DNA of 56,506 bases from a virus, in the IMG/VR virus record IMGVR_UViG_3300019762_000009, positions 1 to 56,506 of that record; one strand, 5' to 3'. The notes under the pieces were generated by a model. It was not told the origin of the DNA. It searched no databases and saw only the letters and a list, made by a program, of their open reading frames with translations. This document shows positions 1-56,506 of this stretch, piece after piece (within the stretch, counting starts at the first letter, position 1; each line of letters starts with the position of its first letter). The position numbers and the translations under genes are program-made.

Positions 1-266
1 CCCATAAATGGTTCCTGCATAGCTCTATCAAACCAATAAAAGCTATAAGATTACTGGATACATGGGAGATATGGAAAGTTATTTACTAACCGTACCAACA
101 TGTATACATGGCGGGATTTTACAAGTGTGCTTTAACGGCTACAACGTATGGTGTTGTTGTTGTGCGGTGTGTTGGTCATACTAACATGCAAGTAGTCACG
201 AACGATGGTTTACCCAAACACTAGTATAATCTGCCATATAGGGAACTCTTATCAGTTACCGGATGC
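1..266. other. Non-coding left end
   Basis: No ORF with a ribosome binding site is visible. A TATAAT hexamer lies at 225-230 but has no matching -35 box at a usual distance. If the genome is circular or terminally redundant, this stretch continues the non-coding right end of the window. No function is assigned. Confidence 0.5.
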
Positions 267-531
267 CTAGCCCTGTCTGACCAAACCAGATAGGCTAGAT
301 GCAAAGTGTCCTGCTATGTTATCCCCGATACGTCAATATGAGGTGGGCAACTAAGGGCATGATATCAGTCAAACTGACGGACTCTGATAAGAGGTAGTTT
401 GGTTTCTCCTTTAAGTCGGGGAAGGGTTGTCTAACAATTTCTTCCCCGCCTTATATAAAGACAGGTGGGCACTGTAATCACTCCATACAGCATCTCACCC
501 CCAATGAGGCCCACCTGTTTTTATATAAGGC
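267..531 (+). ncRNA. Structured leader upstream of first gene
   Basis: Consecutive strong inverted repeats fill this gap. A 12-bp-class hairpin lies at 267-298 (arms CTAGCC and GGCTAG plus flanking pairs). A CGGGGAAG/CTTCCCCG hairpin lies at 417-448. A 22-bp outer stem (about 451-472 with 510-531, one G-U pair) encloses two smaller hairpins (CTGTA/TACAG and CTCA/TGAG). The right arm runs into TTTTTATA, so a terminator or attenuator is possible. The sequence AGGTGGGC occurs at 341-348 as well as in the stem, so the 3' arm GCCCACCT has two possible partners. No coding frame was seen. It could be an RNase III site, an attenuator or a small RNA. Confidence 0.45.
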
Positions 532-552
532 AACTTTAACAGGAGAATTATT

Positions 553-1056
553 ATGCCTATGACTAACGAGGAACTGAAATTGTTTATTGACAATGCAGTG
601 GAAACTACTAACAGGGTACTGTACCGCATGGCTTTTCTTGAGCAGGGTCTTATGAACAACACGATTCCTATGGGTATCGTGTATGACCTTCCTGAAGAAA
701 CCCATACGCTCATTCCTGCCATGAATACAACCCTCTTGGCTGTTATTCGTGAGTGTGACGACATCGAGACTATCCGTAGTCTTGCCAATGGGTATGAGGC
801 GTGTGTTGAACGTGCTAAATCGGTAAATCGTTTGACCACTATACGTATCGAGTTGTACCATTCCGGCGGGAGTTCTGATTACTTTGAAGACTGCCTCTTG
901 CGTGTACTGGTTAACTCTGCGTGGTTCCGTTATAATACTTGTGTTACTGAATCCGTACCGGATATGCACTTGTGGTACTCCTTCGACGATGCACATGCTG
1001 TACGTCAGTATCATGAGTCTTTGTATATTTGCCCTATGTGTGAAGCAAAACAGTAG
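553..1056 (+). CDS. Early protein, unknown function
   Basis: First rightward gene, 167 aa, preceded by AGGAG about 8 nt upstream of the ATG, right after the structured leader. The protein is soluble and acidic to neutral, with no membrane segment; the only metal-binding-like feature is a CPMC pair at the C-terminus. I do not recognise the family. Its position suggests an early, host-directed role, which is inference only. Three hairpins follow the stop codon. Confidence 0.8.
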   Translation: MPMTNEELKLFIDNAVETTNRVLYRMAFLEQGLMNNTIPMGIVYDLPEETHTLIPAMNTTLLAVIRECDDIETIRSLANGYEACVERAKSVNRLTTIRIELYHSGGSSDYFEDCLLRVLVNSAWFRYNTCVTESVPDMHLWYSFDDAHAVRQYHESLYICPMCEAKQ

Positions 1057-1062
1057 TAACTC

Positions 1063-1097
1063 CGGTCGAGTTGTTCGACCGTTTACACAAAGTAAAC
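1063..1097 (+). other. Two tandem hairpins after first gene
   Basis: A stem CGGTCGA/TCGACCG (1063-1081, 5-nt loop) is immediately followed by GTTTAC/GTAAAC (1081-1097, 5-nt loop). Together with the terminator at 1133-1165 this puts three stem-loops in about 100 nt. They may be processing or stability elements. Confidence 0.55.
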
Positions 1098-1132
1098 TTT
1101 AAAACTAAAGGTTACTTTCATATCTTCTTAGT

Positions 1133-1170
1133 AAGCCCCTGACTATTGGGTGAAGTCGGGGGCTTTCTTT
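1133..1170 (+). terminator. Intrinsic terminator
   Basis: A 12-bp stem (arms beginning AAGCCCC and ending GGGGCTT, one T-G pair) with a 9-nt loop is followed by TCTTTG. It separates the first gene from the following cluster. The U-tract is short, so termination may be partial. Confidence 0.65.
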
Positions 1171-1231
1171 GTATCTAACTGTGCGAGAGCCAGACACAGG
1201 AATATTTAGACGAATTGAAGGAGGTTTACAA

Positions 1232-1546
1232 ATGACCTTGACGACTAATCCCTTTACGTGGCGGTTCGCAAGTGAACACGCTAAGGCTTGGGTGATGAGC
1301 AACGCTATCAATTTTCCTCATGATCTTGGCGAATCCAAAGAGTTGTTCTTTCACGGCATGAAGGTCCGCTTTACTGTGATGCAGGTTCCGAATGTCGGCA
1401 ACCCTATCTTCCGCATTGAAGGTATCACTAAGCATATCGTGTACTGTGAAGACAGCTTTGTAGACCTGTCTACTATCTTCTGTCTGTTCCATTCGGCACG
1501 TTGTAAACGTATGCTTGATAGGAGAAGGCGACATGAAACCAAATAA
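1232..1546 (+). CDS. Early protein, unknown function
   Basis: 104 aa. The ATG at 1232 is chosen because AGGAGG lies 7 nt upstream; an upstream in-frame start at 1169 has no comparable site. A soluble small protein of unrecognised family. Its 3' end overlaps the next start by 14 nt, so the two are translationally coupled. Confidence 0.75.
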   Translation: MTLTTNPFTWRFASEHAKAWVMSNAINFPHDLGESKELFFHGMKVRFTVMQVPNVGNPIFRIEGITKHIVYCEDSFVDLSTIFCLFHSARCKRMLDRRRRHETK

Positions 1547-1919
1547 AAAGACTACGTACATGGACCTCGTGTACTATCTGTACGAAACTATCCGTGTGGA
1601 GATGGATTGGAGTCAGCAAGTTACCTATCAACAACAGCTTAATGGGATGGTCAACCAGCCTAATACTATTGCCCTCCCTATACTGTTAGTGGTCAAGCTT
1701 GTAGACTACCCTGAATATGATGTTGAGTCCTTCTATAACGACGTTAGAGAATGCTCGTTGGACCTGTACACCCTCCGTAAATGGTGCGAGTTGACTAGTT
1801 CAAAGAATACCCCCATCGAACTGCATAATATATGCAGAGTTAAGCAAGGTATAGCTATCTTTCTTCTGTGCGGTCTGGCAGGAACAGTAACAAACTTTCT
1901 CATTAAACACCTTCTTTGA
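1533..1919 (+). CDS. Tail-anchored membrane protein, unknown
   Basis: 128 aa; start at 1533 supported by AGGAG upstream inside the preceding gene. The last ~22 residues form a single hydrophobic segment (GIAIFLLCGLAGTVTNFLI) ending with a short polar tail, so the protein is probably C-terminally anchored with its body in the cytoplasm. The body is helical and has no recognised motif. Possible role at the host membrane early in infection (inference). Confidence 0.7.
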   Translation: MKPNKKTTYMDLVYYLYETIRVEMDWSQQVTYQQQLNGMVNQPNTIALPILLVVKLVDYPEYDVESFYNDVRECSLDLYTLRKWCELTSSKNTPIELHNICRVKQGIAIFLLCGLAGTVTNFLIKHLL

Positions 1920-1993
1920 TCCGTTGTAGGTACAACATGGGACCAACCGCCTATGTTGTACCGCTCAACCGATTAACTCTAAGGAGAAACCTT

Positions 1994-2587
1994 ATGGCTA
2001 GTAAAAGAAAAAGTCGGGTGACTAAGGCTCTTATCGATCACTTCTGTAAAAACTACACACTTCGTGTAGCTAGGCATCTGGCAACGAGACACCGCAACCC
2101 GCATCGTTTGTTGCTTGAGTTGGACCCTCAGTGGTATCTATTCTATGGCGTTGCCGTGCGTACCGTAAACCCCTATGGGTTTTTCACTTACTCATACACT
2201 AAGGACAACGGAACAGACTGTTATGAGTGTGCTGTTTGCGGAAGGAACGTCCCCAAACATATGCGTGAGAAGCATATCACAGGCTCTTGCTCTGGTTTGA
2301 AAGGTTTGTGGGCTAACTGCGACACCTTTGAACTGTTCGTTGATCTTGTACGGGGTAGTTACGGCCTTGCTATTGACACAGATCATGTGAAATACGAGTT
2401 AGAAAAAGCTAAAGTAAGAGCCTATTATAACAATAAAAGGCCAAAAGATTTCAGAACAAAGCTCGACAGGTATGCTGATAATATTGGTCGGGCTATCGTT
2501 TATGGTTGGTACTCTGCTGTACAGTCGGGGTACGTGGATGAACACTATGAAGTGGGCCACATTCCGTGGCTGACTAATACAAGGTAA
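1994..2587 (+). CDS. Zinc-finger early protein
   Basis: 197 aa. The ATG at 1994 follows AAGGAG by 7 nt; the longer reading frame from 1916 lacks such a site. Residues 79-94 read C-x2-C-x6-H-x4-H, a C2H2-type zinc finger, flanked by basic segments (N-terminal SKRKSR, C-terminal KAKVRAYYNNKRPKDFR). This suggests nucleic-acid binding. Family not recognised. Confidence 0.75.
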   Translation: MASKRKSRVTKALIDHFCKNYTLRVARHLATRHRNPHRLLLELDPQWYLFYGVAVRTVNPYGFFTYSYTKDNGTDCYECAVCGRNVPKHMREKHITGSCSGLKGLWANCDTFELFVDLVRGSYGLAIDTDHVKYELEKAKVRAYYNNKRPKDFRTKLDRYADNIGRAIVYGWYSAVQSGYVDEHYEVGHIPWLTNTR

Positions 2588-2598
2588 GGAGTAACGTC

Positions 2599-3033
2599 AT
2601 GGCTGCAAGACCTGCAACATCTACTGAGTTGCTCGCATACCACAGACAGTGCAACGGTACTGTTCACGGGTTCGTGAATGGTGTTGTAGTCGTGGTACTC
2701 GACAACGAAACTGGCAAAGTTATTAAAGAGACTGCACTTGCCTCCACTGCTATCGACAATGGTAGTACTGAGGGTGCAGCAGTTCGTAGGGTAAAGGGTC
2801 GCATCTTCTTGTATGTCCCTGAATCCGCAGTAGATAAACTGTGTAAAGTGGACAAAGAGTTTCTTGCAAAGCAGGTGGATGCTTCTAAGAGACTTATCGA
2901 TAAGTGTTTGGGCAAGGAAGACGAAAGCCCTCGCTTGTCCGGCGCACCTCGCAATCGTATGGACCTTCTCCGCACTGCAAAACAGAAGCAGAAGGCCGGT
3001 ATTTGCAGGGGCAACGTATCTTTTAAACTCTAA
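2599..3033 (+). CDS. Early protein with LSGAP motif
   Basis: 144 aa, start supported by AAGGAG 7 nt upstream. N-terminal half is beta-rich (VNGVVVVVLDNETGKVI), C-terminal half helical and basic. Near the C-terminus it carries SPRLSGAPRNR; the 440-aa protein at 3527 ends with a very similar KLSGAPKKN, suggesting a shared interaction or localisation peptide. Function unknown. Confidence 0.75.
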   Translation: MAARPATSTELLAYHRQCNGTVHGFVNGVVVVVLDNETGKVIKETALASTAIDNGSTEGAAVRRVKGRIFLYVPESAVDKLCKVDKEFLAKQVDASKRLIDKCLGKEDESPRLSGAPRNRMDLLRTAKQKQKAGICRGNVSFKL

Positions 3034-3047
3034 CATGGAGAAATGTT

Positions 3048-3467
3048 ATGGCAACGGCAATCGTAATGATCAACCATACCGAAAAGGAACTGGTTGATCT
3101 CCCGAATCTTAGTGCAGAGGCGTATGCAAAGATCATTAAAGATCGTGAAGCAGGTAAGTGTAATGCATTCTATTACGCAATGCAGAACATGATCGCTGAC
3201 GGCGACCTGTCTCCCGCCTTTCTTATCAAGCAGGAAGAAGCCCCATTCAACATGGATTGGGATAAACTTGCGGCTGATCCCTCTCAGTTGTATATCTGTG
3301 AGAACAGATACTACAAAAAGTTCGAAGGCAACATGAACTTTATGGCTGTGATTCTCCCACCTGAGAAGGACGGGGATGATTACACCTATGGCTTTGCAAT
3401 CCTCATGCCGGATGATCACAAATCTGTGAAAGATATTCTGGAATCCGGTATCGAATACGTCGGCTAG
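3048..3467 (+). CDS. Early protein, unknown function
   Basis: 139 aa, GGAG seven nt upstream of the ATG, 14 nt after the previous gene, so likely the same operon. Soluble, mixed alpha/beta composition, acidic. No motif recognised. Confidence 0.75.
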   Translation: MATAIVMINHTEKELVDLPNLSAEAYAKIIKDREAGKCNAFYYAMQNMIADGDLSPAFLIKQEEAPFNMDWDKLAADPSQLYICENRYYKKFEGNMNFMAVILPPEKDGDDYTYGFAILMPDDHKSVKDILESGIEYVG

Positions 3468-3526
3468 ACCTGTCTATCAACGTCTAATCTAAACAAACAC
3501 ACTCAAATTCTTAAGGAGAATTAACA

Positions 3527-4849
3527 ATGGCAAAATACATCAACGCAGCAATGGCTATGACTAAAGCAAACATCACCTCTGCAAAAGCAGCAGCAGTTGT
3601 GAAGACTGTGGAACAGGGTGATGCACTGCTCAGCCTGTGGGTGCAGGAAAATATCCCTGCTGAATACGAACGCTTCGTGAACTCTGCACAGTTCCGACTG
3701 TCTGTAGCTGAAACTCTGCTTGTTATTGCACAGACCGCTGGCCTGAAACAGGGCAATAAACTGGTAGACATTCTGGAAACTTACATCACTGTACAGTTCG
3801 CAGAAATCGGAACCTCTGCTGTCGATACGCTCTTCCCTAAACTGGAAGAGATGAAGGACGCTGCCCTCATCAAGTTCAATGACATGTTTGACATGGACCT
3901 CCCTTCCTACCTGCTGTCCGATGCAGCACAGAAAGAACAGGCCATGAAAAAGCCTATTGTCAACGACCAGAAAGGTAAGAAGTCTGACAAAAAGAAAGAC
4001 AACAAGCCTGTGCTGTCCGGTGTTAAAGCAGCAGAGGATGCTGTTAAGGCCGCAAAGGATGCAGCTCCTGCCGAACAGGAACCCCTCAACACCTCCGGTA
4101 CTCTCCGTGAAGGCTTCGAAAAGCAGGGCTTCGTGTTCGATGACGAACACCTGTCTCCTCAGAAAGCGCAGGGTGGCAAACTGAAACGTATCCCTGAGCA
4201 GGACCTGAAATGCACTCATTGCGGTGACACCCCTGAACGTAAGGACAAACAGCAGCCTAAAGCTTGCAACCAGCTTAAGAAAAAACGTACCATCGTGGAC
4301 GAAAAGTCCAAGCTTCTGCACCCTGAACTCGGTGTGCCTATGATGGCATTCAACGGCTACGGTCTTTGTGATACATGCTACAAGCAGTTGCTGTCCATCG
4401 TTGCGGATGCGGACCAGTGGTCCAAGAAAACCAAAAGCCTCCTGAAGAAATTCCCTGAAGGCTATGGTAAAGAACAGGAAGATGCTCTGAAACAGGTCGG
4501 TAAAGACCTCAAGGAATTGCGTGGCAGCGTTAAAAATATGAAGGGTGCTGCTAAGAACGTGATCGAAAGCCAGATCGCTACACTGGCAGACGACCAGAAA
4601 CGTATTAAAGAGGCTCTTACAGAGTTCAACGAAGAGTTCGAAAAGCTTAATGTTGATCATCCTGTATACGCTTCCGATGCTGAATGGGAAGAAGCTCAGA
4701 ACAAACTCTTGGCAATGATCCTCGAAGAGGACGTTACTGAAGTTGAACAGGAAGCTCCTGCTGAAACACCGGAAGAGGAAGATAAACAGCCTCAGCGTGA
4801 GGAAGTCAAACTGTCCGGCGCACCTAAGAAGAACGTCTTCCGCCGCTAG
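3527..4849 (+). CDS. Large Lys-rich zinc-binding early protein
   Basis: 440 aa, AAGGAG upstream. Three parts are visible: an Ala-rich helical N-terminal third; a charged Lys/Ala linker (about 145-190); and a zinc-binding core with C229-x2-C232 and C281-x2-C284 (C247 between them), followed by a long coiled-coil and acidic tail ending KLSGAPKKNVFRR. The C-terminal LSGAP peptide recurs in the protein encoded at 2599. Regular codon use and a strong start suggest high expression. Function unknown; a structural or DNA/RNA-binding role is possible. Confidence 0.75.
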   Translation: MAKYINAAMAMTKANITSAKAAAVVKTVEQGDALLSLWVQENIPAEYERFVNSAQFRLSVAETLLVIAQTAGLKQGNKLVDILETYITVQFAEIGTSAVDTLFPKLEEMKDAALIKFNDMFDMDLPSYLLSDAAQKEQAMKKPIVNDQKGKKSDKKKDNKPVLSGVKAAEDAVKAAKDAAPAEQEPLNTSGTLREGFEKQGFVFDDEHLSPQKAQGGKLKRIPEQDLKCTHCGDTPERKDKQQPKACNQLKKKRTIVDEKSKLLHPELGVPMMAFNGYGLCDTCYKQLLSIVADADQWSKKTKSLLKKFPEGYGKEQEDALKQVGKDLKELRGSVKNMKGAAKNVIESQIATLADDQKRIKEALTEFNEEFEKLNVDHPVYASDAEWEEAQNKLLAMILEEDVTEVEQEAPAETPEEEDKQPQREEVKLSGAPKKNVFRR

Positions 4850-4879
4850 TCTTAGTACAGATAACCTAACCTATTAACG

Positions 4880-4913
4880 AGGGTCGTCATAAACATGGCG
4901 ACCCTTTTCTTTT
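4880..4913 (+). terminator. Intrinsic terminator
   Basis: An 11-bp stem (AGGGTCG.. / ..CGACCCT) with an AAAC loop is followed by TTTTCTTTT. It lies between two highly spaced early genes, and the U-tract merges into the AAGGAG of the next gene. Confidence 0.75.
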
Positions 4914-4926
4914 AAGGAGAATCAAC

Positions 4927-5571
4927 ATGGCAAAAGCTTTGAATGAAGAAACCAAGTTCGACGTGGAAGTTGAAAACATCGAAGGTGAAACTGAACAGAG
5001 TATGAAAGATAAAGCTCTGGCTGCTCTCGGTGATTACCTCACTGACGAACAGATGGAACAGGTGCAGGCTATCACAAATAGTACTGTTGTTCAGGTCAAC
5101 ACTTCTGCAATTGCAAAGGCTTCTAAGCAGGTAACTGCTGACAAGATGCTCCGCAATATGAAGACAGTGATGTCTCTGCTTGCTGCTCGTGGCTCTTACA
5201 CAGCACCTCTCGCCCCGTTCCTCGCAGAAAGTAACATGCTCCCTATCGCTGTCTTCTCCGGTGCAGCAGCCTACTACGGTGCTGACGGTGGTGAGGTTCC
5301 AACATGGGTAAATGAAATGCTCGAAGCTGGGTATCGGGGCGCAGTAAATGATCCGATTACCTACATGTTCTGCAAACCCGTGGAGTTTCTCGAAACTTCC
5401 TTCGGTGGGAAGAAAGGTCTGGCTAAATTGTCCGAACTCTTCTCCGATAAGGAGCTGACTCAGGAAGAAGTAGAAGAGAAACTCAAAGAGATTCTCCCTA
5501 CAGCAGAGAACTTTACCTTTGACGAGGGAGAAGTTCATGTAGACGGGGATGAAAAGCCTACTGTTATGTAG
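4927..5571 (+). CDS. Early protein, unknown function
   Basis: 214 aa with an AAGGAG site. The N-terminus and C-terminus are acidic; the middle (about 80-130) is moderately hydrophobic and Ala/Gly rich, but has no clear membrane helix. Isolated between a terminator upstream and a structured, apparently non-coding gap downstream, so possibly its own transcript. Family unknown. Confidence 0.75.
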   Translation: MAKALNEETKFDVEVENIEGETEQSMKDKALAALGDYLTDEQMEQVQAITNSTVVQVNTSAIAKASKQVTADKMLRNMKTVMSLLAARGSYTAPLAPFLAESNMLPIAVFSGAAAYYGADGGEVPTWVNEMLEAGYRGAVNDPITYMFCKPVEFLETSFGGKKGLAKLSELFSDKELTQEEVEEKLKEILPTAENFTFDEGEVHVDGDEKPTVM

Positions 5572-5584
5572 CTAGAAGCTCCTA

Positions 5585-5667
5585 GAGGGGTGGGAACTTC
5601 GGTTCCCCCTCTCGATGGAACGTCTAGGCCAGTGGCTGACGTACCTAGAACCACGGCTCAACTGAGC
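5585..5667 (+). ncRNA. Structured intergenic RNA with cUUCGg hairpin
   Basis: A 12-bp stem with one bulged T (5585-5613) is capped by the ultra-stable C(UUCG)G tetraloop. It is followed by CTAGG/CCTAG (5624-5648, with a small GCC/GGC hairpin inside) and by GCTCA/TGAGC (5656-5667). Smaller hairpins continue downstream (GTGTA/TACAC about 5723-5737; CCTTG/CAAGG about 5754-5768). No U-tract follows, so this is not a simple terminator. Confidence 0.45.
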
Positions 5668-5718
5668 GAACTACTAATAACTTCTGAATAAAAGCCCTTG
5701 AGCGTAGGGATTGAGAAC

Positions 5719-6072
5719 ATGCTGTGTATTTACTACACACGACTAGACCTGCCCCTTGTTTATCAAGGAAGCCCGCTAGTGATGTCAACTTGGGACATGC
5801 CCGTCAGATACGCCAAGGCGAAAGGCCCGACCAAAGGAACGGTAACATTCAGAATAGTTGGTAACTTCAATTGGTTGCACAATGCTACTTTATTGTTTAT
5901 CTCAGGTAGCACGGTCGGTTGGTTTCTAATGAGGGTGGTTGCAGTGCATAAGTTGTTGTTAGTCTTCTTACTGTTTGTCTATCATTTCTTGCGAGGACGT
6001 GCTTGCTATAATGAAATGTCTCAACCACTCCTGTTAAAAACTAACCGATTAAAAGGAGGAAGTTATGGTTAG
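5719..6072 (+). CDS. Doubtful ORF with hydrophobic segment
   Basis: An open frame of 117 codons from an ATG at 5719 (or from a TTG at 5698) with no convincing ribosome binding site. Residues about 60-95 are strongly hydrophobic. The DNA also forms RNA-like hairpins and holds a promoter-like TGCTATAAT near its 3' end, and the frame overlaps the next gene. I consider it more likely non-coding, but a small membrane protein cannot be excluded. Confidence 0.2.
   Translation: MLCIYYTRLDLPLVYQGSPLVMSTWDMPVRYAKAKGPTKGTVTFRIVGNFNWLHNATLLFISGSTVGWFLMRVVAVHKLLLVFLLFVYHFLRGRACYNEMSQPLLLKTNRLKGGSYG
6004..6012 (+). promoter_or_regulatory. Extended -10 promoter candidate
   Basis: TTGCTATAAT matches an extended -10 (TGN-TATAAT), 53 nt before the gene at 6065. 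The expected -35 position has no consensus hexamer, which is typical of extended -10 promoters. Confidence 0.4.
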
Positions 6073-6568
6073 TCAAATCGAACATGTGGTCGGGCTTCTC
6101 CGTGACCACGCTTCAGTATTAAACGCCGCCTGTAGAATTGTCAGGCCACAGTGTCCAAGGGTTATCAAGTCTATGTACGCCCCCGTTAAGGAGGCGCATA
6201 ATAGACTGTCGAGTCCTACGAAAACATACAGAAAGAACGCCAGCGTGCAGTACAAACTGGTGAGCTTACCTGTTTACTACACAACAAACATGGATGTTCT
6301 CGAATGCATGGGGAAACTGGTAGCGTTTGTTAAGCATGAGCAAAGCAAACAGGGACGAAGACACTCACTCGTATGTGGACGAAGACCTGTACAGGTTCCT
6401 ACTGCTTTCATGACGAGCCTTGCAAGTATTATCACTGTGAGTTCTTCCTTGTCTAACAGTAAGAATCATAAAGAAATCCTGCTTGCCTACGCAGATCATC
6501 CGAGCTTACAGGCGAAGATGCACATGACTCTTGTGCGAATGTCTGCAATTAGAACACTCACCTTTTAG
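6065..6568 (+). CDS. Early protein, unknown function
   Basis: 167 aa, AGGAGG 5 nt upstream. Basic, mostly helical, with no membrane segment and no recognised motif. The stop is 9 nt before the next ATG, indicating an operon with 6578. Confidence 0.75.
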   Translation: MVSQIEHVVGLLRDHASVLNAACRIVRPQCPRVIKSMYAPVKEAHNRLSSPTKTYRKNASVQYKLVSLPVYYTTNMDVLECMGKLVAFVKHEQSKQGRRHSLVCGRRPVQVPTAFMTSLASIITVSSSLSNSKNHKEILLAYADHPSLQAKMHMTLVRMSAIRTLTF

Positions 6569-6577
6569 GAGAACAAC

Positions 6578-7066
6578 ATGGGTACTAAAATTCTGGACCG
6601 TCGAATCAATATGCTCAAGCGATATGTTGATTCGTTGATTGATCTTGGCGAATCTCTGGACATGACTATGATCCACCATGATATCAATAAGGCAGGGGAG
6701 TTAGATTTTCTTAGTGGCGTTCTGTTCAACTGGCAGATGCAGAAAGTTAGAGTTAAAAAGGATACATTCTTTCTCGCTCTCACATGCCTTCCGCACCCCG
6801 TCAAGGTATTATCATTGACCAGTACTATTAGTGCTGAGTTCAAGGCAGGTAATATGTACTCCTTGACTATCAGTGAACTGGACAACGTATGGTCTGCAAG
6901 GAATGACCTTCACACCTTCGCTAAATCTTTGGTAGAAATCGAGCATGATCTTGTTGCCCTTGCAGAAGAACGTCGGCAGCGTGGCAACGAAACCTCAATG
7001 ATTCTAGCAGGTTACACAGCCTCCCTTATACAGGATAAGGAGGCTAGTGATAGAGATAACAGCTAG
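6578..7066 (+). CDS. Early helical protein, unknown function
   Basis: 162 aa with AGGAG upstream. Predominantly helical, with a charged C-terminal helix that could be coiled-coil (EIEHDLVALAEERRQRG). No family recognised. Followed by two small membrane proteins. Confidence 0.75.
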   Translation: MGTKILDRRINMLKRYVDSLIDLGESLDMTMIHHDINKAGELDFLSGVLFNWQMQKVRVKKDTFFLALTCLPHPVKVLSLTSTISAEFKAGNMYSLTISELDNVWSARNDLHTFAKSLVEIEHDLVALAEERRQRGNETSMILAGYTASLIQDKEASDRDNS

Positions 7067-7092
7067 TAGTTAGCTAAACGATGGAGGTTGCT

Positions 7093-7284
7093 ATGTTGAA
7101 AGCAATCAGTGGCGTATGTATGGGTGCAACAGTTATCTGCTTGTCTGGTTTGCTTGCAGTAGGTGGTGTCGTACTCGTCAAAGACAGTAAAGAAGACTAC
7201 ACTAAACGAAAGGCAGCGAAAGCCCTTGCAGTAGCAGATGCAGGGGAAGGAGGTGGGCCAGATGCCGAAAAGTCTGAAGCCTAA
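7093..7284 (+). CDS. Small membrane protein
   Basis: 63 aa. The ATG at 7093 is chosen because GGAGG precedes it by 5 nt; an ATG at 7081 is upstream of that site. One hydrophobic segment (residues about 8-30, rich in Gly, Val, Leu) followed by a basic stretch and an acidic tail, giving one transmembrane helix. Overlaps the next gene by 23 nt. No lipobox, so there is no evidence for a spanin. Confidence 0.65.
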   Translation: MLKAISGVCMGATVICLSGLLAVGGVVLVKDSKEDYTKRKAAKALAVADAGEGGGPDAEKSEA

Positions 7285-7426
7285 CCGCAAGCCTCGTAAG
7301 GCAATAATTGTTGCTGACTGTATCGGCGTAGTCATGATGGGGATCGTAGCAGTCGGAAGCGTCTGCTGTGGTATCCTCGATGCCCGTGCTGCCGTCGAAG
7401 GAATTAAAGCCAGACGCAACGGTTAG
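7262..7426 (+). CDS. Small membrane protein
   Basis: 54 aa. Start at 7262 preceded by AGGAGG inside the upstream gene. Basic N-terminus (PKSLKPNRKPRK) then one membrane segment (AIIVADCIGVVMMGIVAVGS) and a basic tail. It forms an overlapping pair with the 63-aa membrane protein; the two may work together. Function unknown. Confidence 0.65.
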   Translation: MPKSLKPNRKPRKAIIVADCIGVVMMGIVAVGSVCCGILDARAAVEGIKARRNG

Positions 7427-7453
7427 CCAATCAACTATGGAACTTCTCAATGT

Positions 7454-7484
7454 AAGGGGGTCTGATTGTCAGACTCCCTTTTCT
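7454..7484 (+). terminator. Intrinsic terminator
   Basis: A 12-bp stem (one G-T pair) with a 3-nt TTG loop is followed by TTTTCT. It ends the cluster with the two small membrane proteins. Confidence 0.75.
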
Positions 7485-7540
7485 ATTACAGACAAGAGAA
7501 TTAAATGACTTTGTATGATCGCATACAGGAGGAACTTACT

Positions 7541-8056
7541 ATGGCAAAGAACAAAGACAACAACCAGAACAATCAGCAGCAGCAGGGTAAACAGAAGAAC
7601 AAAGGCGGCAACCAGCAGCAGGAAGGCTTGAGCCTGAACGTCGGTGGGCTGTCCCCTGATAAGGCTTCTGCAAAGAAAGCTGGTGGCTTCGCAATCATCC
7701 TCGGCTGTGTAGCAGCAGGCTGTGCGGTTGCCGCAACAATCTTTGGTGCGCTTGAAGGCAAAGCCAAAAAGAAACAGGGTGAACTCAAAAAGCCCGTTAC
7801 TACTGACGCTGAGTTCAAACGTAAGCAACATAACCCTGACGCAGTACGTACCTCTGACAACACTGGTACAGTAAAAGTCACAAATGATTTCGTTGAAGGT
7901 AAAGGTGAAGGTCGTGATCCTAAAGAGCCTGAAAGCAGCAATACCAAAGCTGATGACAAATCTGGACAGGACGATGCAGCAGAAAATGCGGGAAGCAAAT
8001 CCGATGACGACAACAAAGAAAGCGGTGCGGACAAGCTCCACCCGCAGACCAAGTAA
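7541..8056 (+). CDS. Single-pass membrane protein with Q/N-rich end
   Basis: 171 aa. ATG at 7541 follows AGGAGG by 8 nt. The N-terminal ~35 residues are almost only Asn, Gln, Lys and Gly; a membrane helix follows (GGFAIILGCVAAGCAVAATI), then a long charged, Ser/Asp/Lys-rich tail that looks disordered. A low-complexity membrane-anchored protein, third in a row with a membrane segment. Function unknown; action on the host inner membrane is inference. Confidence 0.7.
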   Translation: MAKNKDNNQNNQQQQGKQKNKGGNQQQEGLSLNVGGLSPDKASAKKAGGFAIILGCVAAGCAVAATIFGALEGKAKKKQGELKKPVTTDAEFKRKQHNPDAVRTSDNTGTVKVTNDFVEGKGEGRDPKEPESSNTKADDKSGQDDAAENAGSKSDDDNKESGADKLHPQTK

Positions 8057-8076
8057 TCGTTAATCGTTAACAGATA

Positions 8077-8100
8077 GAAGGTCGGAATAATCCGGCCTTC
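8077..8100 (+). other. Hairpin between genes
   Basis: A 10-bp stem GAAGGTCGGA/TCCGGCCTTC with an ATAA loop and no U-tract. A possible processing or stability element before the 442-aa gene. Confidence 0.55.
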
Positions 8101-8168
8101 AATTGTGTCAACGAGACACGAAGGAAATGATTGTATAAACTTAACCCTACAGGATAAGGGTATTGACT

Positions 8169-9497
8169 ATGGCTACATTGAATACTAACAACAAACTGAG
8201 AATGAATCGGGCAGAACTCCTTAAAACTCTTCGTGACAACGACGAGTGGGAGACTTACGAACATGAAGGCAACGTGCTTGCCATTCCAAAATCTGAACTC
8301 ATTACGCCACGTCTTGTAATTGTACGAGTACGTGGACGACATGGTAACAACTGGCGTATGAAGGATGCCGTCATGGACGGTGGTGCTTTTGAGTACGCAG
8401 AAAAGGTATCTTACCTTGGTGACGGGGCAATGGATACCACAGGGGTTGTGGGGTCAGATATGGCAGAAGCCTTGATGGACATGGAAGCTCCGCCTCCCAT
8501 CTTGTTCGCTGTTGGTACAAAGAAGGAAGAGGATTTGATGCTGTCTAACCTGCTTGGGTGGGATAGATTGGCTGAAGTCTTGGACTTCTGTATCGAAATG
8601 GTAGAACTTGGATTCAATACACCGGACACTCGCATGGCTGTTTATCAGGAAGATGCCGAAATGTCCGCTACTCAGTACGGCAAACTTTGTGGTGCTGATC
8701 CAATCCGAATCGGCAATGAAACTATCTTTAGTCCTCTGGCACAGGGCTATCGTATTACTCACACAGCACTCCCTCTCGGTATCTTCCGTGATGGGCAGTG
8801 GGTTTACTACTCAGAGGAACGGGCATTGGAATGCTTCGATCTTCTCATGTATTACCTTAGCATTGAGGCAGAGTATGGTCCGGTAAATGAACCGTTCCAC
8901 TTCTTTCCCAAAGGCGGGCCGAACACACGAGCAGGGAGTCACATCCAGCTTGTTAAACTCCCTGATAACACAGGCATGGTCCCGTGCGCCAACTGCGGAT
9001 GTCTTGTGGGGGGTGAAGGCTACCTTGTAAATAATGGGAACTCGATTGTGTGTGGATCGTGTGCGGTATACAAAGCAAATGACCCAAAGGTCATCTTCGA
9101 AAACAGGATGCCTGTAGACCCCCATTCTGTGGGAATGGAGACGCCTCTGTGCCCTACTTGTAAGAGCAGAAAGGACGTAGTTCTCTACGAAACGGGTATG
9201 GCTGAGGTCTTCCACTGCAACCATTGTGAGAATGACTTCATCCACCAAGGGTCCGAAGAGTTTTGGATTCCAAGGAGAGGGGTCATTGGCAAGCGCATGT
9301 CTAGCACGATGCTTGCCTCTAAGGAACGGTACTGCCATGAATGCGGACAGGATTTGTTACCTTGGGACGTGACGTATTCTACATATCTCACGAAAGACCC
9401 AATGGAAAGTCCGACGGTCCTTTGTCCTACATGTTATCACTTGAATGAGTTGGACTATGATCCAATGCGAACATTGGTTCATGGTCTTGATACATAA
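8169..9497 (+). CDS. Three-zinc-ribbon protein, unknown function
   Basis: 442 aa, ATG at 8169 eight nt after AAGGG; a TTG two codons upstream is less likely. The N-terminal ~265 residues have no recognised domain. The C-terminal 170 residues contain three successive four-cysteine ribbons: C273/C276/C295/C298, C328/C331/C350/C353 and C389/C392/C419/C422. Such arrays usually bind nucleic acids or proteins. No nuclease or polymerase motif seen. Position just before the replication block suggests an early or middle role. Confidence 0.75.
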   Translation: MATLNTNNKLRMNRAELLKTLRDNDEWETYEHEGNVLAIPKSELITPRLVIVRVRGRHGNNWRMKDAVMDGGAFEYAEKVSYLGDGAMDTTGVVGSDMAEALMDMEAPPPILFAVGTKKEEDLMLSNLLGWDRLAEVLDFCIEMVELGFNTPDTRMAVYQEDAEMSATQYGKLCGADPIRIGNETIFSPLAQGYRITHTALPLGIFRDGQWVYYSEERALECFDLLMYYLSIEAEYGPVNEPFHFFPKGGPNTRAGSHIQLVKLPDNTGMVPCANCGCLVGGEGYLVNNGNSIVCGSCAVYKANDPKVIFENRMPVDPHSVGMETPLCPTCKSRKDVVLYETGMAEVFHCNHCENDFIHQGSEEFWIPRRGVIGKRMSSTMLASKERYCHECGQDLLPWDVTYSTYLTKDPMESPTVLCPTCYHLNELDYDPMRTLVHGLDT

Positions 9498-9539
9498 AAG
9501 TATAGTAACTTAAACTTGAAAGGTTATAGGTAGAAGCCT

Positions 9540-9623
9540 ATGAAGAAAATCCACAGACCTAAGACAAAAGGCTATAGACGTATGCAGAAAAGTCGTGCTT
9601 CTAAGAAGGAAGGCGGTCCGTAA
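9540..9623 (+). CDS. Very short basic peptide
   Basis: 27 codons, with 11 Lys/Arg residues out of 27 (begins MKKIHRPKTKG). Upstream AGGTAG is only a weak ribosome site. It lies directly before a strong promoter. Could be a DNA- or RNA-binding micropeptide or simply non-coding. Confidence 0.3.
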   Translation: MKKIHRPKTKGYRRMQKSRASKKEGGP

Positions 9624-9648
9624 TGCATGAAGTTTCTGCAAAAAGTTC

Positions 9649-9676
9649 TTGACAATTGCGGAAACTATGTTATAAT
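9649..9676 (+). promoter_or_regulatory. Consensus sigma70 promoter
   Basis: TTGACA (9649-9654), 16-bp spacer, TATAAT (9671-9676). The AT-rich leader that follows holds GTACTTATGTAC and GTACTTTATGTAC palindromes, possible operators, before the gene at 9818. Likely drives the replication block. Confidence 0.8.
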
Positions 9677-9817
9677 GTACTTATGTACAGGGTGTCAAGG
9701 ATACTGATTATGGTTATTTAGTAATTGATAATTAGTATTTAAATTAAATAGTATTATGTATACAAGTACTCATTCTGACTGAGTTATCATACATGTACTT
9801 TATGTACTGGAGGTCGT

Positions 9818-10102
9818 ATGACCAAGAAGGAATTAGAACTTGAACTTAAAAAGTCTCAAGCTCAGGTGCGACACCTCCTTCGCACAATAAACAGACATTG
9901 CTACGCCTGTTCAGGCAATGTTAAACGTGAGGTAGAAAGATGCCCTCTGCACTTAGAGCAAAAGAATGGCTCATTAGTACAAGGCTGTTGGTTGTATCCT
10001 TACAGGATGGGGATGTGGCCCACAACAGTGAAGGCTACCGTGAGCGGGAGTGGTGTGCCAACATACACGCCCCCTAAACGTAAACGGAAAACTTCTCGCT
10101 GA
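9818..10102 (+). CDS. Small zinc-binding phage protein
   Basis: 94 aa, GGAGG five nt upstream. After a helical N-terminus, C28-x2-C31, C42 and C57 followed by WLYPYRMG form a pattern seen in many small phage proteins (two Cys, then Cys, then C-x-L-x-P-x-R-x-G), thought to bind zinc. The C-terminus is basic (PKRKRKTSR). Role unknown; first gene of the replication transcript. Confidence 0.75.
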   Translation: MTKKELELELKKSQAQVRHLLRTINRHCYACSGNVKREVERCPLHLEQKNGSLVQGCWLYPYRMGMWPTTVKATVSGSGVPTYTPPKRKRKTSR

Positions 10103-10152
10103 TTAACTAAGTATTGAATCAACGTATACACGACGGAATAAGGTATCCAGAT

Positions 10153-10419
10153 ATGAAGAAACTCTGGAATCTCATTATCAAAGTGGCAAAGGCTGTGAAG
10201 AGTATCGCTAACCAGATCAGGGAAGAGGTTGAGAAGCAAATCAAAAGGCTTCCACTCTTAAAGAAACTGAAGTTGGGGTGGCGTTGGCTCACACAGGGTA
10301 AGACTGTACAAGAAATTGTAAAGGATACCCTAGTCAGCCTGATCAAGGATAAAGCTTGTGATGTTCTGTATGAACAGTCACAAAAGCACCTTGGTTTTGC
10401 CCTTAATGTAAGTCTCTAA
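10153..10419 (+). CDS. Small basic helical protein
   Basis: 88 aa. Start at 10153 has AAGG upstream; an earlier in-frame start at 10114 lacks one. Strongly basic, amphipathic helices throughout and no membrane segment of full length. Family unknown. Confidence 0.65.
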   Translation: MKKLWNLIIKVAKAVKSIANQIREEVEKQIKRLPLLKKLKLGWRWLTQGKTVQEIVKDTLVSLIKDKACDVLYEQSQKHLGFALNVSL

Positions 10420-10429
10420 GGAGCATATA

Positions 10430-10861
10430 ATGCTGCACTGTTTAGCATGTGACGGCAGGGTGAGTGATCCGCTCCATGAACTATGTTCTGCATGTGAGTT
10501 CCTCTCTAAGAGAGTCTTCCCAAGTATGGGTGACTACAGAATTACATGTCAGCACGCAGTGCGGGAGCTTTGGCGAACACCACTAGTAACAAAACATCTG
10601 GACATAGAGCGTGATGCTGTCCCCGAAGAGTTACTAGTTGAGGACTACACGGAACTACAAGATGAGGATTTACAATGGCTCTCGTCACTTTTGACAGCAT
10701 CTTCCCTCCGAGCCTCGGCATCGGGGAGTCTGTCCGATGGAAAGGTTGCCCCTTCTGTGACCCCGATCACTACCGAGAATGTAGTAAGACGACTCGAACA
10801 GAACGAGGATGGAAGTTTTACTGTCATCGGTGTGGAAAAGGTAAGGCCAAGTATTCAGTAG
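10430..10861 (+). CDS. Zinc-ribbon protein overlapping primase
   Basis: 143 aa, AAGGAG seven nt upstream. N-terminal ribbon C4/C7/C19/C22. The frame stays open into the primase gene, so the last ~62 codons overlap primase by 187 nt in another frame. The N-terminal part is convincing; whether the overlapping C-terminus is made as read is uncertain. A -1 shift near the overlap would join the two frames, but no clear slippery site is seen. Confidence 0.6.
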   Translation: MLHCLACDGRVSDPLHELCSACEFLSKRVFPSMGDYRITCQHAVRELWRTPLVTKHLDIERDAVPEELLVEDYTELQDEDLQWLSSLLTASSLRASASGSLSDGKVAPSVTPITTENVVRRLEQNEDGSFTVIGVEKVRPSIQ

Positions 10862-11583
10862 GGTTTACACCTGCCGCAGCGAAAGCCCACCTATCTACAT
10901 GGCAGAAGCGTGGTGAACTGAGAACTAAGTCTATCTTCCTTCCCAAAGACTTCAACCAAAACATTCCACCACAAGGGTACAAGTGGTTGATCCAGTACGG
11001 AATTACCCCAGCCCTTATAGCCAAGTATGGTATAGGTTTTTCTGAGTACTACAATCGTGTGGTGCTACCCGTCTATCGGGGTAACGACCTAGCATACTGG
11101 CAAGGACGTAACGTAGGCAAGGCAACACAAGATAATCCGAAGTACTTGAATGTTTCCTGTGACAGGGAAGATACCTACTTCGAATTGTGGCAGAATGCTG
11201 ATGATCCAGAAGGGCCAATAGTCCTAGTAGAGGATATCCTTTCTGCAATCCGAGTACACGAAGCGGGATTTAATGCTATCAGTTTGCTCGGCACAAACCT
11301 TACAGAACATCTGCTTGCTAAGCTTATGTCCAAAACTTCCAATGGTAAATGCTACGTTGTGATCTGGCTTGATCCAGACATGCGGAAGAAGATGATAGGG
11401 TTTATCCCACGCTTCACTTCTCTTGGCATACCTACTCGTGTAGAAGTCTCTGCACAGGAAGACCCCAAAGATTACAAAGCCCATGAAATACAAGAGCGTC
11501 TTAAGAAATTTGAGAAAGCTCTTGACAAATCCACGGATATTGGTTATAATAATAGTACAAAGGGTGGGAGTGAAACAACATGA
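10675..11583 (+). CDS. DNA primase
   Basis: 302 aa. GAGG seven nt before the ATG. Zinc-binding domain C25/C28 and C50/C53, then TOPRIM-type catalytic elements: E186 in VLVEDIL, and D233/D235 in WLDPDMRKK. This matches the primase half of T7 gp4-type proteins, which synthesise short RNA primers for lagging strands. Here primase and helicase are separate, with a 4-nt ATGA overlap. A consensus promoter lies inside its 3' end. Confidence 0.88.
   Translation: MALVTFDSIFPPSLGIGESVRWKGCPFCDPDHYRECSKTTRTERGWKFYCHRCGKGKAKYSVGFTPAAAKAHLSTWQKRGELRTKSIFLPKDFNQNIPPQGYKWLIQYGITPALIAKYGIGFSEYYNRVVLPVYRGNDLAYWQGRNVGKATQDNPKYLNVSCDREDTYFELWQNADDPEGPIVLVEDILSAIRVHEAGFNAISLLGTNLTEHLLAKLMSKTSNGKCYVVIWLDPDMRKKMIGFIPRFTSLGIPTRVEVSAQEDPKDYKAHEIQERLKKFEKALDKSTDIGYNNSTKGGSETT
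11522..11550 (+). promoter_or_regulatory. Consensus promoter inside primase gene
   Basis: TTGACA (11522-11527), 17-bp spacer, TATAAT (11545-11550), all within the last codons of primase and 30 nt before the helicase start. Would allow helicase, polymerase and downstream genes to be transcribed apart from primase. Confidence 0.7.
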
Positions 11584-12818
11584 TTGAGATTACGGTTCTT
11601 AAAACCTTTCTTACAAAGTCCGAGTATTTGATGTACCATAAGTACCTCTCAAAGCTTGAGTTAGAACATGAAATCAAGACACTCCTCTCAATATTAGGTG
11701 ATTATTACGATGAGTTTCCACAAGTTGACGGTTTAACTGTAGACGAGTTCGAAGTTTACTTCGCTTTGAAGAATCCTGCTGACCGCAGTAAGGCTACATA
11801 TAACGAACTCTTTGTTAAACTTCGTGACCTCAGCGTAACGGAAGATACTCAACAGTCCTGTATCAAAAGGATGGTTGAGAAGTACTATGCAGCAGAGATT
11901 GTCGGTGAACTAACCGATGTTCTATATGGTGCATCTTATGATAAGCTCGAAGAAGTAGGCGAGACAGTCGAAGACTTCCTCGCACTTATGCAATCTGTAG
12001 AAGAAGACGAAGAAGAGTCAGACTTCGTTGAAGCATCTGCGGAAGCTATCCGTCAAGTGGTAGCAAACCCAAATGGTCTACACTGGAGACTCAGTAAACT
12101 CGAAGAATACTTCGGGCCTATTGCGGGAGGTATCCTTGGGCATGTGTTCGCATGTACTGGTGTAGGCAAGACCTCATTCCTTGCATCTGAATTGACCCAC
12201 ATGGCTACTCAGATTGAGGACGATGAGATTATTCTCTGGATGAACAATGAGGAACAGGGTGAAAAGGTTCAAGGCCGTTTGTACAACGCCGTCTTGCAGA
12301 CCTCGACCAAGGAATACTTACGCCACCCACAGAAAGCGGACGAAGAGTTCATTAATCGTGGGGGTCTTAAAGTCAGGGTGGTTGATAAACCATCTATCCA
12401 TGTCTCCGACATACGAAGATTCCTTAAGAAGTACAAGGTACGGTTACTTGTAATTGACGTTGCTGACAAGGTACATTTTAAAGGTGAAGAACGGGTTAAG
12501 TCTGAACATCTGCGACTTGGAAAACTCTATGAGATTCTGAGAACAATCGCCAAAGAGTTCCGCATCCCGATCATCACAACAGGTCAGGCAGCGGTAACAG
12601 ACAGAGAACGTCTTACTATTGAAGACATGTCTGAGTCAAAAGTAGGTAAGCCCAAAGAGCTTGACTTCGCTCTCGGTATCGGTGAACCCAAAGATGAAAA
12701 CCTTCGAGAAGTTCTACGCTACTTATCCATCGCAAAAACTAAGATGGCTGAGGGTAGACGGGGTAGCTTTGGTGTACGCTTTGACCAAGAGAAAGCTTTA
12801 TTTTCCGATGTAGCTTAA
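11580..12818 (+). CDS. Replicative DNA helicase, DnaB-like
   Basis: 412 aa. The N-terminal ~150 residues are acidic and helical (collar-like domain). The RecA-type core has a Walker A (ACTGVGKTS, K197), a Walker B (LLVIDVAD, D293), a GQAA segment with motif III-like Gln, and a C-terminal AKTKMAEGRRGSF with the arginine finger. Unwinds the fork ahead of the polymerase and partners with the adjacent primase. ATGA overlap gives translational coupling. Confidence 0.88.
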   Translation: MIEITVLKTFLTKSEYLMYHKYLSKLELEHEIKTLLSILGDYYDEFPQVDGLTVDEFEVYFALKNPADRSKATYNELFVKLRDLSVTEDTQQSCIKRMVEKYYAAEIVGELTDVLYGASYDKLEEVGETVEDFLALMQSVEEDEEESDFVEASAEAIRQVVANPNGLHWRLSKLEEYFGPIAGGILGHVFACTGVGKTSFLASELTHMATQIEDDEIILWMNNEEQGEKVQGRLYNAVLQTSTKEYLRHPQKADEEFINRGGLKVRVVDKPSIHVSDIRRFLKKYKVRLLVIDVADKVHFKGEERVKSEHLRLGKLYEILRTIAKEFRIPIITTGQAAVTDRERLTIEDMSESKVGKPKELDFALGIGEPKDENLREVLRYLSIAKTKMAEGRRGSFGVRFDQEKALFSDVA

Positions 12819-12834
12819 CAAAGGAGACATAGCT

Positions 12835-13149
12835 ATGGCAAAGACTAAGACAGAGACAATGAAACTATATGCGTCTGATCCTATATTCAGACGTAAATGC
12901 AAGCAGGTGAAGGATTGCCGTGCTGCTTACGATGAAGCTAACGAAGAGATTCGAAAACTAAAAGAACGGGCTGAAAGGTTGTCCTCGCAACGGACACAGG
13001 CACGTTATGCGTATACGAAGGCTCTCAGTATCCGGAACTCTCATGAAAAGGGAGACGGAATGGTTCGTGTCAAGCTCGGTAAATCTAAGGTCACAGAGTT
13101 CTGCGCTCAGGTTGCAAAGGGTCTCATTGATGCCGTGTCGAAGTGGTAA
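12835..13149 (+). CDS. Small coiled-coil protein
   Basis: 104 aa, AGGAG upstream. Very basic, with a central coiled coil (about 25-60, EANEEIRKLKERAERL). Lies between helicase and polymerase, so a replication accessory role is plausible but unproven. Confidence 0.7.
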   Translation: MAKTKTETMKLYASDPIFRRKCKQVKDCRAAYDEANEEIRKLKERAERLSSQRTQARYAYTKALSIRNSHEKGDGMVRVKLGKSKVTEFCAQVAKGLIDAVSKW

Positions 13150-13154
13150 GTAAT

Positions 13155-13174
13155 CTCCCCGCACCGTCGGGGAG
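13155..13174 (+). other. Hairpin before polymerase gene
   Basis: Perfect 7-bp stem CTCCCCG/CGGGGAG with a 6-nt loop and no U-tract. Possible processing site between the coiled-coil gene and polymerase. Confidence 0.5.
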
Positions 13175-13203
13175 TTACGCCTAGTTATGTTTATAGGAAT
13201 CTT

Positions 13204-15123
13204 ATGTATATAGTAGCTGTTGATATTGAAGGCACACGTAAACCACTCATTAATCCGTGGCAAATCGGTGCATACATCTGTTCTATTGGAATCAAAACAT
13301 CAACTGGTGAAGAGAGACAGTGGATACTTGAACACAAGAACGAACAAGTACGTCCACGAGAGGAAGTTCTCAAGGAAGTACAGGAGTATTTAGATAAAGC
13401 TGACTTGCTTGTAGCACACAACGCCAAGTTCGACCGCAACCACTTGAAGTGGATTGGGTTAGACGTAGGGAAGACACCTTGGTGGTGTACTATGGTTGGT
13501 GACTACATTATTCATAAGCAAAAACATCCGAAAGGGTGGAGCCTCAATGCCTGTTTGAAACGTCATAACATGCCTCTCAAAGAGGATATGATGAAGGTTT
13601 ATTGGGAAGAGTACGGGTATGAGACTGACGAGATTCCACTCGACATACATATCCCTTACTTACGGAGAGACGTAGAGTCTACCTTGAATTTGTATTGGGC
13701 GCAAGCCCCAACTGTTCGCAAGATGGGTTTGGATAAACTCATGCGACTCCAGTGTACAATGGTGACTGTTCTCTCTGATATGGAAGTGCATGGTGTAGGC
13801 TTTGATAAAGTCAAGGCTATGCAGTTCTACAAAGAAGCACAAGAAGAAGTCAAGCAACTCGAAGCTGAGATGCAGCAGTATACGAACATCCCGAACTTCA
13901 ATGCTGGTTCCGCAATCCAGAAGAGTGCTGCCTTGTTTGGTGGCAGAGTCAAGGTCAAGTTCCGTGAGAAGACTTATCGGAAGTTGAAGTCTGGCAAGAT
14001 CAAGGAAGGTGAGCGTTGGGCTGAGGAGTACAGAGAGTTCGTAGGCTTAGGCTTTGTACCGGAAGGTGAACGTGGTGCTAATGGGGCGTACCCAGTAGGT
14101 AAGAAAATTCTGAAACGACTTCGTGCAAAGACAAAAGAGCAGAAGGCTTTCAGGAAACTTCTTCTGGACCATGCAAAGGTCAACAAGGTAGTTACCTCAT
14201 TAATCACGAAGGATAAAAAATCGGGACTCATCATGCAGATAGGGTCCGACGGACGCATCCATCCATCTTTTAATATGTGCGTGACTAAGACAGGGCGTCT
14301 ATCGTCATCAAACCCTAACGGGCAGAACTTACCACGTAAAGGTACGAACCCTATCAAGAAGTGTTTCGTCCCCACCAAAGACGACTACGTTATGGTTAAC
14401 CTTGACCTAGCACAGGTCGAGTTCCGAGTAGCCGCAGAGTTATCCCGTGATCCTAAGATGCAATACGACTTGAATCATGGGGTAGACACACACGCAGAGA
14501 ATGCTTCTGAGCTTTTCATCAATGGTCCCTTCGATCCCAAGAACGAGGAGCATGATGGGTTTAGAACCACTGCAAAGATCGTAACATTCCGACTCCTTTA
14601 CGGTGGCTCCGCTGTGGGCTTTCATAAGGACGGTGACATGCCGGACCTTGGTAAGCGTAAGTGGGAGCAAGTTGTTACACAGTACAAGGCCAAGTTCAAG
14701 GGTCTATCTGCGTGGCAGGAAGAGAATGTTAAGACCGTATATCGAACTGGAACTTTGGTGTCCCCCACCGGACGACAGTTTAAATACGACTTCGATGGTC
14801 AGAAGTATGAGTACTCTCAGATATGTAACTATATCGTACAGTCTGCTTCTTCTGACGTGATGTACCTTGTTATGGCAACAGCAATTAGAAAATTGTGGGA
14901 GCTTGGTATTGATGCCACTCTGGTGTTGCAGGTACATGATTCAATGGTATTCGAATGTCACAAAGACCAAGTGAACAAGCTTTGTCGCACAGTTGTGGAC
15001 CTCTTCGACGATATACCGAACTTAATGAAATCATACTTTGGTTGGGATTACGTCACACCTATGGGTGGAGACGCAGAAGTTGGCCCTTCCTATGGTGAAC
15101 AAACGAAATATGAGGATTTTTAA
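13204..15123 (+). CDS. DNA polymerase, family A, T7-like
   Basis: 639 aa. Exonuclease motifs: D7/E9 (DIEG), HNAKFD near residue 77, and YLRRD near 156, so 3'-5' proofreading looks intact. Polymerase motifs: A with D401 (NLDLAQVEFR), B with R454, K458, F462, Y466, and C with H578-D579. Motif C reads HDS rather than the usual HDE, a substitution also known in some phage enzymes. Replicates the genome with the neighbouring primase, helicase and SSB. The ATG has AGGA upstream. Confidence 0.93.
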   Translation: MYIVAVDIEGTRKPLINPWQIGAYICSIGIKTSTGEERQWILEHKNEQVRPREEVLKEVQEYLDKADLLVAHNAKFDRNHLKWIGLDVGKTPWWCTMVGDYIIHKQKHPKGWSLNACLKRHNMPLKEDMMKVYWEEYGYETDEIPLDIHIPYLRRDVESTLNLYWAQAPTVRKMGLDKLMRLQCTMVTVLSDMEVHGVGFDKVKAMQFYKEAQEEVKQLEAEMQQYTNIPNFNAGSAIQKSAALFGGRVKVKFREKTYRKLKSGKIKEGERWAEEYREFVGLGFVPEGERGANGAYPVGKKILKRLRAKTKEQKAFRKLLLDHAKVNKVVTSLITKDKKSGLIMQIGSDGRIHPSFNMCVTKTGRLSSSNPNGQNLPRKGTNPIKKCFVPTKDDYVMVNLDLAQVEFRVAAELSRDPKMQYDLNHGVDTHAENASELFINGPFDPKNEEHDGFRTTAKIVTFRLLYGGSAVGFHKDGDMPDLGKRKWEQVVTQYKAKFKGLSAWQEENVKTVYRTGTLVSPTGRQFKYDFDGQKYEYSQICNYIVQSASSDVMYLVMATAIRKLWELGIDATLVLQVHDSMVFECHKDQVNKLCRTVVDLFDDIPNLMKSYFGWDYVTPMGGDAEVGPSYGEQTKYEDF

Positions 15124-15125
15124 AT

Positions 15126-15728
15126 ATGTGGATTAAACGAGACAGTTTTGTTTTCCGAGATGATCTGGTATCTAAACGCACAGGTAACACATACTCTGCG
15201 TGGGTATTGACAGGTACTAAGATCGGCGGCAACGACCGCCCTGACGAAGAAGGGTATCGCAAAATTTTCTTTGACAATCAGACTGCGGATGTTATTGAGA
15301 AAGGTGTGACTCGTCCAGACATTAACATCGTGAGCTTTATTGCTAACGGTACTAAGGACGGTGACACTATTGAAATCAAAGTAGTTCAGCAGGGACAGAA
15401 CTGGAAGATTGTCCATCTGAAAAATCTGAGTGAGGCTCCAGTAGAGTACAAACCACTGTCCGCAGATCAGCTTGCACAGATGGCTAACACTCAGATGCAG
15501 AACCAGCTTCAGCAGCAGGACTATCAGAACACACCTCAGCAAATGAACCCACAGGGTAACTTTGCACAGCAACAGGCAGCCCCTGCCCCACAGCAGAATG
15601 CCCAGCAGTATTACAATCAGGTACAGCAGAACGCTCAGCAGCAGATGCCTCCACAGCAGCAGGCTCAGCCGTACCACCAACAAGCTTTTCCCTCCGAGTC
15701 AGGGAACATGGGTGATGTACCGTTTTAG
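15126..15728 (+). CDS. Single-stranded DNA-binding protein
   Basis: 200 aa, starting 3 nt after polymerase. The N-terminal ~105 residues are beta-rich and OB-fold-like with aromatic residues; the remaining half is Gln/Asn/Pro-rich and ends GDVPF, matching the acidic DxPF tip used by bacterial SSBs to bind partner proteins. The N-terminal fold assignment is inferred; the tail and position next to polymerase are the strongest evidence. Confidence 0.75.
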   Translation: MWIKRDSFVFRDDLVSKRTGNTYSAWVLTGTKIGGNDRPDEEGYRKIFFDNQTADVIEKGVTRPDINIVSFIANGTKDGDTIEIKVVQQGQNWKIVHLKNLSEAPVEYKPLSADQLAQMANTQMQNQLQQQDYQNTPQQMNPQGNFAQQQAAPAPQQNAQQYYNQVQQNAQQQMPPQQQAQPYHQQAFPSESGNMGDVPF

Positions 15729-15764
15729 GCGACGGTAATGTCACGTAAGCTCCCCATGTAGAAG

Positions 15765-15950
15765 ACTCAAGTGGAACTCTCGTTTGCATTCTCCTGCTTT
15801 GAGTTGCGGGAGTTCCACAATATTTATATTTCTGTACTGCCACCCGTCAGTGGTTTGTTGTAGTCTATCCGGTTAATTCCCTACGGCAGTACAGAACCTA
15901 TCACTCCCTGAATAGAGGGGTGGCACGGAGTCCAGACTGTGTTGCCCCTC
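15765..15950 (+). ncRNA. Structured intergenic RNA, possible pseudoknot
   Basis: The 243-nt gap after the SSB gene has no ORF with a start site but three strong structures: GTGGAACTC/GAGTTCCAC (15771-15779 with 15810-15818), whose loop carries TTGAGT that can pair with ACTCAA at 15765-15770; a perfect 12-bp stem TTCTGTACTGCC/GGCAGTACAGAA (15830-15841 with 15885-15896); and a 12-bp stem with G-T pairs at 15915-15950. No real U-tract follows. Candidate small RNA or processing region. Confidence 0.5.
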
Positions 15951-15971
15951 GCCTTTCTATAAGGATTTTCA

Positions 15972-16895
15972 ATGACCAACAATCACGATATGCCTAGCAT
16001 AACGATCGACTGGTTTTCTGATCCGAAGCATGTCTTCACAGGACGTGCTGACTACTCCGCAACCACCCTCATACAATCCCCAAGACAAGTACGTTTGCAT
16101 AAACGACACCGACACGAGGTTGAGACAGACATTCGTGATTCTTACTTAGCCAAGCTAGGAAATATCCTACACGAGGATATGGAACGTAAACTGAAACATC
16201 ATGGTTACGCTACAGAGGCCAAACTCACTGAGGTGATCATGGGTCGTAAGCTCGTAGCTATTGTGGATGCTTACAAAGATGGTGTAGTTTATGACCACAA
16301 GACCACCAAATGTGGCAACATGGGTACAACAAAGATGAAACCTGAGTGGGAGCAGCAGCTTAATATCAATAGTTATATGCTGCGAAAGCAGGGTGTTCCT
16401 GCTGATCTTCTGGCTATTCATCTGGTGTATCTTGATTGGAAACCTACTATGGCTAAACTCAACAAGGATTACCCCCAATCTCCGACAGCCCTCTTGACTT
16501 GTACTGCGTGGTCTTTTGAAGAACAAGATAAATTTATCCGTGAGAGGCTTACTCTCCACAAGGCAAATGAAGATGCAGAAGACGCTGAACTTCCTCACTG
16601 CACAATGGAAGAACGCTGGGAGAATCCCCCGCAGATAGCCGTGACACGACAGACTGGAAGCTGTGCTAAGCTTTGCTCCACGGAGGAAGAAGCAGAGGCT
16701 TACATCAAGATGCGTGGGTTGAATAATGTCAAGCTTGTGCATCGCCCATCCCAACGAACAAAGTGTAAACTCTTTTGTGATTATGCACATCTGTGTAATC
16801 AGTATAAGGAGTATCTCGATGAAGAAAAAGCAGACAAGCAAAGAAAACAAGAAGCAGAAAAAGCTTCGACTGGAAAGAAGAAAGATGAAGAATAA
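15972..16895 (+). CDS. PD-(D/E)XK family nuclease
   Basis: 307 aa, AAGGA upstream. Motifs of the RecB/Cas4-like nuclease fold: H67 in LHEDME, D99, D108-H109-K110 (YDHKTTK) and Q129-L130 with Y135. A C-terminal C-x3-C-x5-C cluster could bind metal or an Fe-S cluster, though the N-terminal cysteine of Cas4/AddB enzymes is missing. Probably degrades or processes DNA during recombination, as exonucleases do in T7-like phages. Confidence 0.75.
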   Translation: MTNNHDMPSITIDWFSDPKHVFTGRADYSATTLIQSPRQVRLHKRHRHEVETDIRDSYLAKLGNILHEDMERKLKHHGYATEAKLTEVIMGRKLVAIVDAYKDGVVYDHKTTKCGNMGTTKMKPEWEQQLNINSYMLRKQGVPADLLAIHLVYLDWKPTMAKLNKDYPQSPTALLTCTAWSFEEQDKFIRERLTLHKANEDAEDAELPHCTMEERWENPPQIAVTRQTGSCAKLCSTEEEAEAYIKMRGLNNVKLVHRPSQRTKCKLFCDYAHLCNQYKEYLDEEKADKQRKQEAEKASTGKKKDEE

Positions 16896-17367
16896 AGCCA
16901 GACGAGAGGCCAACAATGGTAAGCCTTGGGTGCTCAAGAAGTTCGTCTGGACTCCAAAGGAAGAGCGTTACACAGACATGCCTGACAAACTCAAGTCTCC
17001 CTTGGAACATGAGATAGCTTGCGAACTGGAAAGCGACCCAACCGTAGACTATTTCGAGTACGAGCCTACAACTTTCTCTGTGATTCTTAAGACTCCACAC
17101 AAGGTTGACTTCAAGGTCTATCCTAAAGATGGTGAGCCTTACTATGTGGAAGCTAAGGGGTATCTCAGACCTGCTAACCGTGATCTCATTGCAAGATTCC
17201 GTGAGCAGCATCCTGACGTAGACTATCGAATGATCTTTGAAAACCCACACAAGAAGTTGAGTAAAGGACCACGGGCTTGGACATATGCAAAGTGGTGTAA
17301 GAGACTTGACATTCCTTGGGGTTGGACCAATCGATATAACACTGAACCAGACGTAGAGGGGTTTTAA
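16819..17367 (+). CDS. Endonuclease I, Holliday junction resolvase
   Basis: 182 aa from an ATG with AAGGAG seven nt upstream, overlapping the nuclease gene by 77 nt; a later ATG at 16885 is possible. E63, D97, E111 and K113 (PLEHE, VDF, VEAKG) line up with the catalytic residues of T7 gp3, and the following REQHPDVDYRMIF and KLSKG segments are also alike. Cuts branched DNA and resolves junctions before packaging. The basic N-terminal extension is longer than in T7. Confidence 0.87.
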   Translation: MKKKQTSKENKKQKKLRLERRKMKNKARREANNGKPWVLKKFVWTPKEERYTDMPDKLKSPLEHEIACELESDPTVDYFEYEPTTFSVILKTPHKVDFKVYPKDGEPYYVEAKGYLRPANRDLIARFREQHPDVDYRMIFENPHKKLSKGPRAWTYAKWCKRLDIPWGWTNRYNTEPDVEGF

Positions 17368-18596
17368 TGGAACCACAATTCTTATACAAGAAAGATCGTA
17401 AGGGTAACTACCGTGTGTGGCGCACCTTTGCAGAGGGTGATCAGGTTGTCGTTGAGTACGGCTCCGAAGGTGGGAACCTTACTAGACGTAGCCGTACAGC
17501 TATTGCCAAGAATGTAGGCAAGAGCAACGCAACTACCCCAGAAGAACAGGCCCAAAAGGAAGCTGATGCATCTACTGCAATCCAGTTGACTAAGGGTTAC
17601 TTCTCTACAAAAGAACTGGCAGACAAAGGGCCAGACGTTCTCCTCCCAATGCGTGCTGTATTGTTCGATGATCAGGAGCATCTGGTCGATGAGCGGGGAT
17701 ATCATGGAGCATGGGCACAACCTAAGCTGAACGGTATCCGAGGTACACTTCAGTGGGTTGCAGAGGAAGAGAAGTATGGGTTCTTTACCAAGAGTGGTAA
17801 GCGTGTACCTTTCACGCATCTTGAAGACTCTTGGAATAACTCTGAAAAGGTTAAGCAATTTTTAAAAGAGCAGGGTGAAGATCGCAAGACACGATTCATG
17901 TGGGACGGTGAGTTCTATGTGCATGAGATGTCCTTGCAAGACCTTAGCTCTGTTGTCAATTCTGTACGTGAAGGTTCTAAGCATGAGCGTGAGGAACATG
18001 TAGACTTCATGATCTACGATGTTGTCTGTAAAGACGCTATGAAGATGACCTACACTACCAGACGTGGGGCGTTTATCCGACCTCTCGTCACCTACACAGA
18101 AGAGTCCAACAACCTGTTGTCCCTCAAGGATATTCAGCAACGTGGTGATGCACTGATTGAGCTTCGTGAGAAGGGTCAGTGTATGTTCGTCAAGGACAGA
18201 GCAATAAGTCTCTGGTCTGATATGGACCGTTTCTACGAGCGTTGTCTCTCCTACCACTTCGAAGGTACAATGTACCGTTATGACACAGAAGGTTACATCA
18301 CGAACCTTGCTCAGTCTAAGGCTTTGCAGAAACGCAAACCTTGGTATGACAATGAATTTGTCTGTGTTGGCAGCACAGTAGACGTAGAAGGCGGCATCGT
18401 ACTGGTGTTCCGTAATGATGTGAATGACCACACCTTCGAGCTTCGACCTAAAGGTACGTTGGAAGAACGTAAACAGATGGTAGCAGAAGCTGACAAGTAT
18501 TTAGGAACTATCCACACAGTCTCTTACCGAGAGAGGACGAAGGACAATGATCTTCCCTTCCACTGTTCGCTCGAAATTGAGAGAAATTATGAATAA
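17367..18596 (+). CDS. ATP-dependent DNA ligase
   Basis: 409 aa; start overlaps the previous stop (TAATG). K120 in KLNGIR is the AMP-accepting lysine (motif I), WDGEFY (179-184) is motif III, EGTMYR (299-304) motif IV, and a KRK segment near 322 motif V, followed by an OB-like C-terminal domain. Motif I has Asn122 where Asp is usual. Seals nicks in replication and recombination. The N-terminal ~100 residues, with a WGR-like look (RVWRTFAEGDQVVVEYGSEG), are an addition not present in T7 ligase. Confidence 0.87.
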   Translation: MEPQFLYKKDRKGNYRVWRTFAEGDQVVVEYGSEGGNLTRRSRTAIAKNVGKSNATTPEEQAQKEADASTAIQLTKGYFSTKELADKGPDVLLPMRAVLFDDQEHLVDERGYHGAWAQPKLNGIRGTLQWVAEEEKYGFFTKSGKRVPFTHLEDSWNNSEKVKQFLKEQGEDRKTRFMWDGEFYVHEMSLQDLSSVVNSVREGSKHEREEHVDFMIYDVVCKDAMKMTYTTRRGAFIRPLVTYTEESNNLLSLKDIQQRGDALIELREKGQCMFVKDRAISLWSDMDRFYERCLSYHFEGTMYRYDTEGYITNLAQSKALQKRKPWYDNEFVCVGSTVDVEGGIVLVFRNDVNDHTFELRPKGTLEERKQMVAEADKYLGTIHTVSYRERTKDNDLPFHCSLEIERNYE

Positions 18597-18873
18597 GGAC
18601 TCGTGGATTTTAGCGAATCCTGTAGAAGACGACTCCTTGCAGCTACGCATCGATAAGACTGCTTCCCTTCTAAAGGAAGTCCTGCCTATTAAGGATCAGG
18701 CTAAGCAGTTTGCAGAAGTTCTCAGCTTACTTGTTGAGTTGCAGATGTTTCGTAGTAAGTACCCCGAAAGAATAACAGCCTTGGCTGAACCCTCTGATTC
18801 TCAGATACCTCTACGGTTATCCGATGGTGGAGAAGAGTTGTCTTGGCTTATACCTTATACAAGGACTACATAA
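18589..18873 (+). CDS. Small helical protein, unknown
   Basis: 94 aa, ATG at 18589 within the end of the ligase gene, with GAGAG upstream. Helical, acidic. Its TAA overlaps the next ATG. No family recognised. Confidence 0.6.
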   Translation: MNKDSWILANPVEDDSLQLRIDKTASLLKEVLPIKDQAKQFAEVLSLLVELQMFRSKYPERITALAEPSDSQIPLRLSDGGEELSWLIPYTRTT

Positions 18874-19418
18874 TGAATGAAGACTTTGATCCTCGTGAAG
18901 AACTGGCAGTAGCTGAACGTGAACTTAGCAAGCTTGACAAGGAACTTGAACAGCTTAATGCGTGGCGTAAGCAAGACGCAGAAGCGTGGGAAGCCTCTGT
19001 CATGAAGCCTCGATACCAGAAGTCTCGTGACCTTGCTCACAAAGTAGCTACTCTTGAGAAAGCAGTAGAAGAGCAGGAGATTGCGGACTTTGGGCCTTTG
19101 GAATTTAGCCACTCTTTCAACCGAGTAATTAAGAACCTTCGAGTTCTCGCAGAAAAACTGCCCGACTCTTGGAATCTGGAAATTCAAAATCCAGAAAGTC
19201 CTGTAGTCGAAGCCTTCAAAACTATCCTTGCCCTCACTGGCATTATTCTGGACAATGATATCCATGAATTTGTGCTTGAAGATTACAAACTTAAAGAGCG
19301 TGTACTGCGTGATGACCCTGACTACGATGCAGGTACTCAGTGTTACAACTGTGCCTGTTCTGAGTTTGATCATGGCCGTTGTGACAGAGAAGACCAGTAT
19401 ATCTGGAGGGTAGTATAG
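18873..19418 (+). CDS. Coiled-coil protein with Cys cluster
   Basis: 181 aa; start overlaps the previous stop, AAGGA upstream. N-terminal coiled coil (residues about 5-75) and a C-terminal cluster CYNCACSEFDHGRC that probably binds zinc. Stop overlaps the GTG of the endolysin gene. Function unknown. Confidence 0.65.
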   Translation: MNEDFDPREELAVAERELSKLDKELEQLNAWRKQDAEAWEASVMKPRYQKSRDLAHKVATLEKAVEEQEIADFGPLEFSHSFNRVIKNLRVLAEKLPDSWNLEIQNPESPVVEAFKTILALTGIILDNDIHEFVLEDYKLKERVLRDDPDYDAGTQCYNCACSEFDHGRCDREDQYIWRVV

Positions 19419-19951
19419 TGATAGGCAATACTCTTACTGAACTGACTGGTGAAAAGAATCCAGTAGAATTTACTGTAGCCAATCCTTTTAAAGGGTTGAC
19501 AATGAACTTCCATGATCCTTTGAATCAGTATGCTGAAGTGGTACAGCCTCAGCTTGAAACTGATGAAGGCTTCCGTGGTAAACCATATAAGGATACCGAA
19601 GGTCTGTGGACTGTGGGGTATGGATGGTGTCTTGAACGCCGTGACCTGCCTAAACCATTGGCTCAACTTATCCTTGCATGGCAAATTGCAGAGACCGTAG
19701 AAGAAATGCTTCATGAAGATCGACTTCGTGAGCTTCTGGAAGAGGGGTCCAAAGAACTCCGTGCAGTCTTGATCAATATGGCCTTCAATCTTGGCATTGC
19801 CGGACTGATGGGTTTCAACAATTTCCTCACAGCCCTCGAAGAAGAAGACTATACAAAGGCTTCCGAAGAGATGTTGGACAGTAAGTGGGCAAGACAGGTT
19901 AAATCCCGTGCTACCCGACTGTCTGATATCATTCGAGCTATGGCTGATTAA
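19418..19951 (+). CDS. Endolysin, GH24 lysozyme
   Basis: 177 aa from a GTG at 19418 with GGAGG eight nt upstream. E50, D59 and T65 keep the exact spacing of the T4 lysozyme triad (E-8-D-5-T; DEGFRGKPYKD, TEGLWTVGYG). Cleaves peptidoglycan for host lysis. No signal peptide, so it needs the holin encoded at 26681 on the other strand. An in-frame ATG at 19502 (AAAGGG upstream) would give a 149-aa form closer to the core domain. Confidence 0.88.
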   Translation: MIGNTLTELTGEKNPVEFTVANPFKGLTMNFHDPLNQYAEVVQPQLETDEGFRGKPYKDTEGLWTVGYGWCLERRDLPKPLAQLILAWQIAETVEEMLHEDRLRELLEEGSKELRAVLINMAFNLGIAGLMGFNNFLTALEEEDYTKASEEMLDSKWARQVKSRATRLSDIIRAMAD

Positions 19952-19970
19952 CAGAAACTAGGAGGTGGCT

Positions 19971-20291
19971 ATGAGAGCTATCAACCAGAGAACTAAGAAG
20001 ACTCTCCTCGTATGCGATGGTTGTCTTCACGAAACACGGGACGGTTACATGCTGTCCAATGATCTGTGGGATTCTCTTGGTATGAAATCCCATAGCCATT
20101 TGTGTTTCGATTGCTTGCAGAAACGAGCAAAAGAAAAGGGTCACAACAAGTTCACTCGACAGGACTTCGTTATGTTCCCTATCAACTTCGAGATTCTCGG
20201 TATGATTAACCGAAGTCCCGAAGGCTACATTACTGAACTGCCTAAGGCTACTCGTCAGGTTATCCTTGATGAGTATGAGACAGTTCACTAG
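19971..20291 (+). CDS. Zinc-binding protein, unknown
   Basis: 106 aa; ATG at 19971 has GGAGG five nt upstream. C15-x2-C18 and C45-x2-C48 form a zinc-ribbon-like pair, and the linker reads HETRDGYMLSNDLWDSLG. The rest is helical. Function unknown. Confidence 0.7.
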   Translation: MRAINQRTKKTLLVCDGCLHETRDGYMLSNDLWDSLGMKSHSHLCFDCLQKRAKEKGHNKFTRQDFVMFPINFEILGMINRSPEGYITELPKATRQVILDEYETVH

Positions 20292-20380
20292 TCAATGCGC
20301 CGTGAAGTTATACAATCAATTCCATTGTTGTGTTGGCCCCTCGTTTATCGATGTGGGCCTTCACTCCTTAAGAGGACACC

Positions 20381-21574
20381 ATGATAGAAGTACAGACACA
20401 AGATATTCCACAAACAGTGGATGCTATTATTTTTTATGATGACGATGCAGACGGACATTGTGCTGCATACACTGTCGCCCACTTCCTGAATAACAAACGT
20501 ACTACAGAAGAGAAGGCCGAGAATCCACTCAACGTATGCTTTCAGGTACGTGATCGCACTAAGGCTGAAATGGACCATGTGTCTATTATTAAAGCTGTAG
20601 ATGCCAATCAGATTTTCTTTGTAGATTACACACCAGAAGACCTCAATGGTATTTCTGAACTGCTTGAGAAAGGTACTCTCCACGCAGATCGTGTACAGAT
20701 TTTTGATCATCACCCCTCTGCAACAGCCATTTATAAGAAGCTGACGCATCGTGGTAAAGTAAACCTGATGCTGGGCGCAGAAGTCTCCGCATCAGAGCTT
20801 GCGTGGTTTGCTATGCAGATGGAAGAACTCTTTGAGAACCCTGCGGGTATGTTCGATGAGTTCAACAAAGATGATCTTGCTATTTATACAGACCTGACTA
20901 CCGGAATGGATAAAGAGACCTTCGTAGAGAAGTACTCCGCAGAAGAGTATGGACGTTGTTGTGTGGATATCCTTTATGATGAGTGTCAAGATGTAAAACC
21001 TTTGCCAATTGCCGTGTCTCTCATCGGACGTTATGACGTATGGGATCACGGATTCTCCGAACATGTTGTACCATTCCAGTATGGTCTCAACATTGTAGAT
21101 CACGACCCGTCTAACGTAGCTCTGTGGTCTACTCTTTTCAATGCCAAGTACGCTGAGAAGGACGCTGAACCTAGGGTGATCGAGAACATCGTAGGTATGG
21201 GCATGACTGTTGCCGCCTATAAAGAATCTACAGATGCTTGGTTAATGACACAGGCTACTGAACGGACATTCAGAGCCAGAGACGGAAAGACATATAATGT
21301 CCTCTTCGTCAACGCACCAGTAGGAAGTTCCTATGTATATGAGCATCATGAAGCGTGGGCCACAGCAGACTTCTCTATGTCTGCTTATTACAACGCTGAC
21401 GGAGATTTGAAAGTCTCCATGAGAAAGCCTACCGAGAACTCCTCTGGTGTTGACCTCTCTGCTCTCGCACAGGTATATGGTGGCGGAGGCCACAAAAACG
21501 CAGCAGGGTTTGTGGTTAAGAAAAGCCATAATGTAACACCTTCTGTATTCCTGCATGAGCAGTTAGGTTTGTAG
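20381..21574 (+). CDS. DHH family phosphoesterase
   Basis: 397 aa. Motif I D20-D21-D22-x-D24-G; Asp in VDYTPED; the DHH signature D109-H110-H111; and a C-terminal DHHA1-type GGGGH ending at H371. The family includes RecJ exonuclease and NrnA-type oligoribonucleases, both using manganese. Length is nearer NrnA than RecJ. Possible roles are nanoRNA recycling or 5'-3' DNA degradation. Preceded by AGAGGA and followed by a structured terminator. Confidence 0.85.
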   Translation: MIEVQTQDIPQTVDAIIFYDDDADGHCAAYTVAHFLNNKRTTEEKAENPLNVCFQVRDRTKAEMDHVSIIKAVDANQIFFVDYTPEDLNGISELLEKGTLHADRVQIFDHHPSATAIYKKLTHRGKVNLMLGAEVSASELAWFAMQMEELFENPAGMFDEFNKDDLAIYTDLTTGMDKETFVEKYSAEEYGRCCVDILYDECQDVKPLPIAVSLIGRYDVWDHGFSEHVVPFQYGLNIVDHDPSNVALWSTLFNAKYAEKDAEPRVIENIVGMGMTVAAYKESTDAWLMTQATERTFRARDGKTYNVLFVNAPVGSSYVYEHHEAWATADFSMSAYYNADGDLKVSMRKPTENSSGVDLSALAQVYGGGGHKNAAGFVVKKSHNVTPSVFLHEQLGL

Positions 21575-21584
21575 TACACCCATG

Positions 21585-21696
21585 ACCGCCCTTTGAGATA
21601 CCCATTAGACCTGAGTTGATAGACGTATTAACAGGCAACCTGACAGCACCTGTCACTATGATGGGTAGGTGCATCTCATTGGGCGGTTTTTTTTTT
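21585..21696 (+). terminator. Long multi-branched terminator
   Basis: The outer stem is ACCGCCC/GGGCGGT, then TGAGAT/ATCTCA, then ACCCAT/ATGGGT. Inside are two small hairpins (CAGG-CAA-CCTG and GACAG-CAC-CTGTC). Ten Ts follow (21687-21696). An AGGTGC bulge (21667-21672) can also pair with GCACCT in the second inner hairpin, giving an alternative or pseudoknotted fold. Much longer than needed for termination. Confidence 0.7.
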
Positions 21697-21712
21697 CTAA
21701 GGAGGAATGTGA

Positions 21713-22000
21713 ATGAGTCATACATTTAGCCCGAAGCTAACACACATGATCCAAGACCGGATGCTTCGCCGACTTGATGTACCTGTGGCAGAACCTTGGG
21801 GGCAACTGCCCGAAGGCTTCACCCCACCAGAGTGGAAGCCAGACACCCACGAGGACTTCCAAAGAGATGTCGATCTTGAACGCATCGAACATTTAATCGT
21901 AGCATACACACAGAAGTACGGCGACGTCCCTATCAGAGAAGACTGGGATGAGGAGTTAATTTTAGAATACTACGAATTACCACGAGGTGTACATGATTAA
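21713..22000 (+). CDS. Small acidic protein, unknown
   Basis: 95 aa, AAGGAGG upstream. Acidic, Pro-rich in the middle. Overlaps the ThyX start by 8 nt. No family recognised. Confidence 0.7.
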   Translation: MSHTFSPKLTHMIQDRMLRRLDVPVAEPWGQLPEGFTPPEWKPDTHEDFQRDVDLERIEHLIVAYTQKYGDVPIREDWDEELILEYYELPRGVHD

Positions 22001-22799
22001 AGCACCTACGGTAAACGTAATGACTAAAGATCACCCATTCTACCAGCCCTATTCTGACGCTATGCGTATTGGGACAGAGGGTTGGGCGAAGGCCGCACAA
22101 CTAGCTAAACGTCTTTCCAAGTATGAAGACTCAAAGGATTTTAATATGAAGACAACTGTTGAATATATTGAATCTTCACATGAAGTGACAAAAGAATTTC
22201 CTGATGATTTACTCAACCAGATTGCAGAGACTGCTCGTATCTGCTACCGCAAAGAAGACAGCCAATATCCAGATGAGACTAACGAGAAGTTCGTTAAGCG
22301 CATCATCAAGTTAGGCCACGAATCCGTACTAGAACATTTCAACCTCTCTGCTGTATTTATGACAAGTCGGGGAGTTACCCATGAGTTTGTGCGTCACCGT
22401 CATACAGCCTATACACAGGAGTCTACACGCTACGTAGGATACGGCAACAAGATTGTTGTTATCATCCCCGCTTGGTTCAAGGAACTTACTGGTGAGGCTC
22501 ATGAAGAATTTCAGAAGCGTGCCCTTTGGCAGACAGCTATTGAATCTGCCGCAGAACACTATTCTCAGATGCTTGGCCTTGGACATACAAAGCAAGAAGC
22601 TCGTGGCGTACTGCCACATGATGTAGCTGCGAAGCTCAAGGTTACAACAAACCTTCGAGAGTGGAGACACATCTTCCGTTTGCGTTGTGCAAAGGATGCT
22701 CATCCAGACATTCGAGAACTACTGATGCCTCTTCTTGAAGACTTGGTAGCAGAGTTCCCTGAACTTTTTCAAGATGTATACGACGCTGTAACAAAGTAG
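21993..22799 (+). CDS. thyX: Flavin-dependent thymidylate synthase
   Basis: 268 aa. The ThyX signature RHR-x7-S is present at R134-H135-R136 to S144, followed by TRY. Makes dTMP from dUMP with FAD and methylene-tetrahydrofolate, supplying nucleotides for phage DNA. The first 51 residues are not part of the usual ThyX domain; a second in-frame ATG at 22146 with AAAGGA upstream would give a 217-aa protein of normal length. Both forms may be made. Confidence 0.9.
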   Translation: MIKAPTVNVMTKDHPFYQPYSDAMRIGTEGWAKAAQLAKRLSKYEDSKDFNMKTTVEYIESSHEVTKEFPDDLLNQIAETARICYRKEDSQYPDETNEKFVKRIIKLGHESVLEHFNLSAVFMTSRGVTHEFVRHRHTAYTQESTRYVGYGNKIVVIIPAWFKELTGEAHEEFQKRALWQTAIESAAEHYSQMLGLGHTKQEARGVLPHDVAAKLKVTTNLREWRHIFRLRCAKDAHPDIRELLMPLLEDLVAEFPELFQDVYDAVTK

Positions 22800-22807
22800 A
22801 GGTTACT

Positions 22808-23119
22808 ATGGACGCACCAACCCTTCCGTTTACGCACTGTCCTTTATGCAAAAGCTCTGATATAATCTTAAATTCTGATGGTGAATATCATGAATGCTAC
22901 TCTTGTGCCTTGCAGTGGACCAATCCTAAATATACTGAGCAATCCTTAGTGGGGCAAATACAGAGTCTTCTGGAGAAGTGTGCTAGTACTGACGAGAAAG
23001 ACCAGACCTATGTGAACCCTTACTTTGTGGCTGATCTGATAAAAGGTCTAAGCAGCTATTATGCATATGTGCCATCAGACGAAGTATCTGAGTGGGCTAC
23101 TGGTCTATACGAGATGTGA
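22808..23119 (+). CDS. Zinc-ribbon protein
   Basis: 103 aa, GAGG upstream. Ribbon C11-x2-C14 ... C30-x2-C33 at the N-terminus, then a helical acidic domain. The N-terminal pattern recalls small Lar-like phage zinc proteins, but the match is not specific. TGATG overlap with the next gene. Confidence 0.7.
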   Translation: MDAPTLPFTHCPLCKSSDIILNSDGEYHECYSCALQWTNPKYTEQSLVGQIQSLLEKCASTDEKDQTYVNPYFVADLIKGLSSYYAYVPSDEVSEWATGLYEM

Positions 23120-23448
23120 TGAATAAATTTAACCCAACTTATTTTTTAGGAGACGTGGAACATATGCCATATGCCGTAAGAGTACATTGTATTAGTCGTT
23201 GTCCTAATTGTGCAGGTAAATTTAGCATGATGCCTACAGCAGTATACTATTCTGACAAGAAAGCTTACTGTTCTAAACGTCAAACAACGGAATGCCCAAC
23301 CTGTAAAAAAACCCTTACAATATCCTTCGAGATATCTATGGAAGAGTTTCCTAAGTATGATGCTTGTAAAACTCCGTACCTTGATGCCACGCCTAGCGTG
23401 GTGGTCTCCAGTGAAAGACAGAGTTGGGCTTTTAACGATCCAGAATAA
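23119..23448 (+). CDS. Zinc-binding protein, unknown
   Basis: 109 aa if started at the coupled ATG (TGATG). An ATG at 23164 behind AGGAG would give 94 aa. Cysteines at 24, 28, 31, about 51, 59 and 62 suggest one or two zinc sites (CPNC ... CPTC). Function unknown. Confidence 0.65.
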   Translation: MNKFNPTYFLGDVEHMPYAVRVHCISRCPNCAGKFSMMPTAVYYSDKKAYCSKRQTTECPTCKKTLTISFEISMEEFPKYDACKTPYLDATPSVVVSSERQSWAFNDPE

Positions 23449-23458
23449 GGAGTATGAT

Positions 23459-23809
23459 ATGACAGAATCTTGGAATCATATCCCCGACAGTTTCCACGTC
23501 GGGCAGAATAAAATACCAATGCTCGTTTACCGAGATGTACTTCCCTTACAAAGAAAAGTAGATGACGGAACTTTAGCATTGGGTGGATATGATCCAGTGA
23601 CTGACCGTATCGAACTTCTTGCACAGGAAGAAGCACCACATAGAATCTATGAGACTCTGGTGCATGAGATGATTGAGGCTATTAACTTCAAATATGAATT
23701 GAACCTCGAACATCCACAGATTAAAACTCTCGGAGTCGCTTTGCATCAGGGTCTTTGCTCTGGTAAGTTTGGCTTCGGGGAAGACGGAACTGTATTTCGT
23801 GTACAGTAG
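23459..23809 (+). CDS. Zincin-like protein with HExxE motif
   Basis: 116 aa, AGGAG six nt before the ATG. Contains VHEMIEAINFKYELNLEH, a pattern found in small phage proteins related to minimal zinc peptidases (HE-x2-H/E, with a second His further on). Here the third position of HExxH is Glu, so activity is uncertain. It could be an inactive or divergent metallopeptidase. Confidence 0.65.
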   Translation: MTESWNHIPDSFHVGQNKIPMLVYRDVLPLQRKVDDGTLALGGYDPVTDRIELLAQEEAPHRIYETLVHEMIEAINFKYELNLEHPQIKTLGVALHQGLCSGKFGFGEDGTVFRVQ

Positions 23810-23820
23810 GAGCATATAGA

Positions 23821-24315
23821 ATGGTTAATAAAAACCTCATCGATACTTTGGTAGCAGCCTTGAGAGAATACAGCATCCGCTTCTCTGACCTCTACCCTAC
23901 GAAAGAGCAGACAGTAAACTCTATGAACCGCAAGCGTGCCTGTCAGGACGTGGCTACGGCTTTTGCAGAAGATTCTCGCACACGTATGAAAAAGCGTTTA
24001 TGGGCATTGCAGGAACCTCAGGCTACTAAGTACGACTCCTGTGCTGAGTACGTCGCTGCCCATATGGTTTGGGCTAATAATGAGCCACGTATCTCATACT
24101 ACAGTGTAGACCAGACCTTGCAGAAGCTCAGCACAATCGAAGCTGTGGCTAATGTGTATCCAGATGACATGACTAAAGAGGACTTCAAAGCTCTTCTCGT
24201 AGCCCTTCAGGATCGCACGAACACGTCTCTGCGTACCGTTGCAGACAGAGTGAACCACATTTACTCAAACAAGTTAACCCGTAGTTCTACTGGAGTTGCT
24301 CATGCCCGTATCTAA
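23821..24315 (+). CDS. Helical protein, unknown
   Basis: 164 aa with AGGAG upstream. All-helical, soluble. First of four tightly linked genes (23821-25795) of similar size and composition. No family recognised. Confidence 0.7.
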   Translation: MVNKNLIDTLVAALREYSIRFSDLYPTKEQTVNSMNRKRACQDVATAFAEDSRTRMKKRLWALQEPQATKYDSCAEYVAAHMVWANNEPRISYYSVDQTLQKLSTIEAVANVYPDDMTKEDFKALLVALQDRTNTSLRTVADRVNHIYSNKLTRSSTGVAHARI

Positions 24316-24748
24316 TATTGTATCAAAGATGGTTAATCACCCACAGTGGAACTTCAAGGAGTTCGTTGATCCAGATAAACTTTGGACTCGTATCAATATG
24401 AAGTTGGGTTACGTAAAAGCTTGCAGACAGTATATTAAGGATGCCAATTTCAGATACATCCTGAACCTTTCTGACTATGCTCACGCTCTTTGGGAGCCTA
24501 CTGAGAACTTGTCTGAGGAAGCCCTCACAGAACTCTACCTTGAATGGGGTACACGTAATGATGAGATTTGTCAGAGTAAGAAGTACCTTGATCAGCAGAT
24601 CAAAGAGTATAAGAATGCCATTGAAGAGTTCTATAGTATGACTGATTTGGCGCAAGTCTACTCCTCCGTTACGCACGAAGAAGAACTGGAAATTCTGGAC
24701 TTCTTCAACAAAGAAGTCTCTGTAAAAACATCCACAAAGGTGAATTAA
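24302..24748 (+). CDS. Helical protein, unknown
   Basis: 148 aa from ATG 24302 with GGAG six nt upstream, overlapping the previous gene by 14 nt. Acidic with a coiled-coil-like segment (DQQIKEYKNAIEEFY). Family unknown. Confidence 0.7.
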   Translation: MPVSNIVSKMVNHPQWNFKEFVDPDKLWTRINMKLGYVKACRQYIKDANFRYILNLSDYAHALWEPTENLSEEALTELYLEWGTRNDEICQSKKYLDQQIKEYKNAIEEFYSMTDLAQVYSSVTHEEELEILDFFNKEVSVKTSTKVN

Positions 24749-24749
24749 C

Positions 24750-25196
24750 ATGAACTTGCATGATCGCATTAAGACCCTTATGAATCTCGTGGAAGATGAA
24801 TGGCAGCTTCGTCAGCCTATCCACACAGCTATGGCAGCGATGTCCTCTGAGAACATTTCAGACAACCTGTTTACTGCAGACCTTTCCGCAGAAGAGTCCG
24901 ACAAAAGAGATGTACGTATAAGTGAGCAGCGTTATCTCAGAGACTATGCAACACATGAACTTAACCTGTTGTCTAACGGGCCTGATCATTACACATCTGT
25001 CCTCAGTGAGACAGCAAAGGATTCTTCTTATCGCTCTCTTGTAAGCCACCGTGACGATCTTGCCCTGACTCTCTTGTTGAACCATTCAGTGATCCCGCTG
25101 ATCAAGGAGATCGTTAAGAAAGCTATCGAGCAAAATTCTGTACATGAGGTCCGTCGTATTCTGGACCTTGCTCTTGAAACCTCTAGCTGCTTCTAG
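24750..25196 (+). CDS. Helical protein, unknown
   Basis: 148 aa, AAAGG upstream, one base after the previous stop. Helical and acidic; no motif seen. Coupled with its neighbours. Confidence 0.7.
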   Translation: MNLHDRIKTLMNLVEDEWQLRQPIHTAMAAMSSENISDNLFTADLSAEESDKRDVRISEQRYLRDYATHELNLLSNGPDHYTSVLSETAKDSSYRSLVSHRDDLALTLLLNHSVIPLIKEIVKKAIEQNSVHEVRRILDLALETSSCF

Positions 25197-25204
25197 GAGA
25201 TATC

Positions 25205-25795
25205 ATGTTCGAATATACACTTCGACGTCTTGTTGACAAAGCCTCGGTGGACGCTTTCACATTCTTCATCAAGAATCCAATGGATATGTCTTTGGAATAC
25301 TGGTTGCACCAGACAGATACTGAATCTGACCTCTACCTCCGTAAGAGTCTTATCAATACACTTGAAGAACTTGTTCAGTCCGGTGACAACTTTGATACTT
25401 CTTTGGAAAACTGCGAGAAGGCTCTGAAAGAAACCATCGATCTCTCTCATTCAGATATTCGCCTGTACAATGCACAGATTAAGGACTACGAACATTCTCG
25501 CAACCGCCAGTGTTTTCTGTTGGAAGCAGAAGATATGGATGTCTCATCTAAAGATATTCGCAGTTCTGAGTTACGTAAGCTTAACCGCTCTGCTTCCGCA
25601 AAGGTGTTCGAATACAAGATCGATCAGACAGAAGCTTACCGCAAGACTGTAGAAAAGGAACTGGGTTCTGCTAAACAGGCTCTTGCATTCCTCAATACAA
25701 TGAAGCTTCTGTTTAAGTGTCGTGAAGATATCATTGACTATTTCATCGACTGTGGCCTTGACGTTCGAGACAAGAAAATTTACTGTACTAAATAA
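25205..25795 (+). CDS. Helical protein, unknown
   Basis: 196 aa, AGGAG upstream. Helical throughout, acidic, with several dispersed Cys residues that do not form a ribbon. Stop overlaps the ATG of a 44-aa ORF (TAATG). Confidence 0.7.
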   Translation: MFEYTLRRLVDKASVDAFTFFIKNPMDMSLEYWLHQTDTESDLYLRKSLINTLEELVQSGDNFDTSLENCEKALKETIDLSHSDIRLYNAQIKDYEHSRNRQCFLLEAEDMDVSSKDIRSSELRKLNRSASAKVFEYKIDQTEAYRKTVEKELGSAKQALAFLNTMKLLFKCREDIIDYFIDCGLDVRDKKIYCTK

Positions 25796-25929
25796 TGAAA
25801 CAGATCGCAGAGTTTCTGTGGGAGCATGATGATGGGCTGTTCTACACCTTGGTTAACTTCGAGGGGTGGCACAGCCTAGTCACAACTGGTTCCTATAATT
25901 GGGCCACCTTCTCAGAGACAGACCATTAA
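25795..25929 (+). CDS. Small ORF, 44 aa
   Basis: 44 codons from the ATG overlapping the previous stop (TAATG). Aromatic-rich (FLWEHDDGLFYTLVNFEGW), coherent amino-acid composition. No separate ribosome site; translation by coupling is likely. Function unknown. Confidence 0.5.
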   Translation: MKQIAEFLWEHDDGLFYTLVNFEGWHSLVTTGSYNWATFSETDH

Positions 25930-26008
25930 ATTTCCGCACCTATTGAGAGAAGTTCTCGTGTGCTGACTCCACAAGAGGGCTAGTGTCTTCATACAAAATG
26001 GAGATATG

Positions 26009-26632
26009 ATGAAAACTAAAAAGAAAATGACTTGGGGTGAACGCATCAAAGGTTGGTTCGGTTTCGAACCTATGCCAGAAGAGGCAAAGACCTTTATGCT
26101 GGATGTCGAGTACATCCTTGAATCCTGTAAGGATGTGATCAAGTATGCAGTGGAAGGAACCTACTTGCCAACAGAAGTTCAGAAAGCTTTTGATAAAGCT
26201 GTGAAGGAACGCTCTGTTAAGAAGCAGGAAGAAGTCTTCCGTGAGCACTTGATGTGTACCCTTGGTGGGGCAGCAGAGATGCCTAAGGCTCTCCTTGCTG
26301 CACTAGATGAATGGGAGAAGACGGGTAAGAAACCTGCTCTGCTTAACAACGTAGTAGTAACTAAAGAGACAATCCCTGCAAGACGTGAAGTACTCCTCGC
26401 TCAGGCAACCCTTGCCGAACAGGAAGACCACGATGCACAGGAAGTGTACGAATCTTTTAAATGGTTGCTCAAAGTTGTGCCTGTATTTAAGAAGTATAAC
26501 TACTCTCTTAAAGAACTCATGGAGATTCTGACAGAAGGTTCTAACCTTGTTGACGATTTCTTCGATGACTTCAAACTGGATGCTAAGAAACTTGCTGAGT
26601 TTGTGTTTACTCGCATGAAGCACTCCTTATAA
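26009..26632 (+). CDS. Helical protein, unknown, last rightward gene
   Basis: 207 aa. The ATG at 26009 is 5 nt from GGAG, better than the one at 26006. N-terminus basic (KTKKKMTWGERIKGWFG), the remainder helical and acidic. Ends at the convergent terminator. No family recognised. Confidence 0.7.
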   Translation: MKTKKKMTWGERIKGWFGFEPMPEEAKTFMLDVEYILESCKDVIKYAVEGTYLPTEVQKAFDKAVKERSVKKQEEVFREHLMCTLGGAAEMPKALLAALDEWEKTGKKPALLNNVVVTKETIPARREVLLAQATLAEQEDHDAQEVYESFKWLLKVVPVFKKYNYSLKELMEILTEGSNLVDDFFDDFKLDAKKLAEFVFTRMKHSL

Positions 26633-26637
26633 AAAGA

Positions 26638-26677
26638 AAGCCCCCACCGTCCGTAATGGATAGTAGGGGCTTTTTTT
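26638..26677. terminator. Bidirectional intrinsic terminator
   Basis: The stem AAGCCCC.../...GGGGCTT, with flanking pairs, carries a T-run of seven on the plus strand and TTTCTTTTT on the minus strand. It stops both the rightward early block and the leftward late block. Confidence 0.85.
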
Positions 26678-26680
26678 ATC

Positions 26681-27205
26681 TTATATACTTGTGGGAGTAC
26701 TGGCGTGGAGCATATTGTCCTTAGCGGCAGAGTTGTTGCTGCTACCGAAGTAGTATGCAAAGACTGTACCGACCAGAGTATCCAAGACACCTTGAGTACG
26801 GATCAGTAGATCATGTCCGTTCTCTGGTATATTTCCTGTAAAAAGTGCTACGTTAAATGCGCCGAAGGTTAGGAAGGTAGTAAGTGCAAGAGCAGGTACT
26901 ACCTTAGTCTTCGTCTGCATAAACATCTTTCTGGCTGAGTCTCTATCATCCGCTGTGATACGCATGATATCAATATCAAGGGACTTCATGTCCTTCTTGA
27001 ATTGCTGCTCAGCCTGTTTCAGTTTTAAGAGTTGCTCAGGGGTAGCTACCTTGACAGCCTCAGCAAGCTGCTTCTCAGCATCCTTTTCTTTCGGGTCGAT
27101 CCCGAAGGCTTCACAAGCAGCTTTCGCTGCGAGTCCACCTAAGGGACCACCCAATGCTGTTCCTATCATGGGGGCTACAGAGCTAACTATAGATTCCCAA
27201 TCCAT
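26681..27205 (-). CDS. Holin, 3TM GTA-type
   Basis: 174 aa, GAGG upstream. Gly-rich N-terminal hydrophobic segment (MIGTALGGPLGGLAAKAA), charged linker with DDRDSARK, then two membrane segments (VVPALALTTFLTFGAFNVALF and LVGTVFAYYFGSS). This layout matches the 3TM holin family found in phages and gene transfer agents. It would open the inner membrane to let the endolysin reach peptidoglycan. Last gene of the late block. Confidence 0.78.
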   Translation of the reverse strand: MDWESIVSSVAPMIGTALGGPLGGLAAKAACEAFGIDPKEKDAEKQLAEAVKVATPEQLLKLKQAEQQFKKDMKSLDIDIMRITADDRDSARKMFMQTKTKVVPALALTTFLTFGAFNVALFTGNIPENGHDLLIRTQGVLDTLVGTVFAYYFGSSNNSAAKDNMLHASTPTSI

Positions 27206-27208
27206 AGG

Positions 27209-30200
27209 CTACCTCTTAGAAGGAAGAAGACCTACGGTTTCTGCACGGGATGATGCCCTTTGCATTGCAGAAACTCTTCGCTTGTCTTGTCTATCCAACT
27301 TCTTGTAATATTCTTTTACGGAGATGTCACCATCATGCAACTGTTTATTCAGTCGCTTCCTCAGTTTGTAAAGTCGTTTCATTCTTTTGGCTGCTACCTT
27401 AAAGGCTGGAGCTACTGAGAGTTCCTTGGCATACTGCTTACGAACACGAGCGATTTCAGCAGAGTCTTTCTCATCCTTAGCCATCTGTAAGACAGCCTTA
27501 GCATTGTCAACTTTCTGCTGCAACTTCATGTAGTAGCCTACCTGTTCAGACTGCCCTACCTCGCCAACAAGACGAGACAAGATCGGTACTGATCTCCACT
27601 GTACATCTCGACCAAGATACATGTCTCCGGCAAGATCAAATGCCTGAGTACCTACCTTACCAAGACCACCAGTATAACTACCCCACAAGAACTTCACATG
27701 TTCGGGGCTAACATCAACCCAACCGGACTCTGTACGAGAGCCACCTGTGAGTTCATTCATAGCCTGACAAAAAGAGACCAATACTTTCGAAGTGTTCTTC
27801 CAGTAGCGTTCACTATTAGGAAGCTCACCCTTGCGGTATGGGCTAGGTTCAGGTGCAATTTTCATACCAGTGAAACTCTGGTTCCCGTACATGCGGAAGA
27901 TTGGCTGCAAGAGAGACGGTGCAAGAGCTACTGGACCTTCACCTATATTGCCTGTAGGCATGAAGGTGTTGAACACGTTGCTCACCATAGAAGCTCCTGC
28001 TGCTGTCAAGTCGCCCTTTCCTCGCATGGAATCAAAGGCCAGATTACCGACCATGTTGAAGAGGTTGAATCCGTAGGAAGTGGGAAACTTAACATAGCTC
28101 CCATCTAAACCAGTAGGGATAATGTAGTTCTGAGTTCTGACATATTCAGGAATCTTATCAAAGTATTCCACACCGTCATCATCAGTACCCATCAGCATAC
28201 AGGACAAAGAGTTAGTTAAGAGGGTTAAGGCAATGTTAGCTCCGATCAGTTTAGCTGCTGTCTCTTTACTACTCAAAAGAGTCTTCATCATTCTTACGTT
28301 TGACTGTAAGGAAGCATTCATAAACAAGTACAAAGGTCCAAAGATAGGCGATGCTGTACCCTTCTTAGTGAAGTTCACAGTAAGCTCCAAGGCTACCTTC
28401 ATGGACTCAGCACTAGCCAAGTCATGACAAGTCTGAGGATCATGCCCCTCTTTCTGGTACTTGTAATAGAACTGTTCGTATGCTTCTTTGAAAGCAGCAA
28501 GGCGGGTCATGTTCTCCACCGCAGAAGATACATTCTCGATGTAGTTCAACATAGCCTTAGTACGTTTCTTGCCAATAGCGTACCAGTTCTTCGTAGGAGT
28601 CGTATCATCAAGGGCCGCTTTAAGGTCTTGTGCCTGACTCTCGAAGTCGTTGAGACCAAACATGCTGGTGTACGCACCGGAGTCTCTAAAGCGTTCTGCC
28701 CACATATCCCATTCAGTACCTGTAGTTTCACCATTCAAACTTTTCCAGATAGCCTTTCGAGCTTGGTTCAAGTTCTTAGTGATGTTACGTCTAGTACCCT
28801 TACTGAGATCATTGTCTTTGATAACCTGTTCGAGGTTCATCATAGCAGTAGACCAGTCTCTAGGGGCGTTGACTGCAATGAATGGTGCGGACAGAGATGT
28901 CACAAGCTTACCAAGAAGCCGTGTCCACTTACCAATACCTTTCAGTATGGCTGGAGCCTGTGTCATGTTAGCACCTTTAAGAGCTGCTGCAAGAACAGGG
29001 TCTTCACAAAGAACTCTTACATGATTGCCGTCTTTGTCAATAACGGTGATAACACGCTCAGCTTCATCTTTGCCTTGGAATGCTTTGCTATGTCTCTTGA
29101 TCTTTACCTTGCCTGTAGTCTTATCGAAGGTCTTATAGAAACCAATATGTTCTTTGGCCTCAACCTTGAATACGGAATGTCCTGTGTCCACTTCGTTAGC
29201 GAAGTTCAAGATAGATCGTCCCATCTCCGCAGTTTCAATCATACGGATAGAGTCAATAGTCTGGATGATAGACTGTACTGTTGGACTAGATGGAATATCA
29301 CCACCTTGGTCTAAATCAGTACGGCCTGTAGCCAGTTCAGAACCCTTCCAAGAACCAGAGTGGTAGGTCTTGATACTACTGGACTGATAGTTCGGCACAA
29401 CTTCCTTCATGAGAGTCTCCCAAGAGCCTTCCCCTTTCAGAGGTACATACCAATGAGCAGTATCTCTCCAAGATTTCAGGACTTCTTTCGGCAACAGGTT
29501 GTTCTCTTCGAGGACATCAAGTCTAAACTCGTTGATCTGTCGGAGCTTATCTGCTGCTGCAAACATAGCAGGATTATGTGTTGTGTAGTACTCTATGATC
29601 TCATCAGCCTTCGCATCAGACAAACCAGAACCCGCATCGTTCTTAGGATCGCGCTTACGAATAAGGGCGTTACGCTCTTTAGCATGGAGTGCATGAGCCA
29701 GAGTATCCAGTTTCTGGAATGAAGTCTCAGTATCCCAAGTAGGATCAGAAGCATTCTCAAGAATTGCGATGAGTCCGTCCTTACCTTTTACCATAGTCTC
29801 AATGAACTTATGAATACGCTCAGAGGTACGGTTACTGGAACCAAGTTCTTTATCATAGAAGTTAGCACGATTAGGTACTTCCTTACCAGAAGACTTGAAG
29901 CCCTCAATGATAACGAATGCTCTCTGTAAGTTGTCTGTAAGCATCTCAGACATACGATCGAAACGATCATGCCCTTTGATCAGACCCCCATCAGTGAGCT
30001 TAGTACGATATTCAGACCAAGACTTCTTCAAGTCAGATACATAATCAGAACCTTTGAACAGTTTAGTGTAACCGTCCAGTGTATTGGTTGAATCTTTCAG
30101 CACACGGTTCATCTTTCTAAAAGAATTAAGTCTCTCAGTAGAAGACTTATGCATCTGCTCCCTAGCGATATTAAATGTAGCTGCTGTCAGCACATTCTGC

Positions 30201-33200
30201 ACATCACCTGTGGTAAGCTTCTGGAGTTTGAACTTCTTGAGGATGTTCTTGATAAAGTATCTCAACCTACGCAGAACATTCTGATCTGCTTTAGCCAAGG
30301 TCTCACCAATCTTCATCTTACCTGCGATGAAAGCTATATACTCCTCCGCAACGAGGAGCTTTTCTGCTTTCTTGAGGCCAGAGTTCTTACTCAACCATGT
30401 TTTAAAGGACGCAGTATCCTTGAAAGACTTCCATACAATGTCCAAGAACTCATTGAGTTCCTTCGGAGTCATGATAGTACGGAGACCCAAGTGACAAACA
30501 GCTTCGTGAGTCAGAGTCTTCATAGCCTGTCGTCTATCCTTGCAACGATCTGCAAAGATATAGACTCGTCCGGTACTCTCATCGAAAGCACCCCTAGCTC
30601 CAAAGTCCTCTCTATACGCTTCCTCAATCTTCTTAGGCCAAGAGCCTATGTTGTCCTTAATATCAACTACCTTGATACGTTTCTGTACGCCTCTGAGTTG
30701 TTTGATACCGTCCTTGACCCAACGATGTACTCTCTCCTGCTGGTTCTTTGGCTTAGCTGCTTCACGTTCTGCTGCGGCCTTAGCCTTTGCTCGTGCATCA
30801 GCCTCTGCTCTCTTGATCTTGTGGAGATTCTTAGCGATTCTCTCTACATTATCAGAAAGACTCTTCTCCAAAGTCTCAACAACACGACCTTTCAAGTAAT
30901 CCATGCCTACGGAATCTTTAACAGTATCTACTTCTGCAAGGAGTTCGTTGAAAATTTTCATCTGAGCTTTGTGATAGTCTACTAAAGCTTCATGCTTGTT
31001 AACTCTACGAGTCTTTGTCGCAGCATGTTTAGTAGGCTTATTCATTTGCTGTACAGCCTTGCTCAGTTTTTCTTTCATGTCATCATTGAACTCTTTCTTA
31101 GCTCGTTGGAGAGCATTCTTGTAGTCCTGACGTTCTTTCTGGACAACGGGGTCTGTCTCGAAGGTAGGGCCAGTAGGTTCTACTGAAGCGGGTTCTTCAG
31201 GTACCGCAGCATAGTTAAGCTCGTCAGGAAAATTCTCCTGCACGTACTCTTCTCTTCTACGCAGAGCCTCAGACTGACTAGACTTCTCACCCTGTTGGGC
31301 TTCCATCTTAGCATAGTAGTCTTGAACCATGCGGTCTTGCTCTTTCTGATTACGATCTCTGATCAGCATCTCTTCAAAGATGCGGTCAGCGTTGCGTTCT
31401 TCTATTTCCCGCTCCTGTACAAGACGAACATTCTCACGAAGAGCGTCCCTGTCCTCACGAAGCATACTACGGATTTCTTGTTCTTCCTGTTTACCCTCAA
31501 TGTACTCAGGATTCTTTACATTAGGTGCGGTAGGTTCGACCTTCTTCGCATACGTTGTCTCGATGTCCTTGACGATGGCATCCAAAGAATCGTTCTTCAA
31601 CTCTTCCCACATCTGTCGAACACCCCACATACTGATATCATCAGCTTTAGCGAGGTTCTCAGAGGTCTTAGCAAGGTTCTTATTGATCTTTGCAAGACGT
31701 TCACTGAGGTTTCGTTTCATATACTGGAGCTTCTCAATCTGGTTGGGGTCAGTTTCCTTATCCAACTCAGTATTGATCTGCCCTCTCTGCATAGTTGCAG
31801 CAAGGTTAATCTCACTAGCGAACTCCCCCATCTGCTGAGCCAAATTCTTCTTCTCTTCTTTAAGCATAACGCCTTCAAACTCATTCTGGTTTGGGGCGTT
31901 TCTTATTTCAGAGCGAACCTTCTGCAAGAACTCGTCAAGCACAAGTTTGTTCTGCTTACGGGCTTCTCCTCGTGACCTACGGTACTGTGTATTGAGACGA
32001 TCATAAGTAGACTTATACTTACCGTGAACAATCATATCCTCAATAGCCTGATCTTCTGCTTTCTGAATACGCTCTGTGGCTTTCTTGTCTACTTTCTTAC
32101 CATCTTTCTTCAGAACTTCAAAATTTTCCTTCAGCTTAGCTCTCTTCGCAGCAACAGCAAACTCCTCAGTCTGAATCTGATTCATCATCTGCTGATGTTC
32201 TGTGGAGCCTTGAGCCTGTGTCATCTGTGTGCGTTGGTTTCGTAATTCCGCAGCATAGTTGTCAAGCTCATCCATCTCTTGTTGGACCTGCTCAAGAGAA
32301 GCGTACATATCCATGTCGAGCAAGGTCTTCTTTAATTCAGCCTTTTCAAGCTCACTCGCTGGAGTCTTCTCTTCTGCTTTCACATCTTCGATGATCTCTT
32401 GAACATTCGGTGTAGTGTCCTTGATTTCCTGCACCTGTCTGCGAACATCCATGATAGTATTCGGTACACCAAAAACTGGACCCATGATTGCACCACTTAG
32501 ACCAGAAGAGATAAGATTCTCTAAATCCTGCTGCTCTAAAGGTTTCTTCATGGCATACTTTTTATGAAGCATATCAATACCAGACTGAAGAGATTCTTCA
32601 AGCCCTTCTTGACCACTAGCTTTCATCATGTTCTTAGCACCCTGTGTGAGAATGCCCGCCAGATCATTCTTAAAGGCTCTTGCGGTAGCATCAGAAGCAG
32701 CATCAGTTAACCAACGCTTTGCCAGCATAGCCTCTGGACCGAAGCTCTCGATAATAGCCTTACCAAAACCTGCGGTAATAGCACCGGAAGGACTTGCCTC
32801 ATTAAAACCACGAGTCTTAACATCTGTGGCAAAGGTATGCCCTGTGTGCTGAGGAGTTGCTCCTGCTGCCGCACCAAGAGATGGTACAACTTTCTGACCT
32901 GCACGAGTCAGGAAAGCTTTCATAGCCTGATCTTTAGCGATTTCGGGTGCTACACCCTTGGCGATCTGCCTTTCAATATACTTGTCAGTAAAATGTTTAA
33001 CTGCACCTTTACCTACTTTGTAACCAGCCCCTGCTGTAAGCATCGTGAGAGCCATCTCAGGTAACATAGTACCTGCACTATGGGCTGCCCAATCGATGAA
33101 GTCAGAGAAGTCCTGAATATGGAACAGATCAGGAACACCTTGTGCGTTCTCTTGCTGATACTCTTCAATACGACCAAGGAGTGGCATGAACTTTGCGGCA

Positions 33201-33463
33201 GCTTCTTCATTGTCCATAGCTTTTGCAGCCATCAGACCAAGGCCTACACTAAGTTCTCCTATACCTGCAATACCAGACTTCACACCCTCTACAAACCCTG
33301 CTGGTTCTTCCTCCTGCTTCTGTCCAAGGATTCCCATAGAGTTTAGTGTTGGGTACTCAATCGTCTCAGTTGGCGGGGTATAATAAAAATCTTCTTCTAC
33401 TTCTGGTGGAAGTGAGAGTGGAGACTTGACCACCTGCGGTGCATTTATAAGTCCTCTTTCCAT
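27209..33463 (-). CDS. Giant ejection protein with LPD38-like and zincin domains
   Basis: 2,084 aa, GAGG upstream. Order of regions: hydrophobic Gly/Ala-rich N-terminus (about 45-370) with an EGLEESLQSGID signature of large phage internal proteins; long charged coiled coils (about 370-960); a metallopeptidase-like stretch with H986-E987-A-V-C-H991 and VAEEY (E1040/E1041); then a large C-terminal part (about 1300-1950) with WYVPLKGE, APFIAVNAPRDW and NASLQSNVRMM segments resembling the large polyvalent protein domain LPD38. Probably carried in the head and injected with DNA. Confidence 0.8.
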   Translation of the reverse strand: MERGLINAPQVVKSPLSLPPEVEEDFYYTPPTETIEYPTLNSMGILGQKQEEEPAGFVEGVKSGIAGIGELSVGLGLMAAKAMDNEEAAAKFMPLLGRIEEYQQENAQGVPDLFHIQDFSDFIDWAAHSAGTMLPEMALTMLTAGAGYKVGKGAVKHFTDKYIERQIAKGVAPEIAKDQAMKAFLTRAGQKVVPSLGAAAGATPQHTGHTFATDVKTRGFNEASPSGAITAGFGKAIIESFGPEAMLAKRWLTDAASDATARAFKNDLAGILTQGAKNMMKASGQEGLEESLQSGIDMLHKKYAMKKPLEQQDLENLISSGLSGAIMGPVFGVPNTIMDVRRQVQEIKDTTPNVQEIIEDVKAEEKTPASELEKAELKKTLLDMDMYASLEQVQQEMDELDNYAAELRNQRTQMTQAQGSTEHQQMMNQIQTEEFAVAAKRAKLKENFEVLKKDGKKVDKKATERIQKAEDQAIEDMIVHGKYKSTYDRLNTQYRRSRGEARKQNKLVLDEFLQKVRSEIRNAPNQNEFEGVMLKEEKKNLAQQMGEFASEINLAATMQRGQINTELDKETDPNQIEKLQYMKRNLSERLAKINKNLAKTSENLAKADDISMWGVRQMWEELKNDSLDAIVKDIETTYAKKVEPTAPNVKNPEYIEGKQEEQEIRSMLREDRDALRENVRLVQEREIEERNADRIFEEMLIRDRNQKEQDRMVQDYYAKMEAQQGEKSSQSEALRRREEYVQENFPDELNYAAVPEEPASVEPTGPTFETDPVVQKERQDYKNALQRAKKEFNDDMKEKLSKAVQQMNKPTKHAATKTRRVNKHEALVDYHKAQMKIFNELLAEVDTVKDSVGMDYLKGRVVETLEKSLSDNVERIAKNLHKIKRAEADARAKAKAAAEREAAKPKNQQERVHRWVKDGIKQLRGVQKRIKVVDIKDNIGSWPKKIEEAYREDFGARGAFDESTGRVYIFADRCKDRRQAMKTLTHEAVCHLGLRTIMTPKELNEFLDIVWKSFKDTASFKTWLSKNSGLKKAEKLLVAEEYIAFIAGKMKIGETLAKADQNVLRRLRYFIKNILKKFKLQKLTTGDVQNVLTAATFNIAREQMHKSSTERLNSFRKMNRVLKDSTNTLDGYTKLFKGSDYVSDLKKSWSEYRTKLTDGGLIKGHDRFDRMSEMLTDNLQRAFVIIEGFKSSGKEVPNRANFYDKELGSSNRTSERIHKFIETMVKGKDGLIAILENASDPTWDTETSFQKLDTLAHALHAKERNALIRKRDPKNDAGSGLSDAKADEIIEYYTTHNPAMFAAADKLRQINEFRLDVLEENNLLPKEVLKSWRDTAHWYVPLKGEGSWETLMKEVVPNYQSSSIKTYHSGSWKGSELATGRTDLDQGGDIPSSPTVQSIIQTIDSIRMIETAEMGRSILNFANEVDTGHSVFKVEAKEHIGFYKTFDKTTGKVKIKRHSKAFQGKDEAERVITVIDKDGNHVRVLCEDPVLAAALKGANMTQAPAILKGIGKWTRLLGKLVTSLSAPFIAVNAPRDWSTAMMNLEQVIKDNDLSKGTRRNITKNLNQARKAIWKSLNGETTGTEWDMWAERFRDSGAYTSMFGLNDFESQAQDLKAALDDTTPTKNWYAIGKKRTKAMLNYIENVSSAVENMTRLAAFKEAYEQFYYKYQKEGHDPQTCHDLASAESMKVALELTVNFTKKGTASPIFGPLYLFMNASLQSNVRMMKTLLSSKETAAKLIGANIALTLLTNSLSCMLMGTDDDGVEYFDKIPEYVRTQNYIIPTGLDGSYVKFPTSYGFNLFNMVGNLAFDSMRGKGDLTAAGASMVSNVFNTFMPTGNIGEGPVALAPSLLQPIFRMYGNQSFTGMKIAPEPSPYRKGELPNSERYWKNTSKVLVSFCQAMNELTGGSRTESGWVDVSPEHVKFLWGSYTGGLGKVGTQAFDLAGDMYLGRDVQWRSVPILSRLVGEVGQSEQVGYYMKLQQKVDNAKAVLQMAKDEKDSAEIARVRKQYAKELSVAPAFKVAAKRMKRLYKLRKRLNKQLHDGDISVKEYYKKLDRQDKRRVSAMQRASSRAETVGLLPSKR

Positions 33464-33465
33464 TG

Positions 33466-34473
33466 TTACCTCGGAGTATTGACCAGACCAGTATCCTCAC
33501 CGAATGGTGTATACAGATCAGGGTTGTTATTTGAAGAACCTTTGCCAGTTAAATTCCAGAGTCCTCCGGCAAACTGACCAAGAGCATTCGGTTTGTTGGC
33601 TTCCGCATTGGCTTGTTCCTGCTCAGCAACAATATCATTCATCATCTGCTGAATGTATCCTGCTTGTGCGAGGTTTAAGGAACCAGAGAATCTACGAGGG
33701 TCCGACAAGAAGTCATTAGAAGCATTCTGTGCAGCGTCGTAATACTTACGTGCATTTGGGTCTTGACTCAAAGGCATATCACCTTTCATCCATTTCTTCG
33801 TATCAGGGTCTTGTTCGTATCCAGCATATCGTACAACATTCTCAAAAGACTTTTTGAAAACGTCATCTGCTGTTACCTTATTGTAGAAGTCTTGTTCTGC
33901 TCTACTAGCAGCAGCATTAGCATTTGTTCGAGCAACATCCAGACCTTTCCGATAATCCCACTCACCTTTGATAGACTCCTCAATCTGCTTAAGCTGAGAC
34001 TTCTCTCTCTGCTCCGCACGTTTCAACTGAGATTCATATCGCTTTCCTGCCTGTGCCCGTGCTGTAGCACGAAGACCTTCAGGTGAAGTAGCCAACTGAT
34101 CCAACTGATAGATAGCTTCAGAAGGTGTCGCAACAGTCCATGCTGCCCCTTCTGCTTTACCATCAGCACCCTTCTTGCGAAGAGTCAGACCATCAGTCCA
34201 TCCATTTGTGTCATCCACAATCCACTCACCGGAGGAGGGGTGAAGAGCATTCATAGCATCTGCAAATGCTTGAGGGTTGCTTGGAATCTTTCTTAGGTAT
34301 GGAGAGATAAGCTTACTATTCTTGAGAGCCTGTCTCTGCTGATCTTTAGAATACTCCCGCAATGCTACAGCTTCGTCAGAGAAGTATTCACGATCTTTAG
34401 CCGCATCCTTGCGAGCAGCGTTAATAGCGGCCTGATCCTGTGCAGCCTGTTTATAGTAGTTAGTTATAGCCAT
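33466..34473 (-). CDS. Internal virion/ejection protein
   Basis: 335 aa, AGGAG upstream. Mostly helical and charged, Ala/Gln/Lys-rich, with coiled-coil stretches. It is translated just before the giant protein and after the gp14-like gene, the order of ejection proteins in T7-like phages. No catalytic motif seen. Confidence 0.65.
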   Translation of the reverse strand: MAITNYYKQAAQDQAAINAARKDAAKDREYFSDEAVALREYSKDQQRQALKNSKLISPYLRKIPSNPQAFADAMNALHPSSGEWIVDDTNGWTDGLTLRKKGADGKAEGAAWTVATPSEAIYQLDQLATSPEGLRATARAQAGKRYESQLKRAEQREKSQLKQIEESIKGEWDYRKGLDVARTNANAAASRAEQDFYNKVTADDVFKKSFENVVRYAGYEQDPDTKKWMKGDMPLSQDPNARKYYDAAQNASNDFLSDPRRFSGSLNLAQAGYIQQMMNDIVAEQEQANAEANKPNALGQFAGGLWNLTGKGSSNNNPDLYTPFGEDTGLVNTPR

Positions 34474-34482
34474 GATACTCTC

Positions 34483-35319
34483 CTAGAGTTTACTACGCAG
34501 TGCTGCGAGATTGTCGAAGTTAGTACCTGCCATACTCAAGTAACCACCTACATTGTTGCTCAAAGCATCCGCAAGACCAAGGTTAGTACCTGTAGTGTTG
34601 TAGATATTCTGTGCGGACTGTGCAGCCATATTACTTGCAGACGGCATAGCTCCTGTTGGGAGGGACATGCCTTTAGCGTAGTTGAGTGCAGCAGACTTGC
34701 GTGCCAGATCAGCATCTTCTGCTGTACGTCTAGCCGCAGTTCTTGCTCCCGCTGTGCCGAGTGCCTGCCCAATAGCCTGCTGATTCATGAAGTTAGCAGA
34801 GGCTCCTGAGTTAGGGTTAATCCCACTACGCATCATATTACGAAGCCCCTGATTTCTCTGTTGCTCAAAGCCCTGAGAGATATCAGTAGTAGCTTGATTC
34901 ATAAGTTCCTGAGAATCAATACCCTCAGCAAGCTTGCTAGTGACTTGTTCTTCAAGAGGTCTAAAAAATTCTTTATGTCTATTCAAATTATAGAGAGCAT
35001 TCTCTACACCCGCTTCTCGCTGTTTCTCAAAGTACGGGGCAAGAGCCTGAATATCCTTCAAGGCGTTGGATGCCTGAATGTCTTCGATAGGGTAGTATAA
35101 CTTCTGATACCGTTCCCTGTCAGCTTTCGCCGCAGCGTCCTGCTCTTTAGCAGAACCATACGCAAGATTGTACATCTGATTCGCTTTCTGCATCTGATCG
35201 TATGCATTATACATATTGTACAGACCTGCGCCTGTATTGAGAACTCCTTGCGTGGTCGGACTACTGACGAAATCAGTAAGCGATCCCAAACTATCGGAGA
35301 TAATGTTTCCAAAATCCAT
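34483..35319 (-). CDS. Internal virion protein, gp14-like
   Basis: 278 aa, GAGG upstream. Ala/Gln/Asn-rich, helical. The segment RNMMRSGINPNSGASANFM is typical of a widespread phage internal virion protein family. Likely forms part of the ejection channel. Confidence 0.7.
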   Translation of the reverse strand: MDFGNIISDSLGSLTDFVSSPTTQGVLNTGAGLYNMYNAYDQMQKANQMYNLAYGSAKEQDAAAKADRERYQKLYYPIEDIQASNALKDIQALAPYFEKQREAGVENALYNLNRHKEFFRPLEEQVTSKLAEGIDSQELMNQATTDISQGFEQQRNQGLRNMMRSGINPNSGASANFMNQQAIGQALGTAGARTAARRTAEDADLARKSAALNYAKGMSLPTGAMPSASNMAAQSAQNIYNTTGTNLGLADALSNNVGGYLSMAGTNFDNLAALRSKL

Positions 35320-35330
35320 AATTACCTCAA

Positions 35331-36521
35331 TTAAGTAGAATAAATATTATCCCACCAGACATCACCGTTGCTGTCTATAGTAGGATTACCATAATCATCA
35401 AGTCCACCCTTAGAGAGTGGGCTAAAACCATAGGCGTCTCGGTTAGCAGCAGCTTCCATGACACCCCCGTATACGTCCCCCAGTGGCCCTGAGATGGACT
35501 GTAAGGCTCCAAGGGTATCTCCGGTAGCCAAAGACTTCAAAGCACCCAGAGACATGGCGTTAGGAGTCAGAGCAGCCTTACCAATACCTGAGACAAGAGC
35601 TTTGCCAATAGCACCACCGAGACCTCCCACAGGTACAAGACCTCCAAGACCCATCATGCCAAATCCACCAAGAGTACTACCAAAAGCATTGAGTGCTTCC
35701 CCTGTAGTATCTGGTCCCAGTTGCTCGTTCTCTGTACGAATCATCCCAGTGTTGAGATCGTTCAGAGCTTTATCCAGCATACCTTGAGATGCGATAGCAT
35801 TGAAATCCTGCTGTTCTAATGAACGCTCATTAGGAGAGCCGAAGGCTTCTGCAAGGGCATCACGTACAGATGTCCCTAAATCTGTGTCTACAGCCTCATT
35901 AAAAGCTTCTCGTGCATTCCTGAGTCCTGTCATCGAACCCGCCCTAGCGGTCATCATATCCTGCACACGATCCATTGGGCTATCGTATGCATTACGCGAG
36001 AGTCTTGCTTCGGCTTGCAGGGAGTCCATAGGGTTTACGTTTTGATTCAACGCATTCAATGTGGACATACCAGCACGTTGGTTTGATTCAAGGGTGGAGA
36101 CTTGTGGAGTTATGCTCTGATACGAGTTCCAAGCATCTCTCATATCTTGAACACGAGTGTCTCTCTGAAACATCCGTGGGTTTTGTTTTCGTGCAGCAGT
36201 TAGGGCTTTCCCCATCTCATCACCCAGAGGTGATCCACTAAAGACACTTGCTAAATGTGATGCTTGTGCCGGAGTAAACCCATTAATCCTTCCTGAGTTC
36301 CCAGCCTTATTGGATGAGCCTCCCCAACCGTAGCCACCACCTTCACCAAGACCTTTACTAGGTGCGCCTTTACCACCCCAACCTTCACTAGGGCCAGCAC
36401 CTTTCATGCCTCCGCCATCACTACCTTTACTAGAAGAACCTCCAGTACCCTGACCTCCAGTACTTGTTCCTCTCCCGTGACCGTCACCTCCGGCGGGGCC
36501 ACCACCACCCATACTTGGCAT
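35331..36521 (-). CDS. Gly-rich internal virion protein
   Basis: 396 aa, AGGAG upstream. The first ~75 residues are nearly all Gly, Ser, Lys and Pro (low complexity); the middle is helical and Asn/Ala-rich; about 285-365 contains Gly-rich hydrophobic stretches (FGMMGLGGLVPVGGLGGAIG) that could enter membranes. Position suggests an ejection protein. Confidence 0.6.
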   Translation of the reverse strand: MPSMGGGGPAGGDGHGRGTSTGGQGTGGSSSKGSDGGGMKGAGPSEGWGGKGAPSKGLGEGGGYGWGGSSNKAGNSGRINGFTPAQASHLASVFSGSPLGDEMGKALTAARKQNPRMFQRDTRVQDMRDAWNSYQSITPQVSTLESNQRAGMSTLNALNQNVNPMDSLQAEARLSRNAYDSPMDRVQDMMTARAGSMTGLRNAREAFNEAVDTDLGTSVRDALAEAFGSPNERSLEQQDFNAIASQGMLDKALNDLNTGMIRTENEQLGPDTTGEALNAFGSTLGGFGMMGLGGLVPVGGLGGAIGKALVSGIGKAALTPNAMSLGALKSLATGDTLGALQSISGPLGDVYGGVMEAAANRDAYGFSPLSKGGLDDYGNPTIDSNGDVWWDNIYST

Positions 36522-36522
36522 A

Positions 36523-36708
36523 TTAAACTCCTATTGACTGTTGTTCTTGCAGAGACTCAATAGTTTCCTGTTGCCTCTCTACGATGTATTCGAGTGCAGA
36601 GATAGCGTCTTCGTAGTCTTTGCAACATCTCCACATACAGATAAGAAATTGATACAAGTCCCCTTGTACATTTCTAGGAACTTCTGGTATTGTGCAGAAC
36701 TGATTCAT
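36523..36708 (-). CDS. Small coiled-coil protein
   Basis: 61 aa; first gene of the third late unit, about 110 nt after its promoter, with GAGACGAG near the ATG. The C-terminal half is a coiled coil (LEYIVERQQETIESLQEQQ). Function unknown, possibly a virion or regulatory protein. Confidence 0.6.
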   Translation of the reverse strand: MNQFCTIPEVPRNVQGDLYQFLICMWRCCKDYEDAISALEYIVERQQETIESLQEQQSIGV

Positions 36709-36775
36709 TACTCGTCTCTCCCTATAGGACTCTCTGTACTACAAGTACTATATACTTAGAATTATAATAATAAAA

Positions 36776-36791
36776 TATATAGTACTATATA
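36776..36791. repeat. 16-bp palindrome in late promoter region
   Basis: Perfect palindrome TATATAGTACTATATA, within an AT-rich stretch holding several AGTACT copies, just downstream of the leftward promoter. Operator or transcription start element is possible. Confidence 0.55.
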
Positions 36792-36823
36792 ATACTATTA
36801 GTACTCCCACAACTCTTACAAGT

Positions 36824-36852
36824 ATTATACCATACTTTTAAAGATTTGTCAA
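36824..36852 (-). promoter_or_regulatory. Late promoter, consensus sigma70
   Basis: On the minus strand TTGACA (36852-36847), 17-bp spacer, TATAAT (36829-36824). It drives the ejection/holin unit, 36708 down to 26681. Confidence 0.85.
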
Positions 36853-36859
36853 GAAGTAT

Positions 36860-38788
36860 TTAAACTAAAGCTCTCATCATCGCATAGTTAGAACCAGCAG
36901 CAGTTACCTGACTCAGTTCTCGCATTGAGGGAGCAATGTCCACACCGTATACAGGTTTATTACCTGTAATGATAAATTGAAAATCATCACCTACAATACC
37001 AGAGGGAAGTCTGAACGGTTTATTATCCCTCACATGATATGTGTAGATTTCTGTACCATCCACAATAAGAGTAAAGACTACCGTATACCAGTCTTTAAGC
37101 TTCTCCCTTAATTGGCTAAAAGCGTCCGCATTGATTCCCTGAGCATTGACAAGGTGTTCGTTAAAGCCACCCTGAAGATCGAGGTTCTCGAAGGCTTCTT
37201 TATATGCGGCACGAGCTTCATCGAACTTCTTCAGTTCCTCCTCAGAAGGTGGATAGGAAGAAACCTTTGCAGCACTCATGTTGGTTGGCCCCTGAGTACT
37301 TGTGTATCTCTTGGATTTCCAGACGAATAGTTTCTTACCAAACTCACTACTAGCCCACTTACGTAGAATACAAGTCTCTCCTGCATACTCTTTGATAAAG
37401 TATAAATCACCTTTGCTATGATCTACGTAGAAAGCTTCTGGAATAACATCAACGTAGGTTAGAGCAGAGTACTGTTCTGCAACATTTAAGAGGAAAGCCT
37501 CTTTGGGTCTATCCTTCGGATCGTATGCACAGAAGAGTTTGTCATCAAAGATAGACATTACCACAGTCTCAGGTCTAAGGTCTGCCCACTGAAATCTATC
37601 AAGGATTGCCAGAGACATCACAGAAGCTTCCTGAGAGGTGATAGAAACGATTCCAGTAGGTCCGGAATAGTAAACCCCTTTATCAGTACTTACGATGCTT
37701 CTGGTGGACATACAAGGAGCGTCCAGACCAAGGGGTTGAGTATAAACAGCAGCAGGGTCTTGCACGCCAAGAAGTACTGGACGACCTTTTGTCAGTACAA
37801 CCACAAAGTTACCGAAGGTTCCGAGACCCACAATAGGTTCGTCTACAGTAACTCGATACTTCTCAGGCCATGCATGGGGCTGGTAAGGCTCTGATAGATA
37901 TACATCGTTCCCTACGTATCCTGCCAAGACTCCATTAGAAACACTCACAAGACCTGTTAAGGCTGTCTGAGGGGGTGTCCAGTCACGGGATATAAGCTCC
38001 TCACCGAGGGCATCATCCTTGAGTTTGTCCAAATAATTGAACTTCCCATCTACGAAGGTTACGTTTTCAACAGAACCAGCCTTAGCGTCAGCGATGTTGA
38101 ATATAGTGACAAGTTGAAACTTAGTTAACTTTGTTCCTGTAGCGCTACGATAGATGCCAATTCTATTAACGTCAGGTCGTTCTATAGAAGGATCATCAAT
38201 GCCCGTAATATTAACTTCAGTAGAGAAGTCAACGTCAATGTAAGCCTTGTCTTCTGCTGTCTTTGCAGGGAGACCACTCTGTGATTCATCTAACTTAGTC
38301 TGTTCAGACCACTCACGAGCGTATGTAATAACATAAGCTCTGGAGTCCTTCACCTCAGCGGGGACTTCTACAGGAGCCATAGTGGGGGCGTTGGGTGTAG
38401 GGAGCCCGAGAGGGTATGTGTTAGAGTCGTTAGCAGTCACTGCGTCCGCAGGAAGAATTGTGCTGTCGAAACAACGGGCGTTGCCAGTGGGGAATGTCAA
38501 GAACATTCTATTGAACTTGTCATTATATACTGGACCTTTAACAATATTTACTGGAGTGTCCCAAAACAACCATTGATCTGTACGATCGGGCATCCGCTCA
38601 TACAAGAAAAGGCTCTGATAATTACTACCAGAGCCTTCTAAAGTCTTGATTGTCAGATCGTCATCCCAACAAGTCAAAGTACCACGGTCGGTCTTCGCAT
38701 TGATTGAGTATGCAGATTGAGCATTAGCAAGAAGATGCTCATCTAGTCTTGGAGACATCCCTGAGAAAGAGTGTACAGAGATGTTCAT
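36860..38788 (-). CDS. Tail nozzle-like structural protein
   Basis: 642 aa, AGGAA upstream. Beta-rich, with the stretch DVYLSEPYQPHAWPEKY and a following IVGLGTFGNFVVVLTKGRP, which is characteristic of a common podovirus tail protein that forms the distal tube or nozzle (a functional analogue of T7 gp12). Last gene of the second late unit. Confidence 0.75.
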   Translation of the reverse strand: MNISVHSFSGMSPRLDEHLLANAQSAYSINAKTDRGTLTCWDDDLTIKTLEGSGSNYQSLFLYERMPDRTDQWLFWDTPVNIVKGPVYNDKFNRMFLTFPTGNARCFDSTILPADAVTANDSNTYPLGLPTPNAPTMAPVEVPAEVKDSRAYVITYAREWSEQTKLDESQSGLPAKTAEDKAYIDVDFSTEVNITGIDDPSIERPDVNRIGIYRSATGTKLTKFQLVTIFNIADAKAGSVENVTFVDGKFNYLDKLKDDALGEELISRDWTPPQTALTGLVSVSNGVLAGYVGNDVYLSEPYQPHAWPEKYRVTVDEPIVGLGTFGNFVVVLTKGRPVLLGVQDPAAVYTQPLGLDAPCMSTRSIVSTDKGVYYSGPTGIVSITSQEASVMSLAILDRFQWADLRPETVVMSIFDDKLFCAYDPKDRPKEAFLLNVAEQYSALTYVDVIPEAFYVDHSKGDLYFIKEYAGETCILRKWASSEFGKKLFVWKSKRYTSTQGPTNMSAAKVSSYPPSEEELKKFDEARAAYKEAFENLDLQGGFNEHLVNAQGINADAFSQLREKLKDWYTVVFTLIVDGTEIYTYHVRDNKPFRLPSGIVGDDFQFIITGNKPVYGVDIAPSMRELSQVTAAGSNYAMMRALV

Positions 38789-38797
38789 ATTAAATTC

Positions 38798-39163
38798 CTA
38801 AGAGTTGAGGTCTGGTTCAGTAGGCCAGATTACGTCATCGGGGAAACCTTCTTGGTTCTTGACTTCGAAGACGTCCTGACAATAAGTATCCCAAAGTTCT
38901 ATACGAGCAGCAATTTTACGTTCCTCTGCATGGTTTCCTGCACGAGTAGCAATACGCATTTCTCGTTCAAGCATCATGGCTGTGCCATCAGAATCCGCCA
39001 AGAGTCTGTTCCGTTCGTTGATAACTGCGAGTGCATTATCAACAACCCAGCCGTCTGTTCCACAGATTTCGTTAGCTTTTGGCTTACGAGACACGTATAC
39101 CCACTCGTCAGATGGTGGATCACCAAAAGGCATTACCTGCGTTGTTCCAATTTTAGCAATCAT
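38798..39163 (-). CDS. Tail fibre assembly chaperone-like
   Basis: 121 aa, AGGGG upstream. C-terminal LWDTYCQDVFEVKNQEGFPD followed by WPTEP resembles the Tfa-type fibre assembly proteins (W-x2-Y..., then IxWPxxP). Encoded right after the fibre gene, where such chaperones usually sit. Confidence 0.7.
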   Translation of the reverse strand: MIAKIGTTQVMPFGDPPSDEWVYVSRKPKANEICGTDGWVVDNALAVINERNRLLADSDGTAMMLEREMRIATRAGNHAEERKIAARIELWDTYCQDVFEVKNQEGFPDDVIWPTEPDLNS

Positions 39164-39164
39164 A

Positions 39165-40763
39165 TTAAACCCCTAATATAGATACGGCTCTTACACCAAG
39201 TTTCTTGTCAAGCTTACCATAAATTCTCCACCAGAACTGAGTGCCATCACCAGCAAGAGTGGAAAGATCGGCAGCATAAGCCATCTGCATATCCCCATAA
39301 GCATTCGGATCAGCAGGGGTTTCTCTACCCAAACCTTCCGGATAGTAAATAGGGGACCATGTAGCTCTATTATCCTTGCTGAAGTAAATAGTGAAATCAC
39401 CGTACTCGACATCTGCAATACCAATACCCTGAACGAGTGCCTGAACACTATTATATCCGCTGAAATCATGAGGACCAGACTGGAGTACCATAGTACCTTG
39501 AGAAGCCTGTTCACAAATTGCGGAAATCTTAATGGTCTTGCCCCAGTTGGCGTAGAAGGTAGGTGTAAAAGAAGCACCTACTGCTTGGTGCCCAACGATA
39601 GATGCGATGTCCTGTGCTGGGCTTGCGTCACTCAACAGACCGTTCGTCATGAACAGCCCCACATTATATCTAGCCCCGTCATCAGGAAGAGCGAGGTTAC
39701 CTGTGTCCCATGTCATCTTACCAGTAGTCTGTACACCATTAGTGAAACGAGCAACTACTTCATATGTAGGGGCTGTTCCGATTGCCTGATTAGTCTTCAG
39801 GATGTACAACTCAGGACTAGCGAATGCAGTACCGTGGTATGCGGAGACTTCCTTCAGTGAGGTCCCGTTGGTAAGAGACTGTTCGCAGTTGATCCAAAGG
39901 TAACTACCAGTAGAACCAGCGGAATCCCCAGTACAAACATCGAAGTTGTTCACCTCTGTTGTGATACCAGAAGTATATGCTTTGTTGGCTGCATCATAAG
40001 AACACTGGTAAGTCTCAATACCAGAAGTAAATTCGGACAAGAAGATTTCCTGTAACAAGCCACTGAAGCTGAATCGTTCTTTCATTGCCAAGACATCGAC
40101 TTTATAAGAAGTCATCATGGCCAAGTACTCAAGATCAGAAAGGTCTGTTGCGGGAGCGAACTTCTCAACCATGTACTTAACACCCCAAGGGTTGACGTGG
40201 AAGTCCTGCTGACCAGAGCCAGCGTCCATGTCAGAAGTACTAGCAAGCTTGGTGACACCATACTTGTTGAGGTCACCACGAGTGTTATTAAAGGTGTACG
40301 GAGTGATAGCTACACTGGTTGCTGCACCACCAGAGGCTTCCACAAGAGTTGCCATACGAGTTGTGCCACGATCAGTCAAGGAGGCTTCTGCCTGCTTGAA
40401 CACCTGTGCGGATATAGCTTTGGTATTATCTACCCCTGCGTAGGCTTCTTCTTTCGTTGCGTAAGTTACGTTGAGGATTTCTTTAAGAGACTGCTCAGTG
40501 AGCCGATTCTCTACGATACTACCTACTTGAAAGGCTCTAGCAGTTGTGTCTTCCTGTGCCCGTATAACAGTAAGAGTGTTTCCTGAGAGACCAGTACATT
40601 TCATGATCTCCATATTATCGGCGTCATCAACGACAGTAATCATGAAGTAGTCTCCGGCAGATAAAGCAGGAAAGACTGCTCCGTCAACTACAGTTAGTGT
40701 TGTTGTAGAATCGGAGCAAGAAGCACCCAACTTAGAGGATGCGTTATTCGCAAATTCAATCAT
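39165..40763 (-). CDS. Tail fibre protein
   Basis: 532 aa, AAAGG upstream. The N-terminal ~100 residues carry the widespread fibre module (ASSKLGASCSDS, LSAGDYFMITVVD, TVIRAQEDTTARAFQ), then GVDNTKAISAQVFKQ, a linker repeated in many fibres. The C-terminal part is beta-rich and probably binds the host surface. Confidence 0.82.
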   Translation of the reverse strand: MIEFANNASSKLGASCSDSTTTLTVVDGAVFPALSAGDYFMITVVDDADNMEIMKCTGLSGNTLTVIRAQEDTTARAFQVGSIVENRLTEQSLKEILNVTYATKEEAYAGVDNTKAISAQVFKQAEASLTDRGTTRMATLVEASGGAATSVAITPYTFNNTRGDLNKYGVTKLASTSDMDAGSGQQDFHVNPWGVKYMVEKFAPATDLSDLEYLAMMTSYKVDVLAMKERFSFSGLLQEIFLSEFTSGIETYQCSYDAANKAYTSGITTEVNNFDVCTGDSAGSTGSYLWINCEQSLTNGTSLKEVSAYHGTAFASPELYILKTNQAIGTAPTYEVVARFTNGVQTTGKMTWDTGNLALPDDGARYNVGLFMTNGLLSDASPAQDIASIVGHQAVGASFTPTFYANWGKTIKISAICEQASQGTMVLQSGPHDFSGYNSVQALVQGIGIADVEYGDFTIYFSKDNRATWSPIYYPEGLGRETPADPNAYGDMQMAYAADLSTLAGDGTQFWWRIYGKLDKKLGVRAVSILGV

Positions 40764-40774
40764 ATGAAATTCCT

Positions 40775-41461
40775 TTACTCTTCTAAATATTTAAAACTAA
40801 GTTCTCCGGATACTTCAACTTCTTCTGGAACTACTATGATCACTTCAGCCAAACCCTCGGAGGAAGGGACAATGATATCAGCGTCTTGCAAGTCTTTCTT
40901 ATTAATTAATAAGGCTATACCACCTTTAAAAAGGACCACACCTCGTGCTTCTGCAAGAGCAGATACGCTAAGCTGTGCAGAAACGGGCTGAAATCCGAAG
41001 CCTCTTGTGGTACATTTACCAACTGTACTACAAAACACCCAAGGAGTTCCTAAGCAAGTGATCCAAGGATCATTCACTATAACTGTTGGGTACACCATCT
41101 GATTGCCTGAGCATCCCGTTACAGAGTGTGCTGAGAGGGCGGCAATAATTTTCGGAGTGGCTTTTGCTTGGCAAGAAGCGGTGGCTGTGAGTCTAGCTGT
41201 AACCGCTGTAACAACAGAGGCTTTTAGAATAGTCGCTATAGAAGTACCTGTAGTGGTTCCAGTACCGAAGGTTAACATGATTGCTGTACCTTGGACACTA
41301 GCTGTACCAGTGGTAAAACCGGAACCGATAAGAACTGGAACACCATTACCATTAACCTGAGCAACTGCCGTTACTCTTGCTTGTGGTTGGACCAACTGAC
41401 TTCCGTTGATCGTGACCACGTTTAAGGCATGGCAGTTTAGTGTACCTCGTCCTAAGAGCAT
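40775..41461 (-). CDS. Thr/Ala/Gly-rich virion protein
   Basis: 228 aa; weak ribosome site (TGGAA), so probably coupled to the gene 4 nt upstream. Residues 1-120 are a low-complexity run of Thr, Ala, Val, Gly and Ser with alternating pattern (beta-sheet-like), and six or more cysteines are scattered in the middle. The C-terminus is acidic. No family recognised; location among fibre genes implies a surface structure. Confidence 0.55.
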   Translation of the reverse strand: MLLGRGTLNCHALNVVTINGSQLVQPQARVTAVAQVNGNGVPVLIGSGFTTGTASVQGTAIMLTFGTGTTTGTSIATILKASVVTAVTARLTATASCQAKATPKIIAALSAHSVTGCSGNQMVYPTVIVNDPWITCLGTPWVFCSTVGKCTTRGFGFQPVSAQLSVSALAEARGVVLFKGGIALLINKKDLQDADIIVPSSEGLAEVIIVVPEEVEVSGELSFKYLEE

Positions 41462-41465
41462 AAAC

Positions 41466-41867
41466 TTATTCCAGAGTAATGATCAGGTCATTAGGAAGAA
41501 TACGGAAAGAACCACCTGTGCGGATCACGTATTCTGTAGGAAATACTCCGTAGTAGAGTACGTTACCATTAGTTGCAGCATCCATAATAGCGAATGCTTT
41601 AACTGATCTCCAGTTAGCAGTAGCAGTAGGGAAGATAACTTCCGCATTGTTACGTACTGTCTGTGTGTCTACTCGGTCCAGAATACCTGTAAGTTCTGAA
41701 CGTGTGTAACCACCAGTATTTACCTCAGTCTGAACTCCAGTGGAGTTCTCTTCAAGACCTGCTGTGTCTTCAAACAGAGCCAAATAAACCCGCTCAGGGG
41801 CTGCAAAGGAAATCTGTCGAAGAGTATGGTCAAGAATGTTCTGTTCTGTATAATTACTAAAGCCCAT
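41466..41867 (-). CDS. Tail-associated protein of a common phage family
   Basis: 133 aa, GGAG upstream, start overlapping the previous stop. N-terminal FSNYTEQNILDHTLRQ and VYLALFED match the N-terminus of a small virion protein encoded near tail fibres in many phages. Its exact role in the virion is not settled. Confidence 0.65.
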   Translation of the reverse strand: MGFSNYTEQNILDHTLRQISFAAPERVYLALFEDTAGLEENSTGVQTEVNTGGYTRSELTGILDRVDTQTVRNNAEVIFPTATANWRSVKAFAIMDAATNGNVLYYGVFPTEYVIRTGGSFRILPNDLIITLE

Positions 41868-42511
41868 TAAAATGCTCCAAAAGGTCTGTTTTTAACTTTG
41901 AGAGATACATTCTGACGAGACTTAATAGTCTTAGTCTTCGCACGGGAAAGACCTGCACGATACTCATCAGAGTGGTATCCGACCAACTGAGGATTAGCCC
42001 AGTCTTTACCAGACATTGCGAAGAGTCTGGCAAGAGTTCCGTGTGCTATAGTCTCTGCCCAATTCTCATACAGAAAATCAGGAAGTTCTTTAGCATCACG
42101 TTTAGGCTTCATTGAAATCTGTACCTGCAAACCATCCTCAATGAGTTCTGTAGGTTCAGGATACAGTCGAATAGAATGGGAAGTATCCATAAAAAATTTC
42201 GTGGGTACTCGACCTGTCTTACTTCTCCAATCGGGTTCTTCTGTATTAAGTGCATCAAGCGTAGTTTGAATAAGAGGTCTTCCTTCGCAAAGAGCGAGGC
42301 TTGCCTCTACCGCTACCGCTTGCTCTTCCGGCATGAAAGTGTACCGAGGGACATTTGGAATCACTGAGGTCTTCTCGCTGATTCGTGTCCAGAGTTGACT
42401 CCTTTCGCAGAAGTCCAGAAGAGTCGATGCAAGAGCCGAGTTCAAGATTGCAAGAGGGCAACCCTGCACATTCGGCTGAATGTATGGGAGGAACTGAGAT
42501 GTCTGAGCCAT
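41867..42511 (-). CDS. Head-tail adaptor/tail tube protein
   Basis: 214 aa, AGGAG upstream. The opening LPYIQPNVQGCPLAILNSALASTL...FCERSQLW resembles a family placed between capsid and tail genes, with conserved residues VxGCP and CERTxxW. Likely part of the connector, similar in role to T7 gp11. Confidence 0.65.
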   Translation of the reverse strand: MAQTSQFLPYIQPNVQGCPLAILNSALASTLLDFCERSQLWTRISEKTSVIPNVPRYTFMPEEQAVAVEASLALCEGRPLIQTTLDALNTEEPDWRSKTGRVPTKFFMDTSHSIRLYPEPTELIEDGLQVQISMKPKRDAKELPDFLYENWAETIAHGTLARLFAMSGKDWANPQLVGYHSDEYRAGLSRAKTKTIKSRQNVSLKVKNRPFGAF

Positions 42512-42513
42512 CT

Positions 42514-43266
42514 TTATACTCCTGTTGCTGTTGCTGTAACTTGTTCAGGTACTCTTCCAACCTTTGGTTCAACGAGAACACTAGCTTGGTATTCAATTCC
42601 GAGAGCCTGATAGAAAGACTTCTCATATCTTTGAGCCATTGTAGGACCAATAGTAGAACCATCGTCAACGCTATAGAGTAGATAGAGCATGTAGTTAACA
42701 ATAGCTCCCATGAAGACCCGATCAAGTGGGATGTCCATGTCCAGAATTTCATTATTCTCTCCAGTATATCGTTCTGCAAAACTTGGAATCCCATAAGAGT
42801 AATCCAGTTCGATGTGAGTGTAAGAGGTGGGATCAGCAGGTACTGGAGTTTTAATCGGTGCAGAAACCCAAAAAGTCTTCGGTGTCTTTAGACTATACGC
42901 AAACTCTCTAACATATGTTACACCTTCACCTTCGTGCCAGTTACTAAAGTAGTCAAGGTCATCTCGATCAACTTGCAAGATAGGTCCGGCTGGTGTATAG
43001 AGTGGATCATTTGTTTCAGGATCATTACCTGCTGGCTCCATATTTCTGGATATGTTTATAAGAGAATATCCGTCTTCGGGCAAGCTCTGTCGAGTGCCAC
43101 CCCGAAGTCCCACAACTTCTGTCTTGACGTGGGAATCAGGGCGGCTCATAATCAACTGATTGATAGAGTCATCAAGGAACTCAAGGTAGCCTGTGAACGG
43201 AACTCGAATGTAGTCTTTATCATTATACCTTGAAGAGGCTCTCTCCAAGATGTCTCTAACTTTCAT
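42514..43266 (-). CDS. Phage adaptor protein, DUF6682-like
   Basis: 250 aa, AGGAG upstream. N-terminal MKVRDILERASSRYND followed by LDDSINQLIMSRPDSHVKT is the pattern of the phage adaptor protein family DUF6682. It binds between portal and tail tube. Pairs with the following gene. Confidence 0.72.
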   Translation of the reverse strand: MKVRDILERASSRYNDKDYIRVPFTGYLEFLDDSINQLIMSRPDSHVKTEVVGLRGGTRQSLPEDGYSLINISRNMEPAGNDPETNDPLYTPAGPILQVDRDDLDYFSNWHEGEGVTYVREFAYSLKTPKTFWVSAPIKTPVPADPTSYTHIELDYSYGIPSFAERYTGENNEILDMDIPLDRVFMGAIVNYMLYLLYSVDDGSTIGPTMAQRYEKSFYQALGIEYQASVLVEPKVGRVPEQVTATATGV

Positions 43267-43275
43267 ATAAAACTC

Positions 43276-43860
43276 CTATGCGGAATGTTCAGTGATAGCT
43301 ACTGGTGCGCCACGGTGTTCCTGTGGGGTCAGTACGTTAGTATCATCTGCTTCGTCTGCGTAGCGAACAAATGTGTAGTTTACAACATTGACATCATGCT
43401 TGTCATAAATCCAACGACCCTGATCGTTAACCTTGCCGGAGAAACGAAGTTGTGTTTCTACTGCGTCTTTAACAGGACCGTCGAGAACATACTTAGGAAG
43501 AGTAACTTCAACATTGTAAGGAATGTAGAAGGAACGACCATTGTGTCCGATCTGCAAGTAAGGTAGACCACGTTCGTCGTTGTATGGAGGTGCATGAAAG
43601 ACGCATACTACATTGCGTGTCTGTGCAGGAGTAAGAACAACTTCTTCATGGAGCTTGTCCCACTTACGCAATTCAGAGATTGCAATGTGTCGAATCAGAC
43701 GACCTTCTACAGAACGTGGCAGCTTGTTAATGTCGATGTCACGATCGTAGAGGAGGCAAGTCAGTTCATCTTCAGTCAATTCGTTGTAAGGTTTGTCCTT
43801 AAAATTTGTATTCATGCGGTCGTCGAGAAGACTCTTCTTCTTATCTGATTTCTTAGACAT
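43276..43860 (-). CDS. Head-associated protein, unknown
   Basis: 194 aa, AAAGGA upstream. Basic N-terminus (SKKSDKKKSLLDDR), then a beta-rich region (YLQIGHNGRSFYIPYNVEVTLP) found in head or decoration proteins next to capsid genes. Probable capsid accessory protein; not proven. Confidence 0.6.
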   Translation of the reverse strand: MSKKSDKKKSLLDDRMNTNFKDKPYNELTEDELTCLLYDRDIDINKLPRSVEGRLIRHIAISELRKWDKLHEEVVLTPAQTRNVVCVFHAPPYNDERGLPYLQIGHNGRSFYIPYNVEVTLPKYVLDGPVKDAVETQLRFSGKVNDQGRWIYDKHDVNVVNYTFVRYADEADDTNVLTPQEHRGAPVAITEHSA

Positions 43861-43887
43861 ATTAAAATCCTTTAGTTATATAGTAGG

Positions 43888-43915
43888 AAGAGGGGTAGGT
43901 AAGCCCACCCCTCTT
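43888..43915 (-). other. Hairpin after capsid gene
   Basis: A 12-bp stem (AAGAGGGGT.. / ..ACCCCTCTT, one mismatch) with a 4-nt loop and no U-tract. Placed just after the capsid gene it may act as an mRNA stabiliser or partial terminator that raises capsid expression relative to downstream genes. Confidence 0.6.
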
Positions 43916-43925
43916 AGAGAATCAA

Positions 43926-44900
43926 TTATGCAGTAGCAGCAACTTCTGCACGTACCAGAGCATTCTGGTTGAGGATCACACAAGTCTGCATGGTCTTCCA
44001 ACCGATAGCGCATTTCTGGTTCAGTGGGTTAGTCATGTCTGGACCGTTCACGATCTGAGGTTTCAGGGAGCCATGACCTCGCAGAGGTACGATACCGAAA
44101 GCATCTTCTGCGATAAAGAGGATTGGGTAAACGTCTGCTTTAACACCATCAGTGGAAAGCATTGTACCTGCATCACCACCAGCATTGGCCCAAGGCTCAA
44201 GGATAGGAGATGTGATGTAGCGAACGCCTTCAACAGAACCGAGTTCGTAAGGGAAAGCCTGACGGGAACCGTAGTCGATTACGTCTTTGAAGCCTTTCAT
44301 ATCACGAATATCGGAGGAGCAATCAACGTGACACAGAGCGATGAAACAAGCGTCAACAGCTTCGGTACCATAGTTGGTGGAGGAAGCGGTGCGTTTTGTT
44401 ACAGGCTTAGCTGCGTTACGACGAAGAGTACGTTCTACTTTACGCTGAAGCTCACGAGTGATCGGAGTGTTAACGTCAGTACGCTGTGTACCGTTTGCAT
44501 AAAATACGTTAGTGCCTGCTTTCAGGATGTTGTAACGCATTGTTTCGAGGAGACGAGCAGCCTGTTCACCGAGAACTTCAGATGCCTGAGTCAGGATCGG
44601 GGAGTCTTCAGTGTCAACAACAACGTCAGAGAAGTACATAAGGTCGCCGAACTGCTGTACAGTACAAGTGATTTCTTCGTACTTGAGCTGTTCACCGGAA
44701 GGTGCTACGCCTTCAGTCAATTCTACAGGAGTAGCATCGAGAGGCAGGTAACGGCGGAACTTCATGTTCTTGGAGTTATGCTGTGGCAGTTCAAAAACCT
44801 GTCCCCACGGTTCGATAACCATATTGGGGATCATGCGCTTCAGCATTTTCTGCTGAGCCATTGCAGGAACCATAGGAGAAATATTAGCAGTGGTATTCAT
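43926..44900 (-). CDS. Major capsid protein, N4-gp56 family
   Basis: 324 aa, AAGGA upstream. Matches the N4-gp56 capsid family by LTEGVAPSGEQLKYEEITC, QFGDLMYFSDVV, VLGEQAARLLE, AGTNVFYANG and the LRRNAAKPVTKR helix. Forms the icosahedral shell on the scaffold encoded just upstream. Confidence 0.9.
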   Translation of the reverse strand: MNTTANISPMVPAMAQQKMLKRMIPNMVIEPWGQVFELPQHNSKNMKFRRYLPLDATPVELTEGVAPSGEQLKYEEITCTVQQFGDLMYFSDVVVDTEDSPILTQASEVLGEQAARLLETMRYNILKAGTNVFYANGTQRTDVNTPITRELQRKVERTLRRNAAKPVTKRTASSTNYGTEAVDACFIALCHVDCSSDIRDMKGFKDVIDYGSRQAFPYELGSVEGVRYITSPILEPWANAGGDAGTMLSTDGVKADVYPILFIAEDAFGIVPLRGHGSLKPQIVNGPDMTNPLNQKCAIGWKTMQTCVILNQNALVRAEVAATA

Positions 44901-44915
44901 TTGTTGTCCTTCTTA

Positions 44916-45962
44916 CTAAATTGTATTTTGCTTGAGTTTTTTACCGGCAAGCTCAAAAGCCTGTTCGGGAGTCAAATTTTGATAAGTGTCTTTCTGCGGA
45001 TCGGCTTCGGAAGTACCTGAGAACTCAGGACGTGCAGCAGTCTTAACTGCAAGGGCTGCAGCTACACGGCTTGTAATATCGTCAAGGTCCAAAGATTCAG
45101 GCAGATCGGCAGTAGAAGTCTGAGACTTCAATCCTGTCTGTTTCTGTGTGGCAGGGGCTTTACGTGTATGAGTCTTAACAGTAGTCATATTGTTGTCCTG
45201 CTTAAACTGATCGAGCATACTGATGACTTCTTCAGTGTTACCTGCGGAAAGAACGTGAGATACGCTGTTCCGCATGTATGCGGGAAGCTTAGCAGACCAT
45301 GCTTCGATCTTACCAGAATCAAGAAGGTCTTTCCAATCAGGGTGAGCCTGTCCAATTTTCTGGAAGTGGTTGCTCTGAGAACTCTGAGCCATGTAGCTTT
45401 TCAGCGGATCAAGCTCCTGAGCCATACGGTTAACCAAGTTGTCTTCAACAGACTTCAAACGCATCTGAGCTACCTGATCTACAAGATCGGGAAGTTCAGG
45501 GAAGTCTTCAAGGAGGTCGTTATACTTTTCCTTGAGAGCTTCTCGTTCAGCTTTAATAGGATCGACATTCTGATCTTTGATAGCATCACGAGAAGAGTTA
45601 CGAAGAGCTTCTGCCTGTGCTTCCGCAGCAGCCTTTTGCGCTTCATATGCAGCCATCTGAGCAGCGATCAGTTGAGTCTCCTGCTGCTGTGCTATCTTCT
45701 GCCAAGCAGAATCAGCATCTTCAGTGTCGTCAGTATCGGTATCAGTGGTTGCAGATTCTTCAACAACATCAGTAGTATCTTCAGTTGTTTCAGTAGTCTC
45801 TGTGGATTCTTCTTCACCGGATTCAGCATCCGCAGAGTCATTAGAAATTTCAGAGGTCTGTTCTTCAGTATCTGTCCCGTCTTCCATCTTAGCACGAGCA
45901 GCTTCGAAGAGTTCTTCTTCGGTCATCTGTGGAGTTTCTACATTAGTTTCGTTGTCAGACAT
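44916..45962 (-). CDS. Capsid scaffolding protein
   Basis: 348 aa, AGGAG upstream. Very acidic Glu/Asp/Thr-rich N-terminus, Ala/Gln coiled coil in the middle (about 85-180), HPDWKDLLDSG segment and a Lys-rich C-terminus. Composition and position between portal and capsid fit a scaffold, which is lost on maturation. Confidence 0.82.
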   Translation of the reverse strand: MSDNETNVETPQMTEEELFEAARAKMEDGTDTEEQTSEISNDSADAESGEEESTETTETTEDTTDVVEESATTDTDTDDTEDADSAWQKIAQQQETQLIAAQMAAYEAQKAAAEAQAEALRNSSRDAIKDQNVDPIKAEREALKEKYNDLLEDFPELPDLVDQVAQMRLKSVEDNLVNRMAQELDPLKSYMAQSSQSNHFQKIGQAHPDWKDLLDSGKIEAWSAKLPAYMRNSVSHVLSAGNTEEVISMLDQFKQDNNMTTVKTHTRKAPATQKQTGLKSQTSTADLPESLDLDDITSRVAAALAVKTAARPEFSGTSEADPQKDTYQNLTPEQAFELAGKKLKQNTI

Positions 45963-45970
45963 TACGTCTC

Positions 45971-46183
45971 CTAAAGTTTTATAGTTAAGTCTCTTTTATC
46001 GAACTCACTGAGGATAGAGTGAAGACTATGGAGTTCGCCCACGAGGTTATGCATAGTCTGGATATCAGATGCATGTGCAAGCTGTGCTGCTACCTCTAAG
46101 TACTTGTCTTCGAATGTTCTCAGAAAGCCGAGGTACAAAGGTGTACCCCGACAATCTGATAAAAGTTTTTTAAGGTTGTGCAT
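45971..46183 (-). CDS. Small protein between portal and scaffold
   Basis: 70 aa, AGGACAG upstream; overlaps the portal gene end by 14 nt. Helical, with many His and Leu. Unknown; possibly a head assembly factor. Confidence 0.65.
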   Translation of the reverse strand: MHNLKKLLSDCRGTPLYLGFLRTFEDKYLEVAAQLAHASDIQTMHNLVGELHSLHSILSEFDKRDLTIKL

Positions 46184-48224
46184 TCTGTCCTGCCTGTTGC
46201 TGTGCCCGATACATTTCCTGCATAGAAGAAATCATCTCTTTCGGAGAGATTCCGTATTCTCTAGCAGTTTCAGTCATACGGGACATGAAATCACGTTCGG
46301 ACTGTTGCTGAGCCATTGCCTGCTGTTGAGCCATAGCGATCTCTTCTGGAGAGTTCAGCAAGTTACGGTCATCAAGATCAAGAGTCTCAGCAAGCTGTCG
46401 GATAACATTGTCTCGCTTCACGACCTGACCATCAGCAGGATTAGCAGTAAGATTGAGAAACTGCATAAGACTGTTGGCGTAAACTTCTCTAGCGATTAGA
46501 GAAGATGTACCCTTAGCCACAACAGCATAGTCACCCTTGATTGCGGTGTCAGAGTTGAACTGCATGTTCCAATGATACATAGCTTCAATAAAAGGTTCGA
46601 TGATACCTGTGTCAAACCAACGGACCTGATCCTTGATTGTGATGTTAGCAGAACCCATCATCATAGACATGCCAGAAGATGTTCTCTGAGACTGTTCTCC
46701 CCAAGCATTCTTAGGAATGGTAGTGACTGTATCGCAGTAGTCTTCGAAGACTTTGCACATAGCCATCAGTTCCTGAGAATGGGAATCAATATTGTAAACA
46801 CGAACTGCTGGGGACTGAGCATCATTGCCTCGCCCTGTTCGTGTCCAAATCTTGAAGGGGTAGATGTCGCTGATGTCTTCACTCTCATCGACCAATTGCA
46901 TATTAACTTCGATCTGCGGTCCTGCACAAATGGCTGCGTTATCAAGAAGCGCACGGAAAGAACTATTAGTTAATTCCTGAACATCTCTCATGATAGACGG
47001 AATACCCTCACCGAAGATACTTGTCTCGTCTTTGTCGTAGTAGTACAGATAGAAGGGCCACTTAACGCCTTCAAGAGGTGCAAGAGATGCTTTGATAACA
47101 CGGCTTCCACAAACCCAAATGCAAGCGGCAAGTTCTACAGAACCTCTGAGACGATCCGGTACTGTTACACCAGCCTGTTCAAGAGTATCAGCAGAGAAGT
47201 AACCCCAGTATTCGAGGACTTCGTACTTATTCTTTTCGGCATCTGTAGTCAAGCCTGTGCCGTCTACATTGGTAAGCTTACCGATAGAGAAGAGATCAGA
47301 TTCAAAGTTCTGGAGTTTGTAGTTACCTGTTGGGTAAGCAACAACCAATTCTCTAAGAGCATTGCTGTCAAAGTCTGGTCTATTCTGAAGAGCGATAAAG
47401 TCAGACTTAGGCATTTTATGTCGCTGCATTGCAAAACGTGCATCGTTCAGATCAGAGACAGACAGATCAGGATAGAAATCCCAAAGCTGCACAAAGTCTA
47501 CATGTGGAACGAAACGATCTTTCTGCACGAGACGCCATTCATATGTGCCATCTTCTTTAGAATGCTTTGCGTACTGTTTCTTCTTAGAAAGGGAAACCAT
47601 TGGCCCTTTCAGAATGCCAGTACCATAGATGTTCCCACTATGGATGACAGAGGTGAGTTTATCGTTGAACTCTACTTCGGACAGTTGGTCTTCAATTGTC
47701 TTCTGCATAGCCTCAGCACGATCATTAGCAGCCTGTTTCAGAAGACCCTTGTACTCTTCGGGAGTGATCATCTGCTGTGTCTGCTGCATGTGCTGCATAA
47801 CCATCTGTTCAAGAAGCTTCTCATCCATCTGAGGTCGTTCAGTAGGAGTAACCTGAAATATTGCGTTGCCTTTACTTGAAAAGATAAAGTCCTTAAGGCG
47901 GGAATCGACAACCTTTACTTTGTTTCGTGTCAGACGAATAAATGCTTTGCTTCGGTGATCTCCGATATGCTGCAAAACTGTGTCACTATACTGTCCACGA
48001 TACTGCCTCAAGTCTCTAAGCCAACGATCTTCTAAAGATTTACGTTGATCAGCTACTTCGGAGAAACGAGAGTTAATGATCTGAGCTAGGGCATCTACTT
48101 GCACATTTGGTGCGGAAGGATTCAGTCCTTCGACTTTCCCTTTGCTGCTTTCATCATCAACTGTAAGCTTCTCGATAGCATCTTTCTCAAATTTATTAAG
48201 CTTTGTCTCAAGCTCTTTCTTCAT
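46170..48224 (-). CDS. Portal protein
   Basis: 684 aa, start overlaps the terminase stop (TAATG) with GGAGG upstream. N-terminal FSEVADQRKSLEDRWLRDLRQ and SRLKDFIFSS segments, IKAERPQMD-type linker and long helical C-terminus (QQQAMAQQQ) resemble podovirus portals. It forms the dodecameric DNA gate of the head and sits next to terminase as usual. Confidence 0.85.
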   Translation of the reverse strand: MKKELETKLNKFEKDAIEKLTVDDESSKGKVEGLNPSAPNVQVDALAQIINSRFSEVADQRKSLEDRWLRDLRQYRGQYSDTVLQHIGDHRSKAFIRLTRNKVKVVDSRLKDFIFSSKGNAIFQVTPTERPQMDEKLLEQMVMQHMQQTQQMITPEEYKGLLKQAANDRAEAMQKTIEDQLSEVEFNDKLTSVIHSGNIYGTGILKGPMVSLSKKKQYAKHSKEDGTYEWRLVQKDRFVPHVDFVQLWDFYPDLSVSDLNDARFAMQRHKMPKSDFIALQNRPDFDSNALRELVVAYPTGNYKLQNFESDLFSIGKLTNVDGTGLTTDAEKNKYEVLEYWGYFSADTLEQAGVTVPDRLRGSVELAACIWVCGSRVIKASLAPLEGVKWPFYLYYYDKDETSIFGEGIPSIMRDVQELTNSSFRALLDNAAICAGPQIEVNMQLVDESEDISDIYPFKIWTRTGRGNDAQSPAVRVYNIDSHSQELMAMCKVFEDYCDTVTTIPKNAWGEQSQRTSSGMSMMMGSANITIKDQVRWFDTGIIEPFIEAMYHWNMQFNSDTAIKGDYAVVAKGTSSLIAREVYANSLMQFLNLTANPADGQVVKRDNVIRQLAETLDLDDRNLLNSPEEIAMAQQQAMAQQQSERDFMSRMTETAREYGISPKEMISSMQEMYRAQQQAGQNAQP

Positions 48225-49687
48225 TAGTAGCCTCCGATGTGACTAGCTGCTCGGTACTTAGGACGAAGGTTATACCCTCGACTAAACCTGCTAATTTTCT
48301 TTTTATTGAGTGGTGTATAAAACTCCAAGGCAGCGTACTGACAAGCATCATGTACATGTGAGAACTCATTCTTGACTGGTTTGTCCTTGAATTGTTTGCT
48401 CATGGACCCACCACCAACTTTGATCTCAGCATATTTGTAACCAGAAATAAAACCTTTACGAAGCTGTGGGCATTTCTTACCGTTCATGATAAAACCACAG
48501 GTCTTGCGTTTCAATGGTTCAATCACTGCTTGTCTTCGAGCGATTGGGTTATTAGTCTTTGCAGGAATCCAGTGTACTCCGGCAGCGTCTAACACATCAG
48601 TACCTGCCCGTGAATCATTCATAGACCTTTGACAAGTCGCAGGGTCAACGACAACTGTATAGTTGTTGATCCACGGACGGTACTTACTATATAACTTAGG
48701 AAGGAGAAGGTCATTAACGAAGGTCTGTAAATCACAGTCTTCCGTAACGATTTCTTCAAAGACATAAAAAGTACCATCGGGTGCTTGTTGGGTGAACACG
48801 CAGGCAGGGGTTAAACCCTGATCCATGCCGATAATCAATTCCACGCCTTGTAGTGGTGTGAGGTTATCCTCTACACTATGATTAGTATCATCGTACATAG
48901 TATAAACAACACGACCATTTGTGTACTCACCGTAGTTGTTCATCAAGTTAATCTGAATTGCTTCAGGCTCCATAATGTTCAACATGTCTGTGTAGTACGT
49001 AGCAGAGAGGTTATCCAAGTTCTCTGCGTCTGGATTGACCACAAATCTGTTACCTACTTTCAGAACGGCAGGTGGCTGTCTGTAGAAGGAACAACCATCT
49101 GGCTTCCTAACCTCGGTTACATGATATAACCAATGGTCAGTAGATACTGCGTTGTAGTCAAAGAGAAGAAAAGGATCAACTGGTCCTATTTCCTGCGTAT
49201 CTTTCTTAGAAGGAAATCTATTGATACGAGTAGGTAGAACCTTTAACAGGTATGCAGGAAGTTCAGACGCCTCCGCACAATGAATACCTGTGAACTCACG
49301 AGAACGAAAGTGTTCAATAGCTCGTTCATCTTCAGCAGCGATAAACCAAAGTTCCATGTGCATAGACGTACCATCAGGCAAGTCCATTTCGAGAACACCT
49401 TTATAAGGTTTCGACATAGTAAGTTTGAGTTTATCTTTAAACCAATCTTTCCAAGAAGCCAGCATAGAACCTTCCAAGGCTCCATATGTTGCACGAACGA
49501 TCGCATAACGACTTCTTCGTACACCATCTTGCTGAGGAATCTGTTTAGCTGCATTCATCCACAAATGCCAGATACAACCAGAGGTCTTACCTGAACCAAC
49601 CGGACCCATAACAAAGATATATTTGTTTTTGTCTCGGTGAATTTTTGCGAATGTGTTAGACGCTTTATAATTAAGCTTGAACTCCAT
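48224..49687 (-). CDS. Terminase large subunit
   Basis: 487 aa, AGGAG upstream. Walker A GPVGSGKTS with K34; GIHCAEASEL with the catalytic Glu; nuclease-domain start IIGMDQGLTP with D289; and a C-terminal AVIEPLKRK / FSHVHDACQYAALE region. The ATPase pumps DNA and the nuclease cuts the concatemer. Confidence 0.9.
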   Translation of the reverse strand: MEFKLNYKASNTFAKIHRDKNKYIFVMGPVGSGKTSGCIWHLWMNAAKQIPQQDGVRRSRYAIVRATYGALEGSMLASWKDWFKDKLKLTMSKPYKGVLEMDLPDGTSMHMELWFIAAEDERAIEHFRSREFTGIHCAEASELPAYLLKVLPTRINRFPSKKDTQEIGPVDPFLLFDYNAVSTDHWLYHVTEVRKPDGCSFYRQPPAVLKVGNRFVVNPDAENLDNLSATYYTDMLNIMEPEAIQINLMNNYGEYTNGRVVYTMYDDTNHSVEDNLTPLQGVELIIGMDQGLTPACVFTQQAPDGTFYVFEEIVTEDCDLQTFVNDLLLPKLYSKYRPWINNYTVVVDPATCQRSMNDSRAGTDVLDAAGVHWIPAKTNNPIARRQAVIEPLKRKTCGFIMNGKKCPQLRKGFISGYKYAEIKVGGGSMSKQFKDKPVKNEFSHVHDACQYAALEFYTPLNKKKISRFSRGYNLRPKYRAASHIGGY

Positions 49688-49704
49688 CCTGTTCTCCTAA
49701 GTTA

Positions 49705-50106
49705 TTAAAATAGTTCTGAGAATACGTTCTGAGATTCTTCTTTCTTCTCGGCTTCATGCTTAGCTCTGGCCTCGGCTTTCTCTTTTTCGAAGTCGAGTTC
49801 AGTAACAGTTGCATTTGGAAGAAGATTCTCAATACCCTTTGTATTATCCCCGTTACTTACGTCACCCAAATCGAGATTAATACTTACTGTTTGTTTAGTC
49901 TTCTGGTCAATTTCGAGAGCTTTCAGTTTAGGGTAGCGATACTGCATCAAAATTTCGTTAAGTTTGAGAAGTTCTTTAGTAGACATGTCACCACGTCCAG
50001 CCAGTTCGATCAACTGTTCCAGAGGGTCATAATCCATCTTATGAAGTCTTCTCATCAATTCAGCAGCAGCACCCTGTTTGGTAGCTCCCCTTGGCGTTTT
50101 AGCCAT
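49705..50106 (-). CDS. Terminase small subunit
   Basis: 133 aa from ATG 50106 with GGAGG five nt upstream (longer frame from 50172 rejected). The sequence ILMQYRYPKLKALEIDQKTK matches the terminase small subunit pattern, and the acidic/charged C-terminus would contact the large subunit. Recognises the packaging site. Confidence 0.8.
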   Translation of the reverse strand: MAKTPRGATKQGAAAELMRRLHKMDYDPLEQLIELAGRGDMSTKELLKLNEILMQYRYPKLKALEIDQKTKQTVSINLDLGDVSNGDNTKGIENLLPNATVTELDFEKEKAEARAKHEAEKKEESQNVFSELF

Positions 50107-50107
50107 A

Positions 50108-50365
50108 TTAGCCTCCGTGGTAGTGCAAAGTGCCTTCTGCTGCATGGAGGTGCAAGTACGGTTTACACGCATCCCGTGTACCAGAGTTTAATCGGTCTTC
50201 CAATTTCTCTACTCGTTCTTCCATCGCAGCCACTTGGTCTTTCATGTTGTTAAGTTCAACCTGAAACTTATCAAGGGACCGTAAGAGTTTATAAGCTACG
50301 GGTCCTGTGATAATACCAGATGTTGCAAGCGCACTCCCCACAGTGCTTGCATCAGGGATTTCCAT
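50108..50365 (-). CDS. Small protein, hydrophobic plus coiled coil
   Basis: 85 aa from ATG 50365 (GGAG five nt upstream). An N-terminal moderately hydrophobic stretch (VGSALATSGIITGPVAYKLL) is followed by a coiled coil (about 32-60) and a His-rich tail. First gene of the packaging/capsid unit. It could be a second holin-like or membrane protein; uncertain. Confidence 0.6.
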   Translation of the reverse strand: MEIPDASTVGSALATSGIITGPVAYKLLRSLDKFQVELNNMKDQVAAMEERVEKLEDRLNSGTRDACKPYLHLHAAEGTLHYHGG

Positions 50366-50417
50366 AATCACTCCAAGGTGTTAAAGTTGTAAGGTATAAC
50401 TATTAACCTTATCTTAT

Positions 50418-50446
50418 ATTATAACATACTTTATAAAGTTTGTCAA
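50418..50446 (-). promoter_or_regulatory. Late promoter, consensus sigma70
   Basis: Minus strand TTGACA (50446-50441), 17-bp spacer, TATAAT (50423-50418). Drives 50365 to 36860, the packaging, capsid and tail unit. Confidence 0.85.
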
Positions 50447-50459
50447 GTATTTTCTTAAA

Positions 50460-51680
50460 TTAATTCACTTTCTTCCACTGAAAGTTAGCGGCGAGGTCCG
50501 TGATATAGGTATCGAATGCTGTGTCTGCATTAGTACCATCAGTAACTGCCTCAAGAAACCATACATAAGGTTCAAATTCTTTATATCTCACGTAGTAGTT
50601 TCCAATAGGGAGACCATTAAGCTCTTCTGTTTGAATAGCATAAAACCAATCACCAGCTTTTCCGAGAGAATGAATGTCATTCAGTAACTGTGTGACGGAC
50701 AATGCTCGACAAGCTTCTCCAAATCTCTTATCTCTGTACTTACCATCAGATGCGAGGTAGATGGCAGGGGACTGATTCTCTGACTTTGCAGGGATGTTGA
50801 TGCCATTAAGTTTGCCACCAAAGCCGTGCGTTGGGCTAACAGAGCCACAAAACTTATCATTACAAGTGAACGCCAAAGTTTCACTATCCGTCATGTGAGT
50901 GATCTCACCATGAGTGTCTTCGTGCCTAAACTTGATACGATTGACATTTTCAATACTGTGATCTTGCATGTCGATACCTGTGGTAGCAAGATTACCCCTT
51001 TCTAAAACAGTAGCAAGGTTCTGTGTATCTTCCGATGGAACATTAGCCCATGCACCATCACCACGAAGGAATTTAGTCTGCTCAGTGTCACTCTTAGACG
51101 GGATGTCAATACCCTGAACCTGACCTTCCCAACCTTTATCAGAGGACATCATGCCTGCCACTTTCTCGTCAACAGGCCTCTCGAATTTAAGAAGCTCTCG
51201 ATCTCCGTCAACGTGTCGTTCAATCTGGAAACTAGTATGATCACGAGGCTGTTCTGTGCCGTGCCCAAAGCTAAGACGATCTGTATAAAATTCAGGAGAT
51301 GTTATCAAGGATCGTGAACCACTATCTCCGGACTCCATCTGAAAAGAAGGTTTGGTATCGCTTGTCATAAAGAAGTCGATACCAGAATCCTTTGGCTGGA
51401 TACGGCAGTTATTAATAAACTGAACATTCTGCAAAGCATTAATGCTATGTGTGTTGGCGTCTAAATCCTGGGCAAGAGTGGCGTCTTCACGAGTCACGTC
51501 CAACAATTCTGGAATGCTGGGGTGAACCCACGCTCCGTCTTTTCTCAGATATTCAGTAGAGTCCTTTGGTGCATCTTCGATTCCGCCAGATACCCCTTCT
51601 CTAAGATCATGCACGGTGCATTTATCAATCTCATTAGTATCAGGGTCTCTATAGTATACTTCGCCTGTCTGTTTAATCAT
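50460..51680 (-). CDS. Tail fibre-like protein with repeats
   Basis: 406 aa; overlaps the previous gene by 8 nt, AAGG upstream. Internal repeats: EYLRKDGAWVHP, KFLRGDGAWANV and IYLASDGKYRD, each preceded by a GGIEDAP/IDIPSKS/INIPAKS stretch. This (x)LRGDGxW linker is common in phage tail fibres. The C-terminus may be a receptor-binding or trimerisation domain. Confidence 0.72.
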   Translation of the reverse strand: MIKQTGEVYYRDPDTNEIDKCTVHDLREGVSGGIEDAPKDSTEYLRKDGAWVHPSIPELLDVTREDATLAQDLDANTHSINALQNVQFINNCRIQPKDSGIDFFMTSDTKPSFQMESGDSGSRSLITSPEFYTDRLSFGHGTEQPRDHTSFQIERHVDGDRELLKFERPVDEKVAGMMSSDKGWEGQVQGIDIPSKSDTEQTKFLRGDGAWANVPSEDTQNLATVLERGNLATTGIDMQDHSIENVNRIKFRHEDTHGEITHMTDSETLAFTCNDKFCGSVSPTHGFGGKLNGINIPAKSENQSPAIYLASDGKYRDKRFGEACRALSVTQLLNDIHSLGKAGDWFYAIQTEELNGLPIGNYYVRYKEFEPYVWFLEAVTDGTNADTAFDTYITDLAANFQWKKVN

Positions 51681-52650
51681 TGTTATTAACCTTCTCGTTT
51701 AACTGCTTAATACAGTCCTGATTCATGGAAACTAGTGTTCTAGTCTGATGCAAGAGATTGGAGTCTACGCCCTGCTCTCTTACCCACTTCTGTGTGGCGA
51801 TCTTAGCTTTCTCAGTCAACCCATAGTAAAGGGAGTTATACGGCTCTGAGCCAAACCCTTTCAATGCGAAAGGTGCTCTTGATTCAAACTTAATAGAGTA
51901 GTCTTTGCCCCTCACACCTGCAAGAGGTGGAACTTGAGCCGTGACGTATTCACCAATCTCTCTACCACACACAAGGTCAGCATCCAATACGTGTCGGTCA
52001 CGAATGCAGAACTTGTCTATCATCTCTGTACCCTCCCAAACACTATAGAACATTTCCATAGCAGGTACAGGATCGCCTATACAAAACTTACGGGCAAAGT
52101 AAAGGAAAGACTGTGGAAGATCAGAAGATACTGAGTCTACCTCGTACATTTGTGTATCTTCATTAAAGGTCGCTACGATATTATCGGAGACACTTGTTTG
52201 AACATCTCGCCATCTAGGATACTCACCATCCAAGAACTTATAACAAAGTGGTGTATTAGAGATAGCACCTCGGTTAGATAGAATAGTTCCCGCAGGAAAA
52301 TGATAGACATCCGGTTCGCAAGTTCTCTTAAAGAGTGGTCCGACCGACCCATCAGACAGAGTTACTTGAGGGCCAACATGCACAGAGTCTGGAGAGGTAA
52401 CTACCCCAACGTGTCTCCATAACTGGGACGTGGAATCGAATCGTTCAAAGTGAGCCTGCTCTTCTGCAAAACGAACTCGGTAGATAGCGTCACCATGTAC
52501 ATAATGACTCTCCCCTTTCTTCTTGTTTCGTGTCAATAGACTGTCGAACATCTCTCTAGTCACACCTTCGGGAAGATCAATAGCGGATGGGTCAAATACT
52601 GGGGAACCCATAGGCGTATTAAACGCCTGATCCATATTATCGAATCTCAT
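51673..52650 (-). CDS. Virion protein, probably tail-associated
   Basis: 325 aa from ATG 52650 with AGGAG five nt upstream; a start at 52686 is not supported. Beta-rich in the middle and ends with a coiled coil (LLHQTRTLVSMNQDCIKQLNE). Encoded with fibre-like genes. Family unknown. Confidence 0.6.
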   Translation of the reverse strand: MRFDNMDQAFNTPMGSPVFDPSAIDLPEGVTREMFDSLLTRNKKKGESHYVHGDAIYRVRFAEEQAHFERFDSTSQLWRHVGVVTSPDSVHVGPQVTLSDGSVGPLFKRTCEPDVYHFPAGTILSNRGAISNTPLCYKFLDGEYPRWRDVQTSVSDNIVATFNEDTQMYEVDSVSSDLPQSFLYFARKFCIGDPVPAMEMFYSVWEGTEMIDKFCIRDRHVLDADLVCGREIGEYVTAQVPPLAGVRGKDYSIKFESRAPFALKGFGSEPYNSLYYGLTEKAKIATQKWVREQGVDSNLLHQTRTLVSMNQDCIKQLNEKVNNND

Positions 52651-52658
52651 AATTACTC

Positions 52659-52994
52659 CTAACCAAAAACTGCGATGCTCAACCAAGTCTCCTTCTCAGA
52701 AACGAAGCTCATTTTCGCACAAGACTTTGGTATTTTACGAACATAGGGGTTGGGTACAGAAGCCTGACCTTCCAATATGGATACTGGCTGAGGAAGCTTT
52801 GCAGGAACGTCATCTCTGAAACTAGCCCAAAATACTTCAGGGCATTCGAATATAAAAATATTTCCACTAGTGGGCTTTTCATAAGTGACGGGTGTTTCCG
52901 CAGGAAGATATAAACAATCATAGTGATCTGACACTGTGATTGCACCTTGTATCATATTACCTTTATAATCAGAATCTAAATGGAATGGTTTCAT
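52659..52994 (-). CDS. Small beta-rich virion protein
   Basis: 111 aa, GGAGG six nt upstream; first gene of the leftward block, 40 nt after a consensus promoter. Beta-rich with many aromatic residues and no membrane segment. Could be a decoration or fibre accessory protein. Family not certain. Confidence 0.6.
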   Translation of the reverse strand: MKPFHLDSDYKGNMIQGAITVSDHYDCLYLPAETPVTYEKPTSGNIFIFECPEVFWASFRDDVPAKLPQPVSILEGQASVPNPYVRKIPKSCAKMSFVSEKETWLSIAVFG

Positions 52995-53033
52995 GGAGAA
53001 CCTCCAAGGTTGTACTATTCATATCTTACCTAT

Positions 53034-53062
53034 ATTATAGCATAAAATTATCAGATTGTCAA
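53034..53062 (-). promoter_or_regulatory. Late promoter, consensus sigma70
   Basis: Minus strand TTGACA (53062-53057), 17-bp spacer, TATAAT (53039-53034). Back to back with the rightward promoter of the HU-like gene, with 10 bp between the two -35 boxes. Confidence 0.85.
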
Positions 53063-53072
53063 TACTTTTTAC

Positions 53073-53101
53073 TTGACATCTTATAAAAAATATGATATAA
53101 T
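53073..53101 (+). promoter_or_regulatory. Consensus promoter of HU-like gene
   Basis: TTGACA (53073-53078), 17-bp spacer, TATAAT (53096-53101): perfect consensus. Starts a leader of about 125 nt before the HU-like ATG. Confidence 0.88.
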
Positions 53102-53119
53102 ATACACAAGTACTCAGGA

Positions 53120-53199
53120 GGACTATATGTACTATAAGAACTTTAATACATAGTACTTATAGTTCCTATGTATATTTCCGTCAGGAAATATATACATAG
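53120..53199 (+). promoter_or_regulatory. Two-hairpin leader of HU-like mRNA
   Basis: The first imperfect stem pairs 53120-53135 with 53150-53166. The second pairs CTATGTATATTTCC (53166-53179) with 53184-53199 across a GTCA loop, with a 2-nt bulge. The two are directly adjacent, so they could stack. They lie between the promoter and the ribosome site at 53227. Possible post-transcriptional or autoregulatory element. Confidence 0.6.
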
Positions 53200-53236
53200 A
53201 TTACTATATATAACTATATATTACTTAGGGACACCT

Positions 53237-53749
53237 ATGAGTAAAACGAACATTGCAAAAACCTTAGAAGTAAATCCTCACGATTTCAATGAAGAGATGT
53301 GTAGTAGTAAACCTACTAATACATTTAGAATAAATGAATTTGCATCTTTGATAGAACCCACTACATTACTTACTCACGATGAGTGCAAAAAGCTAATTAA
53401 GTTTATCTTCTTTGTAATCGCTCAGAAAATGCGGGAAGGTTACAGAGTCGATATTCCGTATTTCGGTACATTCTATCCTAGATATCAGAAACCTAGAAAA
53501 GCTTTTAATGTACATACCCAAGAGAAGAGAGAACTCCCTGCAAGGATCATTCCCTGCTTCTCTCGTAAACGTATGCTTACAAGAATTATGGATGAAGAGC
53601 AGTATCATAAATATAAGAAAGCAGAACCTACAAAGATAAAAGGTCTCGATGCTTTAGCCGAAGAGTACGCCCATGTCTGCATCGGTGATGATTATACTAA
53701 GTACCTCTATCCAGAAGAATTTGATGACATAAAAACTACAGTGTGGTAG
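53237..53749 (+). CDS. HU/IHF-like DNA-binding protein
   Basis: 170 aa; AGGG six nt before the ATG (the frame from 53168 would start inside a leader hairpin). Residues about 30-115 match the HU/IHF fold: helices, then IPYFGTFYPRY (73-83), then a basic arm with NVHTQEKRELPARIIPCFSRKRML. Extra N-terminal ~28 residues and a ~55-residue C-terminal extension are unlike ordinary 90-aa HU. It could compact phage DNA or act in replication or late gene control. Own promoter and terminator. Confidence 0.8.
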   Translation: MSKTNIAKTLEVNPHDFNEEMCSSKPTNTFRINEFASLIEPTTLLTHDECKKLIKFIFFVIAQKMREGYRVDIPYFGTFYPRYQKPRKAFNVHTQEKRELPARIIPCFSRKRMLTRIMDEEQYHKYKKAEPTKIKGLDALAEEYAHVCIGDDYTKYLYPEEFDDIKTTVW

Positions 53750-53757
53750 TCCTTCAC

Positions 53758-53797
53758 AGGAAGTTATTAGAGAAATCTAGTAGCTTCCTTTTCTTTT
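53758..53797 (+). terminator. Intrinsic terminator with GAAA loop
   Basis: A 14-bp stem (some G-T pairs) closed by a GAAA tetraloop is followed by TTTTCTTTT. Makes the HU-like gene a single-gene transcript. Confidence 0.82.
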
Positions 53798-54112
53798 GTC
53801 TAACGGGCGGTTTGTATAGAAGTACTATATGGTCCTATCCCTGACTCTATGGGAAACCCATTACTCCTCTTACTCCCTGCATTGTAAGAATCTTCTGAAG
53901 CTTCTATTCCTACCCATGACTCTACCCAAACTAGTAAAAAATATTTTAGGAAATTTCTATATACATGGACGGAATATAATGATTTCAACCCACCTCTGTG
54001 CCCCTCCCCCACCTCCTCGGACCCCCTCGTACAAAATATCCCTCTGTAAACTCTCTTATGGCAAGGGGCGGTACCCTCCCAGACCTTACCTGAACAACCA
54101 GTGCTCCTATCA
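53798..54112. other. Non-coding pyrimidine-rich region
   Basis: No ORF with a ribosome site. Strongly pyrimidine-rich on the plus strand. The stretch 53989-54026 has runs of 3, 4, 5 and 5 C, so the minus strand has a loose G-quadruplex pattern with two long loops. Confidence 0.5.
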
Positions 54113-54243
54113 TTGATAATCATTTTCAATTGAGAACAATTCTCACTCTCATTTGATTATGATTCTCAGGCTCAGTTGACAACGATTCTCATTCTCTGTT
54201 GATTCTGATTCTCACTCTCGGTATCAGTTGAACACGATTGTCA
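54113..54243 (+). repeat. Six tandem Fur-box-like repeats
   Basis: Six copies of TTGA-N5-ATT(C/T/G)TCA start at 54113, 54130, 54153, 54176, 54199 and 54228 (spacings 17, 23, 23, 23, 29, differing by 6). Most form a 7-1-7 inverted repeat close to the Fur consensus TGATAATnATTATCA; unit 1 differs at one base and unit 2 is a near-perfect palindrome. No ORF starts nearby. Could be Fur-family binding sites, a decoy array, or replication iterons. Confidence 0.7.
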
Positions 54244-55176
54244 ATATCATTTCGGATAGTCCTACCTTCCCCTTATATAATGTAATAGTTCTTTTTCGAT
54301 TCTAAACCCTTCTTTAACCTTCCGTAGTATGTTCCTATCAAGTACCTCTTTAGAATGCCTTACAGGGCTATTTCTGGACGTTTTACGGTGCGTGGTTCAA
54401 AATAAAGTTTCTTGTACTTTCCTTCTTTATCGGTACAACTCTTTATACTTCCTTTACTGGCGTGCCTTCCTAACCTCTATTGATAAGGGTTCTCAATGAG
54501 TAGCCTCAGTATGGTACAAGATTTTGTACTGATATGGTCAGTTCTGGCAAGGTTGTACTTTCCTTTTATTATCCGGTCGCAAGGTTATACCTTTTTATTC
54601 TCTTGTCCTGCCTACGTTCTCACACTTTCTTTATTATCCACTTTCAAAGTTTGGCATGGTTGGCACGGTCGATGCTATAACCTTCCCAGATTCAGCAAGG
54701 GCGGTTTCTGGGGCAATTCCCCGCCGCTCTTCAATACGAATTTAGGACCACCAAAAACTTTCAAAAAGTTGTTGACAGTCCGAACGAGATAGACTAGCTT
54801 CTATCTCAAGGCGAACGGCTTAACTTGCTTGTTTGTTTATGCGTTATCAAGCGTCAATAAAATAGCTCCCTGACAATGAGTTTTAGGATAACGATATAAG
54901 CTCTTGACAATCCCGTTTAAGTTAACTAGCCTAAAGTTCAAGGCATGAGGGAGCCTTTAAAATTCTCACAAACTTTCGCTTGACAAGGCCTTTGAAGCTT
55001 TGATAGAGTGAACACAAGCCTAGCATATGGGGTGTACGTATGCCCGACATAGCTCCGATTAGTGGCAATCCCGCTATAGCTATAACGGTGATCTTTTACA
55101 ACTAAATAGTGAAAAATGTGTATCCTACTCAAATACGGGGTTAAGTACAACATACTAACCTATCAGGAGTAACATT
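54244..55176. other. Long non-coding region with promoter-like boxes
   Basis: No supported ORF. Contains a TATAAT at 54276-54281; an imperfect direct repeat (TTGTACTTTCCTT.. at 54412 and 54553); a palindromic hairpin GAGATAGA/TCTATCTC (54786-54807); and TTGACA boxes near 54772, 54904 and 54979 without a good TATAAT, the last followed by TAGAGT. These may be early or regulatory promoters for the gene at 55177. Confidence 0.5.
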
Positions 55177-56148
55177 ATGAGCTTAACTTTCGATTACGGC
55201 AGTTTGGCAAGTTCGGGTACAAACAAGTCCGGTAAACTGATTCGTTGCAAAGACTGCGAAAAAGCCTACCGAAAAGCTTTACACGAACTGGATCAAAACT
55301 TTGCCAAGTATTGCAAAGGCTTGCCGCAACACACACAGATTGACGAACATAAGCCAATGGCTATTTCAGGTCATATCCGTAAGCGGCAAGAAAAGGTCAA
55401 TCATACGCCTTTTGAAACACGTTTCTTGTTCTCAAAAAGCAAGTTTAATAAACGGCCAGTTTCAAAGGACGAAATGAAAATTCGGGCTAATGAGTTCTTG
55501 CAAAGTATCTCATGCCCACGGTGCAGGCACATCTTGCCGGACCGTAGGAACAAAAAGGCGGTGGAGGTTAACCACTACTGCGAAGACTGTTCCAAAATTC
55601 GAGAAGGCATTGAAAGACGCTTTACAAGAGCGTTAAAAAATGCTAGTAATATGTCGAATAAAGAACTGAAACGACTCCGTATGACATACCAGTATGAACT
55701 CGATACTGCACACTGTGAAAATTGTGCAACAAGTCTCAGATTGGTAGCTGTTCCCAAAAGTCCTTTTAAAAGCGTACCTGACCGTATTAAAGTCCGGAAG
55801 CGCAAGAAAAATGGCAAGCTTACAAAGTCCCGATATACTGAAGAATCAGCAAGGGATTACAAAAACGCCTTGACAAAAGCGAAACGTAAGCCTAAAGTGG
55901 AACGTGAAAGGGCCGTTGTTACCAGAACACGGGTAAAAACAAGCAGGGTTTCTGAGGCTAGAAAGGCTGAAGCCAATGCCCGTGAAGTTGCAAAGAACTA
56001 TTTTGCTGACCTCTTAGTTTTTAAGTACTGTACTCCGTACGGAAGTGGTATTGTAAAGGCTTTGAATGAAGTCGAGGCAAAACGTAAGATTTGCCACAAT
56101 CAAGGCTTGACAACCTTTCCACAAGACAGTATATTGGCTCCTGCATAG
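55177..56148 (+). CDS. Basic protein with four CxxC pairs
   Basis: 323 aa, AGGAG seven nt upstream. C24/C27, C113/C116, C135/C138 and C180/C183 suggest two zinc sites; the remainder is highly Lys/Arg-rich with long helices (about 140-175 and 225-275). Isolated in a mostly non-coding right end. A nucleic-acid-binding, early host-control role is plausible but not shown. Family not recognised. Confidence 0.7.
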   Translation: MSLTFDYGSLASSGTNKSGKLIRCKDCEKAYRKALHELDQNFAKYCKGLPQHTQIDEHKPMAISGHIRKRQEKVNHTPFETRFLFSKSKFNKRPVSKDEMKIRANEFLQSISCPRCRHILPDRRNKKAVEVNHYCEDCSKIREGIERRFTRALKNASNMSNKELKRLRMTYQYELDTAHCENCATSLRLVAVPKSPFKSVPDRIKVRKRKKNGKLTKSRYTEESARDYKNALTKAKRKPKVERERAVVTRTRVKTSRVSEARKAEANAREVAKNYFADLLVFKYCTPYGSGIVKALNEVEAKRKICHNQGLTTFPQDSILAPA

Positions 56149-56506
56149 CGGGTGCTACTAGCCCCGAAATTTGAGTAGAAAAGTCTTGACAAACTTGGAT
56201 ACACATGATTTACTAGAAACATGTAGTGCTTGATAACATGATGCACTGAGTACGCTATCTCGTATCGCTTTAGGCGGGTAGTGTAACAACGCCTCAGCAT
56301 GACACGGGCAAGAATTACATGAGTTGTTTGACATAAGCATTAGTCCCTACGCATGGGGACGGTTTGCAAAGCTTAGTGTGGCAGTCTGTGGTAGACCCAA
56401 AGAGAGAGGCCGTGATGGGACTGGTGGAAGTTCCTGATAGCCTTGGCGCACAACGATAGCGATGCACAAAATGCCGGACAGTACACCTACGAGGGTACTA
56501 CCGTAA
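56149..56506. other. Non-coding right end
   Basis: No ORF with ribosome site. TTGACA boxes occur near 56188 and 56327 without a good -10. A GTCCC/GGGAC hairpin lies near 56344-56360. In a circular arrangement this region would read on into positions 1-552, which carry hairpins and the first early gene. Confidence 0.45.

Follow-up and report, generated by a model that had tools for sequence, protein, structure and literature searches.

The DNA window analyzed in this work, an entire virus record from IMG/VR (56,506 b) that lacks end repeats, carries at positions 54113–54244 a tandem array of six TTGA-N5-ATTnTCA units, which match Fur boxes in sequence and geometry and recur as arrays in the genomes of unrelated phages. 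Judged from its sequence, this array would act, with a probability of around 0.45, as a sink that titrates host Fur as the phage DNA multiplies.

The portal protein and the DNA polymerase showed approximately 27–31% identity to those of HMO-2011-type podoviruses, of which the phage is, judging by these proteins, a distant relative. Neither the search of viral contigs with the HU-like protein, the DNA polymerase and a 323-aa protein, nor that of phage DNA with the window DNA, retrieved a close relative. Genes are directed rightward from 1 to 26 kb and leftward from 26 to 53 kb, and the array is housed in a 1.4-kb gap devoid of any recognised gene (53750–55176). Upstream of this gap, a gene encoding a HU-like DNA-binding protein (53237–53749, + strand; PF00216, E 4e-12; phrog_379, E 1e-13) reads towards the array, from which it is divided by a terminator-like hairpin with a T-rich tail (53758–53797, + strand) located 3′ of the gene. 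The end of the HU-like gene lies 363 bp from the array, and not about 500 bp as given in a previous reading of the sequence alone (hereafter, the sequence-only reading), while the roughly 930 bp stated there for the downstream side agreed with the 933 bp measured up to the next gene start. This next gene (55177–56148, + strand) encodes the 323-aa protein, which contains several CxxC pairs and for which a search for family matches returned none. In the window, an Rfam search detected no RNA family and a tRNA search no tRNA. Similarly, no Fur gene or Fur family protein was detected in the window, and therefore the reader of the boxes would be that of the host. Immediately to the right of the array, positions 54250–54780 are pyrimidine-rich, with recurring TTGTACTTTCCTT and TTTATTATCC motifs.

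The six units start at 54113, 54130, 54153, 54176, 54199 and 54228, i.e., with spacings of exactly 17, 23, 23, 23 and 29 bp, which reproduced the places and distances of the sequence-only reading without any deviation. Its description of the units as 7-1-7 palindromes close to the Fur consensus was also borne out when they were scored against the 12 positions of the Fur core TGAnAATnATTnTCA. In particular, unit 1 (54113–54129; TTGATAATCATTTTCAA) matched 12/12 core positions and 13/14 of the 7-1-7 consensus, and is directly adjoined by unit 2 (54130–54146; TTGAGAACAATTCTCAC), with 11/12. The same core score was obtained for unit 3 (54153–54169; TTGATTATGATTCTCAG) and unit 4 (54176–54192; TTGACAACGATTCTCAT), the latter reaching 15/19 of the classical Fur box when the following hexamer is included, while unit 5 (54199–54215; TTGATTCTGATTCTCAC) and unit 6 (54228–54244; TTGAACACGATTGTCAA) scored 10/12, as did an outlying, weaker seventh unit at 54480–54496 (TTGATAAGGGTTCTCAA). 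The right half-site was perfect (6/6) in all six units, with the left half-site ranging from 4 to 6 out of 6 and being degenerate (4/6) in units 5 and 6. At a threshold of at least 10/12, TGANAATNATTNTCA matched 12 sites across the window, of which six lie within the array. By comparison, 200 Markov-shuffled genomes yielded a mean of 4.1 such matches and a maximum of two per 160-bp span, versus six in the array. With the 19-bp classical box (at least 13/19), seven matches were present in the array, against no more than three per 160 bp in 60 shuffles.

The sequences between the units were read according to the 6-6-1-6 hexamer model, that is, in 6-bp steps onward from each right half. On the + strand, this gave ACTCTC (54145), AGGCTC (54168), ATTCTC (54191), ACTCTC (54214), GGTATC (54220) and AATATC (54243), which follow units 2–6 (54145–54248) as extra half-site hexamers and agree with ATTnTC at 23 of 30 places, whereas 8.9 would be expected on the basis of the gap (P 5e-6). 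Although this register was picked after inspection of the sequence, it is also that dictated by the Fur model. Because these spacer hexamers would represent extra half-sites, most of the 23-bp units correspond, in terms of sequence, to one degenerate classical 19-bp Fur box (13–15/19) plus 4 bp. The change of spacing in steps of 6 noted previously was thus correct with regard to its stepwise nature, but the actual rule is 6n-1, with the spacers themselves reading as half-sites.

Recognition of the array by a Fur-type regulator is highly probable on these grounds. The E. coli Fur sites at fepA-fes, fepD-entS, entC, fecA and fecI scored 10–11/12 on the same core, and the array units (10–12/12) fall in the range of these five operators. 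The units fitted the consensus sequences of PerR, Zur and Irr more poorly (PerR, 8–11/14; Zur, 6–9/14; Irr, 7–10/12) than that of Fur (10–13/14). The scoring against Fur, Zur and PerR proposed in the sequence-only reading hence came out in favor of Fur, and an identity as PerR, Zur or Irr boxes is less likely. According to a published rule, a Fur box comprises at least 14 of the 19 bases of the classical box (PMC6922518). Five positions across the array reached 14–15/19, and unit 2 reached 13/19. Adjacent hexamer half-sites in a 6-bp register, a trait of Fur boxes, were present. The Fur reading is supported by the motif, the 19-bp box geometry and the half-site spacers, by the better fit to Fur than to the PerR, Zur and Irr consensus, and by the occurrence of similar arrays in phages of Fur-bearing enterobacteria. 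The overlap with a promoter that is typical of Fur operators was not observed, and since no close-to-consensus promoter is found at the array and the next gene starts 933 bp away, we refer to it as a Fur-box array and not as a regulatory operator.

A tandem pattern built solely from the units of the window was scanned across bacterial genomes, where it retrieved at least 117 stretches. Among the matches listed, nearly all had both boxes at 11–12/12, and they were almost exclusively canonical Fur boxes, often with a −10 box between the pair. One ferritin gene was among the sampled neighbours, as were, in two Pelagibacteraceae, genes for ferric-type solute-binding proteins, the others being unrelated genes.

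The window tandem pattern matched 32 stretches in IMG/VR viral contigs, compared with 2 for the complement control, and a stricter Fur-box pair at least 120, compared with 4 for its control. Among the 130 distinct viral clusters listed, only 8 fell inside an ORF of at least 80 aa. The others occupied tandem (45), divergent (24) or convergent (15) gaps or were located at contig edges (38). Where the closest large ORFs could be assigned to a family, they were in most cases phage genes (terminase, endolysin, tail, helicase), but bacterial in at least two cases. Terminase genes accounted for 9 of the 40 neighbour ORFs scanned (clusters L023, L028, L175, L177, L178, L183, L206, L253 and L271), which is above expectation as judged by eye, without a control set. 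Spacings following the 6n-1 rule represented 56 of 190 across the listed viral clusters, with about 32 expected. A strict helical or 6-bp periodicity over all of them was rejected, since the periodogram remained just below the 99% null, and we consequently treat the 6n-1 rule as a trait of the window array and of some isolates, not as a law. A 96.8-kb viral contig (L225, 6650–6934) harbors eight boxes at a regular spacing of 37–38 bp, a geometry unlike that of the window. Two candidates (L181, L204) were discarded as phage arrays, as they encode CHASE2-cyclase proteins, and four others (L004, L010, L011, L024) were discarded as Fur boxes, as they carry in common a different, TTGACAAAAATTGTCA-like palindrome pair. 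With regard to conservation in related phages, raised in the sequence-only reading, the eight distant HMO-2011-type relatives sampled showed no clustered Fur boxes, while array-bearing phages were found elsewhere. Inheritance from HMO-2011-type relatives was accordingly rejected, and the window phage probably gained its array separately.

Arrays or multiple boxes were also present in non-coding gaps of isolated phages, namely Justusliebigvirus, Phapecoctavirus, Vequintavirinae, RaK2 and T5-like phages. Exact Fur cores occurred in 11 of 11 array isolates, with none for the reversed pattern, a frequency biased by the retrieval of these genomes through a Fur-box query. Spacings were 17, 24, 29 and 23 bp in the Justusliebigvirus phages phiWec187 and phi92, 29, 29 and 29 bp in phAPEC8 and TSP7, and, among T5-like phages, 47, 29 and 35 bp in EPS7 and 35 and 35 bp in KpGranit. 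In phiWec187, T5_ev212 and FBKp34, the array sits between convergent genes. The 345-kb jumbo phage RaK2 has at least six strong Fur boxes in or near a 1.5-kb non-coding gap at approximately 225.6–227.0 kb (L044, 1746–3104). The T5-like arrays occupy a convergent non-coding gap close to the end of the LTR, and all nine T5-like gaps compared retain at least three boxes, with copy number and position varying. Conservation of the box columns (0.83–0.91) was slightly above that of the remaining gap positions (0.80). Selection on these columns was discarded given this small excess, the presence and number of boxes being conserved more than their position. The injection stop signal region of T5-like phages has been described as rich in repeats, palindromes and DnaA boxes, and the literature examined does not name Fur for this gap (PMC13250531). 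In T5_ev212 (9573–11308; L036, 2006–3741), the palindromic repeats close to this signal match Fur boxes. DnaA-like boxes lie within a few hundred bp of the Fur boxes in this type of gap, and the copy number of the 29/35-bp repeats differs among relatives.

The sink reading envisages six to seven degenerate Fur boxes in tandem, each F-N-R(-R) in hexamer notation, to which iron-loaded host Fur would bind, probably as a row of cooperating dimers. Once the phage DNA is replicated, tens to hundreds of such arrays would pull Fur off the host chromosome, and this depletion would lift the repression of iron uptake and of other genes under Fur control in the infected cell, possibly to the benefit of the phage. 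The Fur titration assay, FURTA, relies on the fact that Fur is titrated by multicopy Fur boxes (PMC3145626). We favor this explanation because a replicating genome with six to seven boxes is by construction a multicopy Fur-box carrier, and because no promoter can be recognised at these boxes. Clustered sites outside genes and away from promoters, as expected from a sink, were found in the gap. The unit scores, the preference for Fur, the half-site spacers, the canonical boxes retrieved in bacteria, the excess in IMG/VR, the scarcity of clusters inside ORFs, the convergent gaps of isolates and the boxes kept in nine T5-like gaps all counted in the same direction. Counted against it were the degenerate left halves of units 5 and 6, the lack of clusters in the eight HMO-2011-type relatives, the many IMG/VR arrays whose tandem or divergent gaps would permit promoter control, the only slight extra conservation of the T5-like box columns and the early entry of the T5 array at one or two copies. 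Several arrays also adjoin terminase genes, which argues against a plain sink, as such neighbours are not predicted by it. Out of the decoys for Fur, Zur or PerR suggested in the sequence-only reading, that for Fur would be the leading option, with Zur and PerR being less likely on consensus.

The main rival shares the binding of host Fur and is unlikely, and sequence tests cannot separate it from the sink. Here, Fur on the array would form a structural nucleoprotein block, acting as a boundary, a transcription roadblock, or an injection or packaging landmark. An analogous architectural role is that of IHF at lambda cos. At sites with multiple operators, Fur forms oligomers and condenses the DNA (PMC5007355), and the T5-like arrays are found near the LTR end, in what has been described as the injection stop signal (PMC13250531). 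The frequency of terminase genes among IMG/VR neighbours points in the same direction, as does the position of the window array, which is past the beginning of the late operon that includes terminase. However, the position relative to terminase genes or genome ends is inconstant, with terL 4.4 kb away in the window, and a terminase neighbourhood may just show where phages keep non-coding DNA.

The two remaining readings are less likely than either the Fur sink or the structural block. Most chromosomal Fur boxes act as promoter operators. The array might likewise be an iron-responsive operator that controls a promoter or a small RNA of the gap that has escaped annotation, a reading which we regard as improbable. 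In its favor are a −10-like TATAAT at 54277 and, in phiWec187 and RaK2, strong promoters that are aimed at the array over a distance of a few hundred bp. In the window, however, close-to-consensus promoters were confined to 53034–53101 and to positions from 54980 on, which fits the earlier view that ordinary promoter control is unlikely, and the two promoter-like sites scored at the array reached 9/12, i.e., background level. Furthermore, spacers of 1–13 bp could hardly accommodate a promoter, in contrast to the chromosomal pairs, which flank a −10 box, no Rfam family was found in the window, and several isolates have convergent flanks. The 53034–53101 pair comprises two divergent sigma-70 promoters with 12/12 consensus positions (TTGACA-17-TATAAT, with TG preceding the second hexamer), which serve the HU-like gene and the leftward genes. 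Similarly improbable is that the units are iterons or operators of a phage-encoded protein (origin, partition or repressor), their Fur likeness reflecting convergence of AT-rich palindromes. Direct repeats are indeed present, 17-bp palindromes spaced by about 23 bp resemble iterons and lambda operators, and the cumulative GC-skew minimum is close to the array, where the two gene arms diverge. This minimum, sought as a sign of an origin as the sequence-only reading had proposed, nevertheless merely tracks gene direction, and a lone DnaA-like box in the 1.4-kb gap (TTATCCACT at 54634, 8/9) constitutes weak evidence. None of the 20 early-region proteins scanned, many of them without a known family, could be assigned to initiators or repressors, and no Fur family member came up among the proteins scanned. 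Operators for a phage-specific protein would also leave unaccounted for the sharing of this motif by unrelated phages whose genes differ. The iteron origin and phage-protein array put forward previously thus keep a low probability.

Chromosomal Fur boxes (19-bp GATAATGATAATCATTATC; 7-1-7 TGATAATnATTATCA) have the same core bases, palindrome and hexamer geometry as the window array. The latter differs in its location, in a virus genome and off any close-to-consensus promoter, in its tandem run of six to seven boxes and in the degeneracy of their left halves. The T5-like gap (Tequintavirus, Epseptimavirus, Sugarlandvirus) resembles the window in its several Fur-like boxes with mostly 6n-1 spacings (29, 35, 47), located between convergent genes in variable copy number, while it differs in the ATGA...TCAT flanks and wider spacing of its boxes, in the DnaA boxes nearby and in having no sequence relation to the window. 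Justusliebigvirus (phiWec187, phi92) and their Phapecoctavirus relatives likewise have four or five boxes in a non-coding gap, but their units are closer to the consensus and they are unrelated phages with known E. coli hosts. Shiga-toxin phages carry a phage-borne Fur box in the Fur operator of the Stx1 genes, which, unlike the window array, is a single operator at one promoter of a lysogenic conversion gene and not a promoterless array. The datA locus is a sink for DnaA in which clustered sites away from promoters lower the free regulator. Both datA and FURTA (PMC3145626) resemble the proposed window sink in that clustered, promoter-distant sites reduce the free regulator, and they differ from it in that the window sites are virus-borne and their titration putative. 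Titles and abstracts on Fur boxes in connection with phages, titration or decoys, drawn mainly from openly accessible journal papers, did not describe any Fur arrays in phages, and broader literature searches gave the same outcome, which is weak evidence of novelty. Fur boxes and regulator sinks are thus known, and their combination in phage DNA appears to be new.

We tentatively propose that many unrelated lytic phage families separately acquired promoterless tandem Fur-box arrays as DNA decoys for the host iron regulator, in what would be a general, DNA-only remodelling of host iron metabolism, and that the T5-like Fur sites may also belong to the injection stop signal. If true, phages would steer host iron control through non-coding DNA instead of a protein, in a manner invisible to gene-centred annotation and cleanly testable with a 30-year-old assay. 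This would also provide a function for the unexplained repeat-rich gaps of T5, phi92 and RaK2, and would tie phage infection to the expression of siderophores and TonB receptors, including phage receptors such as FhuA. Phages may, in this way, use their own DNA to soak up or exploit the iron-control protein of their hosts.
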